In this document: positions 1-64,000 of the stretch, piece by piece
How positions within the stretch are numbered: the stretch's first letter is position 1
Layout: the number at the start of each line of letters is the position of its first letter
Assembly (NCBI GenBank): GCA_019636345.1
Contig: JAHBXQ010000002.1
Span: forward strand, 1-64,000
Length of the DNA stretch: 64,000 nucleotides
Direction of reading: 5' to 3'
From: Pirellulales bacterium
Lineage (GTDB): Bacteria > Planctomycetota > Planctomycetia > Pirellulales > Lacipirellulaceae
Translations under genes and position numbers: made by a program
The notes under the pieces: model-generated
Told to the model about the DNA's origin: nothing
Database searches by the model: none
The model's input: only the letters and a program-made list of their open reading frames with translations

Positions 1-120
1 TGCAGCCATATTGAGGAATGGCCACTCAATCAACAGGCATACTCCATAACGCGTGAAGGCACGCAGAGGTTTCTCATCGTCTCGATTGTCATTGAGTGCT
101 TGAGGTGTAATCGGAATCAT
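1..120 (-). CDS. Possible N-terminus of an unknown protein (runs off the left edge)
   Basis: An ATG at 120 opens a minus-strand frame that stays open for 40 codons to the window edge. The product begins MIPITPQALNDNRDDEKPLR. I do not recognise it. No Shine-Dalgarno is visible, but a TATAC-like box lies just upstream of the ATG. Forty codons without a stop is weak evidence, so this may be chance. If real, it belongs to the presumed integrated element. Confidence 0.25.
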   Translation of the reverse strand, partial: MIPITPQALNDNRDDEKPLRAFTRYGVCLLIEWPFLNMAA

Positions 121-207
121 TGCGTGTATAGTAGAACGCGCACGCAGGGTTATCAAAAGGTTTCGGAATTGCGTCTTGACAGAAACTACCTCTCATGGAG
201 CGGAGCA

Positions 208-237
208 AAAGGAAAGGCCCCGACCGTAGCCGGGGCT
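208..237 (-). terminator. Rho-independent terminator-like hairpin
   Basis: On the minus strand a GCCCCG stem closes over a short loop with CGGGGC. A pyrimidine-rich CTTTCCTTTT tract follows. It lies directly after the stop codon of the minus-strand gene ending at 248. Confidence 0.5.
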
Positions 238-247
238 GGTTGCGCCG

Positions 248-526
248 TTAGATGGCCGTCGCCGGTCCGATCTCTTCGGACTGCTCGGCGTTCTCTAGTC
301 CATCCGCCAGCGCGGTACAAACGCCGACGACGTTTCGCGCGGACTCGGCATCGCGTGCCAGAATCTCAACGACGCCGCGGCGGGTAATAGCGACCGGAAC
401 GCGGAAGCGCTTCATCCGGTCGTCGCTGTAGAGCCGCTCATTCATTTCGTCGAGCGGCGTCAAGCCAAGGCCATCGGAAATGAGTTGATGGGCCTGGGCG
501 AATTGTGCAATCATGGCTTCATTCAT
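248..526 (-). CDS. Hypothetical protein of the left-edge element
   Basis: This encodes 92 residues starting MNEAMIAQFAQAHQLISDGL; I do not recognise the family. The sequence is soluble and moderately acidic. It has a helical N-terminus (residues 1-35), a mixed middle section with VAITRRGVVEIL, and an acidic tail. The start was chosen at the ATG at 526 because the frame upstream is proline- and arginine-rich filler. A terminator-like hairpin follows the stop. It is the only reasonably protein-like reading frame between the left edge and the tRNA fragment, so it is probably cargo of the presumed integrated element. Confidence 0.5.
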   Translation of the reverse strand: MNEAMIAQFAQAHQLISDGLGLTPLDEMNERLYSDDRMKRFRVPVAITRRGVVEILARDAESARNVVGVCTALADGLENAEQSEEIGPATAI

Positions 527-785
527 CGTAGGGAAGGGGAATCGAAGTAGAGATTCGGTTCTGCTTTCCCGTGGGCGGTGCGCGTGGCAAGGAAGAGGGG
601 GGAAGGGAATAGGGCGGCCGGGCGTGATGCTCGCGGCCACTCCGCTTCCCCGCGAGGTCAAGGTGGAGACGCGCAGCGGTCTACCTTGACGGAGCGGGCA
701 CAATCAGAAACCCGCGAGCATCCTGGGGTGGTCGGAGGTTTTTCCAGCACGCGCAACCGAGCAAAAAAACGCGGGTAGTCGGCGC

Positions 786-814
786 GCACCCACAACGTAC
801 CCACTACCCACAAG
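786..814. repeat. CACCCACAA repeat cluster 1 (candidate recombinase arm sites)
   Basis: GCACCCACAA at 786-795 is followed by a degenerate copy, TACCCACTA, and then by ACCCACAA ending at 813, so the motif recurs about every 10 bases. The same motif forms a second cluster about 140 bases downstream. No gene overlaps it. Arm-type binding sites for a recombinase are the most likely reading, but this is inference. Confidence 0.45.
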
Positions 815-953
815 AAACGAATCTGGCGCCAGCGCGACGATGCAGCGGTCAAAACCGACGCTCGGAAAAGGCCCAGAAAAGCAGGTTCATGCGCGAAGGT
901 TCTCACCCTCAACAAGACCCAAATTCGGTGCTTCGGATGAAACGCCGAAAAGC

Positions 954-975
954 GCACCCACAATGCACCCACAAT
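954..975. repeat. Tandem 11-bp repeat (candidate recombinase arm sites)
   Basis: The 11-mer GCACCCACAAT occurs twice, head to tail and without mismatch (954-964 and 965-975). It shares its core with the cluster at 786-814. It sits about 120 bases before the tRNA fragment that I take as the attachment core. Confidence 0.6.
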
Positions 976-1095
976 CGGTTTTCGCTCACCGATTTTATTG
1001 GACTTACGTCAAATTGAGGGTAGACCTTGACCTTCACAAAGCGTTTTGTATATTGCAGTTACGTCATCCGGTCTGGACGATGTGAGCCGTTCGCA

Positions 1096-1131
1096 ATGCA
1101 GAGGTCGAGGGTTCGACTCCCTTCCGCTCCA
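1096..1131 (+). other. Truncated tRNA 3' end (Ala-like), candidate att site
   Basis: From the 3' half of an anticodon stem onward the sequence reads as a good tRNA: variable loop AGGTC, T-arm GAGGG-TTCGACT-CCCTT, acceptor strand CCGCTCC and discriminator A. No 5' half exists upstream: there is no GGNGCGG acceptor strand, D-arm or anticodon loop. The acceptor strand with T at position 70 and discriminator A fits tRNA-Ala, but the isoacceptor cannot be fixed. Such a 3' fragment is the usual duplicated att sequence left by integration into a tRNA gene. Confidence 0.6.
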
Positions 1132-1152
1132 CTTTGTTTGCCTTTCTCGCCC

Positions 1153-1179
1153 ACGCCCCCACAGTCCTTGCGGGGGCGT
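1153..1179 (+). terminator. Terminator hairpin behind the tRNA fragment
   Basis: An 8-bp perfect stem (ACGCCCCC with GGGGGCGT) closes over an 11-base loop and is followed by a short T stretch. It sits just after the tRNA 3' fragment, as expected for the original tRNA gene's terminator kept on the chromosomal side. Confidence 0.5.
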
Positions 1180-1220
1180 TTGCGTTGCGCCTGGGCCGAT
1201 TTGCGGGGGGGATTCCGGCC

Positions 1221-2369
1221 GTGTCCCTCACTCCTGATTCGGCGTCCGCGGCCCCCCGAGCCGCGTACCTCCATGTCCCCTTCTGCCGGCGGCGGTGCGG
1301 GTACTGCAACTTTGCGATCGTCGTCGGCCGCGACGAGTTGGCCGACGAGTACCTGCGGGCCGTCGAGATCGAGTGGAGCTGGCTCGGCGAGGCGCGGCCG
1401 GTCGACACGCTCTATTTCGGCGGCGGGACCCCCTCGCAGCTTGGGCCCGCGCGATTGGAGCGGCTCTGTTCCGCGGCGGCGAACTGGCATCCCGTGGCCC
1501 CCGGCGGGGAGTGGACCGTCGAGGCGAACCCCGACGACGTCGACGAGTCGCTCGTCGCGATGCTCGCCCGGGTCGGCGTCACGCGGGTGAGTTTGGGGGC
1601 GCAGTCGCTCGCGGATCGCAAGCTCATTGCGCTCGATCGCACCCACGACCCGGCTGCGGTTCGCCGGGCCGCAGCGGCAATTCGCGGCGCCGGGCTGCAA
1701 TTGGCGACCGATCTCATCTTCGCGGCGCCGGGCGAGACGCTCGCCGATTGGCAGGCCGACGTCGCGGCGACGCTGGCGCTCGAGCCCGACCACGTCTCGA
1801 CCTACGGGCTGACGTTTGAGCGCGGCACGAGCTTCTGGTCGCAACGGTTGCGGGGCGAGTTGGCTGGCGCCGACGAACAACTGGAACGCGACATGTACGC
1901 CGCGGCGATCGACATGCTGGGCGCTGCGGGGTTTGAGCACTACGAGGTGTCGAATTTTGCCCGCTCGGGTCGCCGCAGTCGCCACAACGAAGCCTACTGG
2001 GCCGGCGACGAGTACTATGCCGCGGGCCCCGGAGCGGCGCGGTACGTGGCGGAGGTGCGCGAGACGAATCACCGCAGCACGACGACGTGGCTGCGGCGCG
2101 TGTTGGCCGGGGAATCGCCCGTGGCCGAGCGTGAGGAGTTGTCCCCCGAGGAGCGGGCCCGCGAGCGGCTCGTCTTCGGGCTTCGTCGATTGGCCGGGGT
2201 TGAACGCCGGTGGTTCCTGGCGCGCACCGGCTGCTCGCTCGACGAACTTGCGGGGCGGGAAATCGCCAAGTTCGTCTCGCTGGGGATGCTCGTCGACGAC
2301 GGCCAAGCGGTCCGGCTCACCCGCGCGGGGTTGTTCGTCAGCGATGCGCTGTGGCCGGAGTTGCTGTAG
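1221..2369 (+). CDS. hemW: Radical SAM heme chaperone HemW
   Basis: This belongs to the oxygen-independent coproporphyrinogen oxidase-like radical SAM family. HemW proteins bind heme and a [4Fe-4S] cluster and are thought to deliver heme to target proteins in the cytoplasm. The cluster motif CRRRCGYC (C-x3-C-x2-C) follows the typical opening YLHVPFC, and the AdoMet-contact motif GGGTPS is about 50 residues further on. The 382-residue length is normal. HemW rather than HemN is inferred from the C-x3-C-x2-C spacing and short N-terminus. The start was placed at the GTG at 1221, behind a G-rich stretch; the frame is open further upstream, but only through the terminator and tRNA fragment. The stop is 14 bases from the stop of the convergent phosphatase gene. 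Confidence 0.88.
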   Translation: MSLTPDSASAAPRAAYLHVPFCRRRCGYCNFAIVVGRDELADEYLRAVEIEWSWLGEARPVDTLYFGGGTPSQLGPARLERLCSAAANWHPVAPGGEWTVEANPDDVDESLVAMLARVGVTRVSLGAQSLADRKLIALDRTHDPAAVRRAAAAIRGAGLQLATDLIFAAPGETLADWQADVAATLALEPDHVSTYGLTFERGTSFWSQRLRGELAGADEQLERDMYAAAIDMLGAAGFEHYEVSNFARSGRRSRHNEAYWAGDEYYAAGPGAARYVAEVRETNHRSTTTWLRRVLAGESPVAEREELSPEERARERLVFGLRRLAGVERRWFLARTGCSLDELAGREIAKFVSLGMLVDDGQAVRLTRAGLFVSDALWPELL

Positions 2370-2383
2370 CCGGTCGTCGGCCG

Positions 2384-4177
2384 TCACTTCGGCTTGCGGG
2401 CGGCGTCGACGGGGCTGGCGATGACGCCGGTTCGGACGAGCTCGATCATCCGTTGGCCCAGGTCCGTCTGGTGCATGACGCCGGAGAATGCCGCAGTCGC
2501 GGCTTCGGGTCCCCAGGCGCCGACCAGCACCGGCGTGCTGGTGTGCGTGCCCGTGCCCCAGACGACGCTTTGGGCCGCGGCCATTTTGCGTCCCAACAGA
2601 TTCATGCGCGAGTTATCGCCGTAGACGTAGAACGCCTCGAAGTCGCGGATCGCCGGTACGGTCGGCAGGTTCAGGTAGGGATGCCCCGCGACGTAGTTGC
2701 GGTTGGGAGCCCGGTTGAGCACCTCGGCCGCGTCCTCGAGCGTGATCTTCACCGCCGAAGCGGCGTTGACCATCTCCATCAGCTTCTCAGGCGTTCGCTC
2801 GGCGGGGGGGAGCTCGTCGAACTCGAGCGCCACGATCGTGAAGAAGCTTTTCGTCTGATCGTACAGGCGGTCGAGAACTTCGTGCGCAGCGTAATTGAAG
2901 TTCGGCTCGAACAAGTCGCTGCTGGAGAACGCGGAGCCCGGAAGTCGTCGCGGTTCGGGAAGGGGGCGGCCCGAGTAGCTGAACCCGAACGATCCCGTTT
3001 CGTGATCGGCCGTCACGAGCACGAGCGTGTCGTCGCGGTCGGCGGCCCACTCCAGGACCCGGCGCACGGCCGCGTCGAACCGAAGCAACTCATGGAGCAG
3101 CGTTCCCGCGTCGTTGTTGTGCCCGGCCCAGTCGATTTGCCCCCCCTCGACCATCAGGAAGAACCCGTCGGAATTCGCCGAGAGGAGTTCCAGGGCTTTG
3201 TCGGTCATCTCGACAAGCGTCGGCTGGATGCGGCCGTGGCTGTTGATCTCGGCTCGTTCGCACAGGGCGTCGTTCATCTCGGAATCGGCGAAGAGCCCCA
3301 ATACGCGGCCCGATTTCACTCGTTCGAGGGCGAACCGATCGAACACCAGCGCGTACTCGCCGCGGGCTTCCAGGAGCAGGTTGCGGTTATCCTTGCGTTT
3401 GGATGTGGCGCGATACACGCCGCCGGTCATTTGCAGCAGGGCGGCATGGGCGGTCGATTCGCGGTTGTTGATCGCTTCGGGGACCCAGTTGCGCAGGCCC
3501 CCGCCGAGCATGACGTCGACTTGGTTGGCAAGCATGTCGACGGCAATCTCGTTCTCCATGCTGCGATTCCGCTGGTGGGCCGCAAACGCCGCAGGGGTGG
3601 CGTGGGTGACGCGGGTGTCGGTCACGAGTCCTGCGCTCTTGCCGAGTTTCTTGGCGATTTCGACGACCGTCTCGGCCGGCTCGCCCTGGTAGTTGACGCC
3701 GATCATCTCAGACCCGGCGTACTGCCCGGTGGCGAGTTGCGTCGCCGCGGCGGCGGAATCGACCACGATGGCGCCGTGCGGGTCGTTCATCACGACTCCC
3801 ACCGTGCCTGCGTTCATCAGTTGCTCGATCGCCGAGGTGCGATTGGGAGCGGTCGAGCGCGAGCCGTGCCGCGCGTACTGTGACAACAGCCCCACTTGCT
3901 GCGGACCCATGCCGTCGCCGATCAGCAGGATGACGTTCTTGACGCGGGGGCCGAACAGAGCCGGATTGCCGGCGGCGACTTCGAGCGTCGAGGGGACGAG
4001 CGCCGGCGGAGGGAGCGCGCCGTCGACGGCGTCGATCGCGAGCCCCCCGGGCGAGAGCGCCAACTCCGTCGCCGCCGGTTCAGCGGCGCGCACCGTGACG
4101 GCGACGAGCGATCCGAACAAACCCAACGCCAGCGCCGCGACGACGCCCCCGGAGAAAACAGCAGTGCGAAGATTCAT
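2384..4177 (-). CDS. Exported alkaline phosphatase (PhoA-type fold)
   Basis: This is a phosphomonoesterase of the classical alkaline phosphatase family (597 residues). An N-terminal hydrophobic stretch (about residues 7-31, ending VRAAE) looks like a signal peptide, so it should act outside the inner membrane. Visible family motifs are LLIGDGMG (metal-binding Asp near residue 88), VVDSAAAATQLATG with nucleophile Ser141, the TPAAFAAH metal region, and TADHETG for late metal ligands. The start at 4177 was chosen over an upstream ATG five codons earlier because it gives a clean signal sequence. A sigma70-like promoter lies about 65 bases upstream. I see no Pho-box, so phosphate regulation is not shown. 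Confidence 0.88.
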   Translation of the reverse strand: MNLRTAVFSGGVVAALALGLFGSLVAVTVRAAEPAATELALSPGGLAIDAVDGALPPPALVPSTLEVAAGNPALFGPRVKNVILLIGDGMGPQQVGLLSQYARHGSRSTAPNRTSAIEQLMNAGTVGVVMNDPHGAIVVDSAAAATQLATGQYAGSEMIGVNYQGEPAETVVEIAKKLGKSAGLVTDTRVTHATPAAFAAHQRNRSMENEIAVDMLANQVDVMLGGGLRNWVPEAINNRESTAHAALLQMTGGVYRATSKRKDNRNLLLEARGEYALVFDRFALERVKSGRVLGLFADSEMNDALCERAEINSHGRIQPTLVEMTDKALELLSANSDGFFLMVEGGQIDWAGHNNDAGTLLHELLRFDAAVRRVLEWAADRDDTLVLVTADHETGSFGFSYSGRPLPEPRRLPGSAFSSSDLFEPNFNYAAHEVLDRLYDQTKSFFTIVALEFDELPPAERTPEKLMEMVNAASAVKITLEDAAEVLNRAPNRNYVAGHPYLNLPTVPAIRDFEAFYVYGDNSRMNLLGRKMAAAQSVVWGTGTHTSTPVLVGAWGPEAATAAFSGVMHQTDLGQRMIELVRTGVIASPVDAARKPK

Positions 4178-4239
4178 CGAACCTGGGCTCAAGGCGCAAG
4201 AGGAGGGGAATCGGGCATGTTCGTGAAGCAGCCCTCACT

Positions 4240-4268
4240 AGTATAGCCGCCGGGGCTGCCAGGCCGAA
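4240..4268 (-). promoter_or_regulatory. Sigma70-like promoter of the alkaline phosphatase gene
   Basis: On the minus strand the sequence reads TTCGGC, a 17-base spacer, then TATACT. The -10 box is near-consensus and the -35 box is weak. It lies about 65 bases before the phosphatase start codon. Confidence 0.5.
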
Positions 4269-4459
4269 CTCACTCCCTGCAGAAGTGCCGGGGGCCGATT
4301 CCAGCGGGCGGTTCAGGCGGCGGACGCCCCCCGTACGCCGGCTCGCGGCTTGGCATCCGCTGCGGCAAATCGGTGGCGACGGGGCCTGCCGGGCGGGTAT
4401 GATGAAGGATCGTCCCCAGGGCCCCTCGGGGCCCCTCCCCCTCGGTGTTTCGCTCGCTC

Positions 4460-5851
4460 ATGGCTGTCCCCCGCGTCGTTATCGTCGGCCGACCGAACGT
4501 CGGCAAAAGCAGCATCCTCAACTGGTTGGCCGGGCTGCGGCTGGCCATCGTCGAGGATCGCCCCGGCGTGACCCGCGACGCGGTCGACTACCTCATGGAG
4601 CACGAAGAGCGGTATTTCGAACTCGTCGACACCGGCGGGATCGGCGTCGAGGACGAGGACAACCTTACCAAGCACATCGAGGAGCAGATCCAAACCGCGA
4701 TCGACTCGGCCGCGGTGATCTTGTTCGTCGTCGACGGCCGGGCCGGGCTGACGCCGCTCGACGAGGAGGTCGGGCGCCGCCTGCGGGATCTCGACGTGCC
4801 GGTGATCTGCATCGCCAACAAGTGCGACGACGAAAAGCACGACGCCCAGACGGTCGACTTCTATCGCCTGGGACGCGGCAAGATCGTGCCGGCCAGCACC
4901 AAGCAGAATCGCAACCGCACGGTGCTGCTGAATCTGATCCTCGAACGGCTCCCCGAGGAAAAGGTCGACGAGGCCGACGTCGCCGAGCCGGAGATGCGGG
5001 TGGCGATCGTCGGTCGCCGCAACGTGGGCAAGAGCACGTTCGTCAACACGCTGGCCCAGGCGCAGCGGATGATCGTCAGCGAGGTCCCCGGCACGACGCG
5101 CGACAGCGTCGACGTACGGTTCGAGCTCGACGGCAAGGGGTTCGTGGCGATCGACACGCCGGGCCTGCGCAGGACGAAGAGTCGCGGGGCGTCGATCGAC
5201 TTCTACGGCGCTCATCGGGCCCAACGCAGCATCCGCCGGGCCGACGTCGTGCTGTTGTTCCTCGACGCGACCGAGCGGATCAGCAAGGTCGACAAGCAGT
5301 TGTGCGACTACATTGGCGAGCAGTACAAGCCGCTGATCTTCGTCGTCAATAAGTGGGATCTTCTGGCCAAGACGATGCCGACCGAGAAGTGGGTGCGGTA
5401 TCTCAACGACACGTTCCGCACCATGCGTTACGCCCCGATCGCGTTCATCACCGGCGAGACGGGCAAGAACGTCAAGGCGCTGCTCAATCACGCCCAGATG
5501 CTGTTCAAGCAATCGCGGCAGCGACTCAGCACGGGGCAACTCAATCGCTTGCTGCGCGACGCCGTGCAGCGGAACCCCCCGCCGCTCTACCAAAATCGCC
5601 GGCCGAAGATCTTCTACGGCACTCAGGTCGGCGTGCAGCCGCCGACCTTAGTGCTGTTCTGCAACGACCCTCAGGCGCTCGATCGGCCGTACCAGCGGTA
5701 TCTGCTGGGGGCGGTGCGCGATCAGATGAACTTCGCCGAGGTGCCGGTGAAGCTCTACCTCCGCAAGCGGCAGCCCTCCGACGGGCAGAGCGGTTTGGAC
5801 GAGGAAGACGAAATCAACGAGATCGAACAGACCGAACCGTTGGTCGAATAG
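4460..5851 (+). CDS. der: Ribosome biogenesis GTPase Der (EngA)
   Basis: This is a tandem GTPase that binds the large ribosomal subunit and is essential in most bacteria. It has two complete G domains: P-loop GRPNVGKSS near residue 10 with VDTGG and NKCD, and P-loop GRRNVGKST near residue 183 with DTPGL and NKWD. A KH-like C-terminal domain follows (about residues 365-450). The tail after it is strongly acidic. Length (463 residues) is usual. The ATG at 4460 was chosen because the protein then begins directly with the first beta strand; an in-frame ATG five codons upstream is possible. There is no Shine-Dalgarno, as for many genes here. Confidence 0.95.
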   Translation: MAVPRVVIVGRPNVGKSSILNWLAGLRLAIVEDRPGVTRDAVDYLMEHEERYFELVDTGGIGVEDEDNLTKHIEEQIQTAIDSAAVILFVVDGRAGLTPLDEEVGRRLRDLDVPVICIANKCDDEKHDAQTVDFYRLGRGKIVPASTKQNRNRTVLLNLILERLPEEKVDEADVAEPEMRVAIVGRRNVGKSTFVNTLAQAQRMIVSEVPGTTRDSVDVRFELDGKGFVAIDTPGLRRTKSRGASIDFYGAHRAQRSIRRADVVLLFLDATERISKVDKQLCDYIGEQYKPLIFVVNKWDLLAKTMPTEKWVRYLNDTFRTMRYAPIAFITGETGKNVKALLNHAQMLFKQSRQRLSTGQLNRLLRDAVQRNPPPLYQNRRPKIFYGTQVGVQPPTLVLFCNDPQALDRPYQRYLLGAVRDQMNFAEVPVKLYLRKRQPSDGQSGLDEEDEINEIEQTEPLVE

Positions 5852-5995
5852 CGGCTGCGAAGCGGGGGAGAAGAGAAGCTCGCAGACCGGCAGGGCGAGG
5901 CTTCGCCAAGGCGCACGTGGCGCGACTGACAGCTTCGCGTTTCCGGGCGAGCCCGTCCGCGTCGCTGAGAGTCCTGGCTGCAGAGGGCGCTGGCT

Positions 5996-6172
5996 TCAGT
6001 CTAATAGCGCCGGGCCGCCCCCCGCGGGGCGCGTCGACGCGACGTCAGCGGCGTCCGGCGCCCCCTTCTGCGCGTAGAACTGGGCGACCGTTGCGCCGAT
6101 GCCGATGCTCCAGACGAGCACGAAGCACAACACTTCAGTCCAGGACAGGATGTGACGCCAATCGTGTCTCAT
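5996..6172 (-). CDS. Small single-pass membrane protein (58 aa)
   Basis: A minus-strand frame in the gap after der encodes 58 residues. It begins MRHDWRHILSWTEVLCFVLV. One hydrophobic segment (about residues 13-32) is preceded by basic residues, which predicts an inner-membrane anchor with the N-terminus inside. A polar, Gly/Ala/Pro-rich tail follows. I do not recognise a family. The amphipathic N-terminus and single membrane helix make it more convincing than a random frame of this length in GC-rich DNA. It runs alone and convergent to der. Confidence 0.5.
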   Translation of the reverse strand: MRHDWRHILSWTEVLCFVLVWSIGIGATVAQFYAQKGAPDAADVASTRPAGGGPALLD

Positions 6173-6557
6173 GGGTCCGCCGTTCCGCCTGTGGCAGTCT
6201 CAAACCTGCCGGAACCGGACGATTGCGGAAATCCTCCGCAACCCCGATAGCCCGCGATTAGAGCGGAGTTGCCAGAAGCCGACAAGCGCAGTTTCTTCAC
6301 GGAATATTCACCATATTCACCGAATCTCGACGCTCGACGCCGGGAGCGAGCGAAGCGAGAGCTTCCGGGATCCTCCGCGGGGGCGTTGCCGCGTGACAAA
6401 GGCGGCCGCCGCGGACTCCTTGTTTCCGGCGGGAATCGGCCGCTGCGGGACTTGGGCGCCCCCCCTACACGGGCCCAGAGGGCCATGCTACACTTCCGGG
6501 TCTGCGGGACGAGGGGGGCGGTTCGTTTAGGAACCGTCCTGGCCGTTTCGGCTCCGC
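6173..6557. other. Intergenic region with an imperfect hairpin
   Basis: I see no convincing gene here. CCGGGAGC at 6340-6347 can pair with GCTTCCGG at 6361-6368 (one G-T pair) around a GAGCGAAGCGA loop. It looks like a REP-type intergenic hairpin. Direct copies of an ATATTCACC-like motif lie near 6301-6320. The last part should hold the promoter of tRNA-Val; a TACACT box at 6489-6494 is a weak candidate. Confidence 0.35.
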
Positions 6558-6631
6558 GGGCGATTAGCTCAGTTGGCTAGAGCACCAGCTCGACAAGCTG
6601 GGGGTCGCAGGTTCGAGCCCTGCATCGCCCA
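6558..6631 (+). tRNA. tRNA-Val (anticodon GAC)
   Basis: A complete cloverleaf is visible: acceptor GGGCGAT/ATCGCCC, D-arm AGCTCAGTTGGCTAGAGC, anticodon stem CCAGC/GCTGG around the loop TCGACAA (anticodon GAC), and T-arm GCAGG-TTCGAGC-CCTGC. The discriminator is A and no CCA is encoded. Confidence 0.95.
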
Positions 6632-6726
6632 CTCGATCTGACTGCCGCGGCAGTCATGCTAGCGGCGGGCATGTTCTTCATCACACGCGCGGTCCCTGCG
6701 GACTCGCGCCACGGGAGTAGCTGGTC

Positions 6727-6816
6727 TTGGGTACGAAAAAGAGCGGCAAGGGGCGTCGGAAGCTGGGGCGTAAGAAGCGGCGGATGCGCGCGAAGATTCG
6801 CCACCGCAAAAAGTAG
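6727..6816 (+). CDS. 29-residue, extremely basic protein
   Basis: A TTG start with a clear GGGAG ribosome binding site nine bases upstream opens a 29-codon frame. It reads MGTKKSGKGRRKLGRKKRRM and continues with Arg/Lys/His to the stop. About 60 percent of residues are Lys, Arg or His. The composition and size resemble tiny ribosome-associated proteins such as the AURKAIP1/COX24-type (DUF1713, mycobacterial bS22) family or bTHX. That resemblance is from memory and was not tested. It sits 95 bases after tRNA-Val. A good ribosome binding site and strong composition bias support a real gene; the function is inference. Confidence 0.65.
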   Translation: MGTKKSGKGRRKLGRKKRRMRAKIRHRKK

Positions 6817-6966
6817 TTTGCCGCGGTTCTTGTCCAGGCGAACCGACCGCGACAGGCGGTTCGAGGCGGCGATTTCGTCGCACTCTGAGTTGCATAACGT
6901 CCAGCAATCCGGGCGTTCCGCTTTGCTGCGACCACGGGCGCCCCGTCCGCTGGTTGAGTTGGGCTC

Positions 6967-7755
6967 TCAATGCCCGCATGAGCGGATGAACGCGGCCGCG
7001 TCGTGCAGTTCTTGTTCGGGGCTTGCCGAGCCTCGTCGTCCGGCGGTCGCCCATCCGCGGTAACCGTATTGCTCAAGCAGCCGCGCCACGAGTTCGTGGA
7101 CGTCGGCCACCCCGCGGCCGAGTTCGACCTGAATCGCGGTAGCCCCGCCGATCCCCGGCACGGCGTCGGCGGCAGTGAAGTGAACGACGTGAGGTCCCAG
7201 CCGGTCGAGCCACTCGCGCGGCGTGCAGCCATGGGCGATCAGGTCGCCTGGGTTGAAGTCGAGTCCGAGCGTCCCCTCGGGCAACTCGGCCAGCAGCGTC
7301 GCCAGTTCGTCCGGCTCGATGTCTGCGGCGGCGATCGCGGGGACGACGCCGGCGCGCTGCCCCGCGGCGCCCAGCAGCGTCAGGGCGTCGAGAACCTCGC
7401 TGCGACGCGCGTCGTCCTCGGCGGGGAGGGTCCCGAGGTTCGTCACGAGGACGCCGCCTCCCAGCTTCGACGCCAAGCCGATCGCAGCCGTGACCGCCTC
7501 GATTCGCCGCTCGAAGTCCTGCGGGGCGAGCAGCCCGCGGCGGGTGGCGAGTGCAGCGCCGGCGACCCGCAGATTCGCTTCTTCCAGCATTTTCCGCACC
7601 TGCCGGAGGGCGGTGCCGGTCATGTCGGCTGGGCGGAGTTCATCGCGGGCGTCGATTTGCACGCCGTCGACCCCCGCGGCGGCGGCGATGTGCAATGCTT
7701 TCCGGAAGGGTTGTCCGAGCACGCTGGTCGCCGCGGCGATTCGGACTGCCGTCAC
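6967..7755 (-). CDS. Sugar phosphate isomerase/epimerase-like TIM barrel
   Basis: This 262-residue protein belongs to the xylose-isomerase-like TIM barrel superfamily (AP endonuclease 2 type). Members isomerise or epimerise sugars and polyols using a metal. Family-like segments are GVDGVQIDARDELRP in the first third, LGLDFNPGDLIAHG around residue 165 and VHFTAAD, with the closing GYRGWATAGRRG near the end, where relatives carry a metal-ligand Glu. That position appears to be Ala-Gly here, so catalytic competence is uncertain. The start is GTG at 7755. The substrate cannot be read from the sequence. It is divergent from the 908-residue exported protein gene. Confidence 0.72.
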   Translation of the reverse strand: MTAVRIAAATSVLGQPFRKALHIAAAAGVDGVQIDARDELRPADMTGTALRQVRKMLEEANLRVAGAALATRRGLLAPQDFERRIEAVTAAIGLASKLGGGVLVTNLGTLPAEDDARRSEVLDALTLLGAAGQRAGVVPAIAAADIEPDELATLLAELPEGTLGLDFNPGDLIAHGCTPREWLDRLGPHVVHFTAADAVPGIGGATAIQVELGRGVADVHELVARLLEQYGYRGWATAGRRGSASPEQELHDAAAFIRSCGH

Positions 7756-7844
7756 GGTGCGATCTCCCCCTTGCGACCAGCCCCCGGCGCCACGGCGTTG
7801 CCGTACGCACGGCCCGGCGGGCAGTTTGTTGCTTGACGTGAACC

Positions 7845-10571
7845 ATGATAGTTCTCGGGCTGCTGCTGATTCTAGCCGTTGAAGCCGCGCCCGCTAGCGC
7901 CGCCGATCAGCAGCCCGCTTTGCAGTCCGATTCGTCTGCGGAGCGCAGCGAGGCGATCGGGACGACTCCCGCTGCGGAAGAACCGGCCGCAGCCGACGGG
8001 GCCGTTTCCGGACGCCACCCCGACGCCGTGGAGATTCTGCATTGCGACTTCGGCAAGTCGTGGGACGTCAACTACGACGGTTGGCCCGACCGGTGGAAGC
8101 GACACTTCGGCCCAGGGCTGCCCAAGTACGTTCCCGCGGCGCTCGAGCGCGACGATTCCTCCACGGAGGGCTCGTGCCTGACGGTTCGCCTGAACGGCGG
8201 CGGGGCGCGACTGGAGAGCCCGGCGGTCGCGGTTTCCGACAACTACAGCTACGTCGTCGAAACCGCCTTGCGAATGCGCGACGTCAAGTACGGTCGCGCG
8301 CGGATCGTCGTCGAGTTCTGCGACGAGCGGCGCGAGGTGATTCAGACCGCCGCGAGCGCCTGGATGACGAATGTCCCGCAATGGCAACTGTTCCACATCG
8401 GCCCGGTGAACCCGACCGACCCCGAGGTCGCGCTGGCGCGGCTCGTATTGGAGATCGAGGCGGGATCGAAGGTCGATCTCGCGGGAGACGTGGCGGTCGA
8501 CGACCTGTGGATCGGCCGGCTTCCCAAGATGACGGTCCGCACCAACAGCCCGTTCAACGTCTACACCGACCCCCGCGACGTGCAGGTCGTGTGCGAACTT
8601 TCGGGCATTCGCGAGCGGGACCCCGACATCATCTTCGAGCTGCTCGACGCGAGCGACCATACGCTCGACGACAACCGCATTCAGCTCGACGGCCGCAAGA
8701 TCACCGAGCGCCTCAGCAAAGCCTCCGACATCGTCAACAACGCGGTCAAGCGGCCGGCGGGTTACGCCGGGACGACTTCGTGGCGGCCGCCGATTCGCGA
8801 GCACGGATTCTATCGCGTGCGGGTCACCATGAGCACCGCTCGGGGGCTGCTCAAGAAGGACGTCGTGTCGATTGCAGTGGTCCCCCCGCTGGAACGCCCG
8901 CAGCACGGCGAGTTCGGCTGGTCGCTCGCCGGCGACGACATTCCGCTCTCGTTCGGCGAACTGGGCGATCTGCTGCCGCGGGTCGCCGTCCACTGGGTCA
9001 AACTGCCCGTATGGTACGGCCCGACCGAGAAGGCGCGCGGCGACGAGTTGGTCGTGTTTGCCGAACAGCTCTCGGCGCAAGACATTGAGATCGTCGGGGT
9101 CGTCGACCGCCCGCCGGCCGACTCGGAGTTGGCGACCCGCGTGGCGCGCGACGCGGCGATCGCTGACACGCTCTCGATCGAAAGCTCGAACTGGCTGCCG
9201 CTGCTCGACCCGGTCCTCAGTCGCTTGTCGCTGCGGGTGCGGTGGTGGCAATTGGGAAACGACCATGACGCCAGCTTCTCGACGTTTCCGAATCTCGAGG
9301 CCGAGATCGCCAAGCTGCGCGCCAAGCTGTTCCGCTTCGGTCAGGACGTGAGCTTGGGGATCGGCTGGCGGTGGATGCAGGCGATCGGCAATTCGACGCC
9401 GGCCCCCTGGGAGTTTCAGCAGTATACGGAGAGCCCGGGCCTGACTGGCGCCGAGTTGGGCGAGTATCTCAAGCTGCCCAAACGCCCAGGCGTGAATCGG
9501 TGGGTGCTCGTCGAGCCTCTTTCGAAGCGGACCTACGACCTTGAAACGCGCGCCCGCGATCTCGTCGAACAAATGCTTGCGGCGCGAATCAACGGCGCCG
9601 ATGCGGTGTTCGCCGCGCGGCCGTTCGACGACGATCGGGGGCTGATGACCGACTCCGGCTCGCCTGGCGAGCTGCTGCTGCCGTGGCGCACGACGGCCTC
9701 GCTCCTCAGCGGCGCCAAGTACCTGGGCAAGATGCGGCTCCCCGGCGGCAGCGAGAACCGGCTCTTCGAGACCCCGGCCGGGGACGTGCTGATGGTCCTG
9801 TGGAATCAGTCGCCGACCGACGAATCGTTGTACCTGGGCGAGCGCGTGCAAGTGATCGACGTATGGGGGCGGCAAACGACCCCGGTTAAGCGCGACGAGC
9901 GGCAATTGCTGCACGCCGACGTCATGCCGAGCTTCGTCATTGGCGTCCATCGAGAGATCGCCCTGTGGCGGATGGCGGTCAAGTTCGAGACCCAGCATGT
10001 TCCCAGCGTATTCGGCAAGACGCACCTGAATGCGATCGAGATCGTCAACCCGTTCCCGCAAGGGGTCGGCGGTTACGTCCAGATCAAGGCGCCGACGGGG
10101 TGGGAGGTCTCGCCCGAGAAGATCGAGTTCAAGATTGGGGAGGGGCACAAGGTCGTGAGGCCGTTTGAGATCCTGCTCCCCTTCGACGCCAACAGCGGCG
10201 ACGCGCATGTCGAGGCGAACTTCGTCGTCGAAGCCGACCGGCGTTACGAGTTCGGCGTCTACCGCACGCTGAACGTGGGGGACGGCCTGGTCGAGTGCGA
10301 GATCCACACCCGACTTCAGGAGGACGGGACGCTGTTGGTCGAACAGCGGATGATCAACCGAGGCGCCGAGTTGGTCGACTTCAAGTGCATGCTCTACGCC
10401 ACAGGTCGCCGTCGGCAGCGTGCCCAGGTGTTCCGCCTCGGCGCCCGAACCGACGTGAAGATTTATGAGTACCCCAACGGCGCCGAGCTGTTGGGGACCG
10501 AGTTCTGGCTCCGCGCCGAAGAAGTCAATGGCCTGAGGGTCATCAATCGGAGGTTCTTGGCGGAACAGTAG
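7845..10571 (+). CDS. Large exported protein of unknown function, glycosidase-like middle
   Basis: This encodes 908 residues beginning with a short hydrophobic signal sequence ending ...APASAAD, so it is probably exported. A low-complexity linker is followed by a beta-rich region (about residues 65-220: DGWPDRWKRHFGPG, then jelly-roll-like strands ending VDDLWIGRLPKM), as in carbohydrate-binding modules. The middle (about 330-640) has a TIM-barrel-like feel, with HWVKLPVWYG, RWWQLGNDHDASF and alternating strands and helices. The C-terminal part (about 700-900) is again beta-rich, with NPFPQGVGGYVQIKAPTGWE like NEW3-type domains. I recognise no family by name. A glycoside-hydrolase-like role is inference from the layout. 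Confidence 0.75.
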   Translation: MIVLGLLLILAVEAAPASAADQQPALQSDSSAERSEAIGTTPAAEEPAAADGAVSGRHPDAVEILHCDFGKSWDVNYDGWPDRWKRHFGPGLPKYVPAALERDDSSTEGSCLTVRLNGGGARLESPAVAVSDNYSYVVETALRMRDVKYGRARIVVEFCDERREVIQTAASAWMTNVPQWQLFHIGPVNPTDPEVALARLVLEIEAGSKVDLAGDVAVDDLWIGRLPKMTVRTNSPFNVYTDPRDVQVVCELSGIRERDPDIIFELLDASDHTLDDNRIQLDGRKITERLSKASDIVNNAVKRPAGYAGTTSWRPPIREHGFYRVRVTMSTARGLLKKDVVSIAVVPPLERPQHGEFGWSLAGDDIPLSFGELGDLLPRVAVHWVKLPVWYGPTEKARGDELVVFAEQLSAQDIEIVGVVDRPPADSELATRVARDAAIADTLSIESSNWLPLLDPVLSRLSLRVRWWQLGNDHDASFSTFPNLEAEIAKLRAKLFRFGQDVSLGIGWRWMQAIGNSTPAPWEFQQYTESPGLTGAELGEYLKLPKRPGVNRWVLVEPLSKRTYDLETRARDLVEQMLAARINGADAVFAARPFDDDRGLMTDSGSPGELLLPWRTTASLLSGAKYLGKMRLPGGSENRLFETPAGDVLMVLWNQSPTDESLYLGERVQVIDVWGRQTTPVKRDERQLLHADVMPSFVIGVHREIALWRMAVKFETQHVPSVFGKTHLNAIEIVNPFPQGVGGYVQIKAPTGWEVSPEKIEFKIGEGHKVVRPFEILLPFDANSGDAHVEANFVVEADRRYEFGVYRTLNVGDGLVECEIHTRLQEDGTLLVEQRMINRGAELVDFKCMLYATGRRRQRAQVFRLGARTDVKIYEYPNGAELLGTEFWLRAEEVNGLRVINRRFLAEQ

Positions 10572-10740
10572 CGGGGTGAGCGGCAGGGGGAACGTCGACC
10601 TAGCGACTGACGACGGACTGCGGACCACGGGCGCCCCCCCAGTTGGCCCCTTGTCGAGCTCGCTGCGCCCGGCATACCATGCGGTCACGGCTTCTCGGCC
10701 GTCCCCCGTCGGCCGACACCCTTCCTCCCTCCCCCTTCCC

Positions 10741-11529
10741 ATGGCCACCGTCGCCCAAGTCGTCGAGGTCATGGAGCAGCTTGCCCCGAGCGCGCTCGCT
10801 GAATCGTGGGACAATGTGGGGCTGCTGATCGGGGACCGCTCTCGCGAGGTCGGACGGGTGCTGACGTGCCTGACCGTGACTCCCGCGGTGGTCGCCGAGG
10901 CGTGCGAACAGCGGGTCGGGCTGTTGGTGAGTCATCACCCCCTGCCGTTCCATCCGCTGCGGGCCGTCACGGCCGACACGATCATCGGTCGGATGCTGCT
11001 CGACCTCATCCGGCACGAAATCGCGGTGTACAGCGCTCATACGGCGTTCGACTCGGCCCGGGCAGGAATCAATCAGCATCTAGCAATTGGCCTGGGGCTG
11101 CAGCAGATCGCCCCGTTGACTCCCGCGGCCGACGATCCCGAGGTGGGCGCCGGCCGGTGCGGCGATTGCGACGGGCCCCTCACTCAATGCGAATTGGCCG
11201 AGCGGGCCAAGGCGTTCTTGGGGCTGTCGTCGGTGCGGATCGTCGGGGCCGAAGATCAAGCCGTCTCGCGCGTGGGGGTCGCCTGCGGCAGCGGGGCGTC
11301 GTTCCTCGACGCGGCGCTCAAGGCGGGCTGCAACGCGCTGGTGACCGGCGAGGCGAGCTTTCACGATTGCTTGGCCGCCGAGGCGGCTGGCGTCGCGCTG
11401 GTCCTTCTGGGGCACTACGCCAGCGAGCGATTCGCTATGGAGTCGCTCGCCGATTATCTGGGGGATCAATTGCCGCGGCTCGACGTCCGCCCCAGCGCCG
11501 CCGACGCCGATCCGATCAAGACGGTGTGA
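10741..11529 (+). CDS. NIF3-type dinuclear metal centre protein
   Basis: This belongs to the NIF3/YbgI/YqfO family, hexameric rings with a two-metal centre in each subunit and a poorly defined hydrolase-like role (a GTP cyclohydrolase fold has been discussed for relatives). The 262-residue protein shows the family opening ESWDNVGLLIGD, the metal-binding SHHPL, the AHTAFDSARAGINQHLA segment, and late metal residues in TGEASFHD and GHYASER. The ATG at 10741 was chosen because the frame upstream is low-complexity. There is no clear Shine-Dalgarno. Confidence 0.88.
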   Translation: MATVAQVVEVMEQLAPSALAESWDNVGLLIGDRSREVGRVLTCLTVTPAVVAEACEQRVGLLVSHHPLPFHPLRAVTADTIIGRMLLDLIRHEIAVYSAHTAFDSARAGINQHLAIGLGLQQIAPLTPAADDPEVGAGRCGDCDGPLTQCELAERAKAFLGLSSVRIVGAEDQAVSRVGVACGSGASFLDAALKAGCNALVTGEASFHDCLAAEAAGVALVLLGHYASERFAMESLADYLGDQLPRLDVRPSAADADPIKTV

Positions 11530-11949
11530 GTCGCTTGCTGGCGATTCCCGGCAAAAGGAACGACACAGGTCGAGCGTGCCCCCCGCGGCTGAACCGCCGA
11601 TTTCTTGGCCGATCGGGGCCCTGGGGCTGGTTTTGCCGGTTGTAGGCGAGAGTCCAGCAAGCCGCGCCCGGTCATGGCCGAGCGAAATGCCGGGCGTCGT
11701 TGACCCGACCCGGCGACCATCTAAAATGCGATTCGTCGCACGCAATGCAGGGAGCGCGGCCGAAGAACCGATTCCCGGGAGCTTCTTCCGAGACCGGCGC
11801 TCGGCCTGGGCGGCCTTCCCCCGGCGGATCCAAGCGTTCGGTTGATTGCCGATCGTTTTTCGCGGATGGGAGAAGGCTAGGTTCGACATCGGCGACGCAC
11901 CGGCTGCCGCTGCAGCGTGCGTTGCGCCGTCTCACCCCCCCGAGGCTCC
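11530..11949. other. Intergenic, nothing recognised
   Basis: About 420 bases between the NIF3-type gene and the glycosyltransferase gene. I find no convincing reading frame, RNA fold or strong terminator. It should hold the promoter for the two following genes. Confidence 0.3.
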
Positions 11950-12744
11950 ATGTTCTCCACTCACTCCGCCGACTTGCCGCCGGTGCGGTTCCTGACGGCC
12001 TTGCCGGTGTACAACGAGGCCAAGCATGTGACCGGCGTCCTTGATCGGGTCGTCGCTCACGCGGCCGACGTGCTGGTCGTCGACGACGGTTCGACAGACG
12101 GAACCCCCGAGTTGCTGGCGGCCCGCGGCGACGTTCAGGTGATCCGGCACGAACGGAATCGCGGGTACGGCGCCGCGCTTAAGACGGCATTCGATTTCGC
12201 GGTGCTTCACAAGTACGACGTGCTGGTGACGATCGACTGCGACGGGCAGCACGAACCGCAGCTCATCGGCGAGTTGGTGAGCTGCTGCACGACTGACGTC
12301 GACGTCGTGTCAGGAAGCCGGTATTTGGAAGTCGACCCGCGCTCCCAAGGGCAGGCCCCCGTCGATCGCCGGCGGATCAATTCGCAGGTCACCGAGGAAC
12401 TCAACTGCCGGTTGGGGCTTTGCCTGACCGACGCGTTTTGCGGGTTCAAGGCATACCGGGTCTCGGCGCTGGCGCAGCTCGAACTGACCGAACTCGGCTA
12501 CGCGATGCCGCTGGAGCTATGGGTGCAGATCGCCCACCGCAAGCTCAAGGTCGTCGAAGCTCCGATCCCGTTGGTCTATCTCGACGAGAAGCGGAGTTTC
12601 GGCGGGGCGCTCGACGACGCGGCCGCCCGGTTGGCGTATTATCACCAGGTGATCGATCGAGCGGTCGAGGCGTGCCGGCCGACCTTCCAGCCGTTGCCGC
12701 CGCGCTCCGGCTGTCCAGGCGGGCAAATGCAGGGATGTTGTTGA
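11950..12744 (+). CDS. Family 2 glycosyltransferase (polyprenol-phosphate-sugar-synthase-like)
   Basis: This is a 264-residue GT-A fold enzyme that uses a nucleotide sugar. Visible motifs are FLTALPVYNEAKHV at the start of the fold, VVDDGSTDGTPELL (nucleotide binding), NRGYGAALKTA, TIDCDGQHEP (DxD-like metal site) and SGSRY. These match the dolichol- or polyprenol-phosphate mannose synthase branch. There are no transmembrane helices, so it would act on the cytoplasmic membrane face. The ATG at 11950 was chosen to start just before the first strand. The last 10 bases overlap the next gene, which implies translational coupling. The real sugar donor is unknown. Confidence 0.85.
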   Translation: MFSTHSADLPPVRFLTALPVYNEAKHVTGVLDRVVAHAADVLVVDDGSTDGTPELLAARGDVQVIRHERNRGYGAALKTAFDFAVLHKYDVLVTIDCDGQHEPQLIGELVSCCTTDVDVVSGSRYLEVDPRSQGQAPVDRRRINSQVTEELNCRLGLCLTDAFCGFKAYRVSALAQLELTELGYAMPLELWVQIAHRKLKVVEAPIPLVYLDEKRSFGGALDDAAARLAYYHQVIDRAVEACRPTFQPLPPRSGCPGGQMQGCC

Positions 12745-14351
12745 GCCCTACGGAGCGACCGCCGACGTATCGCGCCCCGGCTGACGACGGCGGATTGCTG
12801 TCCGTACCCGCCTGGGACGAATTGCCTGCGCTCGCGCAGCAGGGGGCTCTGCTCGACGCGGCCCCGGTCGAAATCGGCGGCGTCTCGCTGGGAGAGTTTC
12901 GTCGCCAAGCCAAGGCCGAACTCGCCCTGCTCGCGCACGAGTACGTCGCCGAGTACGCCGACGCCCCCGCGCGGCTCGATCCGGCGGCGCCGATCGTCGT
13001 CGCCGGGCATCAGCCTGAGCTCATCCACGCGGGCGTATGGCTAAAGAACTTCGCGGCGTCGGAACTGGCTGGTCGCCTCGGCGGAGGGGCGATTAATTTG
13101 GTGATTGACTCCGACGCAGCCCACGGCGCGACCATTCGCGTCCCGGCAGGCGATCCCGCGACGCCCCGGTTCGAGTTGCTGCCGTTCGACGCCCCCTGCG
13201 AACCAATTGCCTGGGAGGAGCGGCGCGTGATTGACGCCGCCACATGGCAGTCGTTCGGCGCGCGAGCCGTCGAGGCGATGCGTCCCTGGGGCGTCGATCC
13301 GCTGGCCCGCACCTGGTGGCCGACGGTGCTGGCGAGCCGCGGGACTCCGCCGGGGTTGGCGCTCGCGCAAGCGCGTCATGCCTTGGAAATCGAGTGGGGC
13401 GCCCGGACGCTCGAGCTGCCGCAAAGTGCGGTCGGCCGGTCGCACAGCTTCCGCCGGTTCGCCTGCGTTCTGTTGGCCGAGCTGCCAAGGCTGGTCGCCG
13501 CGTACAACGGGGCCTTGGCGGAGTTCCGCCGCATCCATCGAATTCGCAACCACGCCCACCCGGCGCCCAATCTGGCGACCGATGGTCGCTGGTTCGAGGC
13601 GCCGTTCTGGTCGTGGTCGACAAGCGATCCGACCCGTCGGCCGTTGTTTGCTCGTCGGATCGGGGACGAGGTCGAGATCGCCGACCGAGGCCGGTTCGTA
13701 CAGCGTCTGCCGCTGGGAGGATCCGGCGACTGCGATACGGCGATCGACGTGCTTGCCGCGTGCGAGGCCCGAGGGGTGAAGATCCGCTCGCGGGCGATGG
13801 CGACGACGCTGTTCGCCCGGTTGGCGCTGGCCGACCTGTTCATTCACGGGATCGGAGGCGCCCGATACGACGAGGCGACCGACGCGATCAGTCGCGAGTT
13901 CTTCGGCCTGACCCCGGCGCCGTACGCAGCGATGACCGGGACCCTGAGGTTGCCGATTCCGCTGCCGCGCGAGGCGGACGCCGAGATCAACACGCGGCGG
14001 CGCGATCTGCGCGACCTCCGTTTTCATCCCGAGCGATTCCTCGCCGGGGCCGACCTGGATGCAGAAGGGGATCGAGTCGCCGCCGTCCTCGTCGCCGAGA
14101 AACGCCGCTGGATCGCCGCCGAGAAGTCTCCTGCCAACGCCCGCGCTCGCCACCTCGGGATTGAGGGAGCGAACCAAGCCCTCGCGGCGCTCCTGGCCGA
14201 CGTTCGCGGGAGAACCACGGCCAGTCTGGAAGCGGCCCGGCAGCGAGCCCGGGCCGGGGCGATCTTGGGTTCGCGAGAGTACGCTTTTTGCCTATTTCCC
14301 CACGATCGGCTCCAGCAGTTTCTGCTGGATTTCCCCCGCCGATTGCCGTAG
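12735..14351 (+). CDS. Unknown conserved-looking protein, possibly BshC-like
   Basis: This encodes 538 residues and has no signal peptide. The segment VVAGHQPELIHAGVWLKNFA (about residues 93-112), followed by INLVIDSDAAHG, has the rhythm of the GQQ-GL-GP motif and following strand of BshC, the cysteine-adding enzyme of bacillithiol synthesis. The later ATTLFARLALADLFIHGIGG and the closing ...HDRLQQFLLDFPRRLP also recall BshC. The match is weak and was done by eye only. A helical, charged region precedes the end (about 445-510). The ATG at 12735 overlaps the glycosyltransferase stop by 10 bases, so the two are coupled. Without a search, treat the function as unknown. Confidence 0.7.
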   Translation: MLLSPTERPPTYRAPADDGGLLSVPAWDELPALAQQGALLDAAPVEIGGVSLGEFRRQAKAELALLAHEYVAEYADAPARLDPAAPIVVAGHQPELIHAGVWLKNFAASELAGRLGGGAINLVIDSDAAHGATIRVPAGDPATPRFELLPFDAPCEPIAWEERRVIDAATWQSFGARAVEAMRPWGVDPLARTWWPTVLASRGTPPGLALAQARHALEIEWGARTLELPQSAVGRSHSFRRFACVLLAELPRLVAAYNGALAEFRRIHRIRNHAHPAPNLATDGRWFEAPFWSWSTSDPTRRPLFARRIGDEVEIADRGRFVQRLPLGGSGDCDTAIDVLAACEARGVKIRSRAMATTLFARLALADLFIHGIGGARYDEATDAISREFFGLTPAPYAAMTGTLRLPIPLPREADAEINTRRRDLRDLRFHPERFLAGADLDAEGDRVAAVLVAEKRRWIAAEKSPANARARHLGIEGANQALAALLADVRGRTTASLEAARQRARAGAILGSREYAFCLFPHDRLQQFLLDFPRRLP

Positions 14352-14496
14352 GCTCACAGACGCGGCGGCGCAAGACGGCGCGCCGCGGCGTGGAACAGCG
14401 AATACGACGCTGGAATGTCGGCGAGGCTCGTTGCGAGCGTGCGGACTGCCGCGGTTTCCGCCGACCAAGTCTCAGCTCGGGCGATCGCAGTCTGTT

Positions 14497-14580
14497 GATT
14501 CAGGGGACAGGCATGCTCGCGGATTGCCGATGGCAAGGGTTGTTGGCATTGGTCCGCGAACCAGTTCCCTGTTTCGACGG
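14497..14580 (-). repeat. Dispersed intergenic repeat, copy A
   Basis: Read on the minus strand, it has GAAACAGGGAACTGG, TTCGCGGACCAATGCCAA, then CGCGAGCATGCCTGTCCC. The same blocks in the same order occur on the plus strand at 57191-57275. It lies in the gap before the double GNAT gene and does not code. Confidence 0.55.
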
Positions 14581-14599
14581 CTGATAAGGGCCAGGGATC

Positions 14600-15934
14600 A
14601 TGCACATTCCCTCCCCGGAGGAGGATCGGATCGGCGGCTTCGTGCGGCCGGGGCGGCTTTGCGAGCTTAGCCCCGGCGTCGAGGTGGTGGCCGCTCACGC
14701 GGGCGACCATGCCCTGGTGCTCAACCTGCTGGTGCAGATTCGCCACGCCGATCTGTCTGAAGATTTTCAAAGCCGGCTCGACGCCCCCGGCTATTCGCCG
14801 ACTGACCGGCTGCTCGTTCGCCGCAACGGACAACTGGTTGCGCACGCGCAAGCGACGAGGCACATTGCCTGGTTTGAAGGACAGCGAGCGCCCGTCGTGC
14901 GGATCGACGACTTGGTCGTGTTGCCCGAGTACGCCCCGGCGGGCTACCAGCTTGCCCTGCTGCGGATCGCGGAGGAAAACGCAGTGCGCGAGGGGGCGAC
15001 GGCGCTGTTCTCGCTGGCGGCCGATTCGGAGTCGTTCGCCACGGCGGGATGGAGTCGCGTCCGCGGGCAACTTCATACGCAGGCTCGGGCGCGGGCCGTC
15101 CTCGCCCATCTGGAAGCTCAACGCGAACAACGCCGTCGCCGGCGGCGGGGCGAGCCCGAGGTCCGGGCGTGGCGACTGGTCGATCTCGACGCGGTCGAGG
15201 CCCTGTTCGGCCGGCTTGTTCCCCAGGCGTGGGGGGGGCTGCATCGCACGAGCGAGCTGTGGCGATGGCTCGCCGGGCGCAAGACTCACGACGCCATTCT
15301 GTTGGCCGTCGAGCACGATCATGACCGAAGCCGCGGCGAATCGGGGCAAGCGGTCGGCTACGCCGTGGTCCGCGACTCGCGGGTCGTCGAGATGTTGGTC
15401 GATCCCGCGCACCCGGCGGCGCGGACTGCGCTGTTGGCCCAGGCCTGTCGCGACGCGATCGACCGCGACCACCACTATGTGTCGCTCCACACGTCGGCCG
15501 ACGACCCGCTGCACGAGTTGATCGTCACCGCGGGTGGAAGCTGGGCGTCGCAGTCGGTCGACGGCCAGTGGATGGTCAAACTCGCGGCGCCCGATCGCTG
15601 GGTCGAACGACTGTACGACGTGTGGCGCGAGCGAACCGTCGCCGCGGGAATTGATCGGCCTGTCGAGTGCGCGTTCCACGTCGGCGGGGAGACGTTGGCG
15701 GTCGTGCTGACGCGGCGCAGCGCGCGGCTGGAGCATCGCGGCGACAATCCGACGGGGGCGATTCCCTGCAGCCGCGCCGTGTTTCACGAACTTCTGCTGG
15801 GGAACCTGTCGATCGGCCGAGCGGAACGCGACGGACTGGTCCCCCGGCTCGACCCTGCCGTCGCGCGGGTCGCCGCGACGTTCTTTCCCGTCCGGCACTT
15901 GTGGCAATCGCCGTGGGAGTTGCTTAGGCTGTAG
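14600..15934 (+). CDS. GNAT-family acetyltransferase-like protein (Eis-like layout)
   Basis: This is a 444-residue protein whose N-terminal half (about 45-150: VVRIDDLVVLPEYAPAGYQLALLRIAEENA) carries a GNAT-type acetyl-CoA binding core, with PEYAPAGYQLALL in place of the usual R/Q-x-x-G-x-G/A loop. A second GNAT-like unit follows (about 170-320, GYAVVRDSRVVEMLVDP). The C-terminal 120 residues resemble the sterol-carrier-like domain that closes Eis-type N-acetyltransferases. An Arg-rich loop (QREQRRRRRRGEPEV) joins the halves. The start at 14600 follows an AGGG motif. The substrate is unknown. The degenerate loop means acetyl-CoA binding is not assured. Confidence 0.65.
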   Translation: MHIPSPEEDRIGGFVRPGRLCELSPGVEVVAAHAGDHALVLNLLVQIRHADLSEDFQSRLDAPGYSPTDRLLVRRNGQLVAHAQATRHIAWFEGQRAPVVRIDDLVVLPEYAPAGYQLALLRIAEENAVREGATALFSLAADSESFATAGWSRVRGQLHTQARARAVLAHLEAQREQRRRRRRGEPEVRAWRLVDLDAVEALFGRLVPQAWGGLHRTSELWRWLAGRKTHDAILLAVEHDHDRSRGESGQAVGYAVVRDSRVVEMLVDPAHPAARTALLAQACRDAIDRDHHYVSLHTSADDPLHELIVTAGGSWASQSVDGQWMVKLAAPDRWVERLYDVWRERTVAAGIDRPVECAFHVGGETLAVVLTRRSARLEHRGDNPTGAIPCSRAVFHELLLGNLSIGRAERDGLVPRLDPAVARVAATFFPVRHLWQSPWELLRL

Positions 15935-15961
15935 GGGACGCACGCAGGGCCGATCGCACCG

Positions 15962-17155
15962 ATGTTCATTCCCTACTCTTGCGACGCCCCGCTCTACTAC
16001 CGGCCTTTCGGCACGATCGGGCTGATCATCGTCAACACGGTCGTCTTTTTCGCGCACCATCTTGGCGCCCTGCCGGTCGAGCCGTGGGTGCTGGAGTACG
16101 GAACCGGCTGCCACCCGCAGGAGTGGCTGCTGTGCAACTTCGCTCATGCGGACTTGGGACACCTGCTGGGGAACATGTTGTTCCTGTGGGTGTTCGGACT
16201 GATCGTCGAGGGAAAGCTGGGGGCCGCCAAGTTCTTGAGCTGTTATCTGGCGATCGGCCTATTGCACGCGGCGATCGAGCAGACGCTCATGCTCGGTTAC
16301 GGCGGGAGCACTGAAGGGAGCCTTGGCGCCTCGGCGGCGATCTTCGGGATCATGGCGATGGCTTGCGTCTGGGCGCCCGCTAACGAGGTGTCGATTTTCG
16401 TCTGGATCTTCTGGGTCGTGCACTTCACCTTCGAAATGAGCGTCGGCGTCTTGGCCGCGATCTACGTCGGTTGGGAAGTCGTGCTCGTGGGGCTTCACTT
16501 CGCCCTCGGCGGGGCGGCCGTCGCAACGAGCGGCGAGGCGTTTGCGACGAGTTCCTGGCTCCACCTGTTGGGCGTGCTGATCGGAGCCCCCCTGGCGATC
16601 GTCATGCTGAAACGCGGCGTCGTCGATTGCGAAGGGTGGGACCTGTTTTCCGTCTTGAGCGGCGACACCGGCGCCGACGCTCAGGCGAAGCGGGCTGCCA
16701 AGCCGATTCTCGAAGAAACGCTCGCCGTGCGCCGCGAGGAGAAGCTCCAGGAGGGGCTGCGGCGATTCGAGGCGTATCTGGCCATCGGGCAGGCGTCGCA
16801 GGCCCAGGGGGTGCGACGGCGAATGAGCGATATGGGAATGCCGCTTTCCCTCACCGCCCGGCAGCATGCGGCGCTCGTCGTCGGGCTCCACAAAGAGGGC
16901 AAGTGGGTCGAGTCGGCGCCGGTGATGGCTGAGTACCTCGCCGAGCATCGCGACAACGCCGACCTGGTGCGGATCAAGCTGGCACAGATTTGCGTCTTGC
17001 AGCTTGAACGCCCGCGCAAAGCGCTCGAACTGCTCAAACAGGTCGACCAATCGGGGCTAAGCGACGGGCAGCGCGAGCTGTTTCGCAAGGTGGCCGTCGC
17101 GGCCAAGCAGCGGGTGGAGGCGGGCGAGATCGAAATCGACGACGCAGCGTGGTGA
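15962..17155 (+). CDS. Rhomboid intramembrane serine protease with TPR-like tail
   Basis: This is an intramembrane serine protease of the rhomboid family (397 residues), cutting membrane proteins within the bilayer. About six to seven hydrophobic segments occupy residues 17-215. The family motif HADLGHLLGN (62-71) precedes the catalytic GASAAIFG with Ser124, and His201 in SSWLHLLG completes the dyad. The soluble C-terminus (about 225-397) is helical, with repeated E-x-L-x-x-G-x-x-R-E patterns like TPR units, and probably binds partners in the cytoplasm. It starts 27 bases after the GNAT-like gene, so the two may be co-transcribed. Confidence 0.85.
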   Translation: MFIPYSCDAPLYYRPFGTIGLIIVNTVVFFAHHLGALPVEPWVLEYGTGCHPQEWLLCNFAHADLGHLLGNMLFLWVFGLIVEGKLGAAKFLSCYLAIGLLHAAIEQTLMLGYGGSTEGSLGASAAIFGIMAMACVWAPANEVSIFVWIFWVVHFTFEMSVGVLAAIYVGWEVVLVGLHFALGGAAVATSGEAFATSSWLHLLGVLIGAPLAIVMLKRGVVDCEGWDLFSVLSGDTGADAQAKRAAKPILEETLAVRREEKLQEGLRRFEAYLAIGQASQAQGVRRRMSDMGMPLSLTARQHAALVVGLHKEGKWVESAPVMAEYLAEHRDNADLVRIKLAQICVLQLERPRKALELLKQVDQSGLSDGQRELFRKVAVAAKQRVEAGEIEIDDAAW

Positions 17156-17171
17156 GTCCCGTCGCAGGTCG

Positions 17172-17579
17172 TCACTCCGACGGCTCGCCGAGCAGCCCGA
17201 CGCTCGACTGGTAGTATCGACTGCGGCGCGCCCCGACCGTCGCGGCGTCCTGAGTCGCCAGCCGCTCGCTCAGGTCGGCAAGGCTCGCCTGACACGCCCG
17301 GCAGCCGATCACCTCGATGTGAAATGCGAGATACTCGTCGAGCCGCGGGTCGAGCACCCCCAGCAGGTGGCTCCCCAATTGTTCACGGGTGAAGCAACTC
17401 AGCCGTCGCCGCCGCCAAATCGCCCCCAGCGAGTGGAGCCCCGCGTCCCGCCGCCCGACGACCTCGGCCAGCCGGGCGCCGAGGGCTTCGTTGTCGCGCA
17501 GCGCGGCCTCGAGCGCCGTCATCTGCTCGGCCGGCAAGGCTTCGTCGAGGAACGCATCAAGCTGAGCGTCGGAATACAT
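17172..17579 (-). CDS. Small zinc-finger-like protein, candidate anti-sigma factor
   Basis: This 135-residue soluble protein lies 90 bases downstream of an ECF sigma factor gene on the same strand. Residues 1-45 are helical. Near residue 90 it has HIEVIGCRACQ, a His-x5-Cys-x2-Cys arrangement close to the HxxxCxxC motif of zinc-binding anti-sigma domains (ZAS). There is no transmembrane helix, unlike many anti-sigma factors. Position and motif suggest it binds the adjacent sigma factor; no direct evidence exists. The ribosome binding site is poor. Confidence 0.6.
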   Translation of the reverse strand: MYSDAQLDAFLDEALPAEQMTALEAALRDNEALGARLAEVVGRRDAGLHSLGAIWRRRRLSCFTREQLGSHLLGVLDPRLDEYLAFHIEVIGCRACQASLADLSERLATQDAATVGARRSRYYQSSVGLLGEPSE

Positions 17580-17669
17580 CAGGGCGAAAGCTGGCGAGAG
17601 GCCGGAGGTCAGGGAAGGAATTGATCGCGAGCCGCGGCGTCCTCGCCCGCGGCGCGCTTCGCGACTCGC

Positions 17670-18308
17670 TCACTCATGCAAGTCCGGAAACACGTCTTCG
17701 TTGAGCTGTTGCCGCACGACATGCTTGCGCAACCGGGCGACGAAGTCGTGCTTGAAATTCGCCACCTGCTGCTCGGACAAGCCGAGCTCTTCGGCCGTCT
17801 GTTTGTTTCCCCAGCCGACGACGAACAGCAGTTCCATGCACTTCACCTTGTCCCAGTCGCCCGTTTCACGCCACTTGTCGAGTTGCTCAGCGACCCCCGC
17901 GGCGAGCGCTTCCTCCTCAAGGGCGTGCCGTTCGCCGCTGCGGGCGAGGCTGCTGGCGCGACGGGCCGAACCGGCCGGTTCCCAGTTGTCCCCCGAGCCG
18001 TCGGCGGTCGACAGCGGCACGGCGGGTCGCCGGCCCTCGCGACGCAGATAATCGGTCAGCTTATGAGCCGCGATCGTGAACAGCCAGCTCTCCAGCGGCC
18101 GCCGCGAATCGTAATTCGGCAAACTCGTGAGAAACCCGATGAAGGTCTCCTGGACGACGTCCTCGCTCGCATCGCGACGTCGCAGCCGGCTCTCGACGAA
18201 CGCCAACAGGCGGCCTTCGTATTGATCGATCAGCTCGGTCCACGCCGCCGAATCGCCGCGACGAATCGCGGCGACCAACAGGGCGTCGGGGTGAGCGGAG
18301 TCGGACAT
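17670..18308 (-). CDS. ECF-type RNA polymerase sigma factor
   Basis: A 212-residue alternative sigma factor that directs RNA polymerase to a special promoter set. Region 2 (about residues 25-95) shows LLAFVESRLRRRDASEDVVQETFIGFL and SWLFTIAAHKLTDYLRRE, typical of ECF factors. Region 4 (about 140-205) has the helix-turn-helix NKQTAEELGLSEQQVANFKH. The linker between them is longer than usual, about 50 residues, Ser/Ala-rich. It is flanked by a candidate anti-sigma gene downstream and a membrane-protein gene, Ser/Thr kinase and FHA gene upstream, all on the same strand. Control by phosphorylation or a partner switch is plausible, not shown. Confidence 0.9.
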   Translation of the reverse strand: MSDSAHPDALLVAAIRRGDSAAWTELIDQYEGRLLAFVESRLRRRDASEDVVQETFIGFLTSLPNYDSRRPLESWLFTIAAHKLTDYLRREGRRPAVPLSTADGSGDNWEPAGSARRASSLARSGERHALEEEALAAGVAEQLDKWRETGDWDKVKCMELLFVVGWGNKQTAEELGLSEQQVANFKHDFVARLRKHVVRQQLNEDVFPDLHE

Positions 18309-18346
18309 CGGCCCGCGGGGAACGAGGCGTGACGCATGGCGCCGGG

Positions 18347-19690
18347 CTACGAAAGCAATCCGAGAAGCGCCAGCGCCCCGATTATCGCCGCGGGGACGCC
18401 CAGAAACAACCGCTTCGTGTAATAGCCGCGGGTCCAGGTGTCGAGCTTCAGCAGGCCGAACGCCAACGCGACGACGCCGACGCAGGCGCCGGCCGTTGCG
18501 GCCACTGCCCCAAGTCGATCGCGTCGGACGTACGCCTGCCAGGCGGCGATGAGTCGCTCGTCGACTTCGGGGCCGAATTCCAAAAGGACGTGGGCTTTGA
18601 GCATGTCGCCGAACGATGCGTCGACCGGCTCGATGTATTGATCAACGACGATTTGATCGAGCAGTTGGTCGATCCGCAACGACATCCGCGTCAGTTGCGG
18701 AACGACCCCGCCGCGAGCCCCGACGCCATGGGTGAGGACCGAAATCCGCTGCCGCACTTTGCCGCTGATGAGAACGAGCAACTCGTCATGGCACTCGCGC
18801 AAGGTCGAGAACGGGGCCGTCGAGACGATCTCGCGCCGCAGCCCGTCGCCCAGCGTCGGCGGCGCGTCGAGCCACTTCGGTCGCTCCGGCGTTTCCTCGG
18901 GGTTCGATTCTTCCCCGGGCGCCGCGGCGATGTCGTTGCCCGCAGAACCCTCTTCCGCAGCCGGCGATCTGCTTGCCGGCTTGGCGCCCGAACTGTCGCG
19001 AGGCGCCTCGTTCTCCGTCTTACCATCCAGCGCAATCTTAGGGGCGGTCAGTCTGTCCCACAGGGCGTCGAGCGGGACGTCCTCCGGGAGCGATTCGACC
19101 GCCGCGCTTCCGACAACAGCGGCGGGCCCGTCGACCCTCTCCGAGCGCGAGACGCCCCAGAACATCCCCGCGACCAAGATCCCTGCGATCCCCAGCCCGA
19201 CCAGACCGAGGCCCGAGCGGTTCCCGTCGTCGCCTCGGCGGCGGCGGAGCAATGCGGTCGCGGCGGCGATGGCGGCAATCGGCACGATCAGGCCGACGAA
19301 CGAAACCCGGTACGACCGTGTGGATTGGCTTGCCGCTGACCTGGAGTGCGTCGGGCCCTGAACAAGCATCCGCGAACCGTCGGCGGTGACGCGATACGTC
19401 GTTCCGTCGGGATAGGTTTCGGCCCATCCCCCGTGGGCGAACTTCTCAATCTGGGCGTCGACTTGACGGCCCTGCTTGCGTGCAGCCGCGACCGCCGTAT
19501 CGTACTCGACTTTGATTTCTGCTCGGCGGGCGTTGTGCTCAACTTCTCGATACACGGCCCCCGTCGCCAGCATCCCCAGCAGCGCCAAGCCCCCGAGCGC
19601 CGCCGCGATCTTGTGACCGCGCGCTCCCGCCGCCGTCGTGACGAACAGCACGACCAACGCGATCACTAAGAGCGGAAAAAAGGCGAGCAT
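18347..19690 (-). CDS. Multi-pass membrane protein of unknown function
   Basis: A 447-residue protein with about six hydrophobic segments: near residues 2-20, 29-47, 130-150, 160-180, 398-416 and 426-446. Between the second and third lies a short hydrophilic loop with WAETYPDGTTYRVTADGSRM, beta-like. The large central hydrophilic part (about 185-395) starts with an Ala/Pro/Ser/Glu-rich linker and continues as a helical domain. I recognise no family. It lies 38 bases upstream of the ECF sigma gene, so it is probably in the same operon and might be a membrane sensor for it; that is inference. Confidence 0.7.
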   Translation of the reverse strand: MLAFFPLLVIALVVLFVTTAAGARGHKIAAALGGLALLGMLATGAVYREVEHNARRAEIKVEYDTAVAAARKQGRQVDAQIEKFAHGGWAETYPDGTTYRVTADGSRMLVQGPTHSRSAASQSTRSYRVSFVGLIVPIAAIAAATALLRRRRGDDGNRSGLGLVGLGIAGILVAGMFWGVSRSERVDGPAAVVGSAAVESLPEDVPLDALWDRLTAPKIALDGKTENEAPRDSSGAKPASRSPAAEEGSAGNDIAAAPGEESNPEETPERPKWLDAPPTLGDGLRREIVSTAPFSTLRECHDELLVLISGKVRQRISVLTHGVGARGGVVPQLTRMSLRIDQLLDQIVVDQYIEPVDASFGDMLKAHVLLEFGPEVDERLIAAWQAYVRRDRLGAVAATAGACVGVVALAFGLLKLDTWTRGYYTKRLFLGVPAAIIGALALLGLLS

Positions 19691-19800
19691 CTGCGGACGT
19701 TCCTGTCTACGATCCTGTCAGCCGACTAGGCCTCTGCTGCTTCCACGCTTCAGGCGTCGGCGACGTGAAGCCGACGTAGCGCCCCGAGCCGGGAATCTCC

Positions 19801-21993
19801 TTACGCGACCGCCTTTTCGGCGATCTCCACCCGTTGTTCGGGGGTGAGCCACGGGCTGGCCAATTGGACAGTGAACGCAATCGCCGCGGCGGCCAGCACG
19901 CCGAGCGGCTGCGGATACCACCACACGAGCGACATCAGCCACGCCGCCCCGGCGGCCACGGCGATCGACCACACGCTCACTCGGGCGGCGCGGCTCCATT
20001 CGGCCATTTTCCACCACCGCAACGCGAGCAGCAGGCAGCCGAAGTACGCGGCGTGCATCTGCAGCGAGAGGACGACCCCCTGACCGCTGCGGACCTGCTG
20101 CGAAAGTTCGCTGTTGGACGAGCCGCCGGTCAGGGTGTCCCAAGGACCGGGGGCGAAATCGGTGCTGGTCGGCAATTTGAGCATGAGGAAATCGGCAGCG
20201 AACCAGGCCGTCGCTCCCACGAGCGCCCCGGCCAACAGCAGCGAGAATCGCAGCGGCGCCTGGTCCTCGACATGCCCTTCGGCGAGCTTCGCCGGGATCA
20301 TCACTCCCCAACTTCCCCCGACGGTGACGATCGCCATCCACAGGTAGGTCTCGAAACTGAATCGCGGCAGCGCGAAGACCGCGGCAACCAGCGCTGCGAT
20401 CGAGCCGACCAAGGCAGCGATCAACAGCGAGCCCAACAGCGAACTGAGCCGGTCGTGCTGCGAGATCGAGCGCAGGTGCCGCCGCACAGCGGACTGCCAA
20501 GAGTGTTGCCGGCGACGCCAGGGGGGCGTTGCACCGCGGTACCACGGCGCGTCGGCGGGGGACGACGCGAACTGCGCCTTGACGACCGACGGGGCCGGCC
20601 GGGCAGGAACTGCTTCAGGAGGCCTGTCGCGAGGGGGACGCGGCTCGGTCGGCGTGCCGTAGGAGCGCGACGTCGACGACGCCTCCTTGAGGATCGCCCG
20701 GGCGCGGACGGTCCGGTAGATCATGTAAGCGAACCAAAACGGCAAAGCGACTCCGATTAATTCTCCCGGACTCGCGTTGAACAGCCTCATCACGAAGATC
20801 ACGCCGAACACGACCGCGGCGATCCGCACCGGGGCGGGCCAGTAGCGGAAGCGGATCGAGTCGGCGAACTCGCGCCAGGTTTGTTTGACGAACTCGGCGA
20901 TCGGCTCAGGGGGCGGGGCGGGTCCCGTCGGCGCCGGACCGGGGCCAGGTTCGAACGGCGGAACCGACCCTGCCGAAGGGGGCGGCGAGGGCGCCGGCGA
21001 ATTGTAGGGACGGCGCGCCGTCGCGGCGGCGTCGGCCCCTGCGGCCGCCGCCGCTGCCGGGGCGGCTCCCCCCAGGGCGCCGACGTAGGCCGCGGTGGTC
21101 GCGGCGACCGCTTCATGGGCGTCGCCGCGACCGAAGTAGGCGTCGATTCGCCGCAGCATGTCGGCCACGTCTTGAGTGCGCAGCTCGGGGTCCTTGGCCA
21201 TCGCGCTGGCGACAATCCCGAGGAACGGCTCGTTGAGCTGCGTGAGGTCCGGCTCGGCGGTGAGGTGCTTCATCAGCACTTCGCCCACGCTCTCCCCCTC
21301 GAACGGCACGTGCCCGGTGAGCATCTCGAACAGGATAATCCCGACGGCATAGGCGTCGATCTCGCGACCGTACCGCCCGTTAGCGATCTCGGGGGCCATG
21401 TAATGGACGGTCCCCACGCTCTCGGTTTGGCCGCTGCGGCGGCTGCACGAGATGAATTTCGACAGGCCGTAGTCGCCGATCTTCACGTGACCGTCGTCGA
21501 TGAAGATGTTGGCCGGCTTGAGATCGCGGTGGACGATGCCGTGATCGTGCAGATACGCCACCCCCGCGCAGATCCCGCGGAACCAGTGGACGGCCATGTC
21601 GACCGGCATCCCCTGGGGGTGCCGGTCGATGACGGCGTCGAGCGACGCCCCCGACACGTACTCCATGACGACCCAGCGATCGTCGTTCGCATCGGTGCGA
21701 ATGTCGTAAATATCGATCAGGTTGTGGTGTTTGAGGTTCAAGCAGTGGGTCACGCCGCGGAGCTCGACCTCGAGATTGCGGCGAATCAGCTTCAGCGCGA
21801 CGTCCTTGCCGGCGTCGCTCACGGCGTAGTAAACCTCGCCGAAGCCGCCCCGGCCGACGCCGCGTTTGATCGTGTACCCCTCGAGCGGGCGCGAACCGCT
21901 GGCGTACGTGAAGCGCAGCTTCCCCGGCGGCTTCTCGGCCGGCTCGGCGTCGTGGAGGTTGGTGTGCGTGTTCATGTCCAGTGTGGCGGGCAT
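19801..21993 (-). CDS. Membrane Ser/Thr protein kinase (Hanks type)
   Basis: A 730-residue eukaryote-like kinase. The kinase domain covers about residues 38-290: glycine loop [13 protein letters not shown]-binding Lys68 in ALKLI, catalytic HRDLKPANI (155-163) and the metal-binding motif DYG (174-176) where most kinases have DFG, then the activation-loop end [12 protein letters not shown] Pro/Ala-rich linker (about 310-365) follows, then five or more transmembrane helices (about 385-430, 525-725) instead of the usual extracellular sensor domain. It is the upstream partner of the membrane/ECF genes and downstream of an FHA gene, whose product may bind the phosphorylated kinase. An alternative start lies six codons downstream. 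Confidence 0.92.
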
Positions 21994-22080
21994 GGTCGGT
22001 TGGCGCCCTGATGCCAGGACGCACCTCTGCGTTGATTGTAGCTGCCGCGGGCTCGCTGCGAGCGGGCCTCCCGGGCGAAG

Positions 22081-23526
22081 CTATTTCAGTTCCTCGAAAC
22101 TCAAGGCGAAGTCGTCCCCCTCGATCCGGACTCCCCACGCCAGGGGGGCCTCGGCCAGGAAGGTTCGGCCGTCGATCTCGAACGGGCCCGCGGCCCGGAA
22201 CGCCAGCTCGTCGCCGCGACGGAACAGCACGACGTCGTGCTCCCACGGTCGGCAGGCGACGTGGCAGTGCGAGCGGGGACCCATGACGCAGGTGTCGCTC
22301 ATCAGCACGACGCCGTCCACCGCGGGGACGAACTTGTGGTTCGACGCCCGCTCGAGCACCGCCGTGGCGGACAGCGCGTGCGGGCGGCGAAACGTCAGTT
22401 CCAATGCGGCGCCCAACCGGATGCGGTCGTTGTGCTTCAGCACCGTCGGCCCCGCGAGCGGTTGTCCGTTGACGGCGGTCGTGTGGATCGGCGTGAGGAC
22501 GTACGATTCGCCGTCGCGGCGAATCACGGCGTGCCGCCGCGACAGGTCGGCCAGCACGGGAATATCGACCTCGTGCGTCGGCGAGGGCTGCCCGAGGACG
22601 ACCTCTTGCCCCAGGCAGACGAGGTAGCCGCCGACGCCGTCGATCCAGGCGACGAATCGCCCTCCGCGTCCTGCGTCGCCGATGGCGGTGTCCACGAGGG
22701 CCCCTTTCGCACCGGGGTGAGTCGTTGAGCGGAGTGCCAGTCGCCCGGCGACCGGTCGGCGGACGTCGCCGAGCGGCGAGTCGGCCGCGGGGACGTACGC
22801 CTGCGTCACGTCCATGCCGACCGCCTGCCAAGCCTTGCGCCGCGCCCGACGGGCGGCAGCGTGACGCGGGGCGATCTCCAGTATTTTGGCAGCCAGCGAG
22901 AGCACCGTCGACCACTCCTGTTGGACGAGCGCCGCATGCAGTTCCGCGGCGGTTCGCTCGCACTCGATGTGTTGTTGGCGGTACGCGGCGACGCGCCGCG
23001 ACAGGGCCTGGGCCAGCGCCGTTTCCGAGGGGGGGACCATCTCGGCCCCCTTGCTCGTCGCCTCGGCGGCCGTCGCGAACATCCCTTCGCGAGCAGCCGC
23101 CTCGGCGTCGAGAATCCGACGGGCGATCGCCTGGCACTGTCGCCGCTCGTCGCCTCCTAAGTTGCGCCCCTCCATCCGTTCGAGCACCGCGATCGCCTCG
23201 CCGACTGCTCCGCTCGCCAGCAGGGCGTAGGCGCTGGCGACGCGGCGCTGGGCCTCGCGGCGACGCAGGGCGTCGACGGCGGCCTCAACCGGGGCGAGCT
23301 GAGCCGCGTGCCGCAGGTCGCGCCACCCGGCCGAGCTTTCGCTTGAGCCGCCGAGTCGTTCGGCCGCTCGAGCGACGAGTTTGTCGGCCAACTGTTTGGA
23401 AAGCCGCTTCGCCGGCAGGAACTCTCGCAGTCGATCGCTGGAGAGCATCGCGGCCGCTTCTTCCCACCGTCCGTCGTAAAGCGCGCGGCGGGCGGCTCCT
23501 AGTTCGATTCGCCAAGCGGGGAACAT
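22081..23526 (-). CDS. FHA-domain protein with helical N-terminus
   Basis: A 481-residue soluble protein. The N-terminal half (about 1-235) is helical with TPR-like repeats (RRALYDGRWEEAAAML, LLASGAVGEAIAVLERM, AALVQQEWSTVLSLAAKIL). Residues about 300-380 form an FHA-like phosphothreonine-binding domain: LSRRHAVIRRDGESYVLTPI matches the S-x-x-H core, and AVNGQPLAGPTVLKHNDRIRLG matches the conserved N-G and D-x-I-x-x-G turns. The remainder is a beta-rich extension of unknown fold. FHA domains read threonine phosphorylation, so the kinase gene 87 bases downstream is the obvious partner. Confidence 0.85.
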   Translation of the reverse strand: MFPAWRIELGAARRALYDGRWEEAAAMLSSDRLREFLPAKRLSKQLADKLVARAAERLGGSSESSAGWRDLRHAAQLAPVEAAVDALRRREAQRRVASAYALLASGAVGEAIAVLERMEGRNLGGDERRQCQAIARRILDAEAAAREGMFATAAEATSKGAEMVPPSETALAQALSRRVAAYRQQHIECERTAAELHAALVQQEWSTVLSLAAKILEIAPRHAAARRARRKAWQAVGMDVTQAYVPAADSPLGDVRRPVAGRLALRSTTHPGAKGALVDTAIGDAGRGGRFVAWIDGVGGYLVCLGQEVVLGQPSPTHEVDIPVLADLSRRHAVIRRDGESYVLTPIHTTAVNGQPLAGPTVLKHNDRIRLGAALELTFRRPHALSATAVLERASNHKFVPAVDGVVLMSDTCVMGPRSHCHVACRPWEHDVVLFRRGDELAFRAAGPFEIDGRTFLAEAPLAWGVRIEGDDFALSFEELK

Positions 23527-23631
23527 CGGAGGGATCCCAGGAAAGTCGTGAGGCGTGATCCGTGAGAGAGACGGGGGGAGTTCTGGCCGGCTGCCGTCGC
23601 TCTTTTGGGCGGCAGCCGGCGGTTCCGGTCA

Positions 23632-24441
23632 TTACTTCTCGAACGACGCGGCGGCGATTTCGACGTCCTTCGCCTTATCCAACCCGAAGTACTCGGCCAC
23701 TTGGTCGACTACGTCCTCGGGGGTCGGCAGGTCGAGCACGATCTCTTCGTGGAACTCGGTGTCGGCGTTCGCCAATTTCGCGGCGACGTCGAGCTTCGCG
23801 CGGATGTCAGCCATCAACTGCTTCGCCCGGGCGAGTTGGCTGTCGTCGAATTGCACCTCGCACGACGCTTCGGCGACTTGCACGAGCTTCAGCTTGGCTT
23901 CGAGATTCTCGACCTCGACCTGCAATTGCCGCTGGCTCCCCATCATCGCGGTCAGCTTCTGCCGGGCCGCGTCCAGGTTGCGGGCGCGGGCGTCGCGCAT
24001 TTGCGTCAGGCTCTCGAGCGTTGCGTCGGCCGTCTTGAACCGCGTGAATCGCCGCGACAGGTCCTCTTTCACCTGGTGGGCCGAATAGCTCGTTCCTGCG
24101 TACCGGAACACGTTGCGGCCCGATTTGAGATCGGACTGCAGACGCATGATGTCGGACTTGTCCTTGTCGGCTTTGGCGCGGGCCGCTTCGATACGGCGAT
24201 CAAGTTCGCCGACCTCGACCTCTTCCTTGGCAATGACGTGCATGCTGCGACGGATCTCGGGTTCGAGATCGCGAACCATTTTGCGGGCCCGATCGATCTG
24301 GAACTCGGTCGGGACGGCGTCCTTGACGTTGTCGGCGACCCGCTCGCAACCGGTGGAAATATAGCTGCCGACTCCCGAGCCCATGACGAGCCCCCCGACA
24401 AGCAGCGCAGCAAGACTGGCGAGGATGATTTTCTTGAACAT
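23632..24441 (-). CDS. Membrane-anchored coiled-coil protein
   Basis: A 269-residue protein. A hydrophobic stretch at residues 6-28 anchors it to, or exports it through, the inner membrane. Two long heptad-rich segments (about 50-110 and 130-200) predict coiled coils, separated by a turn with FRYAGTSYSAHQ. A short C-terminal region with LPTPEDVVDQVAEYFGLDKA ends it. I recognise no family. It heads the minus-strand block of FHA, kinase, membrane and sigma genes, with a gap of 105 bases to the FHA gene, so it may be the first gene of that operon and a scaffold at the membrane. Function is inferred from context only. Confidence 0.7.
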   Translation of the reverse strand: MFKKIILASLAALLVGGLVMGSGVGSYISTGCERVADNVKDAVPTEFQIDRARKMVRDLEPEIRRSMHVIAKEEVEVGELDRRIEAARAKADKDKSDIMRLQSDLKSGRNVFRYAGTSYSAHQVKEDLSRRFTRFKTADATLESLTQMRDARARNLDAARQKLTAMMGSQRQLQVEVENLEAKLKLVQVAEASCEVQFDDSQLARAKQLMADIRAKLDVAAKLANADTEFHEEIVLDLPTPEDVVDQVAEYFGLDKAKDVEIAAASFEK

Positions 24442-24685
24442 GGCGAGTGCCTCCGCGAGGAAGGGCCCAGCGGGCTGGGCGAAAATGGGTGGAATGCGCC
24501 GATCGCAGAGGGAATCCGGGGACGAGCCCGATGGGGAAATTCGCGGGCCAGTCGGTTCCCCTCAACGAGTCTTTCGCGGCGTTGCGGGCGATCTTGGCGA
24601 ATTTGGAGCGGCCTCGGCGCAAATTTCGGACGAAGTCAGCGCCCCGTCACGGCGAACCACCGCACCGAGCGTCGCGTACAACGTG

Positions 24686-24714
24686 TTGGCCTGCCGCCGG
24701 TCTTGCCGTAAACT
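24686..24714 (+). promoter_or_regulatory. Sigma70-like promoter of the His/Asp-repeat lipoprotein gene
   Basis: TTGGCC, a 17-base spacer and TAAACT lie about 100 bases before the lipoprotein start. The spacing is optimal and both boxes are moderately close to consensus. Apart from this I see nothing of note between 24442 and 24817. Confidence 0.5.
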
Positions 24715-24817
24715 GTTGCTGCTGAACGACAATCGCCCGCCATGAGCGCGGCGCCTCGCGTCCCGGCCGAGGGCGACCGACGCCCTCGATTCACCCCCTC
24801 TGGGAAAGCTCCCGACC

Positions 24818-25624
24818 ATGTTCCCCGCTGCTCGTTTTGCCTTGCTGGCCCTGTTTCCCGCGTTGGCCCTGGTCGCCGGGGGCTGTTCCAAGCCCGCGGG
24901 GCTTGATTCCCAGGCTTTGGCCGATCACAAGGCCCGGCTTGTGCTGGCCGAGGAACCTGACGGGGGGCAGACGGTGCTCGACGTTCGCTACGCCCTGCTC
25001 GGCGAACCGGCCGGCGAGGGGCACGACCACGGCTACTCCGAGGAGGTCGCCGACGACGAAGAGGACGCGGCTGCAGACGACCTCGACCATGCCCATGGGG
25101 ACGAAGCCGATCACGACCACGCGGATGAGCATGATCATGACCACGCGGACCACGATCATGCGGACCATGATCACGGCGACGACGACCACGCTGATCACGA
25201 CCACGCCGACCACGCCGATCACGATCACGCCGCGGCGAGCGACAAGACGCTGCAGGTGACGATGGTGGGCCTTGTGGGGGGAGTGACGAACCCGTACAAG
25301 CAGGCTCAGCCGGACTTTCCGTTTGTAAAGGGCCAGTCGACGATCTTCCTGGCCGACCCGGCGTTCGTCGCCGAGCAGGCGGCTGAGGGGCATCAGCACG
25401 CCCCCGGCGAAGAATGCGCATTTTGCGAAGCTCACGCTGCCGACGCGGCCGACGCCGTGGCGATGGTTCGGCTGGTCGACAAGGCCGGCAAGCCGATCCC
25501 CGTCGACGCGCGCGACCTGATTGCGGTCAAACCGGGACAAACCGTCGTCGTTACGGGGACGGCCAAGGTTCAGGCGGGCGGCGTGTTGGTGGTCGACGCG
25601 ACCGGGCTCTACGTACGCGAGTAG
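24818..25624 (+). CDS. His/Asp-repeat metal-binding lipoprotein
   Basis: A 268-residue exported protein. A signal sequence ends in VAGGC, a near-match to a lipobox with Cys23 as acylation site. Residues about 68-138 are a nearly pure His/Asp repeat (HDH, HADHDHADHDHG, with Ala and Glu spacers). The rest is a beta-rich domain (about 143-265) containing a second possible metal site, HQHAPGEECAFCEAH (192-206). His/Asp-rich stretches of this kind bind zinc, nickel or cobalt in ZIP, ZnuA and HypB relatives. The neighbour downstream encodes an exported heavy-metal-associated domain protein, which supports metal handling. Which metal, and whether it buffers or senses, cannot be told. Confidence 0.8.
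   Translation: MFPAARFALLALFPALALVAGGCSKPAGLDSQALADHKARLVLAEEPDGGQTVLDVRYALLGEPAGEGHDHGYSEEVADDEEDAAADDLDHAHGDEADHDHADEHDHDHADHDHADHDHGDDDHADHDHADHADHDHAAASDKTLQVTMVGLVGGVTNPYKQAQPDFPFVKGQSTIFLADPAFVAEQAAEGHQHAPGEECAFCEAHAADAADAVAMVRLVDKAGKPIPVDARDLIAVKPGQTVVVTGTAKVQAGGVLVVDATGLYVRE
25085..25228 (+). repeat. In-gene repeat coding for His/Asp tracts
   Basis: Codons GAC/GAT, CAC/CAT and GCG/GCC alternate through about 48 codons in the lipoprotein gene, giving short direct repeats around the unit gaccacgcggaccacgat. Synonymous codons are mixed, so this is not a recent pure microsatellite expansion. Confidence 0.7.
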
Positions 25625-25746
25625 CGCGGCCGTGCCGTCGTCGCTCGCGTCTGTTCGGGAACCCTAAGCCAAGTCGTTCGCACTTTTTCAATTACGCCTG
25701 CGAGCGCCTCTCGCCCGCAAGCGATCCCTCGGAAGGAGCTAATTCG

Positions 25747-26163
25747 ATGCGAGGTCTGTTGATCGCCAGTTTGGTCTGGAGTTGCGCGTCCGCTTACGGA
25801 TTGGCCGCCGAGGTTGCCGCGGACCCGGCGAAGAACCTGAAGCTCGCCAAGGACGAAACGGCGATCTATGTCAGCAACATGCACTGCAAAACCTGTGCAC
25901 GGAAGATCTCGAGCAAGCTGTTCGCCATCAAAGGGGTGAAGCAGGTTCGCACGAACGTCAAAGACAATCTGGCGATCGTGCAGACCGAGCCGAAAAAGCC
26001 GCTCGATCCGTTGGCCGCCTGGGGCGCCGTACAGCAGGCCGGATTCAAACCGACCAAGCTCATCGGCCCGGGGGGGACTTACGTTCCGAACGAGAACGTC
26101 GAGAAGAAGACGCCGGTCAAGCTGGCCGAGTCGCCGGCCAAAAACGCTGCCGCCGCTCGGTGA
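25747..26163 (+). CDS. Exported heavy-metal-associated (HMA) domain protein
   Basis: A 138-residue protein with a signal peptide (about 1-21, ending GLAAE) followed by a CopZ/MerP-like HMA domain. The metal motif is MHCKTC (45-50), the usual M-x-C-x-x-C, on the fold YVSNMHCKTCARKISSKLF...VKQVRTNVKDNLAIVQ. A Lys-rich tail follows. Such domains carry copper, mercury or other soft metals; here it would work outside the cytoplasm. GGAAGGAG about 5 bases before the ATG is a very good ribosome binding site. The gene lies 122 bases after the His/Asp lipoprotein gene and is likely co-transcribed. A copper-chaperone-like role is inference. Confidence 0.88.
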   Translation: MRGLLIASLVWSCASAYGLAAEVAADPAKNLKLAKDETAIYVSNMHCKTCARKISSKLFAIKGVKQVRTNVKDNLAIVQTEPKKPLDPLAAWGAVQQAGFKPTKLIGPGGTYVPNENVEKKTPVKLAESPAKNAAAAR

Positions 26164-26264
26164 ACTCCGCCGCGGCGACTGCGGTTTTCCCCGCACGGGA
26201 GGGCGAGACTTCGCTGAGTCGGCGGAGCCCAGTCCTCTCGCATTCGAAGCGGGGGAACCGACGC

Positions 26265-26774
26265 ATGACCGAAACGCTCTCTCTGACTCCCGATCGCGAG
26301 CGCGGCGGGTATCTGTTGCACGCCGAGTGCGTTTTGCCTTGTCCGCTGGACGAGGTCTTTCCGTTCTTTGCCGACGCGCGGAATCTTCAACAACTGACCC
26401 CCGCTTGGGTCAACTTCGAGATCCTCACGTCGGGGGAGATCGCAATGCACGCCGGCGCGCTGATCGACTATCGCCTGCGGATCCGCGGAGTGCCGCTACG
26501 GTGGCGGACGAAAATCACCGCCTGGGAGCCGCAGCGCCGGTTCGTCGATGAAATGCTCCGCGGCCCCTATCGCTGGTGGCGACACGAACATGCGTTCGAG
26601 GAGTGCCCGGGCGGGACGCGCGTGGTCGACCGTGTCCACTACGGGGTTCCCGGCGGGGCTCTCGTCAACTGGCTGGTGGTGAGCCGCGATGTGCGAGCGA
26701 TCTTCGCGTACCGGCAGCGGGTGCTCGGCGAACTCTTCACCCGACGCGAGCAGCGCGTTGCGGTCGCGTCGTGA
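26265..26774 (+). CDS. SRPBCC-fold (polyketide cyclase-like) protein
   Basis: A 169-residue START/SRPBCC-fold protein with a deep ligand pocket. The opening ECVLPCPLDEVFPFFADARN is the usual first strand and helix, and LTPAWVNFEIL, WEPQRRFVDEMLRGPYRWW and HEHAFEECPGGTRVVDRVHY form the sheet. It resembles the cyclase/dehydrase and CoxG-like members often found next to epimerases (for example in nucleoside-diphosphate-sugar epimerase fusions). The start at 26265 was chosen after a G-rich stretch. The ligand is unknown. It follows the HMA gene by 101 bases. Confidence 0.75.
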   Translation: MTETLSLTPDRERGGYLLHAECVLPCPLDEVFPFFADARNLQQLTPAWVNFEILTSGEIAMHAGALIDYRLRIRGVPLRWRTKITAWEPQRRFVDEMLRGPYRWWRHEHAFEECPGGTRVVDRVHYGVPGGALVNWLVVSRDVRAIFAYRQRVLGELFTRREQRVAVAS

Positions 26775-26824
26775 GCCGGGGCGCAAGGTTCGAGGCCTTT
26801 CTTGCCCTGCTCCGGAAGCAACCC

Positions 26825-26862
26825 AAAAACAAGGGCCGCGTTTCCGAAGAACGCGGCCCTTG
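26825..26862 (-). terminator. Rho-independent terminator of the epimerase gene
   Basis: A perfect 12-bp stem (AAGGGCCGCGTT with AACGCGGCCCTT) closes over a 7-base loop. On the minus strand it is followed by GTTTTTG. It lies between the convergent SRPBCC and epimerase genes and may serve both. Confidence 0.8.
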
Positions 26863-26888
26863 GCGTTGCGCGACGAAACGAACTCGAG

Positions 26889-27872
26889 TCAGGCAGGTTG
26901 CCCGTGGGTCTTGAGGTACTCGCCGTAGATCCACTCGTAGGTCCGGGCCATGCCGTCGCGCAGCTTGATGCCGGGGGCCCAGCCGAGCTTCTCCAAGATC
27001 ATCGTGTTGTCGCTGTTGCGACCGTTGACTCCCTTGGGAGCGCTCAAGTCATATTCCCGCTTGAGCTTGATTCCCGCGATCTCCTCGACGATGTCGACGA
27101 GGCCGTTGATCGTGGTGAGTTCGTCTGAACCGAGATTGATCGGCTCGACGACGTCGCTGTCCATGAGCATGCGAATGCCTTTGACGCAGTCGTCGACGTA
27201 CATGAAGCTGCGAGTCTGCTTGCCGGTGCCCCAGATATTGATGACGTGATCGCCGGTCTCCTTGGCGTGGATGACCTTGCGAATGACCGCCGCGGGGGCT
27301 TTCTCGCGGCCGCCGTCCCAGGTGCCGAACGTCCCGTAGACGTTGTGGAAGCGGGCCACGCGGGTGTAAACGCCGTAGTCCTCGCGGAAGTGGCGGCACA
27401 TGCGCTCGCTGAACAGCTTCTCCCAACCGTAGCCGTCCTCGGGCATCGCGGGATAGGCGTCCGCTTCCTTCAGCGGCACGACGTCCTCGTTCGTTTGCTT
27501 CTCGGCATTGTAGACGCACGCGCTCGAGGCGTAAAAATAGCGGTCGCACTTGTGCTTCTTGGCGGCTTGCAGCAGATGCGTGTTGATGAGCACGCTCAAC
27601 ATGCACAGGGCCTTGTTGTTCTCAATAAACCCCATCCCCCCCATGTCGGCGGCCAAGTTGTACACGTCACCCACGCCGTCGCACGCCATTTCGCAGGCGT
27701 CTTTGAGTTGCAGATCAGCCACGACGTTGTCGACGCCGTCGAAGACCTGATACCACTCGTCAATCGGCTTGACGTCGACGCTGCGGACCTTGTGTCCTTC
27801 GGACAGAAGTTGGGCCACCAAGTGCCCGCCGATGAAGCCGCCGCCGCCGGCGACGAGAACGGTCTTGCTCAT
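26889..27872 (-). CDS. NAD-dependent epimerase, GDP-mannose 3,5-epimerase-like
   Basis: A 327-residue extended short-chain dehydrogenase acting on a nucleotide sugar. VLVAGGGGFIGGHLVAQL is the NAD-binding start; the catalytic triad is seen in SSAC and YGWEK. Segments NLAADMGGMGFIENN, SSACVYN, RFHNVYGTFGTWDGGREKAP and NIGSDE-like NLGSDELTTIN match plant and bacterial GDP-mannose 3,5-epimerase closely, which makes GDP-L-galactose/gulose. Related planctomycete copies may instead serve other GDP- or UDP-sugars. An ATG at 27872 was preferred over the GTG three codons upstream. It has its own terminator and is divergent from the DASS transporter gene. Confidence 0.85.
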   Translation of the reverse strand: MSKTVLVAGGGGFIGGHLVAQLLSEGHKVRSVDVKPIDEWYQVFDGVDNVVADLQLKDACEMACDGVGDVYNLAADMGGMGFIENNKALCMLSVLINTHLLQAAKKHKCDRYFYASSACVYNAEKQTNEDVVPLKEADAYPAMPEDGYGWEKLFSERMCRHFREDYGVYTRVARFHNVYGTFGTWDGGREKAPAAVIRKVIHAKETGDHVINIWGTGKQTRSFMYVDDCVKGIRMLMDSDVVEPINLGSDELTTINGLVDIVEEIAGIKLKREYDLSAPKGVNGRNSDNTMILEKLGWAPGIKLRDGMARTYEWIYGEYLKTHGQPA

Positions 27873-27993
27873 GTTGCTCACGTATTACGAGTTGCTAGGT
27901 CCAATCGGTACTGCGGCCGTCGCGGCAAGCCTATCCGAGAGGCTCGCCCTGGGCCGACCCAGTTGCGCCGAGGCAGTCGATACTTTGGCAAGT

Positions 27994-28011
27994 CGGTCAG
28001 TATACCGACCG
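27994..28011. promoter_or_regulatory. Near-palindromic operator candidate
   Basis: CGGTCAGTATACCGACCG is an inverted repeat matching at 16 of 18 positions around GTATAC. It lies in the 395-base divergent gap between the epimerase and DASS transporter genes. Nothing else stands out in that gap. A regulator site is inferred from symmetry alone. Confidence 0.4.
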
Positions 28012-28267
28012 GTTCGCAGGGGGGGAACAAACGGCTGCCGCTTGGCCACCGGGAAACGGCCGCTTTTTTGCAGGATCTGCTGCCTGTAGCGGCTCCGCAG
28101 TCCAGCCGGATCGCGAGGCCCTTCCGGGCCTGTGCTGGCAACGCTCGGGCTTGGCGGTACGCGGATCTCGAATCGAGGCGGTCGTAAGAAGCGGCCAGAA
28201 TGTTCCTTCGCTAGGCAGTCTGCGGCGGGGTTGTGCTACGTCGCAAGTCACCCATACTCCAGCCTGC

Positions 28268-29701
28268 ATGCTGTCGCGCCTCCTCGTCGCTCTTTGCCGT
28301 CTCGTCATGCCCGAACCTCGTTCCGCCAAGCTGCGAACTGCCTGTCTGCTGCTGGGAGTCGCCGTAGCGGCGGTCGCTGGGTTGGGGCTGGTCGCGGCGG
28401 GCGAGTCGACCCCGGCCGCCTGGACTGCGGCGATCACCGCTCTGTGCGCCATATGGTGGACGACCGAGCCGATCCCGATTCCCGCGACCGCGTTGATCCC
28501 CATCGCCGTGTTTCCGCTCGTTGGGGTCATGTCGGCCAAGCAAGTCGGCGGGGCTTACGGCGACCAGATGATCCTGCTGCTGATGGGGGGCTCGATGCTG
28601 TCGACCGCTCTGGAGCGGAGCGGGGCTCATCGCCGGATCGCGCTCAGGATGGTCCGCCTCGTCGGCGGCGACAGCACCTTGCGGCTTGTCCTGGGGTTCA
28701 TGGTCGCCAGCGCGGCGCTGAGCATGTGGATCTCGAACGTGGCGACGGCGCTGATGATGCTGCCGATCGCGATCGCCGCGGTCGAGGGGACCGCAGATCG
28801 TCGCGTCGGGGTCGCGATGATGCTGGGGACCGCCTACGCCGCAAGCATTGGGGGGATCGGCACGCCGGTCGGCACGCCGCCGAATTTGATTTTCATGGAG
28901 GCGTATCACGCGGCGACAGGTCGCGAGGCGTCGTTCCTGTCGTGGATGAGCGATGCGCTGCCCATTGTGGCGGTGATGACGCCGCTGGCGGCATGGTGGT
29001 TGTCGCGCGGTTTGCCGAAGCGACTCGCGCTGGAGTTGCCCGAGCCGGGTCCGTGGCGCCCCGAGGAGGTCCGCACGCTTACGGTGTTCGCCGTGACGGC
29101 GCTGTTGTGGATCACGCGGACCGAACCCTACGGCGGATGGCGGGAGTGGCTTCGCCTGCCCGAGGCGTCGGACGCCAGCGTGGCGCTGTTGGCCGTGGTG
29201 ACGATGTTCGTCATTCCCAACGGTCGGGGCGGGCGGCTGCTCGACTGGGAGACTGCCGGTTCGATCCCCTGGGGGGTGATCTTGCTGTTCAGCAGCGGCA
29301 TCGTCATTGCCGAGGCGTTCGCCTCGTCGGGCCTCAGCGCCGCGATCGGCGGCAGTCTGGGTCGCTGGGCGACGCTGCCTTTGCCGCTCTTGATCGGGGC
29401 GATATGTCTGGTGGTGACGTTCCTGACCGAGGTGACCAGCAACACGGCGATTGCAAGCCTGCTGATGCCCATCCTGGCGGCGGTCGCCGTCGGAGCGGGG
29501 CTCGAGCCGCGGCTGCTGATGGCCCCTGCGGCGATCAGCGCCAGCTTCGCGTTCATGTTGCCGGTGGCGACCCCTCCCAACGCGATCGTGTTCGGCAGCG
29601 GGCGGGTGACGCTCGCCGAGATGGCACGCGCCGGGTTCGTGCTCAATCTGCTTGGCGCGGCGATCGTGACGCTCGCGTTCTCGATCTTCGGAGCATCTTG
29701 A
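28268..29701 (+). CDS. DASS/SLC13-family sodium:anion symporter
   Basis: A 477-residue inner-membrane transporter with about 11-12 hydrophobic segments. Family signatures are WWTTEPIPIPATALIPIAVFP near the start, the first SNT-type motif MWISNVATALMMLPIAIA, the segment GIGTPVGTPPNLIF, and the second motif EVTSNTAIASLLMPILA followed by PVATPPNAIVFGSG. These SNT motifs bind sodium and carboxylate substrates such as citrate, succinate or sulfate; which is used here is not readable. The start is uncertain: ATG at 28268 or 28307. Confidence 0.9.
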   Translation: MLSRLLVALCRLVMPEPRSAKLRTACLLLGVAVAAVAGLGLVAAGESTPAAWTAAITALCAIWWTTEPIPIPATALIPIAVFPLVGVMSAKQVGGAYGDQMILLLMGGSMLSTALERSGAHRRIALRMVRLVGGDSTLRLVLGFMVASAALSMWISNVATALMMLPIAIAAVEGTADRRVGVAMMLGTAYAASIGGIGTPVGTPPNLIFMEAYHAATGREASFLSWMSDALPIVAVMTPLAAWWLSRGLPKRLALELPEPGPWRPEEVRTLTVFAVTALLWITRTEPYGGWREWLRLPEASDASVALLAVVTMFVIPNGRGGRLLDWETAGSIPWGVILLFSSGIVIAEAFASSGLSAAIGGSLGRWATLPLPLLIGAICLVVTFLTEVTSNTAIASLLMPILAAVAVGAGLEPRLLMAPAAISASFAFMLPVATPPNAIVFGSGRVTLAEMARAGFVLNLLGAAIVTLAFSIFGAS

Positions 29702-29769
29702 TCCAGTTGCAGTTCATGGCGACATTTCCTTGGCGAACCCGCCCCGGATGCCAACGTGGCGCCAGGCGT

Positions 29770-29775
29770 TATAAT
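29770..29775 (+). promoter_or_regulatory. Consensus -10 box before the ThuA-domain gene
   Basis: A perfect TATAAT lies 57 bases before the ATG. No good -35 box is found at 16-18 bases upstream. Confidence 0.4.
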
Positions 29776-29831
29776 CGAGGTTCGCTTGTCCCCGCCCCGC
29801 CGGTTCGGCGGCGTCCCTCGAGGCTGCTCTC

Positions 29832-30746
29832 ATGAAATGCATGGTTTTGGTGCTGGCTGCGCTGACTGCGACGTGCGTGTTGTCCGTCTGCCGTGGCACG
29901 CCCGCCTGCGGCGACGATGCGGCGGGCGACGCATCGTTTCGCATGCCGACCTACTCGGACGAGGACGTGCCTCCGCCGCCGATGTCGCGGGCTGCGGTCG
30001 AGCGGTTGCTTGCCAAACCGACGGGCGACGATGCGGTCGCGACGACCGAGGAGAAACCGTTGCGTGTCGTGCTCGTCGCCGGCGAAAAAGACCACGATGC
30101 CGGCGAGCACGATTACCCGGCGTGGCAGAAGACCTGGCAGCGGATGCTTCCCCGCGCGGCTGCCGCGACGACGGTCGACACGGCGTGGGAGTTTCCCGCG
30201 GCCGAGCAGATCGACAAGGCCGACGTGTTGGTGTTCTACCAGCGGGGCCGGTGGGACGACATTCGAGCCGCGGCGATCGACCCGTTCCTCGCCCGCGGCG
30301 GCGGGTGCGTCTACATCCACTGGGCCGTCGACGGACGCGGCGGACAGGAGGAGTTTGCCAAGCGAATCGGCTTGGCGTCGCTGGGGGGAGGAATCAAGTA
30401 TCGCCACGGCCCGCTGGCGGTCGACTTCTCGCCGGGAAAAAATCATCCGATCGCACGGAATTTCGATCGCATCAATTGGGTCGACGAATCGTATTGGCAA
30501 CTCACAGGAGACCCGGCCCGACTCAATCTGTTGGGGACCGGCGAGGAGGACGGCCGGCCTCAGCCGCTGTTTTGGACGGTCGAGCGCGGTCGTGGGCGGG
30601 TGTTCGTCTCGATTCCCGGGCACTACGCCTGGACCTTCGACGACCCCGCGTTCCGCTTGCTGCTCCTGCGGGGAATCGCCTGGGTCGGCCGCCGCGACGT
30701 CGACCGGTTCAACGACCTGGTCTTGCTTGACGCCCGAGTCGAGTGA
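29832..30746 (+). CDS. Exported ThuA-domain protein
   Basis: A 304-residue protein with a signal peptide (about 1-24) and one ThuA-like domain (about 75-295), a class I glutamine-amidotransferase fold common in planctomycete exported proteins and linked to carbohydrate or polyol metabolism. LRVVLVAGEKDHDAGEHDYP opens the domain, followed by ADVLVFYQRG, LARGGGCVYIHWAVDG and GRVFVSIPGHYAWTFDDPAF. The loop that carries the nucleophile in true amidotransferases has no obvious Cys here, as usual in ThuA proteins. It follows the transporter gene by 130 bases but has its own -10 box. The exact reaction is unknown. Confidence 0.85.
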   Translation: MKCMVLVLAALTATCVLSVCRGTPACGDDAAGDASFRMPTYSDEDVPPPPMSRAAVERLLAKPTGDDAVATTEEKPLRVVLVAGEKDHDAGEHDYPAWQKTWQRMLPRAAAATTVDTAWEFPAAEQIDKADVLVFYQRGRWDDIRAAAIDPFLARGGGCVYIHWAVDGRGGQEEFAKRIGLASLGGGIKYRHGPLAVDFSPGKNHPIARNFDRINWVDESYWQLTGDPARLNLLGTGEEDGRPQPLFWTVERGRGRVFVSIPGHYAWTFDDPAFRLLLLRGIAWVGRRDVDRFNDLVLLDARVE

Positions 30747-30906
30747 CCGTCCTCCAGATCGAACCCCAGGCAAGCGAGGGACGACGGGCAGGCGACCGAG
30801 TGCTGGTCTTGGCCCAGAATTCGCATAACGCCCGGGATGACGCCGAGTTCGCTCGCGGCGAACCGGCGGCGGCGAGCTTTTCGGGATCCTCACAAGCGTG
30901 CGGGCC

Positions 30907-31935
30907 ATGCGAACTTATCCTTGTCTTTGCGGGCAGACCCTGTTCTTCGAGAACCGCTTCTGCGGCTCCTGCGGCCGTACCGCCGGGTGGTGCGATGCCT
31001 GCCATCGGCTGACCGTTCCGACCGACGCGGGGCAATGCTCCTACGAGGATTGCCGGGCGAACCTCTCGCCGTGCGGCGACCGAATTGCCTACGACGTGTG
31101 CAACGGCTTCCTGGCAAATGAGCAGGCTCCCGATTCGTCTCTCTGCAGCAGTTGCCAACTGACGACCGACATTCCCGACGCCACGAATCCGACGGCGGTG
31201 GCGGCCTGGGCCCGGCTCGAAGCGGCCAAACGGCGGCTCTTGGACGAGCTGCGAACCATCGGCTATTCCGCCGAGCGGTTGTCCGCTGAGCCGCCGTTGC
31301 GGTTCCGGTTTCTTGCCGATACGCCGCGCGAACACGTCGTCACCGGCCACGCCGACGGGGTGATCACGGTCAATCTCGCGGAGACCGACCCCGTCAAGCG
31401 CGAAGTCGCCCGGCAGAGGTTCCGTGAACCGCAACGAACCCTCATCGGCCACATGCGGCACGAATTCGGGCACTTTTTTTGGATGCGCGAGGTCGAGCAG
31501 GCACCGGCCCTAGGCGCATTCTGCGAGGTCTTCGGCGACTTCGAGCGGCCGCCGTACGCCGAGGCGCTCGATCAGTATCACGAAAACGGCCCTCCCAAGG
31601 ACTGGCAGACCCGGTACATCAGTCGCTACGCCGCGGCTCACCCCTGGGAGGACTTTGCCGAGACGTTCGGCTTTTACCTCGACATGCGGGCTGTGCTCGA
31701 CACGCTCGCGTGGCAAATTCCGCACCTCGTCCCCTCGACCATGCAGAGCTTGGCGGCGGTTCTTTCCGCGTATCAGCGAGCAGGCGTGCTGCTGAACGAG
31801 GTCAACCGAACCATGGGCCTCTCGGATCTCGTCCCCGAAGTCGTGTCGCCGCCGGTCGTCGCGAAGCTCGATTTCGTCCACGGCTTGGTCCAGCAAGCGG
31901 CTGCAGCCGCCGGCGTCCGAGCCCTCGCCGGCTGA
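30907..31935 (+). CDS. Zinc-ribbon metallopeptidase-like protein
   Basis: A 342-residue protein with an N-terminal double zinc ribbon (CPCG-like CLCGQTLFFENRFCGSCG and WCDACHRL, about residues 5-40, then CSYEDC and CSSC) and a C-terminal gluzincin-like region with HEFGHFFW (about 180-187). The layout and the preceding RTLIGHMRHE fit the putative zinc-binding metallopeptidase family PF15887. Its substrates are unknown. The Glu of AETFGFYLDMRAVLDT further on may be the third metal ligand. The ATG at 30907 was preferred to one three codons upstream. Confidence 0.82.
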   Translation: MRTYPCLCGQTLFFENRFCGSCGRTAGWCDACHRLTVPTDAGQCSYEDCRANLSPCGDRIAYDVCNGFLANEQAPDSSLCSSCQLTTDIPDATNPTAVAAWARLEAAKRRLLDELRTIGYSAERLSAEPPLRFRFLADTPREHVVTGHADGVITVNLAETDPVKREVARQRFREPQRTLIGHMRHEFGHFFWMREVEQAPALGAFCEVFGDFERPPYAEALDQYHENGPPKDWQTRYISRYAAAHPWEDFAETFGFYLDMRAVLDTLAWQIPHLVPSTMQSLAAVLSAYQRAGVLLNEVNRTMGLSDLVPEVVSPPVVAKLDFVHGLVQQAAAAAGVRALAG

Positions 31936-32306
31936 ACTGTGCTGCGGCCCCGCCGAAGCCTCCGCGGATCAATGCGGGGATCTCGCCGTCCTCGGCCCGC
32001 GCATTCGCGCTGGTCGCGTTGTTCGCCATGCTCCGCGAGCGAGCATTCTTCCTCACAACCGGCAAAAGAGTCTCAAGCTGACTCCATCGACATTATCGCC
32101 TCGGGGATTTAGCGAATCTAGTGAAGGGGCGCCGCTAGCACGCTCGATACTGCTGATGACGCAACGAGTGTTAGCCGCCCAGTCGAGCGGGGCGAGCGTT
32201 CCGTCATCGCATCGGCGCCATCCCAATCCGTGTGAGGCGCGAGCGAGACGCTCGGACACCGACGCTGCGGCAAAACGTGTTTCCCTTTCTGTTAAGGAGC
32301 CTCCCG
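31936..32306. other. Intergenic leader of the Cys-rich protein gene
   Basis: No gene was found. The last bases hold a strong AAGGAG ribosome binding site at about 32294-32299, eight bases before the start codon of the Cys-rich protein. I could not assign a promoter with confidence. Confidence 0.4.
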
Positions 32307-32819
32307 ATGGTCCGTTCCTCCCTGTTGTCGCTGGCCCTCGCGCTGGCCTTTGCCGGGAACGCAAATGCGTTCTTTGGCTGCGGCTGTGCCAGCGAGCCCG
32401 CCTGCGGCTGCGCGATGGCTTGCGAGCCGAGCTGCGGCTGTGCGATGTCGTGTTGTGATCCCTGCTGCGACTGCTGCGCTCCCAAGTGCGGCTTGTTCGC
32501 CAAGATGAAGGCCCGCCGGGCCGCCCGCAAGGCGTGCTGCTGCGAGCCGTGCTGCGGTTGCGAAGTTTCGTGCGGTTGCGCCGCTGAGCCCTCGTGCGGT
32601 TGTGCCGCCGAGCCGAGCTGCGGTTGCGCCGACTCGTGCTGCGAGCCGAGCTGCGGTTGCTGTGACTCGTGCTGCGATTGCTGCGCCCCCAAGTGCTGCT
32701 TGTTCGCCAAGCTGAAGGCCCGTCGGGCCGCTCGCAAGGCTTGCTGCTGCTGCGAAGTCAGCTGCGGTTGCGAAGCCTCGTGCGGTTGCGCCGTCGAGCC
32801 CTCGTGCGGCTGCAACTGA
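32307..32819 (+). CDS. Secreted cysteine-rich repeat protein
   Basis: A 170-residue protein with a clean signal peptide (about 1-21, cleavage after ANA) and then about 47 cysteines among some 149 mature residues. The motif S/A-C-G-C recurs (EPSCGC, EVSCGC), mixed with CCDPCCDCC clusters. The block CCAPKC.LFAK.KARRAARKACCC occurs twice, about 80 residues apart, so the gene arose by internal duplication. Strong ribosome binding site AAGGAG. A strong terminator follows, so it is a single-gene unit. Nothing else in the window resembles it. Likely roles are metal binding or disulfide-linked cell-surface structure; both are inference. Confidence 0.85.
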   Translation: MVRSSLLSLALALAFAGNANAFFGCGCASEPACGCAMACEPSCGCAMSCCDPCCDCCAPKCGLFAKMKARRAARKACCCEPCCGCEVSCGCAAEPSCGCAAEPSCGCADSCCEPSCGCCDSCCDCCAPKCCLFAKLKARRAARKACCCCEVSCGCEASCGCAVEPSCGCN

Positions 32820-32881
32820 GCCCGAGCGAAACTCGTCGCCAACGCGGCTGGCTCAGGCGACGAACGACGATTGTGACGATC

Positions 32882-32924
32882 AAGACGGCCTCGCTGCATC
32901 ATCAGCGCGAGGCCGTCTTTTTTT
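32882..32924 (+). terminator. Strong rho-independent terminator of the Cys-rich gene
   Basis: A 12-bp perfect GC-rich stem (AGACGGCCTCGC with GCGAGGCCGTCT) closes over a 12-base loop and ends in a run of seven T. Confidence 0.92.
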
Positions 32925-33069
32925 GCGCGCCGGAAGCGGTTTTGAGCGCGGCCATTTTTTTCGTTGGACGCCGGCTCCCGGGCGCGGGACAATTCCTCCT
33001 GTCGAAACCGGCCGACTCCCCAACGGCCCGGATACGCAACCGCCTGTCGCCGAACGAGGAGGCGAGACG

Positions 33070-34686
33070 ATGCCGTCGCTCACCGAAACCGCAGACCTTC
33101 GCATTCGACGGCAGACGAGGATCCGGCGATTCCTCTCCTTCCTCGCTGCGTGCGTCGCCAATCTTGTCCTTGTTACGGCTCACGCCGCACCCGGCGACGG
33201 CGGCGGGCCGTCGAACCAAAGCTCGCTAGACGCCGGCGGGGGTGCGGCAAGCGCCGATTTCGATTCGCTGATCGAGTTGATCACCTCCACCGTCCAACGC
33301 GACACGTGGATGGAGAACGGCACCGGCGAGGGCGAGATCCAAGCGTTTCCCAATGGCGTCTACATCGACGCGGCCGGGGCCCTGCGCCTCGATCGAGGCG
33401 AGCGGCGCAACGACCAGCTTGAACGCGTGGCCGGTCGAGCCGCAACCGCACGCAGCATCGCCGAAGAAAGACCCTTGACGCGGCCGGATGAGGACGACCC
33501 CGCCGCTGCCGCGCGACGCCCCAGCGAGCTCCGCTTCGTGTCGCTGCCGCGTTTGGAGCGCGCGATCGCTGCCCGGCAAGCTCGCGGCCAGCCGCTCGAT
33601 CCGGCGATGCTGACGCTCGCCGGTTTGCGGCGCATCGCTTACATCGTCGTCGAGCCCGAGTCCGGAGACCTCCTGCTCGCCGGGCCGGCGGGGGATTGGC
33701 GCGTCGAACGGGGCGCCCTCGTCGCCGCGGACACGGCTCGGCCCCTCGTGCGGCTGGACGATTTGCTCACGCTCCTGCGACGAAACCATCTCGAGGGAGC
33801 GAAGGCGTTTGGTTGCTCGATTGTTCCCCGCCAGGAAGCTCTCGCTGCGACGCAGGATTTCCTGGCTCGCACGTCGACGGCGCCGCTCCCGGCGGGCGGG
33901 CGTGGGGAGTGGCTTCGCGGGCTCCGCGATGCGCTGGGCGAGCAGGACGTCGAGTTCTACAGCATCGAGGCCTCGACCCGCGTCGCCCGGCTGCTGCTGG
34001 CGGCCGATTACCACATGAAGCTCGTCGGCATGGGGCTTGCGCAGGGGGTTCCCGGAGTTCCCAGCTACCTGTCGACCGTGCAACTGGGCCCCGACGGGCG
34101 GCCGCCCGCGATGACCGTCATCCGGTGGTGGTTCTCGATGCCGGCTTGCCAGGTCGCGACGACGCCCGACCGCACCGCCTACGCGCTCCCTGAACAGTGC
34201 GTCGAGGTGCTAAGCGAGAACGAACTGTTGGCCGCCCGCGGCGAGCGGATCCACACGGGCATTTCCGACGACCTGACCGGCGGGTTCGCGCGGGCGTTTA
34301 CGCGAGAGTTCGCGGCGCTTGCCGCCAAGTACCCCGTCTACGCCGAGATGGAGCGGGTATTTGAACTCGCCTTGGCGCTGGCGGTCGTCGAGCGCGAGGG
34401 GCTGCTCGTCCGCTCGGGCTGGACGCCGGGTTTGCTGGCCGACCCCGAGCGGTTGCGCTTGCCGCGGGTGACGACGCCTCGATCGGTCGAGACGGTCGTC
34501 AATCATCGCACGATCGCCCGGCGCCACGTGATTGCCGGAGTGAGCGGCGGAGTGTGGGTGAACCCCGTCACTCAAGCGTCGATCGTCCCGGCTCCCGCGG
34601 GCGAGGCGACGGCGCTCGCGGAGAAGGCGACTTCGCGCATGCAGCCCGACGTCGTCGGCGACGAACAGTCGTGGTGGTGGGATTAA
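33070..34686 (+). CDS. Exported protein, DUF1598-like (planctomycete family)
   Basis: A 538-residue protein. A signal sequence is present but far from the N-terminus: a basic stretch RIRRQTRIRRF is followed by a hydrophobic core (about 20-38, ending AHAAPG). The main part has YIDAAGALRLD, LRRIAYIVVEPESGDLLLAGPAGDW and DYHMKLVGMGLAQGVPGVPSYL, which I associate from memory with DUF1598, a family known mainly from planctomycetes. Function unknown. The ATG at 33070 follows GAGGAGG at good spacing. It is preceded by the terminator of the Cys-rich gene, so it has its own promoter. Confidence 0.78.
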   Translation: MPSLTETADLRIRRQTRIRRFLSFLAACVANLVLVTAHAAPGDGGGPSNQSSLDAGGGAASADFDSLIELITSTVQRDTWMENGTGEGEIQAFPNGVYIDAAGALRLDRGERRNDQLERVAGRAATARSIAEERPLTRPDEDDPAAAARRPSELRFVSLPRLERAIAARQARGQPLDPAMLTLAGLRRIAYIVVEPESGDLLLAGPAGDWRVERGALVAADTARPLVRLDDLLTLLRRNHLEGAKAFGCSIVPRQEALAATQDFLARTSTAPLPAGGRGEWLRGLRDALGEQDVEFYSIEASTRVARLLLAADYHMKLVGMGLAQGVPGVPSYLSTVQLGPDGRPPAMTVIRWWFSMPACQVATTPDRTAYALPEQCVEVLSENELLAARGERIHTGISDDLTGGFARAFTREFAALAAKYPVYAEMERVFELALALAVVEREGLLVRSGWTPGLLADPERLRLPRVTTPRSVETVVNHRTIARRHVIAGVSGGVWVNPVTQASIVPAPAGEATALAEKATSRMQPDVVGDEQSWWWD

Positions 34687-35349
34687 CCCAATACGCCCTG
34701 CGCGACGAGGACTCGCCGCGCCTGCATCACAAGCCCGAGCGCGAACAATCGCTTACGGCGCTTGTCAACTCCCTGCGAGATGTGATTTGGACGGCGTTTG
34801 CCGCAACTGAAGTGCGAATTGGGCGGCCGAATCTCCGCAAAATCGCGGCGTTTTTTTCGCGATTCTAGAGAAGCTAGGCAAGTTCGCGCGCGATTGTTTG
34901 CCGCTGAACTCACACTGTCCAGTTGTTGTAACCCGCAGAAATCACGCCACTTGCGATCATCAAGCCAACGAGCGTCGTCATGGCGCCGACCCGTTGCGGC
35001 GCTTTGCGGCATGTGAGTTGCGGAACTCTCCGGCCCCTTGCGACTCGCGATCATGCGGCTACATTCGCACCGAGTTCGCGGGAATCGTCTCGCGAACCAA
35101 GACCCCGTGCGACGGCTCGCACGGCAACGCCTGAGACGCGTTCCCTCCGTCAACTTTCCTTCCTGACCTGACAGAAGCTCACGGACGATCTTGGCCTCGC
35201 CTGCAACTCAGGCTGACCCGGGCCGAGCGACGATCGATTCTGTCTCACCTTTCGCGAACACACGCCGGCCGCCATGGCGGCACGAATTGTCTCAGGCCGG
35301 TCGCAACCCCTCGCCGGCGCGTGTAAGCACTGCACAAGGAGTTTGTGGA
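34687..35349. other. Long intergenic region, no gene recognised
   Basis: About 660 bases with lower GC than the flanks. AATCGCG at 34841-34847 can pair with CGCGATT at 34858-34864 around a T-rich loop, a possible weak terminator for the upstream gene. Frames here look random. The final bases hold AAGGAG, the ribosome binding site of the next gene. A structured RNA is not excluded. Confidence 0.35.
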
Positions 35350-35898
35350 ATGGTTCAGTTTTTGGCTGCGTTGACCATGGTCGTGGCTGTGGCGTCCGAC
35401 TCTCCAAAATTCGTCGGGGCGTCGCATTCCTCCGGCAAACTGCAATGGATCAGCGACTACGGCCAGGCGCTGGAAGCGACCCGCCGCGACGAGCGGCCGC
35501 TGTTGGTGGTTCTTGAATCGCCCCGCGACGAGGAGAAGGCGCTCGACGACGACGTGCTCGCCGCGGCGAGCGACAAGCTGCTTTCCAAGTACGACCTGTG
35601 TCGCGTCGATGCGACGACTTCGTACGGCAAGCAGGTCGCCGAGTCGTTCCGCGCCAAGCAACTGCCCCACGTGGCGATCATCGACAAGAGCGGATCGGTC
35701 GTGCTGCACAAGCAAGCCGGTCAGCCGTCCGCCGCGGAATTCAAGTCGGCGCTCGAGAAGCATCAGCTTGGACTTCGCTCCGCCGCCGTGGTGCAGACGA
35801 GCTATTTCCGCGGCGACGGGGCGCTGCAGCCCTCGTCGGCCGTGAACAGCCCCGGTTATTGCCCCTCGTGCCAACGCGCAGCGATGGGCCTGCAGTAG
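35350..35898 (+). CDS. Exported thioredoxin-fold protein without the CxxC site
   Basis: A 182-residue protein. A short hydrophobic N-terminus (about 3-16) suggests export. The thioredoxin fold is suggested by RPLLVVLESPRDEEKALDD (first strand and helix), LCRVDATTSYGKQVAESF and the cis-proline strand QLPHVAIIDKSGSVV. Where thioredoxins have WCxxC there is ESPRDEEK, so no redox site exists there. A CPSC pair does occur near the C-terminus (about residues 174-177) outside the fold. The ribosome binding site is AAGGAG. A strong terminator follows, so it is a single-gene unit. Function unknown. Confidence 0.75.
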   Translation: MVQFLAALTMVVAVASDSPKFVGASHSSGKLQWISDYGQALEATRRDERPLLVVLESPRDEEKALDDDVLAAASDKLLSKYDLCRVDATTSYGKQVAESFRAKQLPHVAIIDKSGSVVLHKQAGQPSAAEFKSALEKHQLGLRSAAVVQTSYFRGDGALQPSSAVNSPGYCPSCQRAAMGLQ

Positions 35899-35931
35899 GG
35901 CAGTCAACGCGACCTGACCGACAAGACCCAG

Positions 35932-35968
35932 ACGCGGTTCGGGAGCAATCCCGGGCCGCGTTTTTTTT
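35932..35968 (+). terminator. Rho-independent terminator
   Basis: ACGCGG pairs with CCGCGT, extended inside by GGGA/TCCC, followed by a run of eight T. It terminates the thioredoxin-fold gene and faces the convergent tsaD gene. Confidence 0.8.
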
Positions 35969-36000
35969 CGCGCCGGCCGTTGCTTGCAACCTGCCCGCCG

Positions 36001-37026
36001 CTACGCGCGCTGCAGGCCGGCGTTGATGTCGAGATCGAGATCGTCGAACTGATCCGCAAGGAATCGTTCAACCGCGATCGCCCCCATCGCGGCGTTGTCG
36101 GTGCACAGTGCGAACGGGGGGATGAACAGCTCGATCTGCATCTCAGCCGCCAGTTCCGCCAGCCGGTCGCGAAACGCGCCGTTGGCGGTGACCCCGCCGC
36201 CGACGCAGAGACGATCATAGCCCGTTCGCACTAAGGCCAGTCGCGTCTTGCCGATCAGACAGTCAAGGATCGCCGTCTGCGCGCCGGCGGCCATGTCGGC
36301 GGCGACTTGCGGGTCGATTTCCGCGGAGGCGAGCGTCGGTTTGCCGGGGCCGAACAGCTGGTACCGCACCGAGGTCTTCAGACCGCTGAAGCTGAAATCG
36401 AGCCGACTGGCGTCGTCCAAGAGGGGCCGCGGAAGACGGAAGCGGTTCGGATCGCCCTGTTTGGCCGCACGCTCGAGCGCCGGCCCGCCAGGGAACCCCA
36501 GTCCCAGCATGCTCGCCACTTTGTCGAACGCTTCGCCGGCCGCATCGTCGATCGTCCCTCCCAACGGGGTGAAATCGAGCGGCCCCTGGCACCGGTACAG
36601 CGTCGAATGCCCGCCGCTGACGATCAGCCCCACGCACGGAAAGACGTCACGCCCGGCGGCCATTCGGCAGGCGTAGATATGGGCCTGCAGGTGGTCCACG
36701 CCGATCAAAGGCACGTCGAGCGCGAGGGCGAGCGTCTTGGCGGCCATGAGTCCCACCAGCAGCGACCCCGCGAGCCCCGGGCGATGCGCCACCGCGACCG
36801 CGTCAAGATCGGCAAGCGTCACGCCCGCTTTGGCGAGGGCCTGCTGGATGACAGGCAGAATTCGCTCGATATGGGCCCGCGAAGCGATCTCGGGAACGAC
36901 CCCGCCGAACTGCTCGTGCAGCTTCTCCTGCGTCGCGACGACCGACGACAACACGGTTCGGTCGTCGCGCACAACCGCTGCGGCCGTCTCGTCGCACGTG
37001 CTTTCGATGGCAAGAATCAGCGGCAT
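36001..37026 (-). CDS. tsaD: tRNA N6-threonylcarbamoyladenosine transferase TsaD
   Basis: Transfers the threonylcarbamoyl group to A37 of ANN-decoding tRNAs, with TsaB and TsaE as partners. The 341-residue protein begins LILAIESTCDETAAAVV, the family signature. The iron/zinc-binding pair is His112 and His116 in VDHLQAHIYAC. LIVSGGHSTLY, GEAFDKVASMLGLGFPGGP and GGVTANGAFR complete the ASKHA nucleotide fold, with DNAAMGAIA at the end. The ATG at 37026 was chosen at the first strand; the longer frame upstream has no family support. No tsaB or tsaE is nearby. Confidence 0.96.
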   Translation of the reverse strand: MPLILAIESTCDETAAAVVRDDRTVLSSVVATQEKLHEQFGGVVPEIASRAHIERILPVIQQALAKAGVTLADLDAVAVAHRPGLAGSLLVGLMAAKTLALALDVPLIGVDHLQAHIYACRMAAGRDVFPCVGLIVSGGHSTLYRCQGPLDFTPLGGTIDDAAGEAFDKVASMLGLGFPGGPALERAAKQGDPNRFRLPRPLLDDASRLDFSFSGLKTSVRYQLFGPGKPTLASAEIDPQVAADMAAGAQTAILDCLIGKTRLALVRTGYDRLCVGGGVTANGAFRDRLAELAAEMQIELFIPPFALCTDNAAMGAIAVERFLADQFDDLDLDINAGLQRA

Positions 37027-37110
37027 TGCAAAGAGAGGGTGAATGGCGATGGCGAATGGCGGCAGCGAACCGGGGCGCCCCCGGCGCATCGCTCCCCGCG
37101 ATTCGCGCGC

Positions 37111-37770
37111 TTATGCGAATCGAAAGTGATGAACCCATGCCGGCGGCACGTTCGTCAGCACGCACTGGCGATCGAATCCCCACTGTTTTTGTGCCGCGGC
37201 GATCGTCTGCTCGACTCCTGCCAGCCGGAGCCGTTCTTCGCGCCGGCAAACCAGCGATTTCGCCTTGCGCACCGCGACGTACTCGAAAAAGCTGAGCGTC
37301 GCCCCCGGCGCGGCCAACTCGCGCAGTTTGGCGAAGATGCTCGCCACAAGCTCGACCGGAAAATTGTTCAGCGGCAATCCCGAGACGATCGCGTCGTACT
37401 TCGCGTCCGCTGCCAGATCTTGCACCGGGCGATGGTGGATCTCGACGCGCGAGGCGACGGCCTGCCAGCGCAGCTCGCGCCGGAGTCGCTCGTGCAGCAT
37501 CGCCACGAAGCGGTCGTTGAGCTCGACCAAGTCCAGCGAATCGTGTGGCCCGAGCCGGGCGATGATCTCTTCGGTGGCGACCCCCGTGCCGGGGCCGACT
37601 TCAAGGATTCGTCGCGGGACTTGCGCGGGGCCGGGATCGGCGACGTGCGACGCGAGGGCCCGGCACAACGCCCGGCCGCTGGGGAGCACGGCCCCCGTCG
37701 TGGCGAACGTGCGGCGAAACTCTCGCCAAAACAGTCGATATTGTCCCCCCGCGCTGCTCATCCGGGGCAT
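37111..37770 (-). CDS. Phospholipid N-methyltransferase-like SAM enzyme
   Basis: A 219-residue class I methyltransferase. The opening FRRTFATTGAVLPSGRALCRAL matches the membrane-associated start of PmtA/LipA-type phosphatidylethanolamine methyltransferases. ILEVGPGTGVATEEII is the AdoMet-binding motif I, LDLVELNDRFVAML motif II, and YDAIVSGLPLNNFP the acceptor-side motif IV seen in that family. It may methylate ethanolamine lipids; an rRNA methyltransferase role is less likely given SGLPLNNFP. An ATG three codons downstream is an alternative start. It runs 84 bases before tsaD on the same strand. Confidence 0.75.
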   Translation of the reverse strand: MPRMSSAGGQYRLFWREFRRTFATTGAVLPSGRALCRALASHVADPGPAQVPRRILEVGPGTGVATEEIIARLGPHDSLDLVELNDRFVAMLHERLRRELRWQAVASRVEIHHRPVQDLAADAKYDAIVSGLPLNNFPVELVASIFAKLRELAAPGATLSFFEYVAVRKAKSLVCRREERLRLAGVEQTIAAAQKQWGFDRQCVLTNVPPAWVHHFRFA

Positions 37771-37838
37771 TCTAAACGCTCACCACCGCAGCGAACAGCC
37801 GTCCGGGGAGCGGTTGACGGCGGCTGCCTCGCGCAGCT

Positions 37839-38939
37839 TCAGAAGTCGTACCACACGCCGCCGCCGATTTGATGCTCGAAGCGATCGAAGAACTCGAATT
37901 GGGAACTCTTGCCGTTGTAGTAGTGGGCCCCGATCCGCAGGACCTTCATCTGCGGGCCGCGCCACAGCCACCCGGCCTGGGCGACGACGTTTCCGCCGAA
38001 GTTGTGCTCCTCGCGCAAATGACCGTTGACCGCGATGAACGGCGTGCCCGCAGGCCCCGTCGGGCCGGGCTCGGCGACGTCGACGCCGAACTGGAATTCC
38101 CACGGCTCGGACCCGCCGTCGTAGTGAAACGCCCACGCCGCCTCGGCGTACCATCGCCACGCAGGGAGCGGGTAGAATGCGATCGCCGTGGCGAGGGCGT
38201 CGCGGCTGAAGTTGATTCGCTGAGCGAGCGCCCCTTCGCGAATCGCGAATTCATCGCCCATGTGCGAGCTGAGATGGTAGTACGAGAGCTTCCACTGCCA
38301 GTTGTCGCGCCCGTAGACGAGCGGCGCCCCGATGCGGAAGTCGGTTGCCTCGAGGTCCCAGTTCTCGTTGAAATTGAGCCGCGGGATGGCGGCGCCCTCG
38401 ACCTGCAGTTCCCAGCCGTTGGGGCGTCGGCCTCCCCCCTCGGTCCCGTACCGCACCAGCGACGCCCGGCCGCCGAGGGTCGCGTCGAGCAGCGACGCCC
38501 CGGTGGTTCGCTCGGAATACCACGCGGCGCCGATCCGCGGTTCATGGGCTCCCGCCCAGTAGGAACTCCAGATCACGTCGGCCGGCAAGAGGCGCCACTG
38601 CCAATTCGCCGGGTTCGAGTCGTAATCGATCGGCATGACGAGCATTGGCGAGTCCGCCACGCCTACGAGTCGGCACCGCGGATCGGCAAGGTCGACCGCG
38701 GTGATCTCCGTTTCCAAGGGGGACTCGGCGAGGTACTGCGCGTACTGAGCCGCAGCGGGGGTCGGCCCCGGCGAGTTGCTTGCGGGCGCAGAGGGCGGTT
38801 CGGGAAGCTCGCGGACCGATTCGTTGCGATAGGGGGTCCAGGTCGGCGAAACGGTTTGACCCGACGCCGAAGCGGCGATGAATTCCCCGACCGCAACGGC
38901 AGCGGCGGCATAGCGAAACAGGAGGCGCGATGTCGGCAT
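37839..38939 (-). CDS. Predicted outer-membrane protein, DUF1207-like
   Basis: A 366-residue protein with a signal peptide (about 1-27, ending ASG) and a Pro-rich linker. The remainder alternates aromatic-rich strands (WQWRLLPADVIWSSYWAG, WQWKLSYYHLSSHMGDEF, WRWYAEAAWAFHY) and ends in VWYDF, an aromatic C-terminus typical of beta barrels inserted by BamA. The layout and the phrase LLPADVIWSSYWAG fit DUF1207, recalled not searched. Function unknown. Confidence 0.78.
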   Translation of the reverse strand: MPTSRLLFRYAAAAVAVGEFIAASASGQTVSPTWTPYRNESVRELPEPPSAPASNSPGPTPAAAQYAQYLAESPLETEITAVDLADPRCRLVGVADSPMLVMPIDYDSNPANWQWRLLPADVIWSSYWAGAHEPRIGAAWYSERTTGASLLDATLGGRASLVRYGTEGGGRRPNGWELQVEGAAIPRLNFNENWDLEATDFRIGAPLVYGRDNWQWKLSYYHLSSHMGDEFAIREGALAQRINFSRDALATAIAFYPLPAWRWYAEAAWAFHYDGGSEPWEFQFGVDVAEPGPTGPAGTPFIAVNGHLREEHNFGGNVVAQAGWLWRGPQMKVLRIGAHYYNGKSSQFEFFDRFEHQIGGGVWYDF

Positions 38940-39264
38940 GATCGAGCGATCTCAGCGGCAAGCCTGCCCCTCGCGGCTCGCGAGGGCGCCAAAGGGTACG
39001 CAATCGACGGTTTGCCGCGAAGGGCGAGTTGCTGAGCGAAAAGCTCCACGCGCCGGCATCGCTAGCACTGTGGGGCGAGTCGCGGTTTGCGGACGAATCG
39101 TCACGTCATTTGGGACTCGCGCGACGATTCTCCGTTCGCCGCCCGAATCTGGCTGGGCGCCGGCGCCCGCTCGACCTTGCTCCGCACAGGCACTAAAATC
39201 AGTCCTGACTTGAACTTAGCGCCGCCGATCGCCGCGGCGCTCAATCCGCTCGTAAGGCGCTGCG
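38940..39264. other. Divergent intergenic region, nothing recognised
   Basis: About 325 bases between the divergent outer-membrane protein and thiamine-binding protein genes. No gene or clear inverted repeat was seen. AAGG about 9 bases before 39265 is the likely ribosome binding site of the next gene. Confidence 0.3.
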
Positions 39265-39573
39265 ATGGTCCTCTTGGAAATGAGCATCGTCCCGATGGGA
39301 CTCGGCGAGGGGGTCAGCCAATACGTCGCTCAGTGCGTCGACCTCGTCGACCAGTCGGGTTTGGCGTACGAAGTCCACGCGATGGGAACCATTGTCGAGG
39401 GGGAACTCGGCCAAGTGCTCGCCCTCATGCAGCAGTGCATGGAGCGGGTCGCCGAGTCCTCGGACCGGGTGACTTGCACCGCCAAGCTTGATTTCCGCAA
39501 GGGCTGCTCCGGGCGGCTGCAGTCGAAGGTCGACAGCGTCGAGTCGAAGCTCGGGCGACCGATTCAGCGATAA
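39265..39573 (+). CDS. Thiamine-binding protein (MTH1187/YkoF-like, DUF77)
   Basis: A 102-residue protein of the MTH1187/YqgV family, ferredoxin-like fold dimers that bind thiamine or its derivatives. LLEMSIVPMGLGEGVSQYVAQC, the middle YEVHAMGTIVEGELGQVLAL and RVTCTAKLDFRKG match the family along its length. AAGG lies at suitable spacing upstream. It is followed 36 bases later by a flavin reductase gene and then LhgO, so a small operon is likely. Confidence 0.88.
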   Translation: MVLLEMSIVPMGLGEGVSQYVAQCVDLVDQSGLAYEVHAMGTIVEGELGQVLALMQQCMERVAESSDRVTCTAKLDFRKGCSGRLQSKVDSVESKLGRPIQR

Positions 39574-39609
39574 CAGCACGATTTCAGAAAACTCGACGGA
39601 GCAGCGTTC

Positions 39610-40080
39610 ATGGCCAACGACGGCGTCGTCGCCGCCCTGGGGCGGATTCCCAGCGGCATTTACGTTCTGACCGCTGGCGCCGGCGCCCGGGCGACCGGCA
39701 TGCTCGCCAGTTGGGTCATGCAGGCCGGGTTTGAGCCGCCGATGATCAGCGTCGCCGTGCGAAACGGTCGTTACGTCGCCGATTGGCTCGCCGAGGGTCA
39801 GCCGTTCGTGATCAACGTCGTCGGCGAGGGGCAAACCCAGTTCCTCAAGCACTTCGGCAAGGGGTTCGAGCCCGACGCCCCGGCGTTCGAAGGGGTCGCC
39901 GTCCGCCCCTGCGGACGCGGCGTGCCAATTTTGGCCGAGGCGATCGCCCATCTCGAATGCGAGCCCGCTTCCCACGTCGACAGCGGCGACCACCGGATCT
40001 TTCTTGCCCGCGTCGTTCGCGGACATGCCGGCGACGCGGCGCCGATGGTCCACGTCCGCAAGAACGGTCTCAACTACTGA
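39610..40080 (+). CDS. Flavin reductase-like (FMN-binding split barrel) protein
   Basis: A 156-residue protein of the flavin reductase/FMN-binding split barrel family. ALGRIPSGIYVLTAG and GMLASWVMQAGFEPPMISVAV are the FMN-binding signature, then FVINVVGEGQTQFLKHFGKG and HRIFLARVVRG. It supplies reduced flavin or acts as a diflavin-type partner; the electron acceptor is unknown. GGAG upstream of the ATG is a fair ribosome binding site. Confidence 0.87.
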   Translation: MANDGVVAALGRIPSGIYVLTAGAGARATGMLASWVMQAGFEPPMISVAVRNGRYVADWLAEGQPFVINVVGEGQTQFLKHFGKGFEPDAPAFEGVAVRPCGRGVPILAEAIAHLECEPASHVDSGDHRIFLARVVRGHAGDAAPMVHVRKNGLNY

Positions 40081-40203
40081 GCGGGGAAACGGGACACGGG
40101 GGAACGCGGATGGGGCGGCGAGACGCGGTCTGTGCGTGGGGTCGATTCGCATTGGTCTTGCCGTCGGCCTCTTGGCCTCTTCGTCGTCGCTCCGCGTGCA
40201 TCC

Positions 40204-40226
40204 GCTCGATCGGCGTTCATCCGCGA
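40204..40226. repeat. Dispersed intergenic repeat 2, copy A
   Basis: The motif CTCGATCGGCGTTC-N-TCCGCG found here recurs inside the inverted repeat at 45190-45242. It lies in the gap between the flavin reductase and LhgO genes and does not code. Confidence 0.4.
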
Positions 40227-40265
40227 CTGCTCTGATTTCAGCCCCGCCAGTCCCTTGAGCTTCGT

Positions 40266-41462
40266 ATGACCCCGTCGCAGGACCGATTTGATCTGGCCGT
40301 CGTCGGCGGCGGCATCGTGGGGTTGGCGACGGCGTATCGCTATCTGCAGCGGTTTCCCGGGCGATCGTTGGCCGTGATCGAGAAGGAGCCGACGCTGGCC
40401 GCCCACCAAACGGGTCGCAACTCGGGAGTGCTCCACTCGGGCATCTACTACAAACCCGGCTCGCTCAAGGCCCGCAACTGCCGCGAGGGGAAGCGGGCCA
40501 TGGAGGAGTTCTGCGCCGCCGAGGGGATCCCCTTCGACGTCTGCGGCAAGGTGATCGTCGCCGTCGACGACACGGAACGGCCCCGGTTGGACGGAATCCT
40601 TCAGCGCGGGCAAGCCAACGGCGTCCGCTGCGAGATGGTCGACGCCGCGCGCTTGCGCGAGCTGGAACCCCATGCCGCAGGAGTCGCGGCGATCCACGTT
40701 CCCGAGACGGGGATCGTCGACTACGTCGCCGTCTGCGAACGGTTGGCCCAACGGGTCCGCGAAGCGGGGGGCGAGGTTCGCACGGGAGAGCGCGTCGTCG
40801 CGATTGAGCACAACGGAGGCGTCACGGCGTTCACGACCCGCGGCGACGTGGCGGCCAGTTGCGTCGTCAACTGCGCCGGGTTGTACTGCGACCGCGTCGC
40901 CAAACTCGGCGGCCATCGACCGGGCGTGAAAATCATCCCCTTTCGCGGCGAGTACTTTCTGCTGAAGCCGTCGGCGCACCGCCTGGTGAAGAACCTGATC
41001 TACCCGACCCCCGACCCTGCATTTCCCTTCCTGGGGGTCCACTTCACGCGGATGATCGACGGCAGCATCGAGTGCGGCCCGAACGCCGTGCTCGCGTTTG
41101 CGCGCGAGGGCTACTCGAGATTTTCGATCAATCCGTACGATCTCGCCGAGTCGCTTACCTACCCGGGCTTCCTGCGGCTCGCGGCCAAGTATTGGCGCAC
41201 GGGTGCGGGCGAGATGTGGCGGAGCGCGAGCAAGCGAGCCTTCGTCCGCGCTCTCAAGCGATTGGTCCCCGAGATTGAAGTCGGCGATCTGGAATCGGCG
41301 CCCGCCGGGATCCGCGCTCAGGCGGTCGCCCGCGACGGCTCGCTCGTGGACGACTTTCTTATCGAACGCCAGGGGGCGATCGTCAATGTGCTCAACGCCC
41401 CGTCCCCCGCGGCAACCTCGGCGCTGGAGATCGGTCGAACGATCGTCGACGAGCTGGCCTGA
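40266..41462 (+). CDS. lhgO: L-2-hydroxyglutarate oxidase/dehydrogenase
   Basis: An FAD-dependent oxidoreductase that converts L-2-hydroxyglutarate to 2-oxoglutarate, repairing a metabolic side product and feeding electrons to the membrane. The 398-residue protein has the FAD-binding start [39 protein letters not shown] (characteristic of LhgO), [14 protein letters not shown] and [20 protein letters not shown], and ends with [11 protein letters not shown]. Length and motifs are fully normal. It closes the small gene group with the thiamine-binding and flavin reductase genes. Confidence 0.93.
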
Positions 41463-41528
41463 GGCCAGCGCGCCAGGCGTTTCATCCAGATTTCGCTTGA
41501 CCGGCTGCAGACGAGTTAGTATTTTACC

Positions 41529-41553
41529 GATTAGTTAATTAACTGATTGGTTA
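41529..41553 (+). promoter_or_regulatory. AT-rich operator/promoter of the arsR-type gene
   Basis: Immediately before the ATG lies GATTAGTTA, a spacer and GATTGGTTA, a 9-base direct repeat with one mismatch. The spacer makes AGTTAATTAACT, a perfect 12-base palindrome (41533-41544). It is one of the most AT-rich spots of the window. No Shine-Dalgarno is present. It is the natural site for autoregulation by the ArsR-type product; this is inference. Confidence 0.6.
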
Positions 41554-41554
41554 T

Positions 41555-41941
41555 ATGACTGTCACCGACCCCCTCAGCGACGTTTTTTCTGCCCTGGCCG
41601 ATCCGACCCGGCGGGCGATCCTCGCTCGGTTGGCGTCGGGCGAGGCGACCGTCTCGCAACTCGCCGAGCCGTTCGAGATCAGCCTGCCGGCTGTGACGAA
41701 GCACCTCAAGGTGCTCCAGAGGGCCGGGCTGATCACCCGTTCCCGGGTCGCACAGACTCGGCCCTGCCAACTCGCCCCCCAGCCCCTCAAAGACGCCGTC
41801 GCCTGGATCGAGACCTACCGCGACCTGTGGGAGGACCGCCTCGATCGCCTGGAAGACTATCTCCATCAACTCAAGGCCCAAGCGGAAGCGAAGACCGATG
41901 ACGACCGCAGCGAACCAACCGACCCCGACCAGCCGGACTGA
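41555..41941 (+). CDS. ArsR/SmtB-family transcriptional regulator
   Basis: A 128-residue winged-helix repressor. DVFSALADPTRRAILARLASG and the recognition helix SLPAVTKHLKVLQRAGLI are the classical ArsR features. There is no ELCVCDL-type or C-rich metal-binding box, so it probably does not sense arsenic or zinc; it belongs to the branch that is regularly paired with AHSA1/SRPBCC genes. The C-terminus is acidic and overlaps the start of the SRPBCC gene by 44 bases. Translation must start close to the -10 region. Confidence 0.93.
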   Translation: MTVTDPLSDVFSALADPTRRAILARLASGEATVSQLAEPFEISLPAVTKHLKVLQRAGLITRSRVAQTRPCQLAPQPLKDAVAWIETYRDLWEDRLDRLEDYLHQLKAQAEAKTDDDRSEPTDPDQPD

Positions 41942-43364
41942 GCCTGCCGATCCGCTGGCGATCGTGATCACCCGCGTCTTCTCGGCCCCGAGGGCGCTGG
42001 TGTGGCAGGCCCTCACCCAGCCCGAGCACGTCGCCGCCTGGTGGGGGCCGCGCGGGTTTACGGCCACGGTCGAGAAGCTCGACCTGCGTCCCGGCGGCGA
42101 GTGGCGGTACGTCATGCACAGCCCCGACGGCAAACATTTTCCTGCGACCGGCGTCTTCAGCGACGTTGTCCCCCCGGAGCGCTACACGACGTCCGACGAC
42201 TTCGACGACGAGTTCAGGCAGGTCCATGGCGGCGACCTGCCGGGGACGATCGTCACGACCTACGCGCTGGACGACCTGGGGGACGGACTCACGAAGCTGA
42301 CGATTACGATGGTCCATGAGAGCCTCGAAGATCGCGCGAAGCATCTCCGCCTGGGCGTCGAGGGGGGCTGGAATTCGTCGCTCGATTGCCTGGCCGAGCA
42401 TGTCGCCGCAATGGCGGGGGACGGCGTCGATCTCGAACGCGACATGGTCGTGCGGCGCACCGTGGCCGCGCCGGCGGACGCCGTGTTCGCCGCGTGGAGC
42501 GATCCCCAGGCGATCGTCCAGTGGTGGGGCCCCGACGGGTTCACGACGACGACCAGCGAGTGGGACTTTCGCCCCGGGGGCAGGTGGCGCTACACGATGC
42601 ACGGCCCCGACGGCGCCGACTATCCGAACCTCGTCGAGTTCGACGAGATCAAGACGAACCGCCGCATCGCCTACCGGCACTCGGGCGAAGGGGATCACGA
42701 CGACGTCAAGTTCCGCACGGTCGTCACGTTCGAGGAGACGAAATTCGGGACCGAAACGACCCTCCGATCCCGCTTCGCCTCGCGCGCCGAACGCGAGCGC
42801 GTCGAGGAGAAGTACCATGCCCTGGAAGGAGGTCGGCAAACCCTCGGCCGACTCTGTCAGCAGGTCGAACCGCGGCCTTCGCTCGACAATCGGTTTCTCA
42901 TCACGCTCCCCTCGGACGAGGAGGTGCGGATCACTCGCGTGCTGGCCGCGCCGCGGGAGTTGGTGTTCGAGGCAATGACCAAGGCGGAGCACGTTCGCAA
43001 CTGGTGGGGCTGCGGGGCGTTCGAAATGACCGTTTGCGAAATGGACGTCCGCGTCGGCGGCCAGTGGCGCTACGTCCAGCGAGAGCCGGGGGGGCGCGAA
43101 CATCCGTTCAAAGGCGAGTACCTCCAGATCGTCGCTCCCGAGCGACTCGTCTACACGTTCGTCTACGACGTCGACATGATCCGCGACTTTCCCGCGGTCG
43201 AGACGATCGAACTGGAGGAGCGCGACGGCCTGACGATCGCCACGTGCACGGTCAAGCATCTCAATCGCGAGTCCCGCGACGGCCACCTCTACTCCGGCAT
43301 GGACTCGGGGGCTCGCGAGTCGATGAACCGACTCGAGACGCTGCTCGAATCGCTCGGGGCGTAG
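41898..43364 (+). CDS. Triple AHSA1/SRPBCC-domain fusion protein
   Basis: A 488-residue protein made of three consecutive AHSA1-type SRPBCC domains, about 18-160, 174-320 and 335-487. Each shows the same pattern: [44 protein letters not shown] and [21 protein letters not shown], then [15 protein letters not shown]-like strands. Normal family members have one domain of about 150 residues. The ligands are hydrophobic small molecules, or Hsp90 in Aha1 itself; here unknown. It overlaps the ArsR-type gene by 44 bases, so it is translated in coupling, and a fourth, separate domain gene follows. Confidence 0.92.
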
Positions 43365-43432
43365 CAAACCCTGGAACCGCGAATCCGCCTCGATCCCTTT
43401 CGTCCGACAGTCCGTCACAAGGAAAGCGGCTT

Positions 43433-43915
43433 ATGCTTCCGATCAACCCCGATCTCGACCTAGTTCTCGAACGGGTCGTCGACGTTCCCCCCGAACTCGT
43501 CTGGCTCGCCTGGACTCGGCCCGAGCATGTCGTGAAGTGGTTCACCCCGGCGCCATGGCAGACAGTCGCCTGCGAGATCGATCTCCGTCCCGGCGGGGCG
43601 TTCGCCACGACCATGCGATCCCCCGAGGGGCAGGAGTTCCCCAACGTCGGCTGTTATCTGGAAATCGTCGAGAATCGTCGCTTGTCCTGGACCAGCGCGC
43701 TCGACCCGGGGTTCCGGCCCCGCGACGTGTCGAACGATCCCGTGGCGATGACCGCGATCATCGAACTGGAGCCCCACGAACTGGGGACCCGCTATATCGC
43801 GACCGCGCTCCATAGGGATCCCGCCAGCCGCGAGCGACATGAAGCGATGGGCTTCCACGAAGGCTGGGGCAAGGCGCTCGACCAACTCGTGGCCCACGCC
43901 AAAACGCTCGGCTGA
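43433..43915 (+). CDS. AHSA1/SRPBCC-domain protein
   Basis: A 160-residue single-domain AHSA1-type protein: [25 protein letters not shown], then [18 protein letters not shown] and [19 protein letters not shown], the family-typical end. AAGGAA lies about nine bases before the ATG. It follows the triple-domain gene by 68 bases on the same strand, so the ArsR-controlled unit probably includes it. Ligand unknown. Confidence 0.9.
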
Positions 43916-43967
43916 CCCGGCTGCCGTCCGTGCAAAGCCTCCATTCCCAACGGGAATCGCCGGTTCG

Positions 43968-44876
43968 TCAGTCCCCGGTCCGGAACAGCTTCTGCACGAA
44001 CCAGTACAACGCCTGCTTCCACTCCGGCGGGTCGTGCCCGTGCGAGGTCACGTGCCAGACGTGGGGGACGTCGTGCTCGCTGAGATGCGCATGCACGTCC
44101 TGGCTGATGCGGATCAGTCCGTCCTTGTCGCCGCACGACAGCCACAGCAGCTTCAGCTTCTTGGCCGCGGCCGGGTCGGGCAAGAGCTCAGCGGGCTTCT
44201 TCGTGTTCGGCGCCGAGGAGAACCCGCCGACCCAGCCGAACGTGTCGAGGTTCGCCAAGCCGAAGTTGAGCGACTGTCCTCCCCCCATCGACAGCCCGGC
44301 CAGGGCCCGATGCTCGCGGTCGGCGACGACGCCGTACCGCGCCTCGATCGCCGGAATGACGTCGTTCAAGAGATCGCGTTCGAACACGGCGAACGCCCCC
44401 GCCGAGGCGAAGACGTTCCCCTCGGCCCGATCGTTCTTTTGGGCGCGGCCGTTGGGCATCACCACGATCATGGGGACCGCCTTGTCGTCGGCGATCAGAT
44501 TGTCGAGCAACACCTCCGGCTGGGCGAACCGCCGCCACTCGGTCTCGTCGCCGCCGATGCCGTGCAGCAGATAGAGCACGGGATATTTCCGCTCCTTGGC
44601 GTACCCAGGCGGCGTGTAGACCTGCATCTTTCGCACGGCGCCGACCGTTTTCGAGTCGTACTCGATCATCTCGACTTGGCCATGGGGCACGTCGTCGCGC
44701 GGCCTGTCGAACCCGTCCGGCGGCGCCGGGAACGCCGGCACGTCGTCGGCGTTGAGCACGATCGGCCCCCCGAACGGTCTTGGTCGGTTCGCACGCTCCT
44801 GCTCCGGCGGAGCCGCCGGCTGGGCGAACGCAGGTGCGGCCAGAGCGAGAACGAGGACGAGCCAGACACGAAACAT
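43968..44876 (-). CDS. Exported esterase (esterase D/feruloyl-esterase-like)
   Basis: A 302-residue alpha/beta hydrolase of the esterase D (PF00756) type with a signal peptide (about 1-19, MFRVWLVLVLALAAPAFAQ). MQVYTPPGY and YPVLYLLHGIGGDETEW open the fold, GLSMGG carries nucleophile Ser196 and the loop SHGHDPPEW the catalytic His; the Asp is probably in LLWLSCGDKDGL. Such exported enzymes remove ferulate or acetate from plant polysaccharides. The ATG at 44876 was chosen over 31 upstream codons because it begins with the signal peptide. Confidence 0.88.
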   Translation of the reverse strand: MFRVWLVLVLALAAPAFAQPAAPPEQERANRPRPFGGPIVLNADDVPAFPAPPDGFDRPRDDVPHGQVEMIEYDSKTVGAVRKMQVYTPPGYAKERKYPVLYLLHGIGGDETEWRRFAQPEVLLDNLIADDKAVPMIVVMPNGRAQKNDRAEGNVFASAGAFAVFERDLLNDVIPAIEARYGVVADREHRALAGLSMGGGQSLNFGLANLDTFGWVGGFSSAPNTKKPAELLPDPAAAKKLKLLWLSCGDKDGLIRISQDVHAHLSEHDVPHVWHVTSHGHDPPEWKQALYWFVQKLFRTGD

Positions 44877-44998
44877 AGGTGAGTCCTGCGGGCAAGTGAA
44901 GCGAAGAGAGTGCGATTGAGAAGTCGCCCCGCCAAGGGGGCGCCGATGCTCGTGTCCAGAGGCGGCCACTGGCCGCTTTGCAAGACATCATGACCAAG

Positions 44999-45073
44999 TC
45001 GGGGCGACAGGATTCGAACCTGCGACCTACTGCTCCCAAAGCAGTCGCGCTAGCCAGACTGCGCCACGCCCCG
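44999..45073 (-). tRNA. tRNA-Pro (anticodon TGG)
   Basis: On the minus strand the cloverleaf is complete: acceptor CGGGGCG/CGCCCCG, D-arm GCGCAGTCTGGCTAGCGC, anticodon loop TTTGGGA (TGG), T-arm GCAGG-TTCGAAT-CCTGT. The discriminator is A and no CCA is encoded. Confidence 0.95.
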
Positions 45074-45189
45074 CGGGTCGGGCGCCGCGCGGGCGCCCAG
45101 GTGGCGTTATCGTAAACCCCCGCGGGCTCGGCGGCAATCGCCCGCCGGCGGCGGCCAAGCAGCGTCCGTGCGCCAATCATGGAGAAACG

Positions 45190-45242
45190 CCGAGGGACGC
45201 GGATGAATCCGCCTCGATCGGCGTTCCGTCCGCGTCCCTCGG
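45190..45242. repeat. Perfect 14-bp inverted repeat containing dispersed repeat 2
   Basis: CCGAGGGACGCGGA pairs perfectly with TCCGCGTCCCTCGG over a 25-base loop. The loop plus arm includes CTCGATCGGCGTTC-N-TCCGCG, also seen at 40204-40226. It lies after the parB stop and may stop parAB transcription, though the T run is absent. Confidence 0.55.
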
Positions 45243-45280
45243 TTGTTCATTGGTCGGCAAAGAATCGCCTGGGCGCCTCG

Positions 45281-46276
45281 TCAGCCGACCTGCGTTGCGC
45301 CGCCCGCGCTTTGTTGGTTGAGGATCGCCCGCAGGCGGTCGAACTCCTCGTGGCTCGCGAAGTGGATCGTGATCCGACCTTTGCCCTTGGCCGACTGCTT
45401 CAACTCGACCTTTGTCCCCAGGGCGAGCCGCAGTTGTTCCTCGAGGTCGCGAACGTGTTGGCTCGGCTGCACCGGCGCGGGGCGGCTGTTTCCCTCAGAG
45501 TCGACCACGGAGAGCCCGCCGTCGAGATTGCGGATGAGGTCCTGCACCTGCTGCTCGGTCGCGCGGACCGACAGCGACTCCTTGGCGATTCGCAGGGCGA
45601 AGGCGATCTGCTCTCCCTCGTCCCCCAGCGGCAACAGCGCGCGGGCGTGGCCGGCGCTGATGGCGCCTTCGCCGATCATGCGCTTCACTTCGCTCGGCAG
45701 CTCCAGCAGGCGGACCAGGTTGGCCACGGTCGAGCGGTCGATGTTCAGGCGCGAGGCGAGCTCCTCCTGCGTGCACTGGTACTCCTCCAGATAGCGCTGG
45801 AACGAGGTCGCCTTTTCGATCGCGTTGAGATCCTTGCGCTGGATGTTTTCGACGATCGCCAACTCGGCCATCTCGCGATCGGCGACCTGCTTCACTAGGA
45901 TCGGCACGCGCTCCCAGCCAGCCATCTGCGCGGCGCGCAAGCGGCGCTCGCCGGCGATGATTTGATACCGACCGGCGTAGGCCCGCACCACGATCGGCTG
46001 CAGAAAGCCGTGCGTACGGATGCTGTCGCACAGGTCGGCGATCTCGGCTTCGTCGAACTGCGTCCGGGGCTGGTAGGGGTTGCGATCGATCGCCTCGAGC
46101 GGCAGCCACTGCTGGCCGTCGTCGCTGCGGGTGAGATCGCTCGGCGGCGGCGTCGAAGGCGACCCGATCGAATCGATCACGTAGCTCGGCGGGATCGGCT
46201 CGTTCGCCGGCGGCGCCTCGAACGACCGGCCCAACAAAGCCTCCAACCCGCGTCCCAGACGTCGTTGATTAGACAC
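45281..46276 (-). CDS. parB: Chromosome partitioning protein ParB
   Basis: A 331-residue CTP-dependent DNA clamp that loads at parS and organises the origin region. LPLEAIDRNPYQPRTQFDE starts the CTPase domain, with GRYQIIAGERRLRAAQMAG (the GERRxRA motif) and MAELAIVENIQRKDLNAIE; the helix-turn-helix is EELASRLNIDRSTVANLVRLL. The N-terminus has NQRRLGRGLEALLG, the ParA-stimulating peptide. The C-terminal dimerisation part is intact. It starts with GTG inside the parA stop (GTGTCTAA), so the genes are translationally coupled. Confidence 0.96.
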   Translation of the reverse strand: MSNQRRLGRGLEALLGRSFEAPPANEPIPPSYVIDSIGSPSTPPPSDLTRSDDGQQWLPLEAIDRNPYQPRTQFDEAEIADLCDSIRTHGFLQPIVVRAYAGRYQIIAGERRLRAAQMAGWERVPILVKQVADREMAELAIVENIQRKDLNAIEKATSFQRYLEEYQCTQEELASRLNIDRSTVANLVRLLELPSEVKRMIGEGAISAGHARALLPLGDEGEQIAFALRIAKESLSVRATEQQVQDLIRNLDGGLSVVDSEGNSRPAPVQPSQHVRDLEEQLRLALGTKVELKQSAKGKGRITIHFASHEEFDRLRAILNQQSAGGATQVG

Positions 46277-47015
46277 GCTCCAGCACCTCCTGGCACAGTT
46301 CCACGTAGGCTCGCGCGCCCCGCGAACGGGGGGCGTAGTCGATCACCGAGCGTCCGTGACTCGGCGATTCGCTGACGGCCACGTCCCGTGGAATCACAGT
46401 TTGATAGACGATGTCCCCAAAAAAGTCGCGAACGTCGCGATCGACCTCGGCGGTCAGTTCCAGCGCGGGGTCGTGCATGGTGAGAAGGATCCCCCCGAAC
46501 TCTAATCGGCTATTCGTCCGGCCGATCACCTGTCGGATTACCTCGATCATCTGCGTGAGCCCTTCCATGGCGAAGTACTCGCATTGGATCGGCATCAGCA
46601 CCTCGCTGGCGCTGGCGAGCGCGGTGCGGGTGAGCGCCCCGAGCGAGGGGGGGCAGTCGATAAGCACCGCGTCGAACGACCCCAGGCTGCCCGCCAGATG
46701 GGTCGCCAGCATCAGGCTGCGCGAGTCGCTCGAGTTGGCCAGCGCATCGACGTCCTCGAAGCTGCGGGCCCCCGGCAAGAGCCACAGGTTGGGCTGATAG
46801 GTCTCGACGAACGATTCCCGCAGCGGGCGCGATTCGACAAGCGCGTGTCGCGGCGTCGGTTGCTGACCTAGCCCCGTGGTCGCATTGCACTGCGGGTCGA
46901 GATCCACAAGCAGGGTCTTGCGTCCCGCGATGGCGACGGCGCACGCCAAGTTGAGCGCGGTCGTCGTCTTGCCGACCCCCCCCTTCTGATTGGCGACGCA
47001 AATGACGCGGGGCAT
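46269..47015 (-). CDS. parA: Chromosome partitioning ATPase ParA
   Basis: A 248-residue Walker-type ATPase that moves ParB-parS complexes. ICVANQKGGVGKTTTALNLA is the deviant Walker A, LLVDLDPQCNATTGLG Walker A', and VLIDCPPSLG Walker B. Length is the usual 250-270 residues. The ATG at 47015 was chosen because the family begins a few residues before the P-loop; the frame upstream is low-complexity. Its stop overlaps the parB start by eight bases. Three parS-like sites lie 195-310 bases upstream of its start codon. Confidence 0.95.
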   Translation of the reverse strand: MPRVICVANQKGGVGKTTTALNLACAVAIAGRKTLLVDLDPQCNATTGLGQQPTPRHALVESRPLRESFVETYQPNLWLLPGARSFEDVDALANSSDSRSLMLATHLAGSLGSFDAVLIDCPPSLGALTRTALASASEVLMPIQCEYFAMEGLTQMIEVIRQVIGRTNSRLEFGGILLTMHDPALELTAEVDRDVRDFFGDIVYQTVIPRDVAVSESPSHGRSVIDYAPRSRGARAYVELCQEVLERV

Positions 47016-47209
47016 GGGGGAGGCGTAGTAGGAGGAGGGGAGGCGTGGGCTGCGGGGTGCGCGACTCCGAGCGCCGACGCGTCTCGGCTCGGAGGAGCCC
47101 AAGATCGACATGCAGTCTCTTCCGAGCCGGTGAGCGTCAGCTCCCGGAGCGGCGGGGATTGTAGGATTCCCCCCGCCCCCACCCAACGGCAGTTGCGCCG
47201 CGAGCGAGC

Positions 47210-47225
47210 CGTTCCACGTGGAACA
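47210..47225. promoter_or_regulatory. parS-like ParB-binding site 1
   Basis: CGTTCCACGTGGAACA matches the widely conserved parS 16-mer TGTTnCACGTGnAACA at all but the first base. It contains a perfect 14-base palindrome. Confidence 0.85.
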
Positions 47226-47250
47226 AACTGCCGAGACTTCCCCTGCGTCG

Positions 47251-47266
47251 TGTTTCACGTGGAACG
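47251..47266. promoter_or_regulatory. parS-like ParB-binding site 2
   Basis: TGTTTCACGTGGAACG matches the parS 16-mer at all positions but the last, and lies 41 bases from site 1. Confidence 0.85.
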
Positions 47267-47309
47267 CTTAAGCTGCGCCTGCCGCGCCGGAGACGCAGTT
47301 TACCCAATG

Positions 47310-47325
47310 CGTTTCACGGGAAACA
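47310..47325. promoter_or_regulatory. Degenerate parS-like site 3
   Basis: CGTTTCACGGGAAACA differs from the parS consensus at the first base and in the central CACGTG (CACGGG). It lies 59 bases beyond site 2 and may be a weak or decaying site. Confidence 0.55.
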
Positions 47326-47419
47326 TGCGATGGGGGCTGGAACGGCGAGGGAGGATTTCCCAAGGCGCGCCGCGGGCGGGGGCGCCGCAGCTCGCCTCCT
47401 CGATCCTGCCGGTGCAGGA

Positions 47420-48781
47420 TCACTCGATCGGGTTGAGCACCAAGCCGCTGAGGAGCTTGGGGTAGAAGTAGGTGCTCTTGGCCGGCATCCGTTCGCCGGC
47501 GTTGGAGATCGCGCGGATGTGGTCGACGGTGGCAGGCATCACCAGGGCGGCCAAGTTGAATCGACCTCCGCTCCCCTCCTGGCCAGTAAGATCGCGCCCC
47601 GCCGAGTCCCCCTCGCGGAGACTTGCCGGCGCCTCGGCCAGCGCCCGCAGGTACTTGGGCGCCGGCAGATTCGGAAGGTCCAACAGCGTGTCCACGACCA
47701 AGCGGTGGAGCAGACTCACCCCCAGACCCTGCCAGTCGGCGCAGTGGTCGGTCGAGATCTCGGCCATCTTCGCCAGCCCGGCGGGAGTGATTCGGGCCAG
47801 GGTCCAGGCGTCGTCCTCGGCCGTGTAGAACCCAAAGGTCCCCTGCTGGCCCTCGGTCTCGATTTCCTCCCACAGCGTGAGCGCCCGGTCGGGGCAGTGT
47901 CCGGCGGGTTCGGTCGTGAAGCAGTTCCCGAGCTTCGCGGTCAGTTCGCCCGCCGTGAGGGCCGGCACGCCGCGGAACAACCGGTGCGTCGGCAGCACCA
48001 ACATCCCGGGATCGCTCATGGATACGCACATCATCAGGACGAAGTTCGCCGGATGCTCGCCGTCGAACGGCTTGCCTGCGGCGGCGTACTCTGCGGCGAC
48101 GTGGTCGCGCAGGTTGAGCGCCGTCTCGTAGCGATGGTGCCCGTCGGCGATGTAAACCGGCCGCCCCCCCATCGCCTTAGTGACCTGGGTGATGACGCTT
48201 ACGTCGCTCACCGGCCAAATGCGGTGGACGACCCCCAGGTGGTCGGTCGCCTCGAGCGGGGTGACGCCGATGATCGCCGCTTCGAGGATACTTTGCGCTT
48301 CGTTCGCGTCGTCGGGGTACAGGCCGAAGATTTGGCTGAGGTTCGCCCGGCAGGCGTTCCATAGATTGAACCGGTCGGCCTTGGCGCCTCCGTGGGTCTC
48401 TTCGTGGGGATGGATGTTCCCCTCGCCGAACTTCTCGAGCCGCACGCGGGCCATGAAGCCGCGGCGGGTGAAGGTCTGGCCTCCCTCGTCGAACGTCTGG
48501 TGATAGACGTAGATCGCCGGCGCCCCCTCGGTGAACAGCACCCCCTCGCGCTGCCACTGCTTGAGAAACCTAGCGGCGCGGGTGTAGCGGTTGCTCGACT
48601 CGTCGTCCCCCGGCTCGTCCCGGTTGAGGATCAGCCGCACGACCCCCGCGGGGTGTTTCTTGTACAACTCCTCTTGGAGCGCGGGGTCGATGACGTCGTA
48701 CGGCGGCGCGATGACGTCCGACAGCGAACCGACGTGACCAAGGTCGTAACGGATACCGCGAAAGGCGACGATGTCGGGCAT
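47420..48781 (-). CDS. DUF1015-family protein
   Basis: A 453-residue protein of the DUF1015 family, which includes the ParB/sulfiredoxin-fold SbnI/SerK-type kinases; whether this member phosphorylates free serine is unknown. FRGIRYDLGHVGSLSDVIAPPYDVI is the typical start, with NLSQIFGLYPD, YIADGHHRYETAL (signature H-H-R) and FVLMMCVSMSDPGMLVLPTHR further on. The ATG at 48781 was chosen at the family's usual beginning. Running on the same strand as parAB, but separated by the parS region. Its neighbour ahcY has its own terminator. Confidence 0.88.
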   Translation of the reverse strand: MPDIVAFRGIRYDLGHVGSLSDVIAPPYDVIDPALQEELYKKHPAGVVRLILNRDEPGDDESSNRYTRAARFLKQWQREGVLFTEGAPAIYVYHQTFDEGGQTFTRRGFMARVRLEKFGEGNIHPHEETHGGAKADRFNLWNACRANLSQIFGLYPDDANEAQSILEAAIIGVTPLEATDHLGVVHRIWPVSDVSVITQVTKAMGGRPVYIADGHHRYETALNLRDHVAAEYAAAGKPFDGEHPANFVLMMCVSMSDPGMLVLPTHRLFRGVPALTAGELTAKLGNCFTTEPAGHCPDRALTLWEEIETEGQQGTFGFYTAEDDAWTLARITPAGLAKMAEISTDHCADWQGLGVSLLHRLVVDTLLDLPNLPAPKYLRALAEAPASLREGDSAGRDLTGQEGSGGRFNLAALVMPATVDHIRAISNAGERMPAKSTYFYPKLLSGLVLNPIE

Positions 48782-48977
48782 GGGGGGCGGAGAGGTAAGA
48801 AGTCGGAGGGACCGTGGTTCAAGACCGGGGCCCACGCCCCGAACTCACATCGCTTGTGCAGCTTGACGCCCGTCGCGAACCGAGGGCGCCACGAAGCGAG
48901 CAAGACCGGATAGTCTAAGCGAGACGCCCTCCGCCTTGAATCCCCTGAATGCGACGACGCGACCTCTCCGCAGGCGC

Positions 48978-49014
48978 AAAAAAAAACAGCCGCCGGCGCT
49001 AGGCGCAGGCGGCT
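48978..49014 (-). terminator. Rho-independent terminator of ahcY
   Basis: On the minus strand CAGCCGCC pairs with GGCGGCTG and is followed by nine T. It lies 74 bases after the ahcY stop. Confidence 0.88.
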
Positions 49015-49087
49015 GGATTGGACGTTGCGGTTGACAATCCCGCCGATTACGACCGGGGGATCGCGTCACTCGGCCGGAACGCGCCAA

Positions 49088-50461
49088 TCAATACCGGTAG
49101 TAGTCCGGCTTGAACGGCCCCTCGGCGGGGATGCCGAGGTAGTCGGCCTGCTTCGGGGTGAGCTTGGTGAGCTTGACCCCTAGTTTGCCGAGGTGAAGCC
49201 GGGCGACCTCTTCGTCGAGCACCTTGGGCAGGACGTGGACCCCCAGCGGGTACTCCTCGGGGTGTTGCCACAGGGCCAGTTGGGCGAGCACCTGGTTGGT
49301 GAAGCTCGCGCTCATGACGAACGACGGGTGGCCGGTCGCGCAGCCGAGGTTCACCAGCCGCCCTTCGGCCAACACCAGGATCGACCGGCCGCTGTCCTTG
49401 AAGGTGTACTTGTCGACCGCCCCGACCTCGGCCGGCTTGATCCGATCTTTGGTCGCGCGGCCCGCCTTCACCTCGCCGTTGATCCAGGCCATGTCGATCT
49501 CCAGGTCGAAGTGGCCGATGTTGCAGACGATCGCGTCGTTCTTCATCTGCTTGATGTGCTCGCCGGTGATGATGTCGCGGCAGCCGGTCGTGGTGACGAA
49601 GAGATCGCCCTGCGAGGCGGCCTCCTCCATGGTGGTCACTTCGTACCCTTCCATGGCGGCTTGCAGGGCGTTGATCGGATCGATCTCGGTGACGAGCACC
49701 CGAGCGCCGAGGGCCTTCATCGAGTGGGCCGAGCCCTTGCCCACGTCGCCGTAACCGGCGACGACGACCACCTTGCCGGCGATCATCACGTCGGTCGCCC
49801 GCTTGATGCCGTCGGCCAGCGATTCGCGGCAGCCGTAGAGGTTGTCGAACTTGCTCTTCGTGCACGAGTCGTTGACGTTGATCGCGGGGACTTTCAACTC
49901 GCCGCGCTCATGCATTTGGTAGAGCCGGTGGACCCCCGTGGTCGTCTCTTCCGACAGGCCCTTGATGTTCTCCAACAACTCGGGGTACTTGTTGTGGACC
50001 ATGGCGGTCAGATCGCCGCCGTCGTCGAGGATCATGTTGAGCGGCTCGCCGCCGGGGAAGAACAGCGTCTGCTCGATGCACCAGTCGAACTCTTGCTCGG
50101 TCATCCCCTTCCAGGCGTAGACCGGAATCCCCGCCTTGGCGATCGCGCAGGCGGCGTGATCCTGGGTGCTGAAGATGTTGCAGCTGCTCCAGGTCACCTC
50201 GGCGCCAAGCTCGGCAAGGGTCTCGATCAACACGGCGGTCTGGATCGTCATGTGGAGACAGCCGGCGACCCGCGCGCCGGCGAGCGGCTTCGAGGCGCCG
50301 TATTTCTTGCGCAGGGCCATCAGGCCCGGCATTTCGTTCTCGGCAAGCTCGATCTCTTGCCGGCCCCACTTGGCGAGCTTCTCGAACTGCTCGGGACTGC
50401 AATCGAGGACCTTGTACGGCAGGCGTTCGGTTTCAACTTGAGCCACGGCGGCACGCTCCAT
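49088..50461 (-). CDS. ahcY: Adenosylhomocysteinase
   Basis: Hydrolyses S-adenosylhomocysteine, the product of all AdoMet-dependent methyl transfers, to homocysteine and adenosine, in the cytoplasm. The 457-residue protein shows [49 protein letters not shown], the NAD-binding [14 protein letters not shown] and the C-terminal KPDYYRY, all typical. The start at 50461 was preferred; two in-frame ATGs lie 8 and 19 codons upstream. It is a single-gene unit with its own terminator. Several AdoMet-dependent methyltransferases are encoded in the next operon upstream. Confidence 0.96.
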
Positions 50462-50797
50462 CAAACGAAGGAAGGGAAATGACATTCGCCCGAAGCGGGT
50501 CGCGAGGAGGCGCCGCACGAGCGATTAGTGAACATGCGTTTAGTCGTGAGCGACGGCAAGCGAACGGCGGAGGCGCCGATCAAAGAGGTGCGGGGCATCC
50601 CTCCCCGTCGAAGCGAGGGGAGCGCCGCAGCCTTGCCGCCATGGTAGGACTCCAACCGGGCGACGGTCAGCAAGCGTCACGACTCGTACAGTTTATCCGG
50701 CCGGCCCGACCTGTGGCAAGCCGCCGACACGAGACGAACCGGAGACGGCGGCTTCGGGTTCACCCAGTTGGCGTCGTATTTTCCCCGGCTGGGGGCG
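50462..50797. other. Intergenic region before ahcY, nothing assigned
   Basis: About 340 bases between ahcY and the exported-protein gene. I looked for a SAH riboswitch on the minus strand and did not recognise one. No gene was seen. Confidence 0.3.
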
Positions 50798-51469
50798 TTA
50801 CTCGACCAGCGTCGCGGCGGCGTCGGGCGTCAACCTCGGGACCTCCTGGAGAGCGGGGATGAGGACGGGAGCTGCCTGGCCCGGCCAACCTTGTCCCATA
50901 CCCGTTCCGGAGGGGAACGTGCGACCGACTGCCGGCGCCGGCCGCAATTGGGGATCGGCTCCCGCCAGCCCCCGGGCGTCCAGCCGCAATCGCGTGGCGA
51001 GCTCGCGCGCCTGATCGGCCTGGGCGTACAGGCCGAGATCTTCCATCCGCGCGGCGGACTCGTCGGTACGGCGGGCCGCATCGCGGAGGACGCGAACATG
51101 TTGCAGATCGTGACGTGCAAGTGGCGCCGGTGCGGGAGGTCGTTCGGCAGCGGACGCATCGCGACGGGTCGTCGGTCGCGGGGTCGCGGGGGGCGGGTCG
51201 AGAGGCATCACCTGATCCACCAACGGTCCGCCGAGTTGCCGCTGCACTTTCATCAGCAACTCGGCCTCGGCGGGGGCGAGCTTCCGCCATGCCTCCTGCA
51301 CCTCGGGTTCGGTCGCGCTCGGCTCATACGGCGAGACGGGCGCCGGCTCGATGGCCGTTCGCGGCAGAGTCGGATTGACGGTCGGTTGGTCGCCCCGAGC
51401 CGTCCCCGCGGCCAGACAAGCGGCGATCGCGAGCGACGCCCAGCGATCAGAGAACAACGGCACCGGCAT
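50798..51469 (-). CDS. Exported protein of unknown function
   Basis: A 223-residue protein with a signal-like N-terminus (about 4-26, ending GTARG). The mature part is Pro/Ala-rich and partly disordered, with one helical stretch EVQEAWRKLAPAEAELLMKV and another with AARMEDLGLYAQADQARELA (about 140-165). I recognise no family. The start was placed at 51469, 18 codons into the longer frame, to begin with the signal sequence. It is the last minus-strand gene before the lipid operon and may be read from it. Confidence 0.55.
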   Translation of the reverse strand: MPVPLFSDRWASLAIAACLAAGTARGDQPTVNPTLPRTAIEPAPVSPYEPSATEPEVQEAWRKLAPAEAELLMKVQRQLGGPLVDQVMPLDPPPATPRPTTRRDASAAERPPAPAPLARHDLQHVRVLRDAARRTDESAARMEDLGLYAQADQARELATRLRLDARGLAGADPQLRPAPAVGRTFPSGTGMGQGWPGQAAPVLIPALQEVPRLTPDAAATLVE

Positions 51470-51615
51470 GACGACGCTCCGCGGGATGACGAATCTGGCG
51501 AGCGGGCGCGAAATCGCGACCAACGTCCCGCCAGTTTACGCGATTCTGCCGCAGAGGACCACCGCGGGCTAGCGCGTTGTCCGCCCGAAACTTAGCCTGT
51601 GCCAAAGCGCTCGTG

Positions 51616-52698
51616 CTAGCTGCGAGCCGACTTCGCCAGCAAGTGGTGCGTCACCAGCCACTCGCGCCCCGCGTCCCAGGCGAACAGTTCCTCGCACGCC
51701 ATGACGAACATCCGCCAGCGTTGCCGCTGTCGCTGCGCCGCGGCGCGGGACATGTCCTTTGTGAAACGTGAAACGACGTCGTCGCGCCGCTCGTCGAGAT
51801 TCTCCAGCCATGCTCGGCAGGTGCGAGCGTAGTGCGTGCCGGGGACGTCCCACCGCTGGAGCAACTCAAACGGCCCCGCGACGTGCTCGAACAAGTCGGC
51901 CGGCGGCATCGCCCCGCCGGTAAAAAAGTGGCGGGCCATCCAATCGCTCGTCCCGGCATCGACGAACCGGTAGAACAACTCGCGATGGCAGAAGATATGG
52001 ACCAGCAGCCGCCCGTCGTCAGCCAACAGCGGGCCGATTCCGCAAAGCAGTGCATCGACGTTCCGCAGGTGCTCGAACATCTCGACCGAGACGATTCGAT
52101 CGAATTGCCCCAGAGTGTGCCAAAGAGTCCGGGAGTCCGAGGCTCCGCCGAGGCGTTTAGGTTCAGGGCGACACAGGTCGGCGACGTTGCCGACGTGATG
52201 GACGAGGTTTGACAGTCCCCGATCCCGGGCCTGTTGCAGGACGAACTCGTGCTGCGTGCGGCTGTTCGAGACGGCGACGATCTCGGCGCCGGGGTACTGC
52301 TCGGCGAGCCACAGCGACAGCGACCCCCAGCCGCACCCCAGGTCCAGGATCCGCTGCCCGTCGGCAAGTTCCGCGCGGCGAGACGTGAGGGCGAGCATTG
52401 CCTCCTCGGCCGCAGCGAGGTTGGCCGTCCCGGGTTCCCACAGGCAGCCGCTGTATTTCAGCCGCGGGCCGAGCATGTGCTGAAACAGCTCGGTCGGCGC
52501 CTCGTAGTGCTGTGCCCGTGCGGCGTCGGTCGCCTCGGCGATCGGCCCTGCGGCAAATTGCTCGCGGAGTCGGACGAGCCGGTCGCTGCTCGCGGCATGG
52601 AGCCGCTCGGTCCGCAACCGCTCGGCCAGCAGCCGACGAATTCCCGTCCTTACGGCTCGATCGGGAACCACGCGTCGTTCGGCAAGTTCAATCAACAT
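51616..52698 (-). CDS. Coclaurine-N-methyltransferase-like / CFA-synthase-family enzyme
   Basis: A 360-residue AdoMet-dependent methyltransferase. The AdoMet site is ILDLGCGWGSLSLWLAEQYP, the family opening ALMLGPRLKYSGCLW-like (HMLGPRLKYSGCLWEPGTAN), and the segments VSVEMFEHLRN, SDWMARHFFTGGAMPPADLF and the end MACEELFAWDAGREWLVTH match plant coclaurine N-methyltransferases and their bacterial relatives rather than standard CFA synthases. The bacterial relatives have mostly unknown substrates. It is the last gene of the lipid operon, 61 bases after the DUF1295 gene, so a lipid substrate is likely by context. Confidence 0.87.
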   Translation of the reverse strand: MLIELAERRVVPDRAVRTGIRRLLAERLRTERLHAASSDRLVRLREQFAAGPIAEATDAARAQHYEAPTELFQHMLGPRLKYSGCLWEPGTANLAAAEEAMLALTSRRAELADGQRILDLGCGWGSLSLWLAEQYPGAEIVAVSNSRTQHEFVLQQARDRGLSNLVHHVGNVADLCRPEPKRLGGASDSRTLWHTLGQFDRIVSVEMFEHLRNVDALLCGIGPLLADDGRLLVHIFCHRELFYRFVDAGTSDWMARHFFTGGAMPPADLFEHVAGPFELLQRWDVPGTHYARTCRAWLENLDERRDDVVSRFTKDMSRAAAQRQRQRWRMFVMACEELFAWDAGREWLVTHHLLAKSARS

Positions 52699-52759
52699 AG
52701 GAACGGTCCTGAGATCGGGGCGACGCGAACGAGCCAGACAATGCGTTTGGGGAACCGAT

Positions 52760-53560
52760 TCAGCGGCCGGAACGGCGTGGAAACCACGGCACGAATGCGC
52801 TGGTGGTGCGCTGGTACTCGCGATATTCCTCCCCGCGGGTGGCGAGGGCTTGGCGTTCAGTCGGCGGAATGCCGGTGACGAACAGCAGCAGGTACAGCAG
52901 TCCCCCGGCGATTGCCACGGGGACCCACCACCCCGGCGAAGCCCCGGCGAGCGGCGCGTAGCTGCACCAGTGGAGCCACTCGAAGAAGTAATTGGGATGC
53001 CGCGAGTATCGCCACAGGCCGCGGCGGCAGGTCTTGCCGTCGCGGGCCGGGTCGCGCTTGAACGCCGCCAACTGGCGATCGGCGGCTGCAGCGCCGCCGA
53101 GGCCGATCGCCCAGGTCGCGACGGCGATCGCAATCAGCCACGCCGCGGGGGGCTCGGGCGAACGGGCCACGGCCAGCGCGTTGCCGGCGAACGCCCACGC
53201 CGCCACGGCTTGCATTTGGAAGAACCAGAACAGCTTGCGATCGGCGTTGGCCCCCCAATTGGCGCGCAGGGTGCGATAGCGTCCTTCCTCGGGATGGCCC
53301 ACGACGCGGCGATACAAGTAAGCGGTAAGCCGCAGCGACCAAGCGCCGAGCATCCCGGCGACGACCGCCCGCAGCCACGGCTCCCCTGCCGGCCATGAGG
53401 CGTAGAAAACCGCCAGTACGCCGATCGTTCCAGACCACGCTAGGTCGACGATGCCCGCGTTTTCGGTGCGCCGTTGAACGACCCACAGAGCGGTCATTCC
53501 CGCTGACGCGGCGCACAGGCCGATTGCGAGAGGAACGAGGGTGTCGGAGACGGAGGGCAT
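52760..53560 (-). CDS. DUF1295 membrane protein (steroid 5-alpha-reductase-like)
   Basis: A 266-residue inner-membrane protein with about six hydrophobic segments. WSLRLTAYLYRRV, RYSRHPNYFFEWLHW and the closing EYREYQRTTSAFVPWFP are family signatures of DUF1295, related to 3-oxo-5-alpha-steroid 4-dehydrogenases and isoprenylcysteine methyltransferases. Family members reduce a C=C bond with NADPH. Next to a CFA-synthase-family gene it may reduce a methylene or unsaturated fatty acid intermediate, giving a methyl branch; that is inference. It starts 10 bases after the stop of the CFA-synthase gene. Confidence 0.88.
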   Translation of the reverse strand: MPSVSDTLVPLAIGLCAASAGMTALWVVQRRTENAGIVDLAWSGTIGVLAVFYASWPAGEPWLRAVVAGMLGAWSLRLTAYLYRRVVGHPEEGRYRTLRANWGANADRKLFWFFQMQAVAAWAFAGNALAVARSPEPPAAWLIAIAVATWAIGLGGAAAADRQLAAFKRDPARDGKTCRRGLWRYSRHPNYFFEWLHWCSYAPLAGASPGWWVPVAIAGGLLYLLLFVTGIPPTERQALATRGEEYREYQRTTSAFVPWFPRRSGR

Positions 53561-53570
53561 GCCGCGGCGC

Positions 53571-54911
53571 TCAACGGGCGTCTGGTTTGGCCAGCGCGAT
53601 CTGCGCCAGCCCGATCAACCGCCGGGCGAATCCCGCGGCGCAATAACACAAGTAGTAGTCCCAGGTCCTCACGAACCGGTCGTCAAATCCCAGCTCGGCG
53701 ATCCGCTCGCGGGCGGCGAAGAAACGCTCCCGCCAGGCGACCAGCGTCCGGGCGTAGTCCCCCGCAAAATCGACGCACTCGACGAGCCGCAGATCGGTTC
53801 GTCGCCCGAGCGCCCGGTGGATCGCCCCGAGCGAGGGGAGGTGTCCTCCGGGGAAGACGTACTTCTGGATGTAGTCGACGCGGCGTCGATAGCCGTCGTA
53901 ACGCTGATCGGGGATCGTGATCGCCTGCAGCGCCATTTTTCCGGCGGGTTTGAGCAGTTCGCTGCACTTGGCAAAGAACCCGCCGAGGTACTCGTGTCCC
54001 ACAGCTTCGATCATCTCGATCGAAACGAGCTTGTCGAATCGCCCGTGAAAGTCGCGATAGTCGCAGAATCGCAACTCGACCCGGTCGCCGAGCCTCGCGC
54101 GGGCGATCCGACGTTGGGCGAATTCCAGTTGCTCGCGCGAGATCGTTATCCCTGTTACGCGGCAGCCAAAGTTCGTCGCCGCGTACTCGGCGAACCCGCC
54201 CCAGCCGCAGCCGATCTCGGCGACATGGTCCCGGGGGGAGAGATCCAGCAGCCGACAAATGCGCTCGTACTTGGCGGATTGCGCCGCGGCAAGATCGGTC
54301 TGCGGCGACTCGAACAGGCCGCACGAGTAAGTCATCGACGGATCGAGCAGCGTCGCGAAAAACTCGTTGCTGAGATCGTAGTGAGCGTGAATGTTGGCGC
54401 GACTGCCGCGGCGGGTGTTGCGGCGAGCGAGTCGCAATGCGAAGTTGCCGAACGTTGCTGCGAGCGAACCCGGGCCGAACCGACGCGGCTCGGCAGCTGC
54501 GCCGGCGAGCGTCGTCAGCAGCGGCAGGAGGTCGGGCGTCGTCCACCACCCGGCGAGATACGCCTCGGCGAACCCCAGATTGCCGCGCGAAGCGGTCGAC
54601 CGCCAAAACCTCGGGTCGACGACGGTCAACTCGGCGGCAGCGTCGCGGTCAGCGCCGCAGAGTGTCTCGCCCTGCTCGTCGCGCAGACGCACTGCGGAGC
54701 CCGACGGCGAATTCAAGGCGGCGAGCACGGCCCGCCGCGCGACTCGATCGACGAGCGACAACTGCGACGCGGTGTGCGGTGCGCCGAAGAAGCGGTCGCT
54801 CGACTGCGCCTGGCGCCGCGACCGCCCATGGTTCACATCCGTCGAGGCGTCGCCGGCCGACGGGGTGCATTCGCGGGAGTCGCATTGCGGGGATGGGGGT
54901 AGTACCGACAT
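53571..54911 (-). CDS. Cyclopropane-fatty-acyl-phospholipid synthase family protein
   Basis: A 446-residue AdoMet-dependent enzyme that adds a methylene (or methyl) group to the double bond of a phospholipid acyl chain. A poorly conserved N-terminus is followed by NIHAHYDLSNEFFATLLDPSM and TYSCGLFESPQTDLAAAQ, the AdoMet site VAEIGCGWGGFAEYAA, VSIEMIEAVGHEYLGGFF, the bicarbonate/active-site region and IQKYVFPGGHLPS. Length is close to E. coli Cfa plus an N-terminal extension. It overlaps the DUF1365 gene by 79 bases. Whether the product is a cyclopropane, a methyl-branched or a furan fatty acid is open. Confidence 0.93.
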   Translation of the reverse strand: MSVLPPSPQCDSRECTPSAGDASTDVNHGRSRRQAQSSDRFFGAPHTASQLSLVDRVARRAVLAALNSPSGSAVRLRDEQGETLCGADRDAAAELTVVDPRFWRSTASRGNLGFAEAYLAGWWTTPDLLPLLTTLAGAAAEPRRFGPGSLAATFGNFALRLARRNTRRGSRANIHAHYDLSNEFFATLLDPSMTYSCGLFESPQTDLAAAQSAKYERICRLLDLSPRDHVAEIGCGWGGFAEYAATNFGCRVTGITISREQLEFAQRRIARARLGDRVELRFCDYRDFHGRFDKLVSIEMIEAVGHEYLGGFFAKCSELLKPAGKMALQAITIPDQRYDGYRRRVDYIQKYVFPGGHLPSLGAIHRALGRRTDLRLVECVDFAGDYARTLVAWRERFFAARERIAELGFDDRFVRTWDYYLCYCAAGFARRLIGLAQIALAKPDAR

Positions 54912-55666
54912 CGTTTCTTCCACAATCGAAACGCCTGCCAATAGATCGCGCCAAGCGTCTGCAGGCCGGAGACGGGGAATCTTGCCAACTGAGTCGCTAG
55001 CCGCCAGTCGTTCCAAGGGATTCGCTCCAAGTTCAAGGCGGCGGTGAACGGGGGTCGGTCCGCGGCGACGCTGCGAATCGCCACTCGCAGTCGCTCGCCG
55101 GGCAATGTCACCCTCCAGCAGTAGTCGGCGGCCAGGTCCATAAACGGCGAGACATGGAAGTCCTTGCGGTGGCGAAACCGCAGTTCTGCGCTGGCGTTCA
55201 CTCGGTCGGCGGGTTCTCGCTGATCGATGAAGTCCAACACGTACAGCCGGCGTTCGTTCCACGGGGTGTTGCTCACCTCGGCGACGACTGCGGTCGGCTG
55301 CTCGCTTGTTCGCTGGCCGCAGAAGAACAGATTCAGCGGACTGAAAAACTGCCCGAAGTGTCGTAATTGCGTCAAGACCCGCACCGGGCCGGGGGGGAGT
55401 TCCCGACTTAGCGCCTGTCCGGCATAACGCCGCACCGCGCCGGCGAGTTCTGCGGGCGAGCACGCTCCCAAAAGCTTTGGAGAGTGATCCTCGGTCCGAA
55501 AGCTCGCCGGCGCGAACCGGGCCGTCGAGAACAACCAGCTTCGCCGCGCCAGCGAATCGACCTCTTCGAGATCGAGGTACGCCATCGCCGCAGGGTAGCG
55601 AAACCGGTGGGTTACGGCGCCGCGACGAGCGTGGAGGACCGTTCCGCGGTAGAGGCAACTGTGCAT
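54833..55666 (-). CDS. DUF1365-family protein
   Basis: A 277-residue protein of DUF1365, a family found almost always next to CFA-synthase-like and FAD-oxidoreductase genes. LYRGTVLHARRGAVTHRFRY is the typical start, then LTQLRHFGQFFSPLNLFFC, AEVSNTPWNERRLYVLDF and RKDFHVSPFMDL. Its reaction is not known. The start at 55666 (MHSCLYRG) was chosen by family length; two upstream ATGs exist. Both ends overlap neighbours: 55 bases with the FAD gene upstream and 79 with the CFA gene downstream, a tightly coupled arrangement. Confidence 0.9.
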   Translation of the reverse strand: MHSCLYRGTVLHARRGAVTHRFRYPAAMAYLDLEEVDSLARRSWLFSTARFAPASFRTEDHSPKLLGACSPAELAGAVRRYAGQALSRELPPGPVRVLTQLRHFGQFFSPLNLFFCGQRTSEQPTAVVAEVSNTPWNERRLYVLDFIDQREPADRVNASAELRFRHRKDFHVSPFMDLAADYCWRVTLPGERLRVAIRSVAADRPPFTAALNLERIPWNDWRLATQLARFPVSGLQTLGAIYWQAFRLWKKRCRYYPHPRNATPANAPRRPATPRRM

Positions 55667-56922
55667 GAGGTGAAATCGTCGAGGAAAACGCCCCAGCGGC
55701 GACATGCCGTCAGGGCGCTGGTGACGCCGTCCTCGTGGAAGCCGCTCCCCCAATAAGCCCCGGCGAATACGACCCGACCGTCGGCGTGGAGCGAGTCGTG
55801 CCGGGCCTGGGCCGCAAGCGACTCATGAGTATACAGCGGGTGCGCGAAGGAGAACTCGGCGAGATAGTGCTCGGGGGCGACCTCGCGGGGCGGGTTGAGC
55901 GTCAAGCAGATCGGCCCCGGGGCGCCGAGGCGCTGCAAGCGATTGAGGTCGTAGGTCACCGCGACCGGACGTCGCGGGTCGCCGGTCGCCAGATAGTTCC
56001 AACTCGCCCAGGCACGACGGCGCCTCGGCAAGAAGCTTGCGTCGGTGTGCAGGACAGCGCGGTTCGGATGATAGGGAAAGGCAGACAAAGCGTTCCGCTC
56101 GTCGGGGGTCGCGTCGGCAAGCATCGCCAGCGTCTGCGGGGCATGAGTCGCCAGGACTGCTCCGTCGAAACGCTCGGGGTCGCCCCCTTGGGGCGTGATC
56201 TCGACGCCGTTCCCGGCTCGCACAACGCGCTCGACGGGCGTCTCGACACGCACTCGCCCGGCGGCGGTCAGAGGCCTCGCAAGGGCTTCGACGTATCGTC
56301 GCGAACCTCCGGGGACCGTCATCCACTGCGGCCGATTCCGCAAATCTAAAAGACCGTGATTTTGGAAGAACCGCAGCAAGAACGCCGCCGGGAATGCGGC
56401 GACGTCCTCGGCCGGGGCCGACCAAATGGCCGCGGTCATCGGCAGGAGGTAGTGGCGCCAGAAGCAGTCTCCGACGCCGCACGAGTCGACGAACTCGAGC
56501 AGCGTGACCCCAGCCGTCGGATCCGCCTGCCGTGCGCGCCGGTTGAATCGCAAGATATCGGCCAGCATCCGCCAGAATCGCGGGCGGAGCAGATTGCCTC
56601 GCTGGGCGAACAGCCCGTCGAGCGAGCTCCCTTGGTACTCGAAGTCCTCGCCGTCGCTGCGAACCGCGAAACTCATGTCGCTCGCCTGGGGCGAGATCCC
56701 CAGCAGCCGCAGCAACCGCAGAAAATTGGGATAGGTCCGGTCGTTGAAGACCATGAACCCCACGTCGGCGGCCAGCGGACGGTCGTAGGCGACGAAGTCG
56801 ACCGTTTGGGCGTGTCCCCCGAGCGAAGCGCCCGCCTCGAACAGCGTCACATCGTGATGCGCGGCAAGAAGCCGGGCCGCCGTCAAACCGCTCACTCCAG
56901 CTCCGACGACGGCGATACGCAT
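55612..56922 (-). CDS. FAD-dependent oxidoreductase of the CFA/DUF1365 cluster
   Basis: A 436-residue flavin protein of the amine-oxidase/desaturase type. IAVVGAGVSGLTAARLLAAH is the FAD-binding start; NDRTYPNFLRLLRLLGI, LLPMTAAIWSAP, WMTVPGGSRRYVEAL and AYWGSGFHEDGVTSAL follow. Homologues stand beside DUF1365 and CFA-type genes in many bacteria, and in alphaproteobacteria an FAD protein of this kind (UfaD) desaturates a methylated lipid on the way to furan fatty acids. It is the first gene of the operon here. The start at 56922 was chosen at the FAD motif. Confidence 0.9.
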   Translation of the reverse strand: MRIAVVGAGVSGLTAARLLAAHHDVTLFEAGASLGGHAQTVDFVAYDRPLAADVGFMVFNDRTYPNFLRLLRLLGISPQASDMSFAVRSDGEDFEYQGSSLDGLFAQRGNLLRPRFWRMLADILRFNRRARQADPTAGVTLLEFVDSCGVGDCFWRHYLLPMTAAIWSAPAEDVAAFPAAFLLRFFQNHGLLDLRNRPQWMTVPGGSRRYVEALARPLTAAGRVRVETPVERVVRAGNGVEITPQGGDPERFDGAVLATHAPQTLAMLADATPDERNALSAFPYHPNRAVLHTDASFLPRRRRAWASWNYLATGDPRRPVAVTYDLNRLQRLGAPGPICLTLNPPREVAPEHYLAEFSFAHPLYTHESLAAQARHDSLHADGRVVFAGAYWGSGFHEDGVTSALTACRRWGVFLDDFTSCTVASTAERSSTLVAAP

Positions 56923-57511
56923 GAATGGCTCGAGCAGGGTGATCGAACGCCGCGAAATGGTCGCGACCGGGGCAGTCAACTCGGGGTTCAGCTGGGCGAA
57001 GACTTCGGGGCCCGCTGCCCGTTTCGGCCCAACCGTAAAATTCAGCAGGTCGTCAACTGGCCTTTTCGACGCTTTGAGAGGGGGCTCCTGCTGAGGGGCT
57101 CAGGGGGTTCGGATGTCACCGCGTTGCGGATTCAATTTTCCGCAGGCTTTGCGACCTGCACGCGTCGACGCACGAGATCGCTCCCCCAACCGTGTGCTGA
57201 AACGGGGGATTGGCTCGCGGACCAAGACCAAGTCCCCTGAAAGTTTCGCACCGTGAGCATGCCTGGACCCACTTCCAAGAAAGGTCATTCGCCCGATCGT
57301 GCATCTCTCCCGCGAGCGCCCCAAATCCTCCCCAGTTTCTTTAGACGAGGCGAAGCTCATAACCTCGCGTCCCGTTCGTCTCGTCCCCCGCGGCAAAGTC
57401 CGGGATTTTCACGGTCCAATTGCCCCAAGGTCCCCGTCTCCGAGCGGCGTAGATCGATCCCGAATCGCCAACTACAATAGCTGCAGGGTCCACCGCGGTC
57501 GCAGAATTCTC
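56923..57511. other. Intergenic region between divergent operons
   Basis: About 590 bases holding a dispersed repeat copy (57191-57275) and no convincing gene. CTACAATAGC at 57472-57481 contains a TACAAT box that could belong to a promoter of the MBL-fold gene. The lipid operon promoter should also lie here but I could not fix it. Confidence 0.35.
57191..57275 (+). repeat. Dispersed intergenic repeat, copy B
   Basis: It reads GAAACGGGGGATTGG, CTCGCGGACCAAGACCAA, then CGTGAGCATGCCTGGACCC, the same order of blocks as copy A on the other strand at 14497-14580. The central part between the blocks differs in length and sequence. Confidence 0.55.
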
Positions 57512-58252
57512 ATGAAACTTGTCTTGCTTGGGACGACCGGCTATCACCCGTGCGACCGTCGTCAGACGGCGTGCTTCATGCTGCCCGAACTGGGCGTGGT
57601 GCTTGACGCGGGGACCGGCATGTACCGCGTGGCCGATCACCTGCAGACCGATTCGCTCGACGTATTCCTGACGCACGCCCATCTCGACCACGTGATGGGG
57701 GTGACGTTTTTGTTCGACGTGCTCGGATCTCGCAAGCTGAAGCGGGTGCAGATCCACGCCGAGCCCGACAAACTGGCGGCGATTCGCGAGCACTTGCTCG
57801 CCCCGCTCTTGTTCCCGGTGACCCCGCCGGGGGACCTCATTCCGCTTGATCCCGAGGTGCGGCTGGCCGACGGCGCCAAACTGACTTGGTTCCCGCTACG
57901 ACACCCCGGGGGAGCGGTCGGGTATCGCATCGACTGGCCCGACCGGTCGCTGGCGTACGTGACCGACACGATCGCCGACCCCGAGGCGCTGTACGTCGAG
58001 AAGATCCGCGGCGTGGACTTGTTGATCCACGAATGCTACTTCGCCGACGGCAACGAGGAGCAGGCGGAACTTACCGGGCACAGTTGCCTGACCCCCGTGC
58101 TGCAGGTGGCCGCCAAGGCCCAGGTCGGCCGGCTCCTTCTCGTGCACATCAACCCGGTGCTGGGCGACGACGCCGAGTTGGGGCTCGACGCCGTGAAATC
58201 GATCTTCCCCGCCGTCGAAATCGGCGTCGACGGAATGGTAATCGAGTTCTAA
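57512..58252 (+). CDS. MBL-fold metal-dependent hydrolase
   Basis: A 246-residue metallo-beta-lactamase-fold protein of the RNase Z/phosphodiesterase-like branch. LVLLGTTGYHPCDRRQT opens the fold, the metal motif is THAHLDHVMG (H-x-H-x-D-H), LRHPGGAVGYRI and YVTDTIADPE carry further ligands, then LLIHECYF and the late His in LTGHSC and LLVHINP. It may hydrolyse a cyclic or phosphodiester substrate; tRNA maturation is less likely because the RNase Z flexible arm is missing. The ATG at 57512 was chosen at the first strand. Confidence 0.87.
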   Translation: MKLVLLGTTGYHPCDRRQTACFMLPELGVVLDAGTGMYRVADHLQTDSLDVFLTHAHLDHVMGVTFLFDVLGSRKLKRVQIHAEPDKLAAIREHLLAPLLFPVTPPGDLIPLDPEVRLADGAKLTWFPLRHPGGAVGYRIDWPDRSLAYVTDTIADPEALYVEKIRGVDLLIHECYFADGNEEQAELTGHSCLTPVLQVAAKAQVGRLLLVHINPVLGDDAELGLDAVKSIFPAVEIGVDGMVIEF

Positions 58253-58311
58253 TTCTCGGACATCTCGCCATGCCGCTCTCCGCGGCATCGTCTGGCGGGT
58301 ATCGCAACGAG

Positions 58312-58350
58312 AAAAACCGGCGACGACGATGCACCCATCGCCGCCGCCGG
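58312..58350 (-). terminator. Rho-independent terminator of the DUF2513 gene
   Basis: On the minus strand a 14-bp stem with two G-T pairs, CCGGCGGCGGCGAT with ATCGTCGTCGCCGG, closes over a 6-base loop and is followed by TTTTT. It lies 83 bases after the gene's stop. Confidence 0.7.
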
Positions 58351-58432
58351 TCGAATCCTCAACATTGCAGCTTCGAACTTATGGGGCGCAAGCCCCTCCC
58401 AGGTCTGGACCGTTAGCCCCACGGAGCCGCAG

Positions 58433-59056
58433 CTAGATCAAGTAATCCGGCAGCGTCGCTTCAAACTCAAAATCCACGACGCCGTCGCCGTCTACGTCGA
58501 TCCCGTTGCGGCAGTACCCGTTGGCGTAGCCGCCGGCGTAGTATGCGTCGCGACGATCGGTTCGCCACCGCGGCAGGTACGCCTCGTCGGCGTCGGTCCA
58601 CTCGCGCACCTCGTGCCGCCAGGGTTCAAAGCGATATGCAGGGCGCGCAGTGGAATAAACATCCGCCGCGGGACGCCCCGCCGGATAATAACGCCGCCGC
58701 GACAGCGGCCGACCGGCGGCGAGCGCCAGTCGCACCAGAATCGTCCGCACGACAGCCAGCGACAGCCCGCCGGTTCGTTCCTGGCAGATCCACTTCGCTT
58801 CGCGCCACCGCCCTTCATGACGCGACAGCTCGAGCAGCTCGTGCCCGTCGTGCGTCAGCCGAACGCAGGGAACGTTGTTCGCGGTGCGGTCGATCTCTTT
58901 GAGCAATCCCCCGTCGATCAGCAACCGCAGGTGGTAGCGAATCCGCTCCTCGGCCTCCTGATTGGGACCGGTCCGCAGCACGCTCACCGAGCAGTCGATG
59001 CCGCGGTTCTCGATGTCCAGCAGCAACTGCCGGGCGAGGTCGATGTCTCGTTTCAT
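58433..59056 (-). CDS. DUF2513-like protein with a calcium-loop-like tail
   Basis: A 207-residue protein. The first 95 residues follow the DUF2513 pattern, a winged-helix-like fold: MKRDIDLARQLLLDIE, RIRYHLRLLIDGGLL, VRLTHDGHELLELSR and WREAKWI. The C-terminal half is different: a basic linker (117-145), aromatic YYAGGYANGY and then DVDGDGVVDFE (187-197), which has the D-x-D-x-D-G-x-x-D spacing of EF-hand-like and thrombospondin-type calcium loops. I know of no such tail in ordinary DUF2513 proteins. The ATG at 59056 was chosen at the family start; one lies three codons upstream. Confidence 0.78.
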   Translation of the reverse strand: MKRDIDLARQLLLDIENRGIDCSVSVLRTGPNQEAEERIRYHLRLLIDGGLLKEIDRTANNVPCVRLTHDGHELLELSRHEGRWREAKWICQERTGGLSLAVVRTILVRLALAAGRPLSRRRYYPAGRPAADVYSTARPAYRFEPWRHEVREWTDADEAYLPRWRTDRRDAYYAGGYANGYCRNGIDVDGDGVVDFEFEATLPDYLI

Positions 59057-59621
59057 TCGTGACACTCCATTGCGGGAAAGGAAACAAGGGCGCCGGGGCA
59101 GGCCGTTCCCAACGGCCGAAGCTGCCCGAACGACAGCAAACGCTCGCCGGCGCGGTGTGAGGCGCAGTTCGATTCACTTGCGAGGGTCCATCGCCGAATT
59201 CCCTCGACCAGCGGCGAATGTGGTCCAGGGCCCCGATTCGGTCAAGACGAGTTGCTGCGTGCGAAAATTGTGAACTGCCCAGGACGCCGAGAACGCCATG
59301 GGAGAACGGAGTCAAAGGCGGCGTCTGCTAGCGTGCCGACGCCGCCTCGATTCCCGATGTCATGACGAGAATAGGCGTTGGTTCACGACTCCTCGACAGG
59401 GTGGCCGGGGTCGAACAAAGCGAGTTCCCAGTCGAGTTCCCGGCCCCGCAAACGGCATCGCTGCCCGTGGAAAAACCGCCAATTGCCGGGCGCCGTCTGG
59501 CCCACTATACTGCGGGACTGCCGACCGGGCCCCCAAGCACGCCGGTCGGCACGGTTCCTCGCCCGGGCGCCGCCGGCCTTGCCGCGCCGTCCCCCCGCGG
59601 GGCGCCAGCATGTTGAGATCT
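59057..59621. other. Intergenic region upstream of tRNA-Pro(GGG)
   Basis: About 565 bases without a recognisable gene. It holds the promoter described separately at 59483-59511. The remainder shows nothing I can name. Confidence 0.35.
59483..59511 (+). promoter_or_regulatory. Sigma70-like promoter of tRNA-Pro(GGG)
   Basis: TTGCCG, a 17-base spacer and TATACT, close to consensus at ideal spacing, lie about 110 bases before the tRNA. Confidence 0.65.
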
Positions 59622-59696
59622 CGGGCCGTGGCGCAGTCTGGCTAGCGCGTTTGACTGGGGGTCAAAAGGTCGCAGGTTCGAATCCTGTCGGCCCGA
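59622..59696 (+). tRNA. tRNA-Pro (anticodon GGG)
   Basis: The cloverleaf is complete: acceptor CGGGCCG/CGGCCCG, D-arm GCGCAGTCTGGCTAGCGC, anticodon stem TTTGA/TCAAA around CTGGGGG (anticodon GGG), T-arm GCAGG-TTCGAAT-CCTGT. Discriminator A, no encoded CCA. Confidence 0.95.
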
Positions 59697-59712
59697 CTTG
59701 ATGCAGCTTCGT

Positions 59713-59752
59713 GGCCGCAACTCGCCTTCTGCGGGGAGTTGCGGCCTTTTTT
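59713..59752 (+). terminator. Rho-independent terminator of tRNA-Pro(GGG)
   Basis: A perfect 11-bp stem (GGCCGCAACTC with GAGTTGCGGCC) closes over a 12-base loop and is followed by six T. Confidence 0.9.
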
Positions 59753-59787
59753 CGTGCACTTTGGTTCTCTCTCGTGCGATCGACCCG

Positions 59788-60786
59788 ATGGGCGACGACC
59801 ACGCTCCGATTTCCCTGCCGCTGTTGATCACCGGCGTCGCCGGCGTCGCCGGGTACAACGCGCTCGCTTATTTTGCCGCGCGCTACCCGGGGCAGGTCGT
59901 CGGCATTCGGCAGGCCGACAACTGGCGGTTGCGCGGGCCCGGGATCGTCGCCTGCGATGCCGAAGATCGACCCGGCCTGCTCCGGCTGTTCGACAAGCGG
60001 CGGTTTCGCAGCGTGCTGAACTGCGCCGGCAATTGCGCCCTGCGGGCGTGCGAACTCGACCCCCGCTTGGCTCATCGCACGAACGTCGAAGGGCTCGTGA
60101 ACCTCGCCTCGATCATCGCCGAGCGCGACGTGCGATTGGTGCACCTGTCGATCGATCTGGTCTTCGCCGGGCGCGACGGGGGGGACTATCGCGAGGACGA
60201 TCGCCCCGACCCCGTGACGGTGTACGGCAAGACGATGTCGGCGGCCGAACAGATCGTGGCCGATTTCCTGCCGCGGGCGTGCGTGGTGCGAATCTCGCTG
60301 CCGATGGGGGTGAGCTTCAACGGCCACGCGGGGGCGATCGATTGGATCCAGTCGCGATTCGCCAAAGGCCGGCCGGCGACGTTGTACTACGACGAGGTTC
60401 GCACGCCGACGTACACCGACTGCCTGAATCCCCTGTTCGAGCGGCTGCTGGCGAGCGATCTGGCCGGGCTCTACCACGCCGGCGGCCCACAGCGGTTGTC
60501 GCTGTACGAGATCGCGCAGATCGTCAACCGCGTCGGCGGCTACGATCCGCACCTGCTGCACGGCTGCATGAGACGCGACGCGGGACCGATCCCCCCCCGC
60601 GCGGGGAACGTGGCGCTCGACTCGTCGCGACTCGCCACGGAACTCGGCTACGATCCGTTCACCCCCTGGCCGTGCGACCCGACTCTCGTCCCCACCGGCC
60701 GCCGCTGGCACTACGAACGCTGCAGCAACTGGGGCTCCCGCGCGGAGCTGGAGCGGGTGTTGTCTCGGAACCCGCTGCGGGCATGA
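59788..60786 (+). CDS. RmlD-like NAD(P)-dependent sugar-nucleotide reductase
   Basis: A 332-residue extended short-chain dehydrogenase of the RmlD (dTDP-4-dehydrorhamnose reductase) substrate-binding type. LLITGVAGVAGYNALAYFA is the cofactor site, VLNCAGNCALRACE and VHLSIDLVFAGRDGG follow, and YGKTMSAAEQIV supplies the Y-x-x-x-K. The Thr/Ser-Asp-Tyr-Val-Phe-Asp-Gly signature of true RmlD is here SIDLVFAG, which is divergent. No rhamnose pathway genes are nearby, so the substrate is open. ATG at 59788 was chosen at the fold start, past the tRNA terminator. Confidence 0.82.
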   Translation: MGDDHAPISLPLLITGVAGVAGYNALAYFAARYPGQVVGIRQADNWRLRGPGIVACDAEDRPGLLRLFDKRRFRSVLNCAGNCALRACELDPRLAHRTNVEGLVNLASIIAERDVRLVHLSIDLVFAGRDGGDYREDDRPDPVTVYGKTMSAAEQIVADFLPRACVVRISLPMGVSFNGHAGAIDWIQSRFAKGRPATLYYDEVRTPTYTDCLNPLFERLLASDLAGLYHAGGPQRLSLYEIAQIVNRVGGYDPHLLHGCMRRDAGPIPPRAGNVALDSSRLATELGYDPFTPWPCDPTLVPTGRRWHYERCSNWGSRAELERVLSRNPLRA

Positions 60787-60910
60787 GCATGCAGTCCCAT
60801 CGCACGAGCGCTTTGTCAGCTCGAGTCGATTGGGTTGGGGACGACGCACCCAGTTGGCTGAGAGAGCTGTTTCGCCGGCCCCTACCCAAGAGATAACCTG
60901 CGCCTTAGCG

Positions 60911-61456
60911 CTAGGAACAGGCCCCCCGGGCCCGACGCATGCGGTCCCACACCAACAGCGCCGCGATCGTCTTCGCGTCCTCGATCTCGCCGCGGTCGAT
61001 CATCGCGAGCGCCTCGTCCCACGGGACGACGAGGTTTTCAATGTTCTCGCCCGCCTCGCGGGCCGTCGGACCGGGGGCGAGGCCCTCGGCGACGAATACG
61101 TGCATTCGTTCGCGCAAGATGCCGGGGGACATGAAGAACCCCGGCAGTTTGCGCCACGCTTGTGCGACGTAGCCGGTTTCCTCCTGCAGTTCGCGCTCGG
61201 CCGTGACGGCCGGAGGTTCGTCCGGTTCGAGAGTCCCCGCCGGCAGTTCCACAAGCGTCTTGCCGACCGCGACGCGCTCGTTGCGGATGAGACAGACTCG
61301 GTCGTCGTCGACCATCGGAACGATCGTCACCGCGCCCGGGTGGAGCACGACCTGCCGCCGGGCGGGTCCTGCGGGGGAGTCCTGTTCGAGTTCGACCACC
61401 GTGAAGCGGGAGGTCTCGAGAAGCACTTTGCCTGGCACGGTTGCTCCGTTCTGCAA
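60911..61456 (-). CDS. Nudix hydrolase (ADP-ribose pyrophosphatase-like)
   Basis: A 181-residue Nudix hydrolase splitting a nucleoside diphosphate linked to another moiety. The Nudix box is complete: G-x5-E-x7-R-E-L-x-E-E-T-G in GTLEPDEPPAVTAERELQEE followed by TGY. FMSPGILRERMHVFVAEGL matches the ADP-ribose pyrophosphatase (NudF) branch. The start is a TTG at 61456 behind a G-rich stretch; a GTG six codons in is an alternative. It is divergent from the site-2-protease-like gene. Confidence 0.9.
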   Translation of the reverse strand: MQNGATVPGKVLLETSRFTVVELEQDSPAGPARRQVVLHPGAVTIVPMVDDDRVCLIRNERVAVGKTLVELPAGTLEPDEPPAVTAERELQEETGYVAQAWRKLPGFFMSPGILRERMHVFVAEGLAPGPTAREAGENIENLVVPWDEALAMIDRGEIEDAKTIAALLVWDRMRRARGACS

Positions 61457-61531
61457 GTGATGCGACCCCTCGGTTGGAAAATGGGGGGCTTCGCCGCGAT
61501 CCCAGGCACGCTGCCGCGTCCTGCCGGGGTC

Positions 61532-61555
61532 CGGGAAAACGCCCGCGTTTTCCCG
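61532..61555. promoter_or_regulatory. Perfect 24-bp inverted repeat
   Basis: CGGGAAAACGC, two C, then GCGTTTTCCCG: an exact 11-base inverted repeat with a two-base centre. It lies between two divergent genes (Nudix and site-2-protease-like), upstream of the promoter at 61574-61602. A dimeric regulator's operator or a hairpin are both possible. Confidence 0.5.
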
Positions 61556-61573
61556 ACCAAGCGGCCGAACTGT

Positions 61574-61602
61574 TTGCTTGAAAATAGGCCGATTGATACG
61601 AT
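61574..61602 (+). promoter_or_regulatory. Sigma70-like promoter before the site-2-protease-like gene
   Basis: TTGCTT, a 17-base spacer and TACGAT. The boxes are moderate, the spacing ideal. It leaves a leader of about 130 bases. Confidence 0.45.
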
Positions 61603-61733
61603 AAAGCCTGACGGTCGCTTGCGCCTATCCGGCCTCGCGGCCGGTCGATGGCCGGGTGCGGGCGGAACGCGGTCGGGCCTTTTCCCAAAGCAGTCTCAGG
61701 CATTGTCGCGCACGCTGACCCCCGCGGCGAATC

Positions 61734-62777
61734 ATGTACGGCGCCCTCACCAGCAGTTGGAGTTTGCGGCTCGGCCGTTGGCAGGGCTGTGAAGTCCGGC
61801 TCCACATTCACTTTCCGCTGTTGGCGCTTGCGGTCATGCTGGCCGCGACGGTGAGCGGGCTGTTCACGGCCGGCGAGGGATTGGTCGCCGTCGGGGTCTG
61901 GTTGGCGAGCGTCGCCGTCCACGAGGGGGCGCGAATGGTCGCAGCCAGTCGCGTCGGCGGCCGAACTCACATGATTGTCCTGGCGCCGACCGGGGGACTG
62001 GCTCAACCTCATCTGCCGGCCGATCCGCCGGCACATCTGGTGACGGCGCTTGCCGGGCCGACCGCCTTTCTGGGAATGATCGTCGCCGCGGCGTGTGCGC
62101 TGGTGGCGCTCGGCCGGGTCGAAGTGCTGGGGCTGTTGTCGTTGTTCGCACCGGAACTCGACGGCGGCGGGTCGCGACTGGTGTTGGCGCTGCAGTTGGC
62201 GGTGTGGATCAACGCTTGGCTCTTGCTTGTGAATCTTGTGCCTGCTCCCCCCCTGGACGGCGCCGAACTGTTGCGCGGGCTGTTGTGGCCGCTGGTGGGG
62301 CGGGCGAGCGCCACCGCGGCGATGTCGCACTTCGCCCTCGGCGCCGCGGCCGGCACGGCGCTGTTGGCCGTGGTGCTGCAGCATCAGACGCTGGGCGAGG
62401 TCGTGCCGGCGTGGTTCCCGCTGAGCGTGTTGTCGGTCGTGCTGCTCTACGGCGGAAATCGACTCAGCCGGCAGCGGCGATATGACGTGGGGCTCGATAT
62501 CGAGCAGTTGCAACTCGACGAATCGCTCTGGCTGCAACCCCAGCCCGAGGAGGATCGCGAGGCGGTGCTCGTCGAACACCTGCAACAGCGGCAGGAAGAG
62601 ACGATCGATCGCAAACGTCGGCAGCGCGAGGACCTTGAGGACGCCCGGGTCGACGACATCCTGGCGCGGCTCACGGCGACGACGTTCGACAAGCTCTCGG
62701 AGGAAGAGCAGGCGATTTTGCGCCGAGCGAGTCGCCGCTATCGCCGGCGCCGACACGAACCGCCCCGCGAGCGGTGA
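61734..62777 (+). CDS. Site-2-protease-like membrane protein, active site broken
   Basis: A 347-residue membrane protein with about five to six hydrophobic segments (about 25-72, 100-130, 150-172, 180-225). The family's zinc motif H-E-x-x-H appears at 63-67 as HEGAR, with the second His replaced by Arg. The following ALAGPTAFL and the late VNLVPAPPLDGAELL (Asp175) are well kept. So the fold is that of site-2 proteases but catalysis is doubtful, unless another residue replaces the His. The cytoplasmic C-terminal part (about 230-347) is helical and strongly charged. Function may be binding without cleavage. Confidence 0.75.
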   Translation: MYGALTSSWSLRLGRWQGCEVRLHIHFPLLALAVMLAATVSGLFTAGEGLVAVGVWLASVAVHEGARMVAASRVGGRTHMIVLAPTGGLAQPHLPADPPAHLVTALAGPTAFLGMIVAAACALVALGRVEVLGLLSLFAPELDGGGSRLVLALQLAVWINAWLLLVNLVPAPPLDGAELLRGLLWPLVGRASATAAMSHFALGAAAGTALLAVVLQHQTLGEVVPAWFPLSVLSVVLLYGGNRLSRQRRYDVGLDIEQLQLDESLWLQPQPEEDREAVLVEHLQQRQEETIDRKRRQREDLEDARVDDILARLTATTFDKLSEEEQAILRRASRRYRRRRHEPPRER

Positions 62778-62879
62778 ATTCGCTCGTGAGCCGACTCGCG
62801 CGCAAGTTCTAACCGGAGGCCAGCGGCCTCCGGATCGTCGGCGAGCCTCGGTTCATGATGCTCCGCGCGCGAGGACCGC

Positions 62880-64000
62880 TTACCGCGAGAAGCCGACGCT
62901 GAAGCTGAAAACCTGCTTGTCGTCGAACGCGGCCTCGTTGACGGCCCAGGCGAAGTCGAGCGCGATCGGCGCCGGGCCCATCGCCGGGACCGTGATCCGC
63001 AGGCCCGCGCCCGGGGCGACGCGGAAGTCCTTGATCGTCACCGTCTCCTCGACCGTGCCGAAGTCGCAGAACACGACCCCGTGCAGCATGTCGTCGGCGG
63101 TGATTGGGAACAGGTACTGCACGCTGTTGAGCCACTGGAAGTCGCCGCCCACCTCGACGTTGCTGCGAATCGGCGACGCCCCGCGGAAGTCGAACCCGCG
63201 CATCGTCGCGAAACCGCCGGCGAAGAACCGCTCGAAAATCGGCGTGTGGGTTCCCGTGTAACCGACCGTCGTGCTGTAACTGAGCACCTGCCGCCCCGAG
63301 TGGTCGGGCCGTTCGGTGATCATCCAGTACTTGCGAAAATCGGCGATGACGCGCGGGTAGTCGAACGTGCCGATGACCTGCTCGCCGGTGATTTGGGCGT
63401 AGTAGCCCTGCGTCGGCAGGAACGCGTTGTCGCGGGTGTCGTTGATGACCGTGACCCCGAAGCCGTGGATGGCGTTGTCGCCCAGCACGTCGTCCAGGTC
63501 CTGCAAGGTTCCCAGCGGCACCGAGGGATCGTGGATGTTGACGTTCTCGCCGCGGTAAGTGAGCGACGCCGACAAGTCGCGCTCAACCCACTGGTATCCC
63601 AGCGAGACGCGACCCCCTAGCCGTTGCTCGTCCCAGTCGCGGTAGCGGCGATCGAAGAACGACCCGCTCAAGCCGAGGATGATCGGCCGATCGAGGAAAT
63701 AGGGCTGCGTGAAGCTGATCAGGTAGCGGTTCACCTGGCTGCCGGGCGAGGCCTCGATGCGCAATCGCTGTCCGTCGCCGCGGAATGCCGTGCCGTTGCG
63801 GACGTCTTCAAAGCTGCTTGGCCAACGCCGCCAGTTAAAATTTCGTTCGTCGATGACGAAGTTGCCCACGACCCCCGCGTCCGAGTTGACCCCCACGCCC
63901 ATCTGCAGGCGCCCGGTCTGCGTTTCGGTCCCTTCGATGAAGATGTCGACTGCTTGGTCGGAATAGGGTTGCCCGGCCGGGCCGTAACGCCCGTCGGGAA
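62880..64000 (-). CDS. BamA/Omp85-family outer-membrane protein (C-terminal part)
   Basis: The frame is open to the right edge, so the N-terminus is missing (at least 373 residues present). The 16-stranded barrel of the Omp85 family is recognisable: VVGNFVIDERNFNWRRWP, RNGTAFRGDGQRLRIEASPG, PTQGYYAQITGEQVIG, RFFAGGFATMRGFDFRG (matching the conserved R-G-F/Y) and VAPGAGLRITVPAMGPAPIA, ending in FSFSVGFSR. The outside POTRA part would lie beyond 64000. BamA, which folds barrels into the outer membrane, is the best guess; TamA-like is possible. Confidence 0.88.
   Translation of the reverse strand, partial: PDGRYGPAGQPYSDQAVDIFIEGTETQTGRLQMGVGVNSDAGVVGNFVIDERNFNWRRWPSSFEDVRNGTAFRGDGQRLRIEASPGSQVNRYLISFTQPYFLDRPIILGLSGSFFDRRYRDWDEQRLGGRVSLGYQWVERDLSASLTYRGENVNIHDPSVPLGTLQDLDDVLGDNAIHGFGVTVINDTRDNAFLPTQGYYAQITGEQVIGTFDYPRVIADFRKYWMITERPDHSGRQVLSYSTTVGYTGTHTPIFERFFAGGFATMRGFDFRGASPIRSNVEVGGDFQWLNSVQYLFPITADDMLHGVVFCDFGTVEETVTIKDFRVAPGAGLRITVPAMGPAPIALDFAWAVNEAAFDDKQVFSFSVGFSR

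Follow-up and report, generated by a model that had tools for sequence, protein, structure and literature searches.

An exported cysteine-rich protein family of the Pirellulales, with a folded RNA leader and a DUF1598 neighbour, as a candidate envelope component

Known cysteine-rich systems and the locus

Planctomycete walls are described as protein-rich and as containing disulfides, and a disulfide-bonded protein sacculus is cited, in the wall literature (PMC2754498). Cysteine-rich proteins with YTV domains (PF07639) have been reported in planctomycete wall preparations, namely in those of Rhodopirellula and Gemmataceae (PMC8567305). In this work we analysed a stretch of 64 kb from a Pirellulales bacterium (the window), which encodes a protein that resembles the YTV proteins in being secreted, cysteine-rich and lineage-restricted, but that has no PF07639 match; the YTV genes of the host lie at three separate loci elsewhere. 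OmcA and OmcB of the chlamydiae, which belong to the same superphylum as the planctomycetes, are disulfide-linked envelope proteins; the window protein differs from them in architecture and has no Pfam match. With about one-third Cys and C-x-P-S/T-C repeats it recalls the hair keratin-associated proteins (Keratin_B2, Keratin_B2_2), whereas its family is bacterial and exported and has cationic helices. Keratin_B2_2 (PF13885) matches one of 20 family members (E 4e-5) and not the window protein, and this likeness is most likely a convergence. Metallothioneins share with the window protein CC and CxC clusters and small spacers, but the window protein has a signal peptide, is about three times longer than typical metallothioneins, and matches none of their profiles.

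No Pfam family was found for the window protein at E up to 1, metallothioneins included, and no NCBIfam model fits it; the 20 members compared with Pfam at 0.1 gave no YTV, metallothionein or chlamydial Cys-rich envelope family. The initial annotation held that the protein resembles neither metallothioneins nor any known cell-wall protein. This is correct at the level of Pfam and NCBIfam matches, but goes too far otherwise, as Cys-rich YTV wall proteins are known (PMC8567305), one member matches Keratin_B2_2, and a metallothionein-like reading keeps a minority standing. Judged by its sequences, the family is real and conserved, and it has no Pfam or NCBIfam model. We regard it as a variant of the Cys-rich envelope proteins, in which the new elements are a single-target leader RNA and a link with DUF1598. 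The features of the locus are summarized in Table 1.

Table 1. Features of the cysteine-rich protein locus (window coordinates)
Feature	Coordinates	Strand	Evidence
Promoter-like motif TGAAG-N15-GCTCGATA	32122..32149	+	Recurrence of TNAAG-N15-NNNCGATA at family loci
Hairpin RNA leader; core 32189-32257 (covariance model R1)	32174..32271	+	R1 match 60.9 bits, covariation
Shine-Dalgarno AAGGAG, 7 nt before ATG	32294..32299	+	GGAG precedes ATG in 20/20 aligned loci
Secreted Cys-rich protein, 170 aa, 47 Cys	32307..32819	+	Translated ORF, composition count, selected reading frame
Signal peptide, 21 aa, ANA cleavage motif (MVRSSLLSLALALAFAGNANA)	32307..32369	+	Sequence
Cationic linker 1, GLFAKMKARRAARKA	32490..32534	+	Linker comparison; predicted helix residues 63-76, low-confidence model
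Cationic linker 2, LFAKLKARRAARKA	32700..32741	+	Linker comparison; predicted helix residues 130-144, low-confidence model
Intrinsic terminator	32882..32924	+	Fold; script-found hairpin and T-run in relatives
DUF1598 protein, 538 aa, hydrophobic N-terminus, C-terminal WWWD	33070..34686	+	PF07643, E 7e-23

The protein and its family

As the initial annotation had stated, the gene stands alone and encodes a secreted protein, about one-third of whose mature part is cysteine: 47 of 149 residues (31.5%), the others including 24 Ala, 13 Gly, 12 Ser, 10 Glu and 10 Pro. The SCGC and CCDCC motifs it had listed occur eight times and twice, respectively, and both of its APKC...ARRAARKACCC-type blocks were located (APKCGLFAKMKARRAARKACCC and APKCCLFAKLKARRAARKACCC). 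The strong ribosome binding site and the terminator were likewise found, and these expression signals are also present in relatives. The terminator consists of a 13-bp G+C-rich hairpin and a T7 run that ends at 32924, and a 58-nt stretch folds at -32.0 kcal/mol; it was overlooked by a simple terminator scanner and revealed by the fold computation. A script found a hairpin and T-run in 19 of 20 relatives, 79-141 nt past the stop codon. The predicted model of the protein (mean pLDDT 49) is disordered except for the signal peptide and the linkers. The host genome carries a single copy of the gene.

In nine pairs of relatives compared codon by codon, third positions hold 29-57 differences, compared with 8-28 for the first two positions; synonymous codon differences mostly outnumber non-synonymous ones; one close pair shows 9, 11 and 36 differences at positions 1, 2 and 3. 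This concentration at third codon positions indicates that the frame is translated and under selection. The Q-rich antisense frame that overlaps the gene (32204-32992) is a mirror of its Cys codons.

The initial annotation had proposed a survey of planctomycete homologues, with lack of conservation as one finding that would speak against its reading. The survey found conservation: a profile (A1) built from 20 aligned members matches, at E 0.001, in 199 of the 296 genomes of the order, and a search with the window protein alone matches in 34 of 59 related genomes. Outside the order, just four genomes of the class sample pass E 1e-8 with the family profile. Six named loci, among them one of Bythopirellula polymerisocia, came from the single-protein search; the membership of this species suggests that the window's family is Lacipirellulaceae and the order Pirellulales. 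Because the composition of the protein is biased, weak profile matches alone are no proof, and the proteins of about 40 loci were therefore read individually. Nearly all of them have the same layout, in which a signal peptide is followed by three Cys pads separated by two cationic linkers; it is shared by the window protein, the 20 aligned relatives and members from other families of the order. A hydrophobic N-terminus with an AxA-like motif is present in all 20 aligned members. Conserved residues are mostly C, E, P, G and A, while the number and length of the pads vary. The Cys count of the 20 members lies between 34 and 56; 12 members have an even number and eight an odd one, which disfavours a closed set of internal disulfides and thus one fixed disulfide-closed fold.

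The two linkers of one protein share on average 66% identity (17 proteins with two scored linkers), whereas in the same 17 proteins the same linker of two species shares 39%, and unlike linkers of two species 38%. This higher identity within a protein points to an old duplication whose copies were homogenized within lineages. The proposal that the protein was built by internal duplication thus stands as regards the internal repeat, but it holds only for a deep ancestor, as the order shares the two-linker layout; the recent event is the homogenization of the copies. Three larger, separate relatives (L060, L061 and L062) have four linkers and 77-93 Cys, and share a Cys-free C-terminal tail, ...MADPNA.(V/I)GRQRDVVR.(S/A)F, with the motif GRQRDVVR.

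Leader RNA, promoter-like motif and neighbouring genes

The initial annotation mentions neither the leader RNA nor the promoter-like motif nor the downstream DUF1598 gene. A long hairpin upstream of the Cys-rich gene is common to relatives. Across 16 leader sequences, pairing at the 15 core pairs reaches 97.9%, and double changes number 13 versus 3.7 in shuffles. On 21 distinct sequences in a model-fitted alignment, which for that reason leans toward the structure, 98.4% of cells are paired, seven pairs are changed on both sides, and 25 cells are changed on both sides versus 6.0 in shuffles (reached in none of 500); slid structures on these sequences are paired at 58% at most. The outer flanks of the leader fold at a mean of -20.9 kcal/mol with their own partner and at -15.8 when swapped between species. 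As the thermodynamic z-scores of single leader sequences are only modest, the case for a leader RNA rests on covariation. Whole-genome searches with R1 were positive, with a single match each, in 22 of 43 genomes belonging to the window's family: in 21 the match immediately precedes the Cys-rich gene, and the remaining one is marginal (E 0.04). Between the end of the core and the Shine-Dalgarno site there are 39-50 nt. Several genera of the window's family gave no R1 match, and neither did the loci examined in other families; what look like diverged hairpins can be seen there by eye. A permissive Rfam search with five leader-bearing loci returned chance matches only, none at gathering score. 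A folded leader is conserved, and occurs almost only upstream of the Cys-rich gene. A DNA operator is disfavoured by two features that favour a hairpin acting as RNA: columns 12/65 form a U-G pair in 19 of 21 sequences, and the loop varies in length. For this RNA we infer a regulatory function.

At most family loci, other families of the order included, the motif TNAAG-N15-NNNCGATA is placed some 140-200 nt upstream of the start codon, and a loose pattern has two matches in the window versus 0.25 expected. Its -10 half resembles that of sigma-28 promoters (GCCGATAA), but with about 2 nt more spacing; for this reason no sigma factor was assigned. The motif was rejected as the mark of a regulon, since the strict pattern occurs one to four times in most family genomes and, beyond the promoters of Cys genes, barely exceeds a reversed-pattern control. 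It also precedes a few other genes, outer-membrane-like genes and an unannotated RNA-like transcript among them, and could belong to a general class of promoter. From about position 1500 of loci L137 and L138 (strand as matched), the promoter motif is followed by a conserved non-coding stretch that closes with a terminator-like hairpin (TTCGAGGGTTCTTGCCCCGGCGAGCAGGGACCCTC, T-run). This stretch has no Rfam match, and is probably a small RNA near another DUF1598 gene.

A same-strand DUF1598 gene lies within 3 kb downstream of the Cys-rich gene in 19 of the 41 genomes that have the latter, mostly with 0.9-1.7 kb to the domain; the chance of such a neighbour is about 0.0008 (~0.001) per genome, and as the 41 genomes are related, the 1e-47 given by the script for this pairing should not be read as a true probability. 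Several families retain the pair (L052-L055, L058 and L064; G046, G047 and G052; and the window), and the remaining neighbours differ among these loci. The terminator between the two genes implies that they do not form one simple operon. All 59 related genomes have one to four DUF1598 genes; the 14 controls have none. Some genomes that lack the adjacent gene, those of genus g7, have two copies versus the usual three, as if the copy beside the Cys-rich gene had been lost. Nearly all full-length DUF1598 relatives have an invariant Cys and the C-terminal WWWD motif. For the AlphaFold model of the DUF1598 protein (mean pLDDT 77) there was no PDB fold match: Foldseek gave nothing below E 0.3, and VIA-align no Z above 3.7. 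No fold was therefore assigned, which is no evidence of a new one, and the papers searched included none on DUF1598. Two other nearby genes are not conserved neighbours: a zinc-ribbon and Peptidase_Mx metallopeptidase gene just upstream of the Cys-rich gene (30898-31935), and, 2.5 kb from it, a gene for an exported-looking thioredoxin-fold protein (Thioredoxin_7, 35341-35895) with no CXXC at the active-site position.

A possible envelope matrix and its alternatives

We lean, by a modest preference, towards a structural role: the protein would be exported to the cell envelope and form a disulfide-cross-linked matrix there; its location, cross-linking and anchoring, and the roles of the leader and of DUF1598, are what we infer. 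In this model, removal of the signal peptide would leave three cysteine pads (EPSCGC / SCCEP-type repeats) and, connecting them, two cationic amphipathic helices. Disulfides within and between molecules would link the pads into an insoluble matrix, as in the hair keratin-associated proteins, and the helices would tether this matrix to a negatively charged partner, be it membrane, peptidoglycan or polysaccharide. The dedicated promoter-like motif and the folded RNA leader would set expression of the gene, and the secreted DUF1598 protein encoded next door would probably take part in the same assembly.

It is the composition and layout, rather than catalytic residues, that are conserved order-wide, and this, together with export and apparently strong expression signals, argues for a bulk structural role; the conservation of C, E, P, G and A with variable pads looks like the pattern of a matrix and not of an active site. 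Disulfide cross-linking would be the natural fate of 47 exported cysteines. Several points go against the matrix reading. Peptidoglycan is present in planctomycetes (PMC4432640), which makes a protein wall unnecessary for shape. In addition, neither DsbB nor VKOR could be recognised in the genome that carries the window (95.9% complete), which leaves the disulfide-forming enzyme there without a candidate; VKOR is present in 26 of 39 relatives. A search for proteomic evidence of the Cys-rich protein found none.

The main rival of the matrix reading is extracytoplasmic metal binding by a secreted metallothionein-like protein, whose CGC and CC pads would bind thiophilic metals (copper, zinc, cadmium, silver) outside the cytoplasm. 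The density and spacing of the cysteines and the small spacer residues would suit metal thiolate clusters, and a host genome with no recognisable oxidising pathway would suit them as well. However, the protein is exported, the number of cysteines varies, no metallothionein profile matches either the window protein or the 20 members, and it is DUF1598 that is conserved next to the gene, with neither a metal transporter nor a metal regulator noted among the recurring neighbours; we therefore hold this reading to be possible but rather unlikely. A surface or extracellular protein acting in adhesion or biofilms, or a precursor from whose linkers cationic peptides are secreted, would account for export, for the cationic amphipathic linkers and for the fast change of repeat number; it appears improbable, as linkers and pads invariably occur together and no protease or modification enzyme recurs next to the gene. 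A functionless low-complexity frame or antisense artefact, which the repetitive sequence and the long overlapping antisense frame might suggest, is contradicted by the selected codon pattern, the order-wide conservation and the conserved leader RNA, and has a negligible chance of being correct.

The matrix reading can be extended to a full analogue of the keratin-associated proteins, an order-wide disulfide envelope matrix assisted by DUF1598, with a single-target leader that would sense cysteine, redox or envelope state; this extension is speculative and we grant it a minor probability. The high cystine of planctomycete envelopes is an old question, which goes back to wall work of 1984-86 as cited in two later papers (PMC2754498, PMC8567305). 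The Cys-rich family would be a compact candidate for the source of this cystine, one that comes with its own putative regulatory RNA and with a candidate partner of unknown function, DUF1598, for which the pairing with the Cys-rich gene would be a first functional link.
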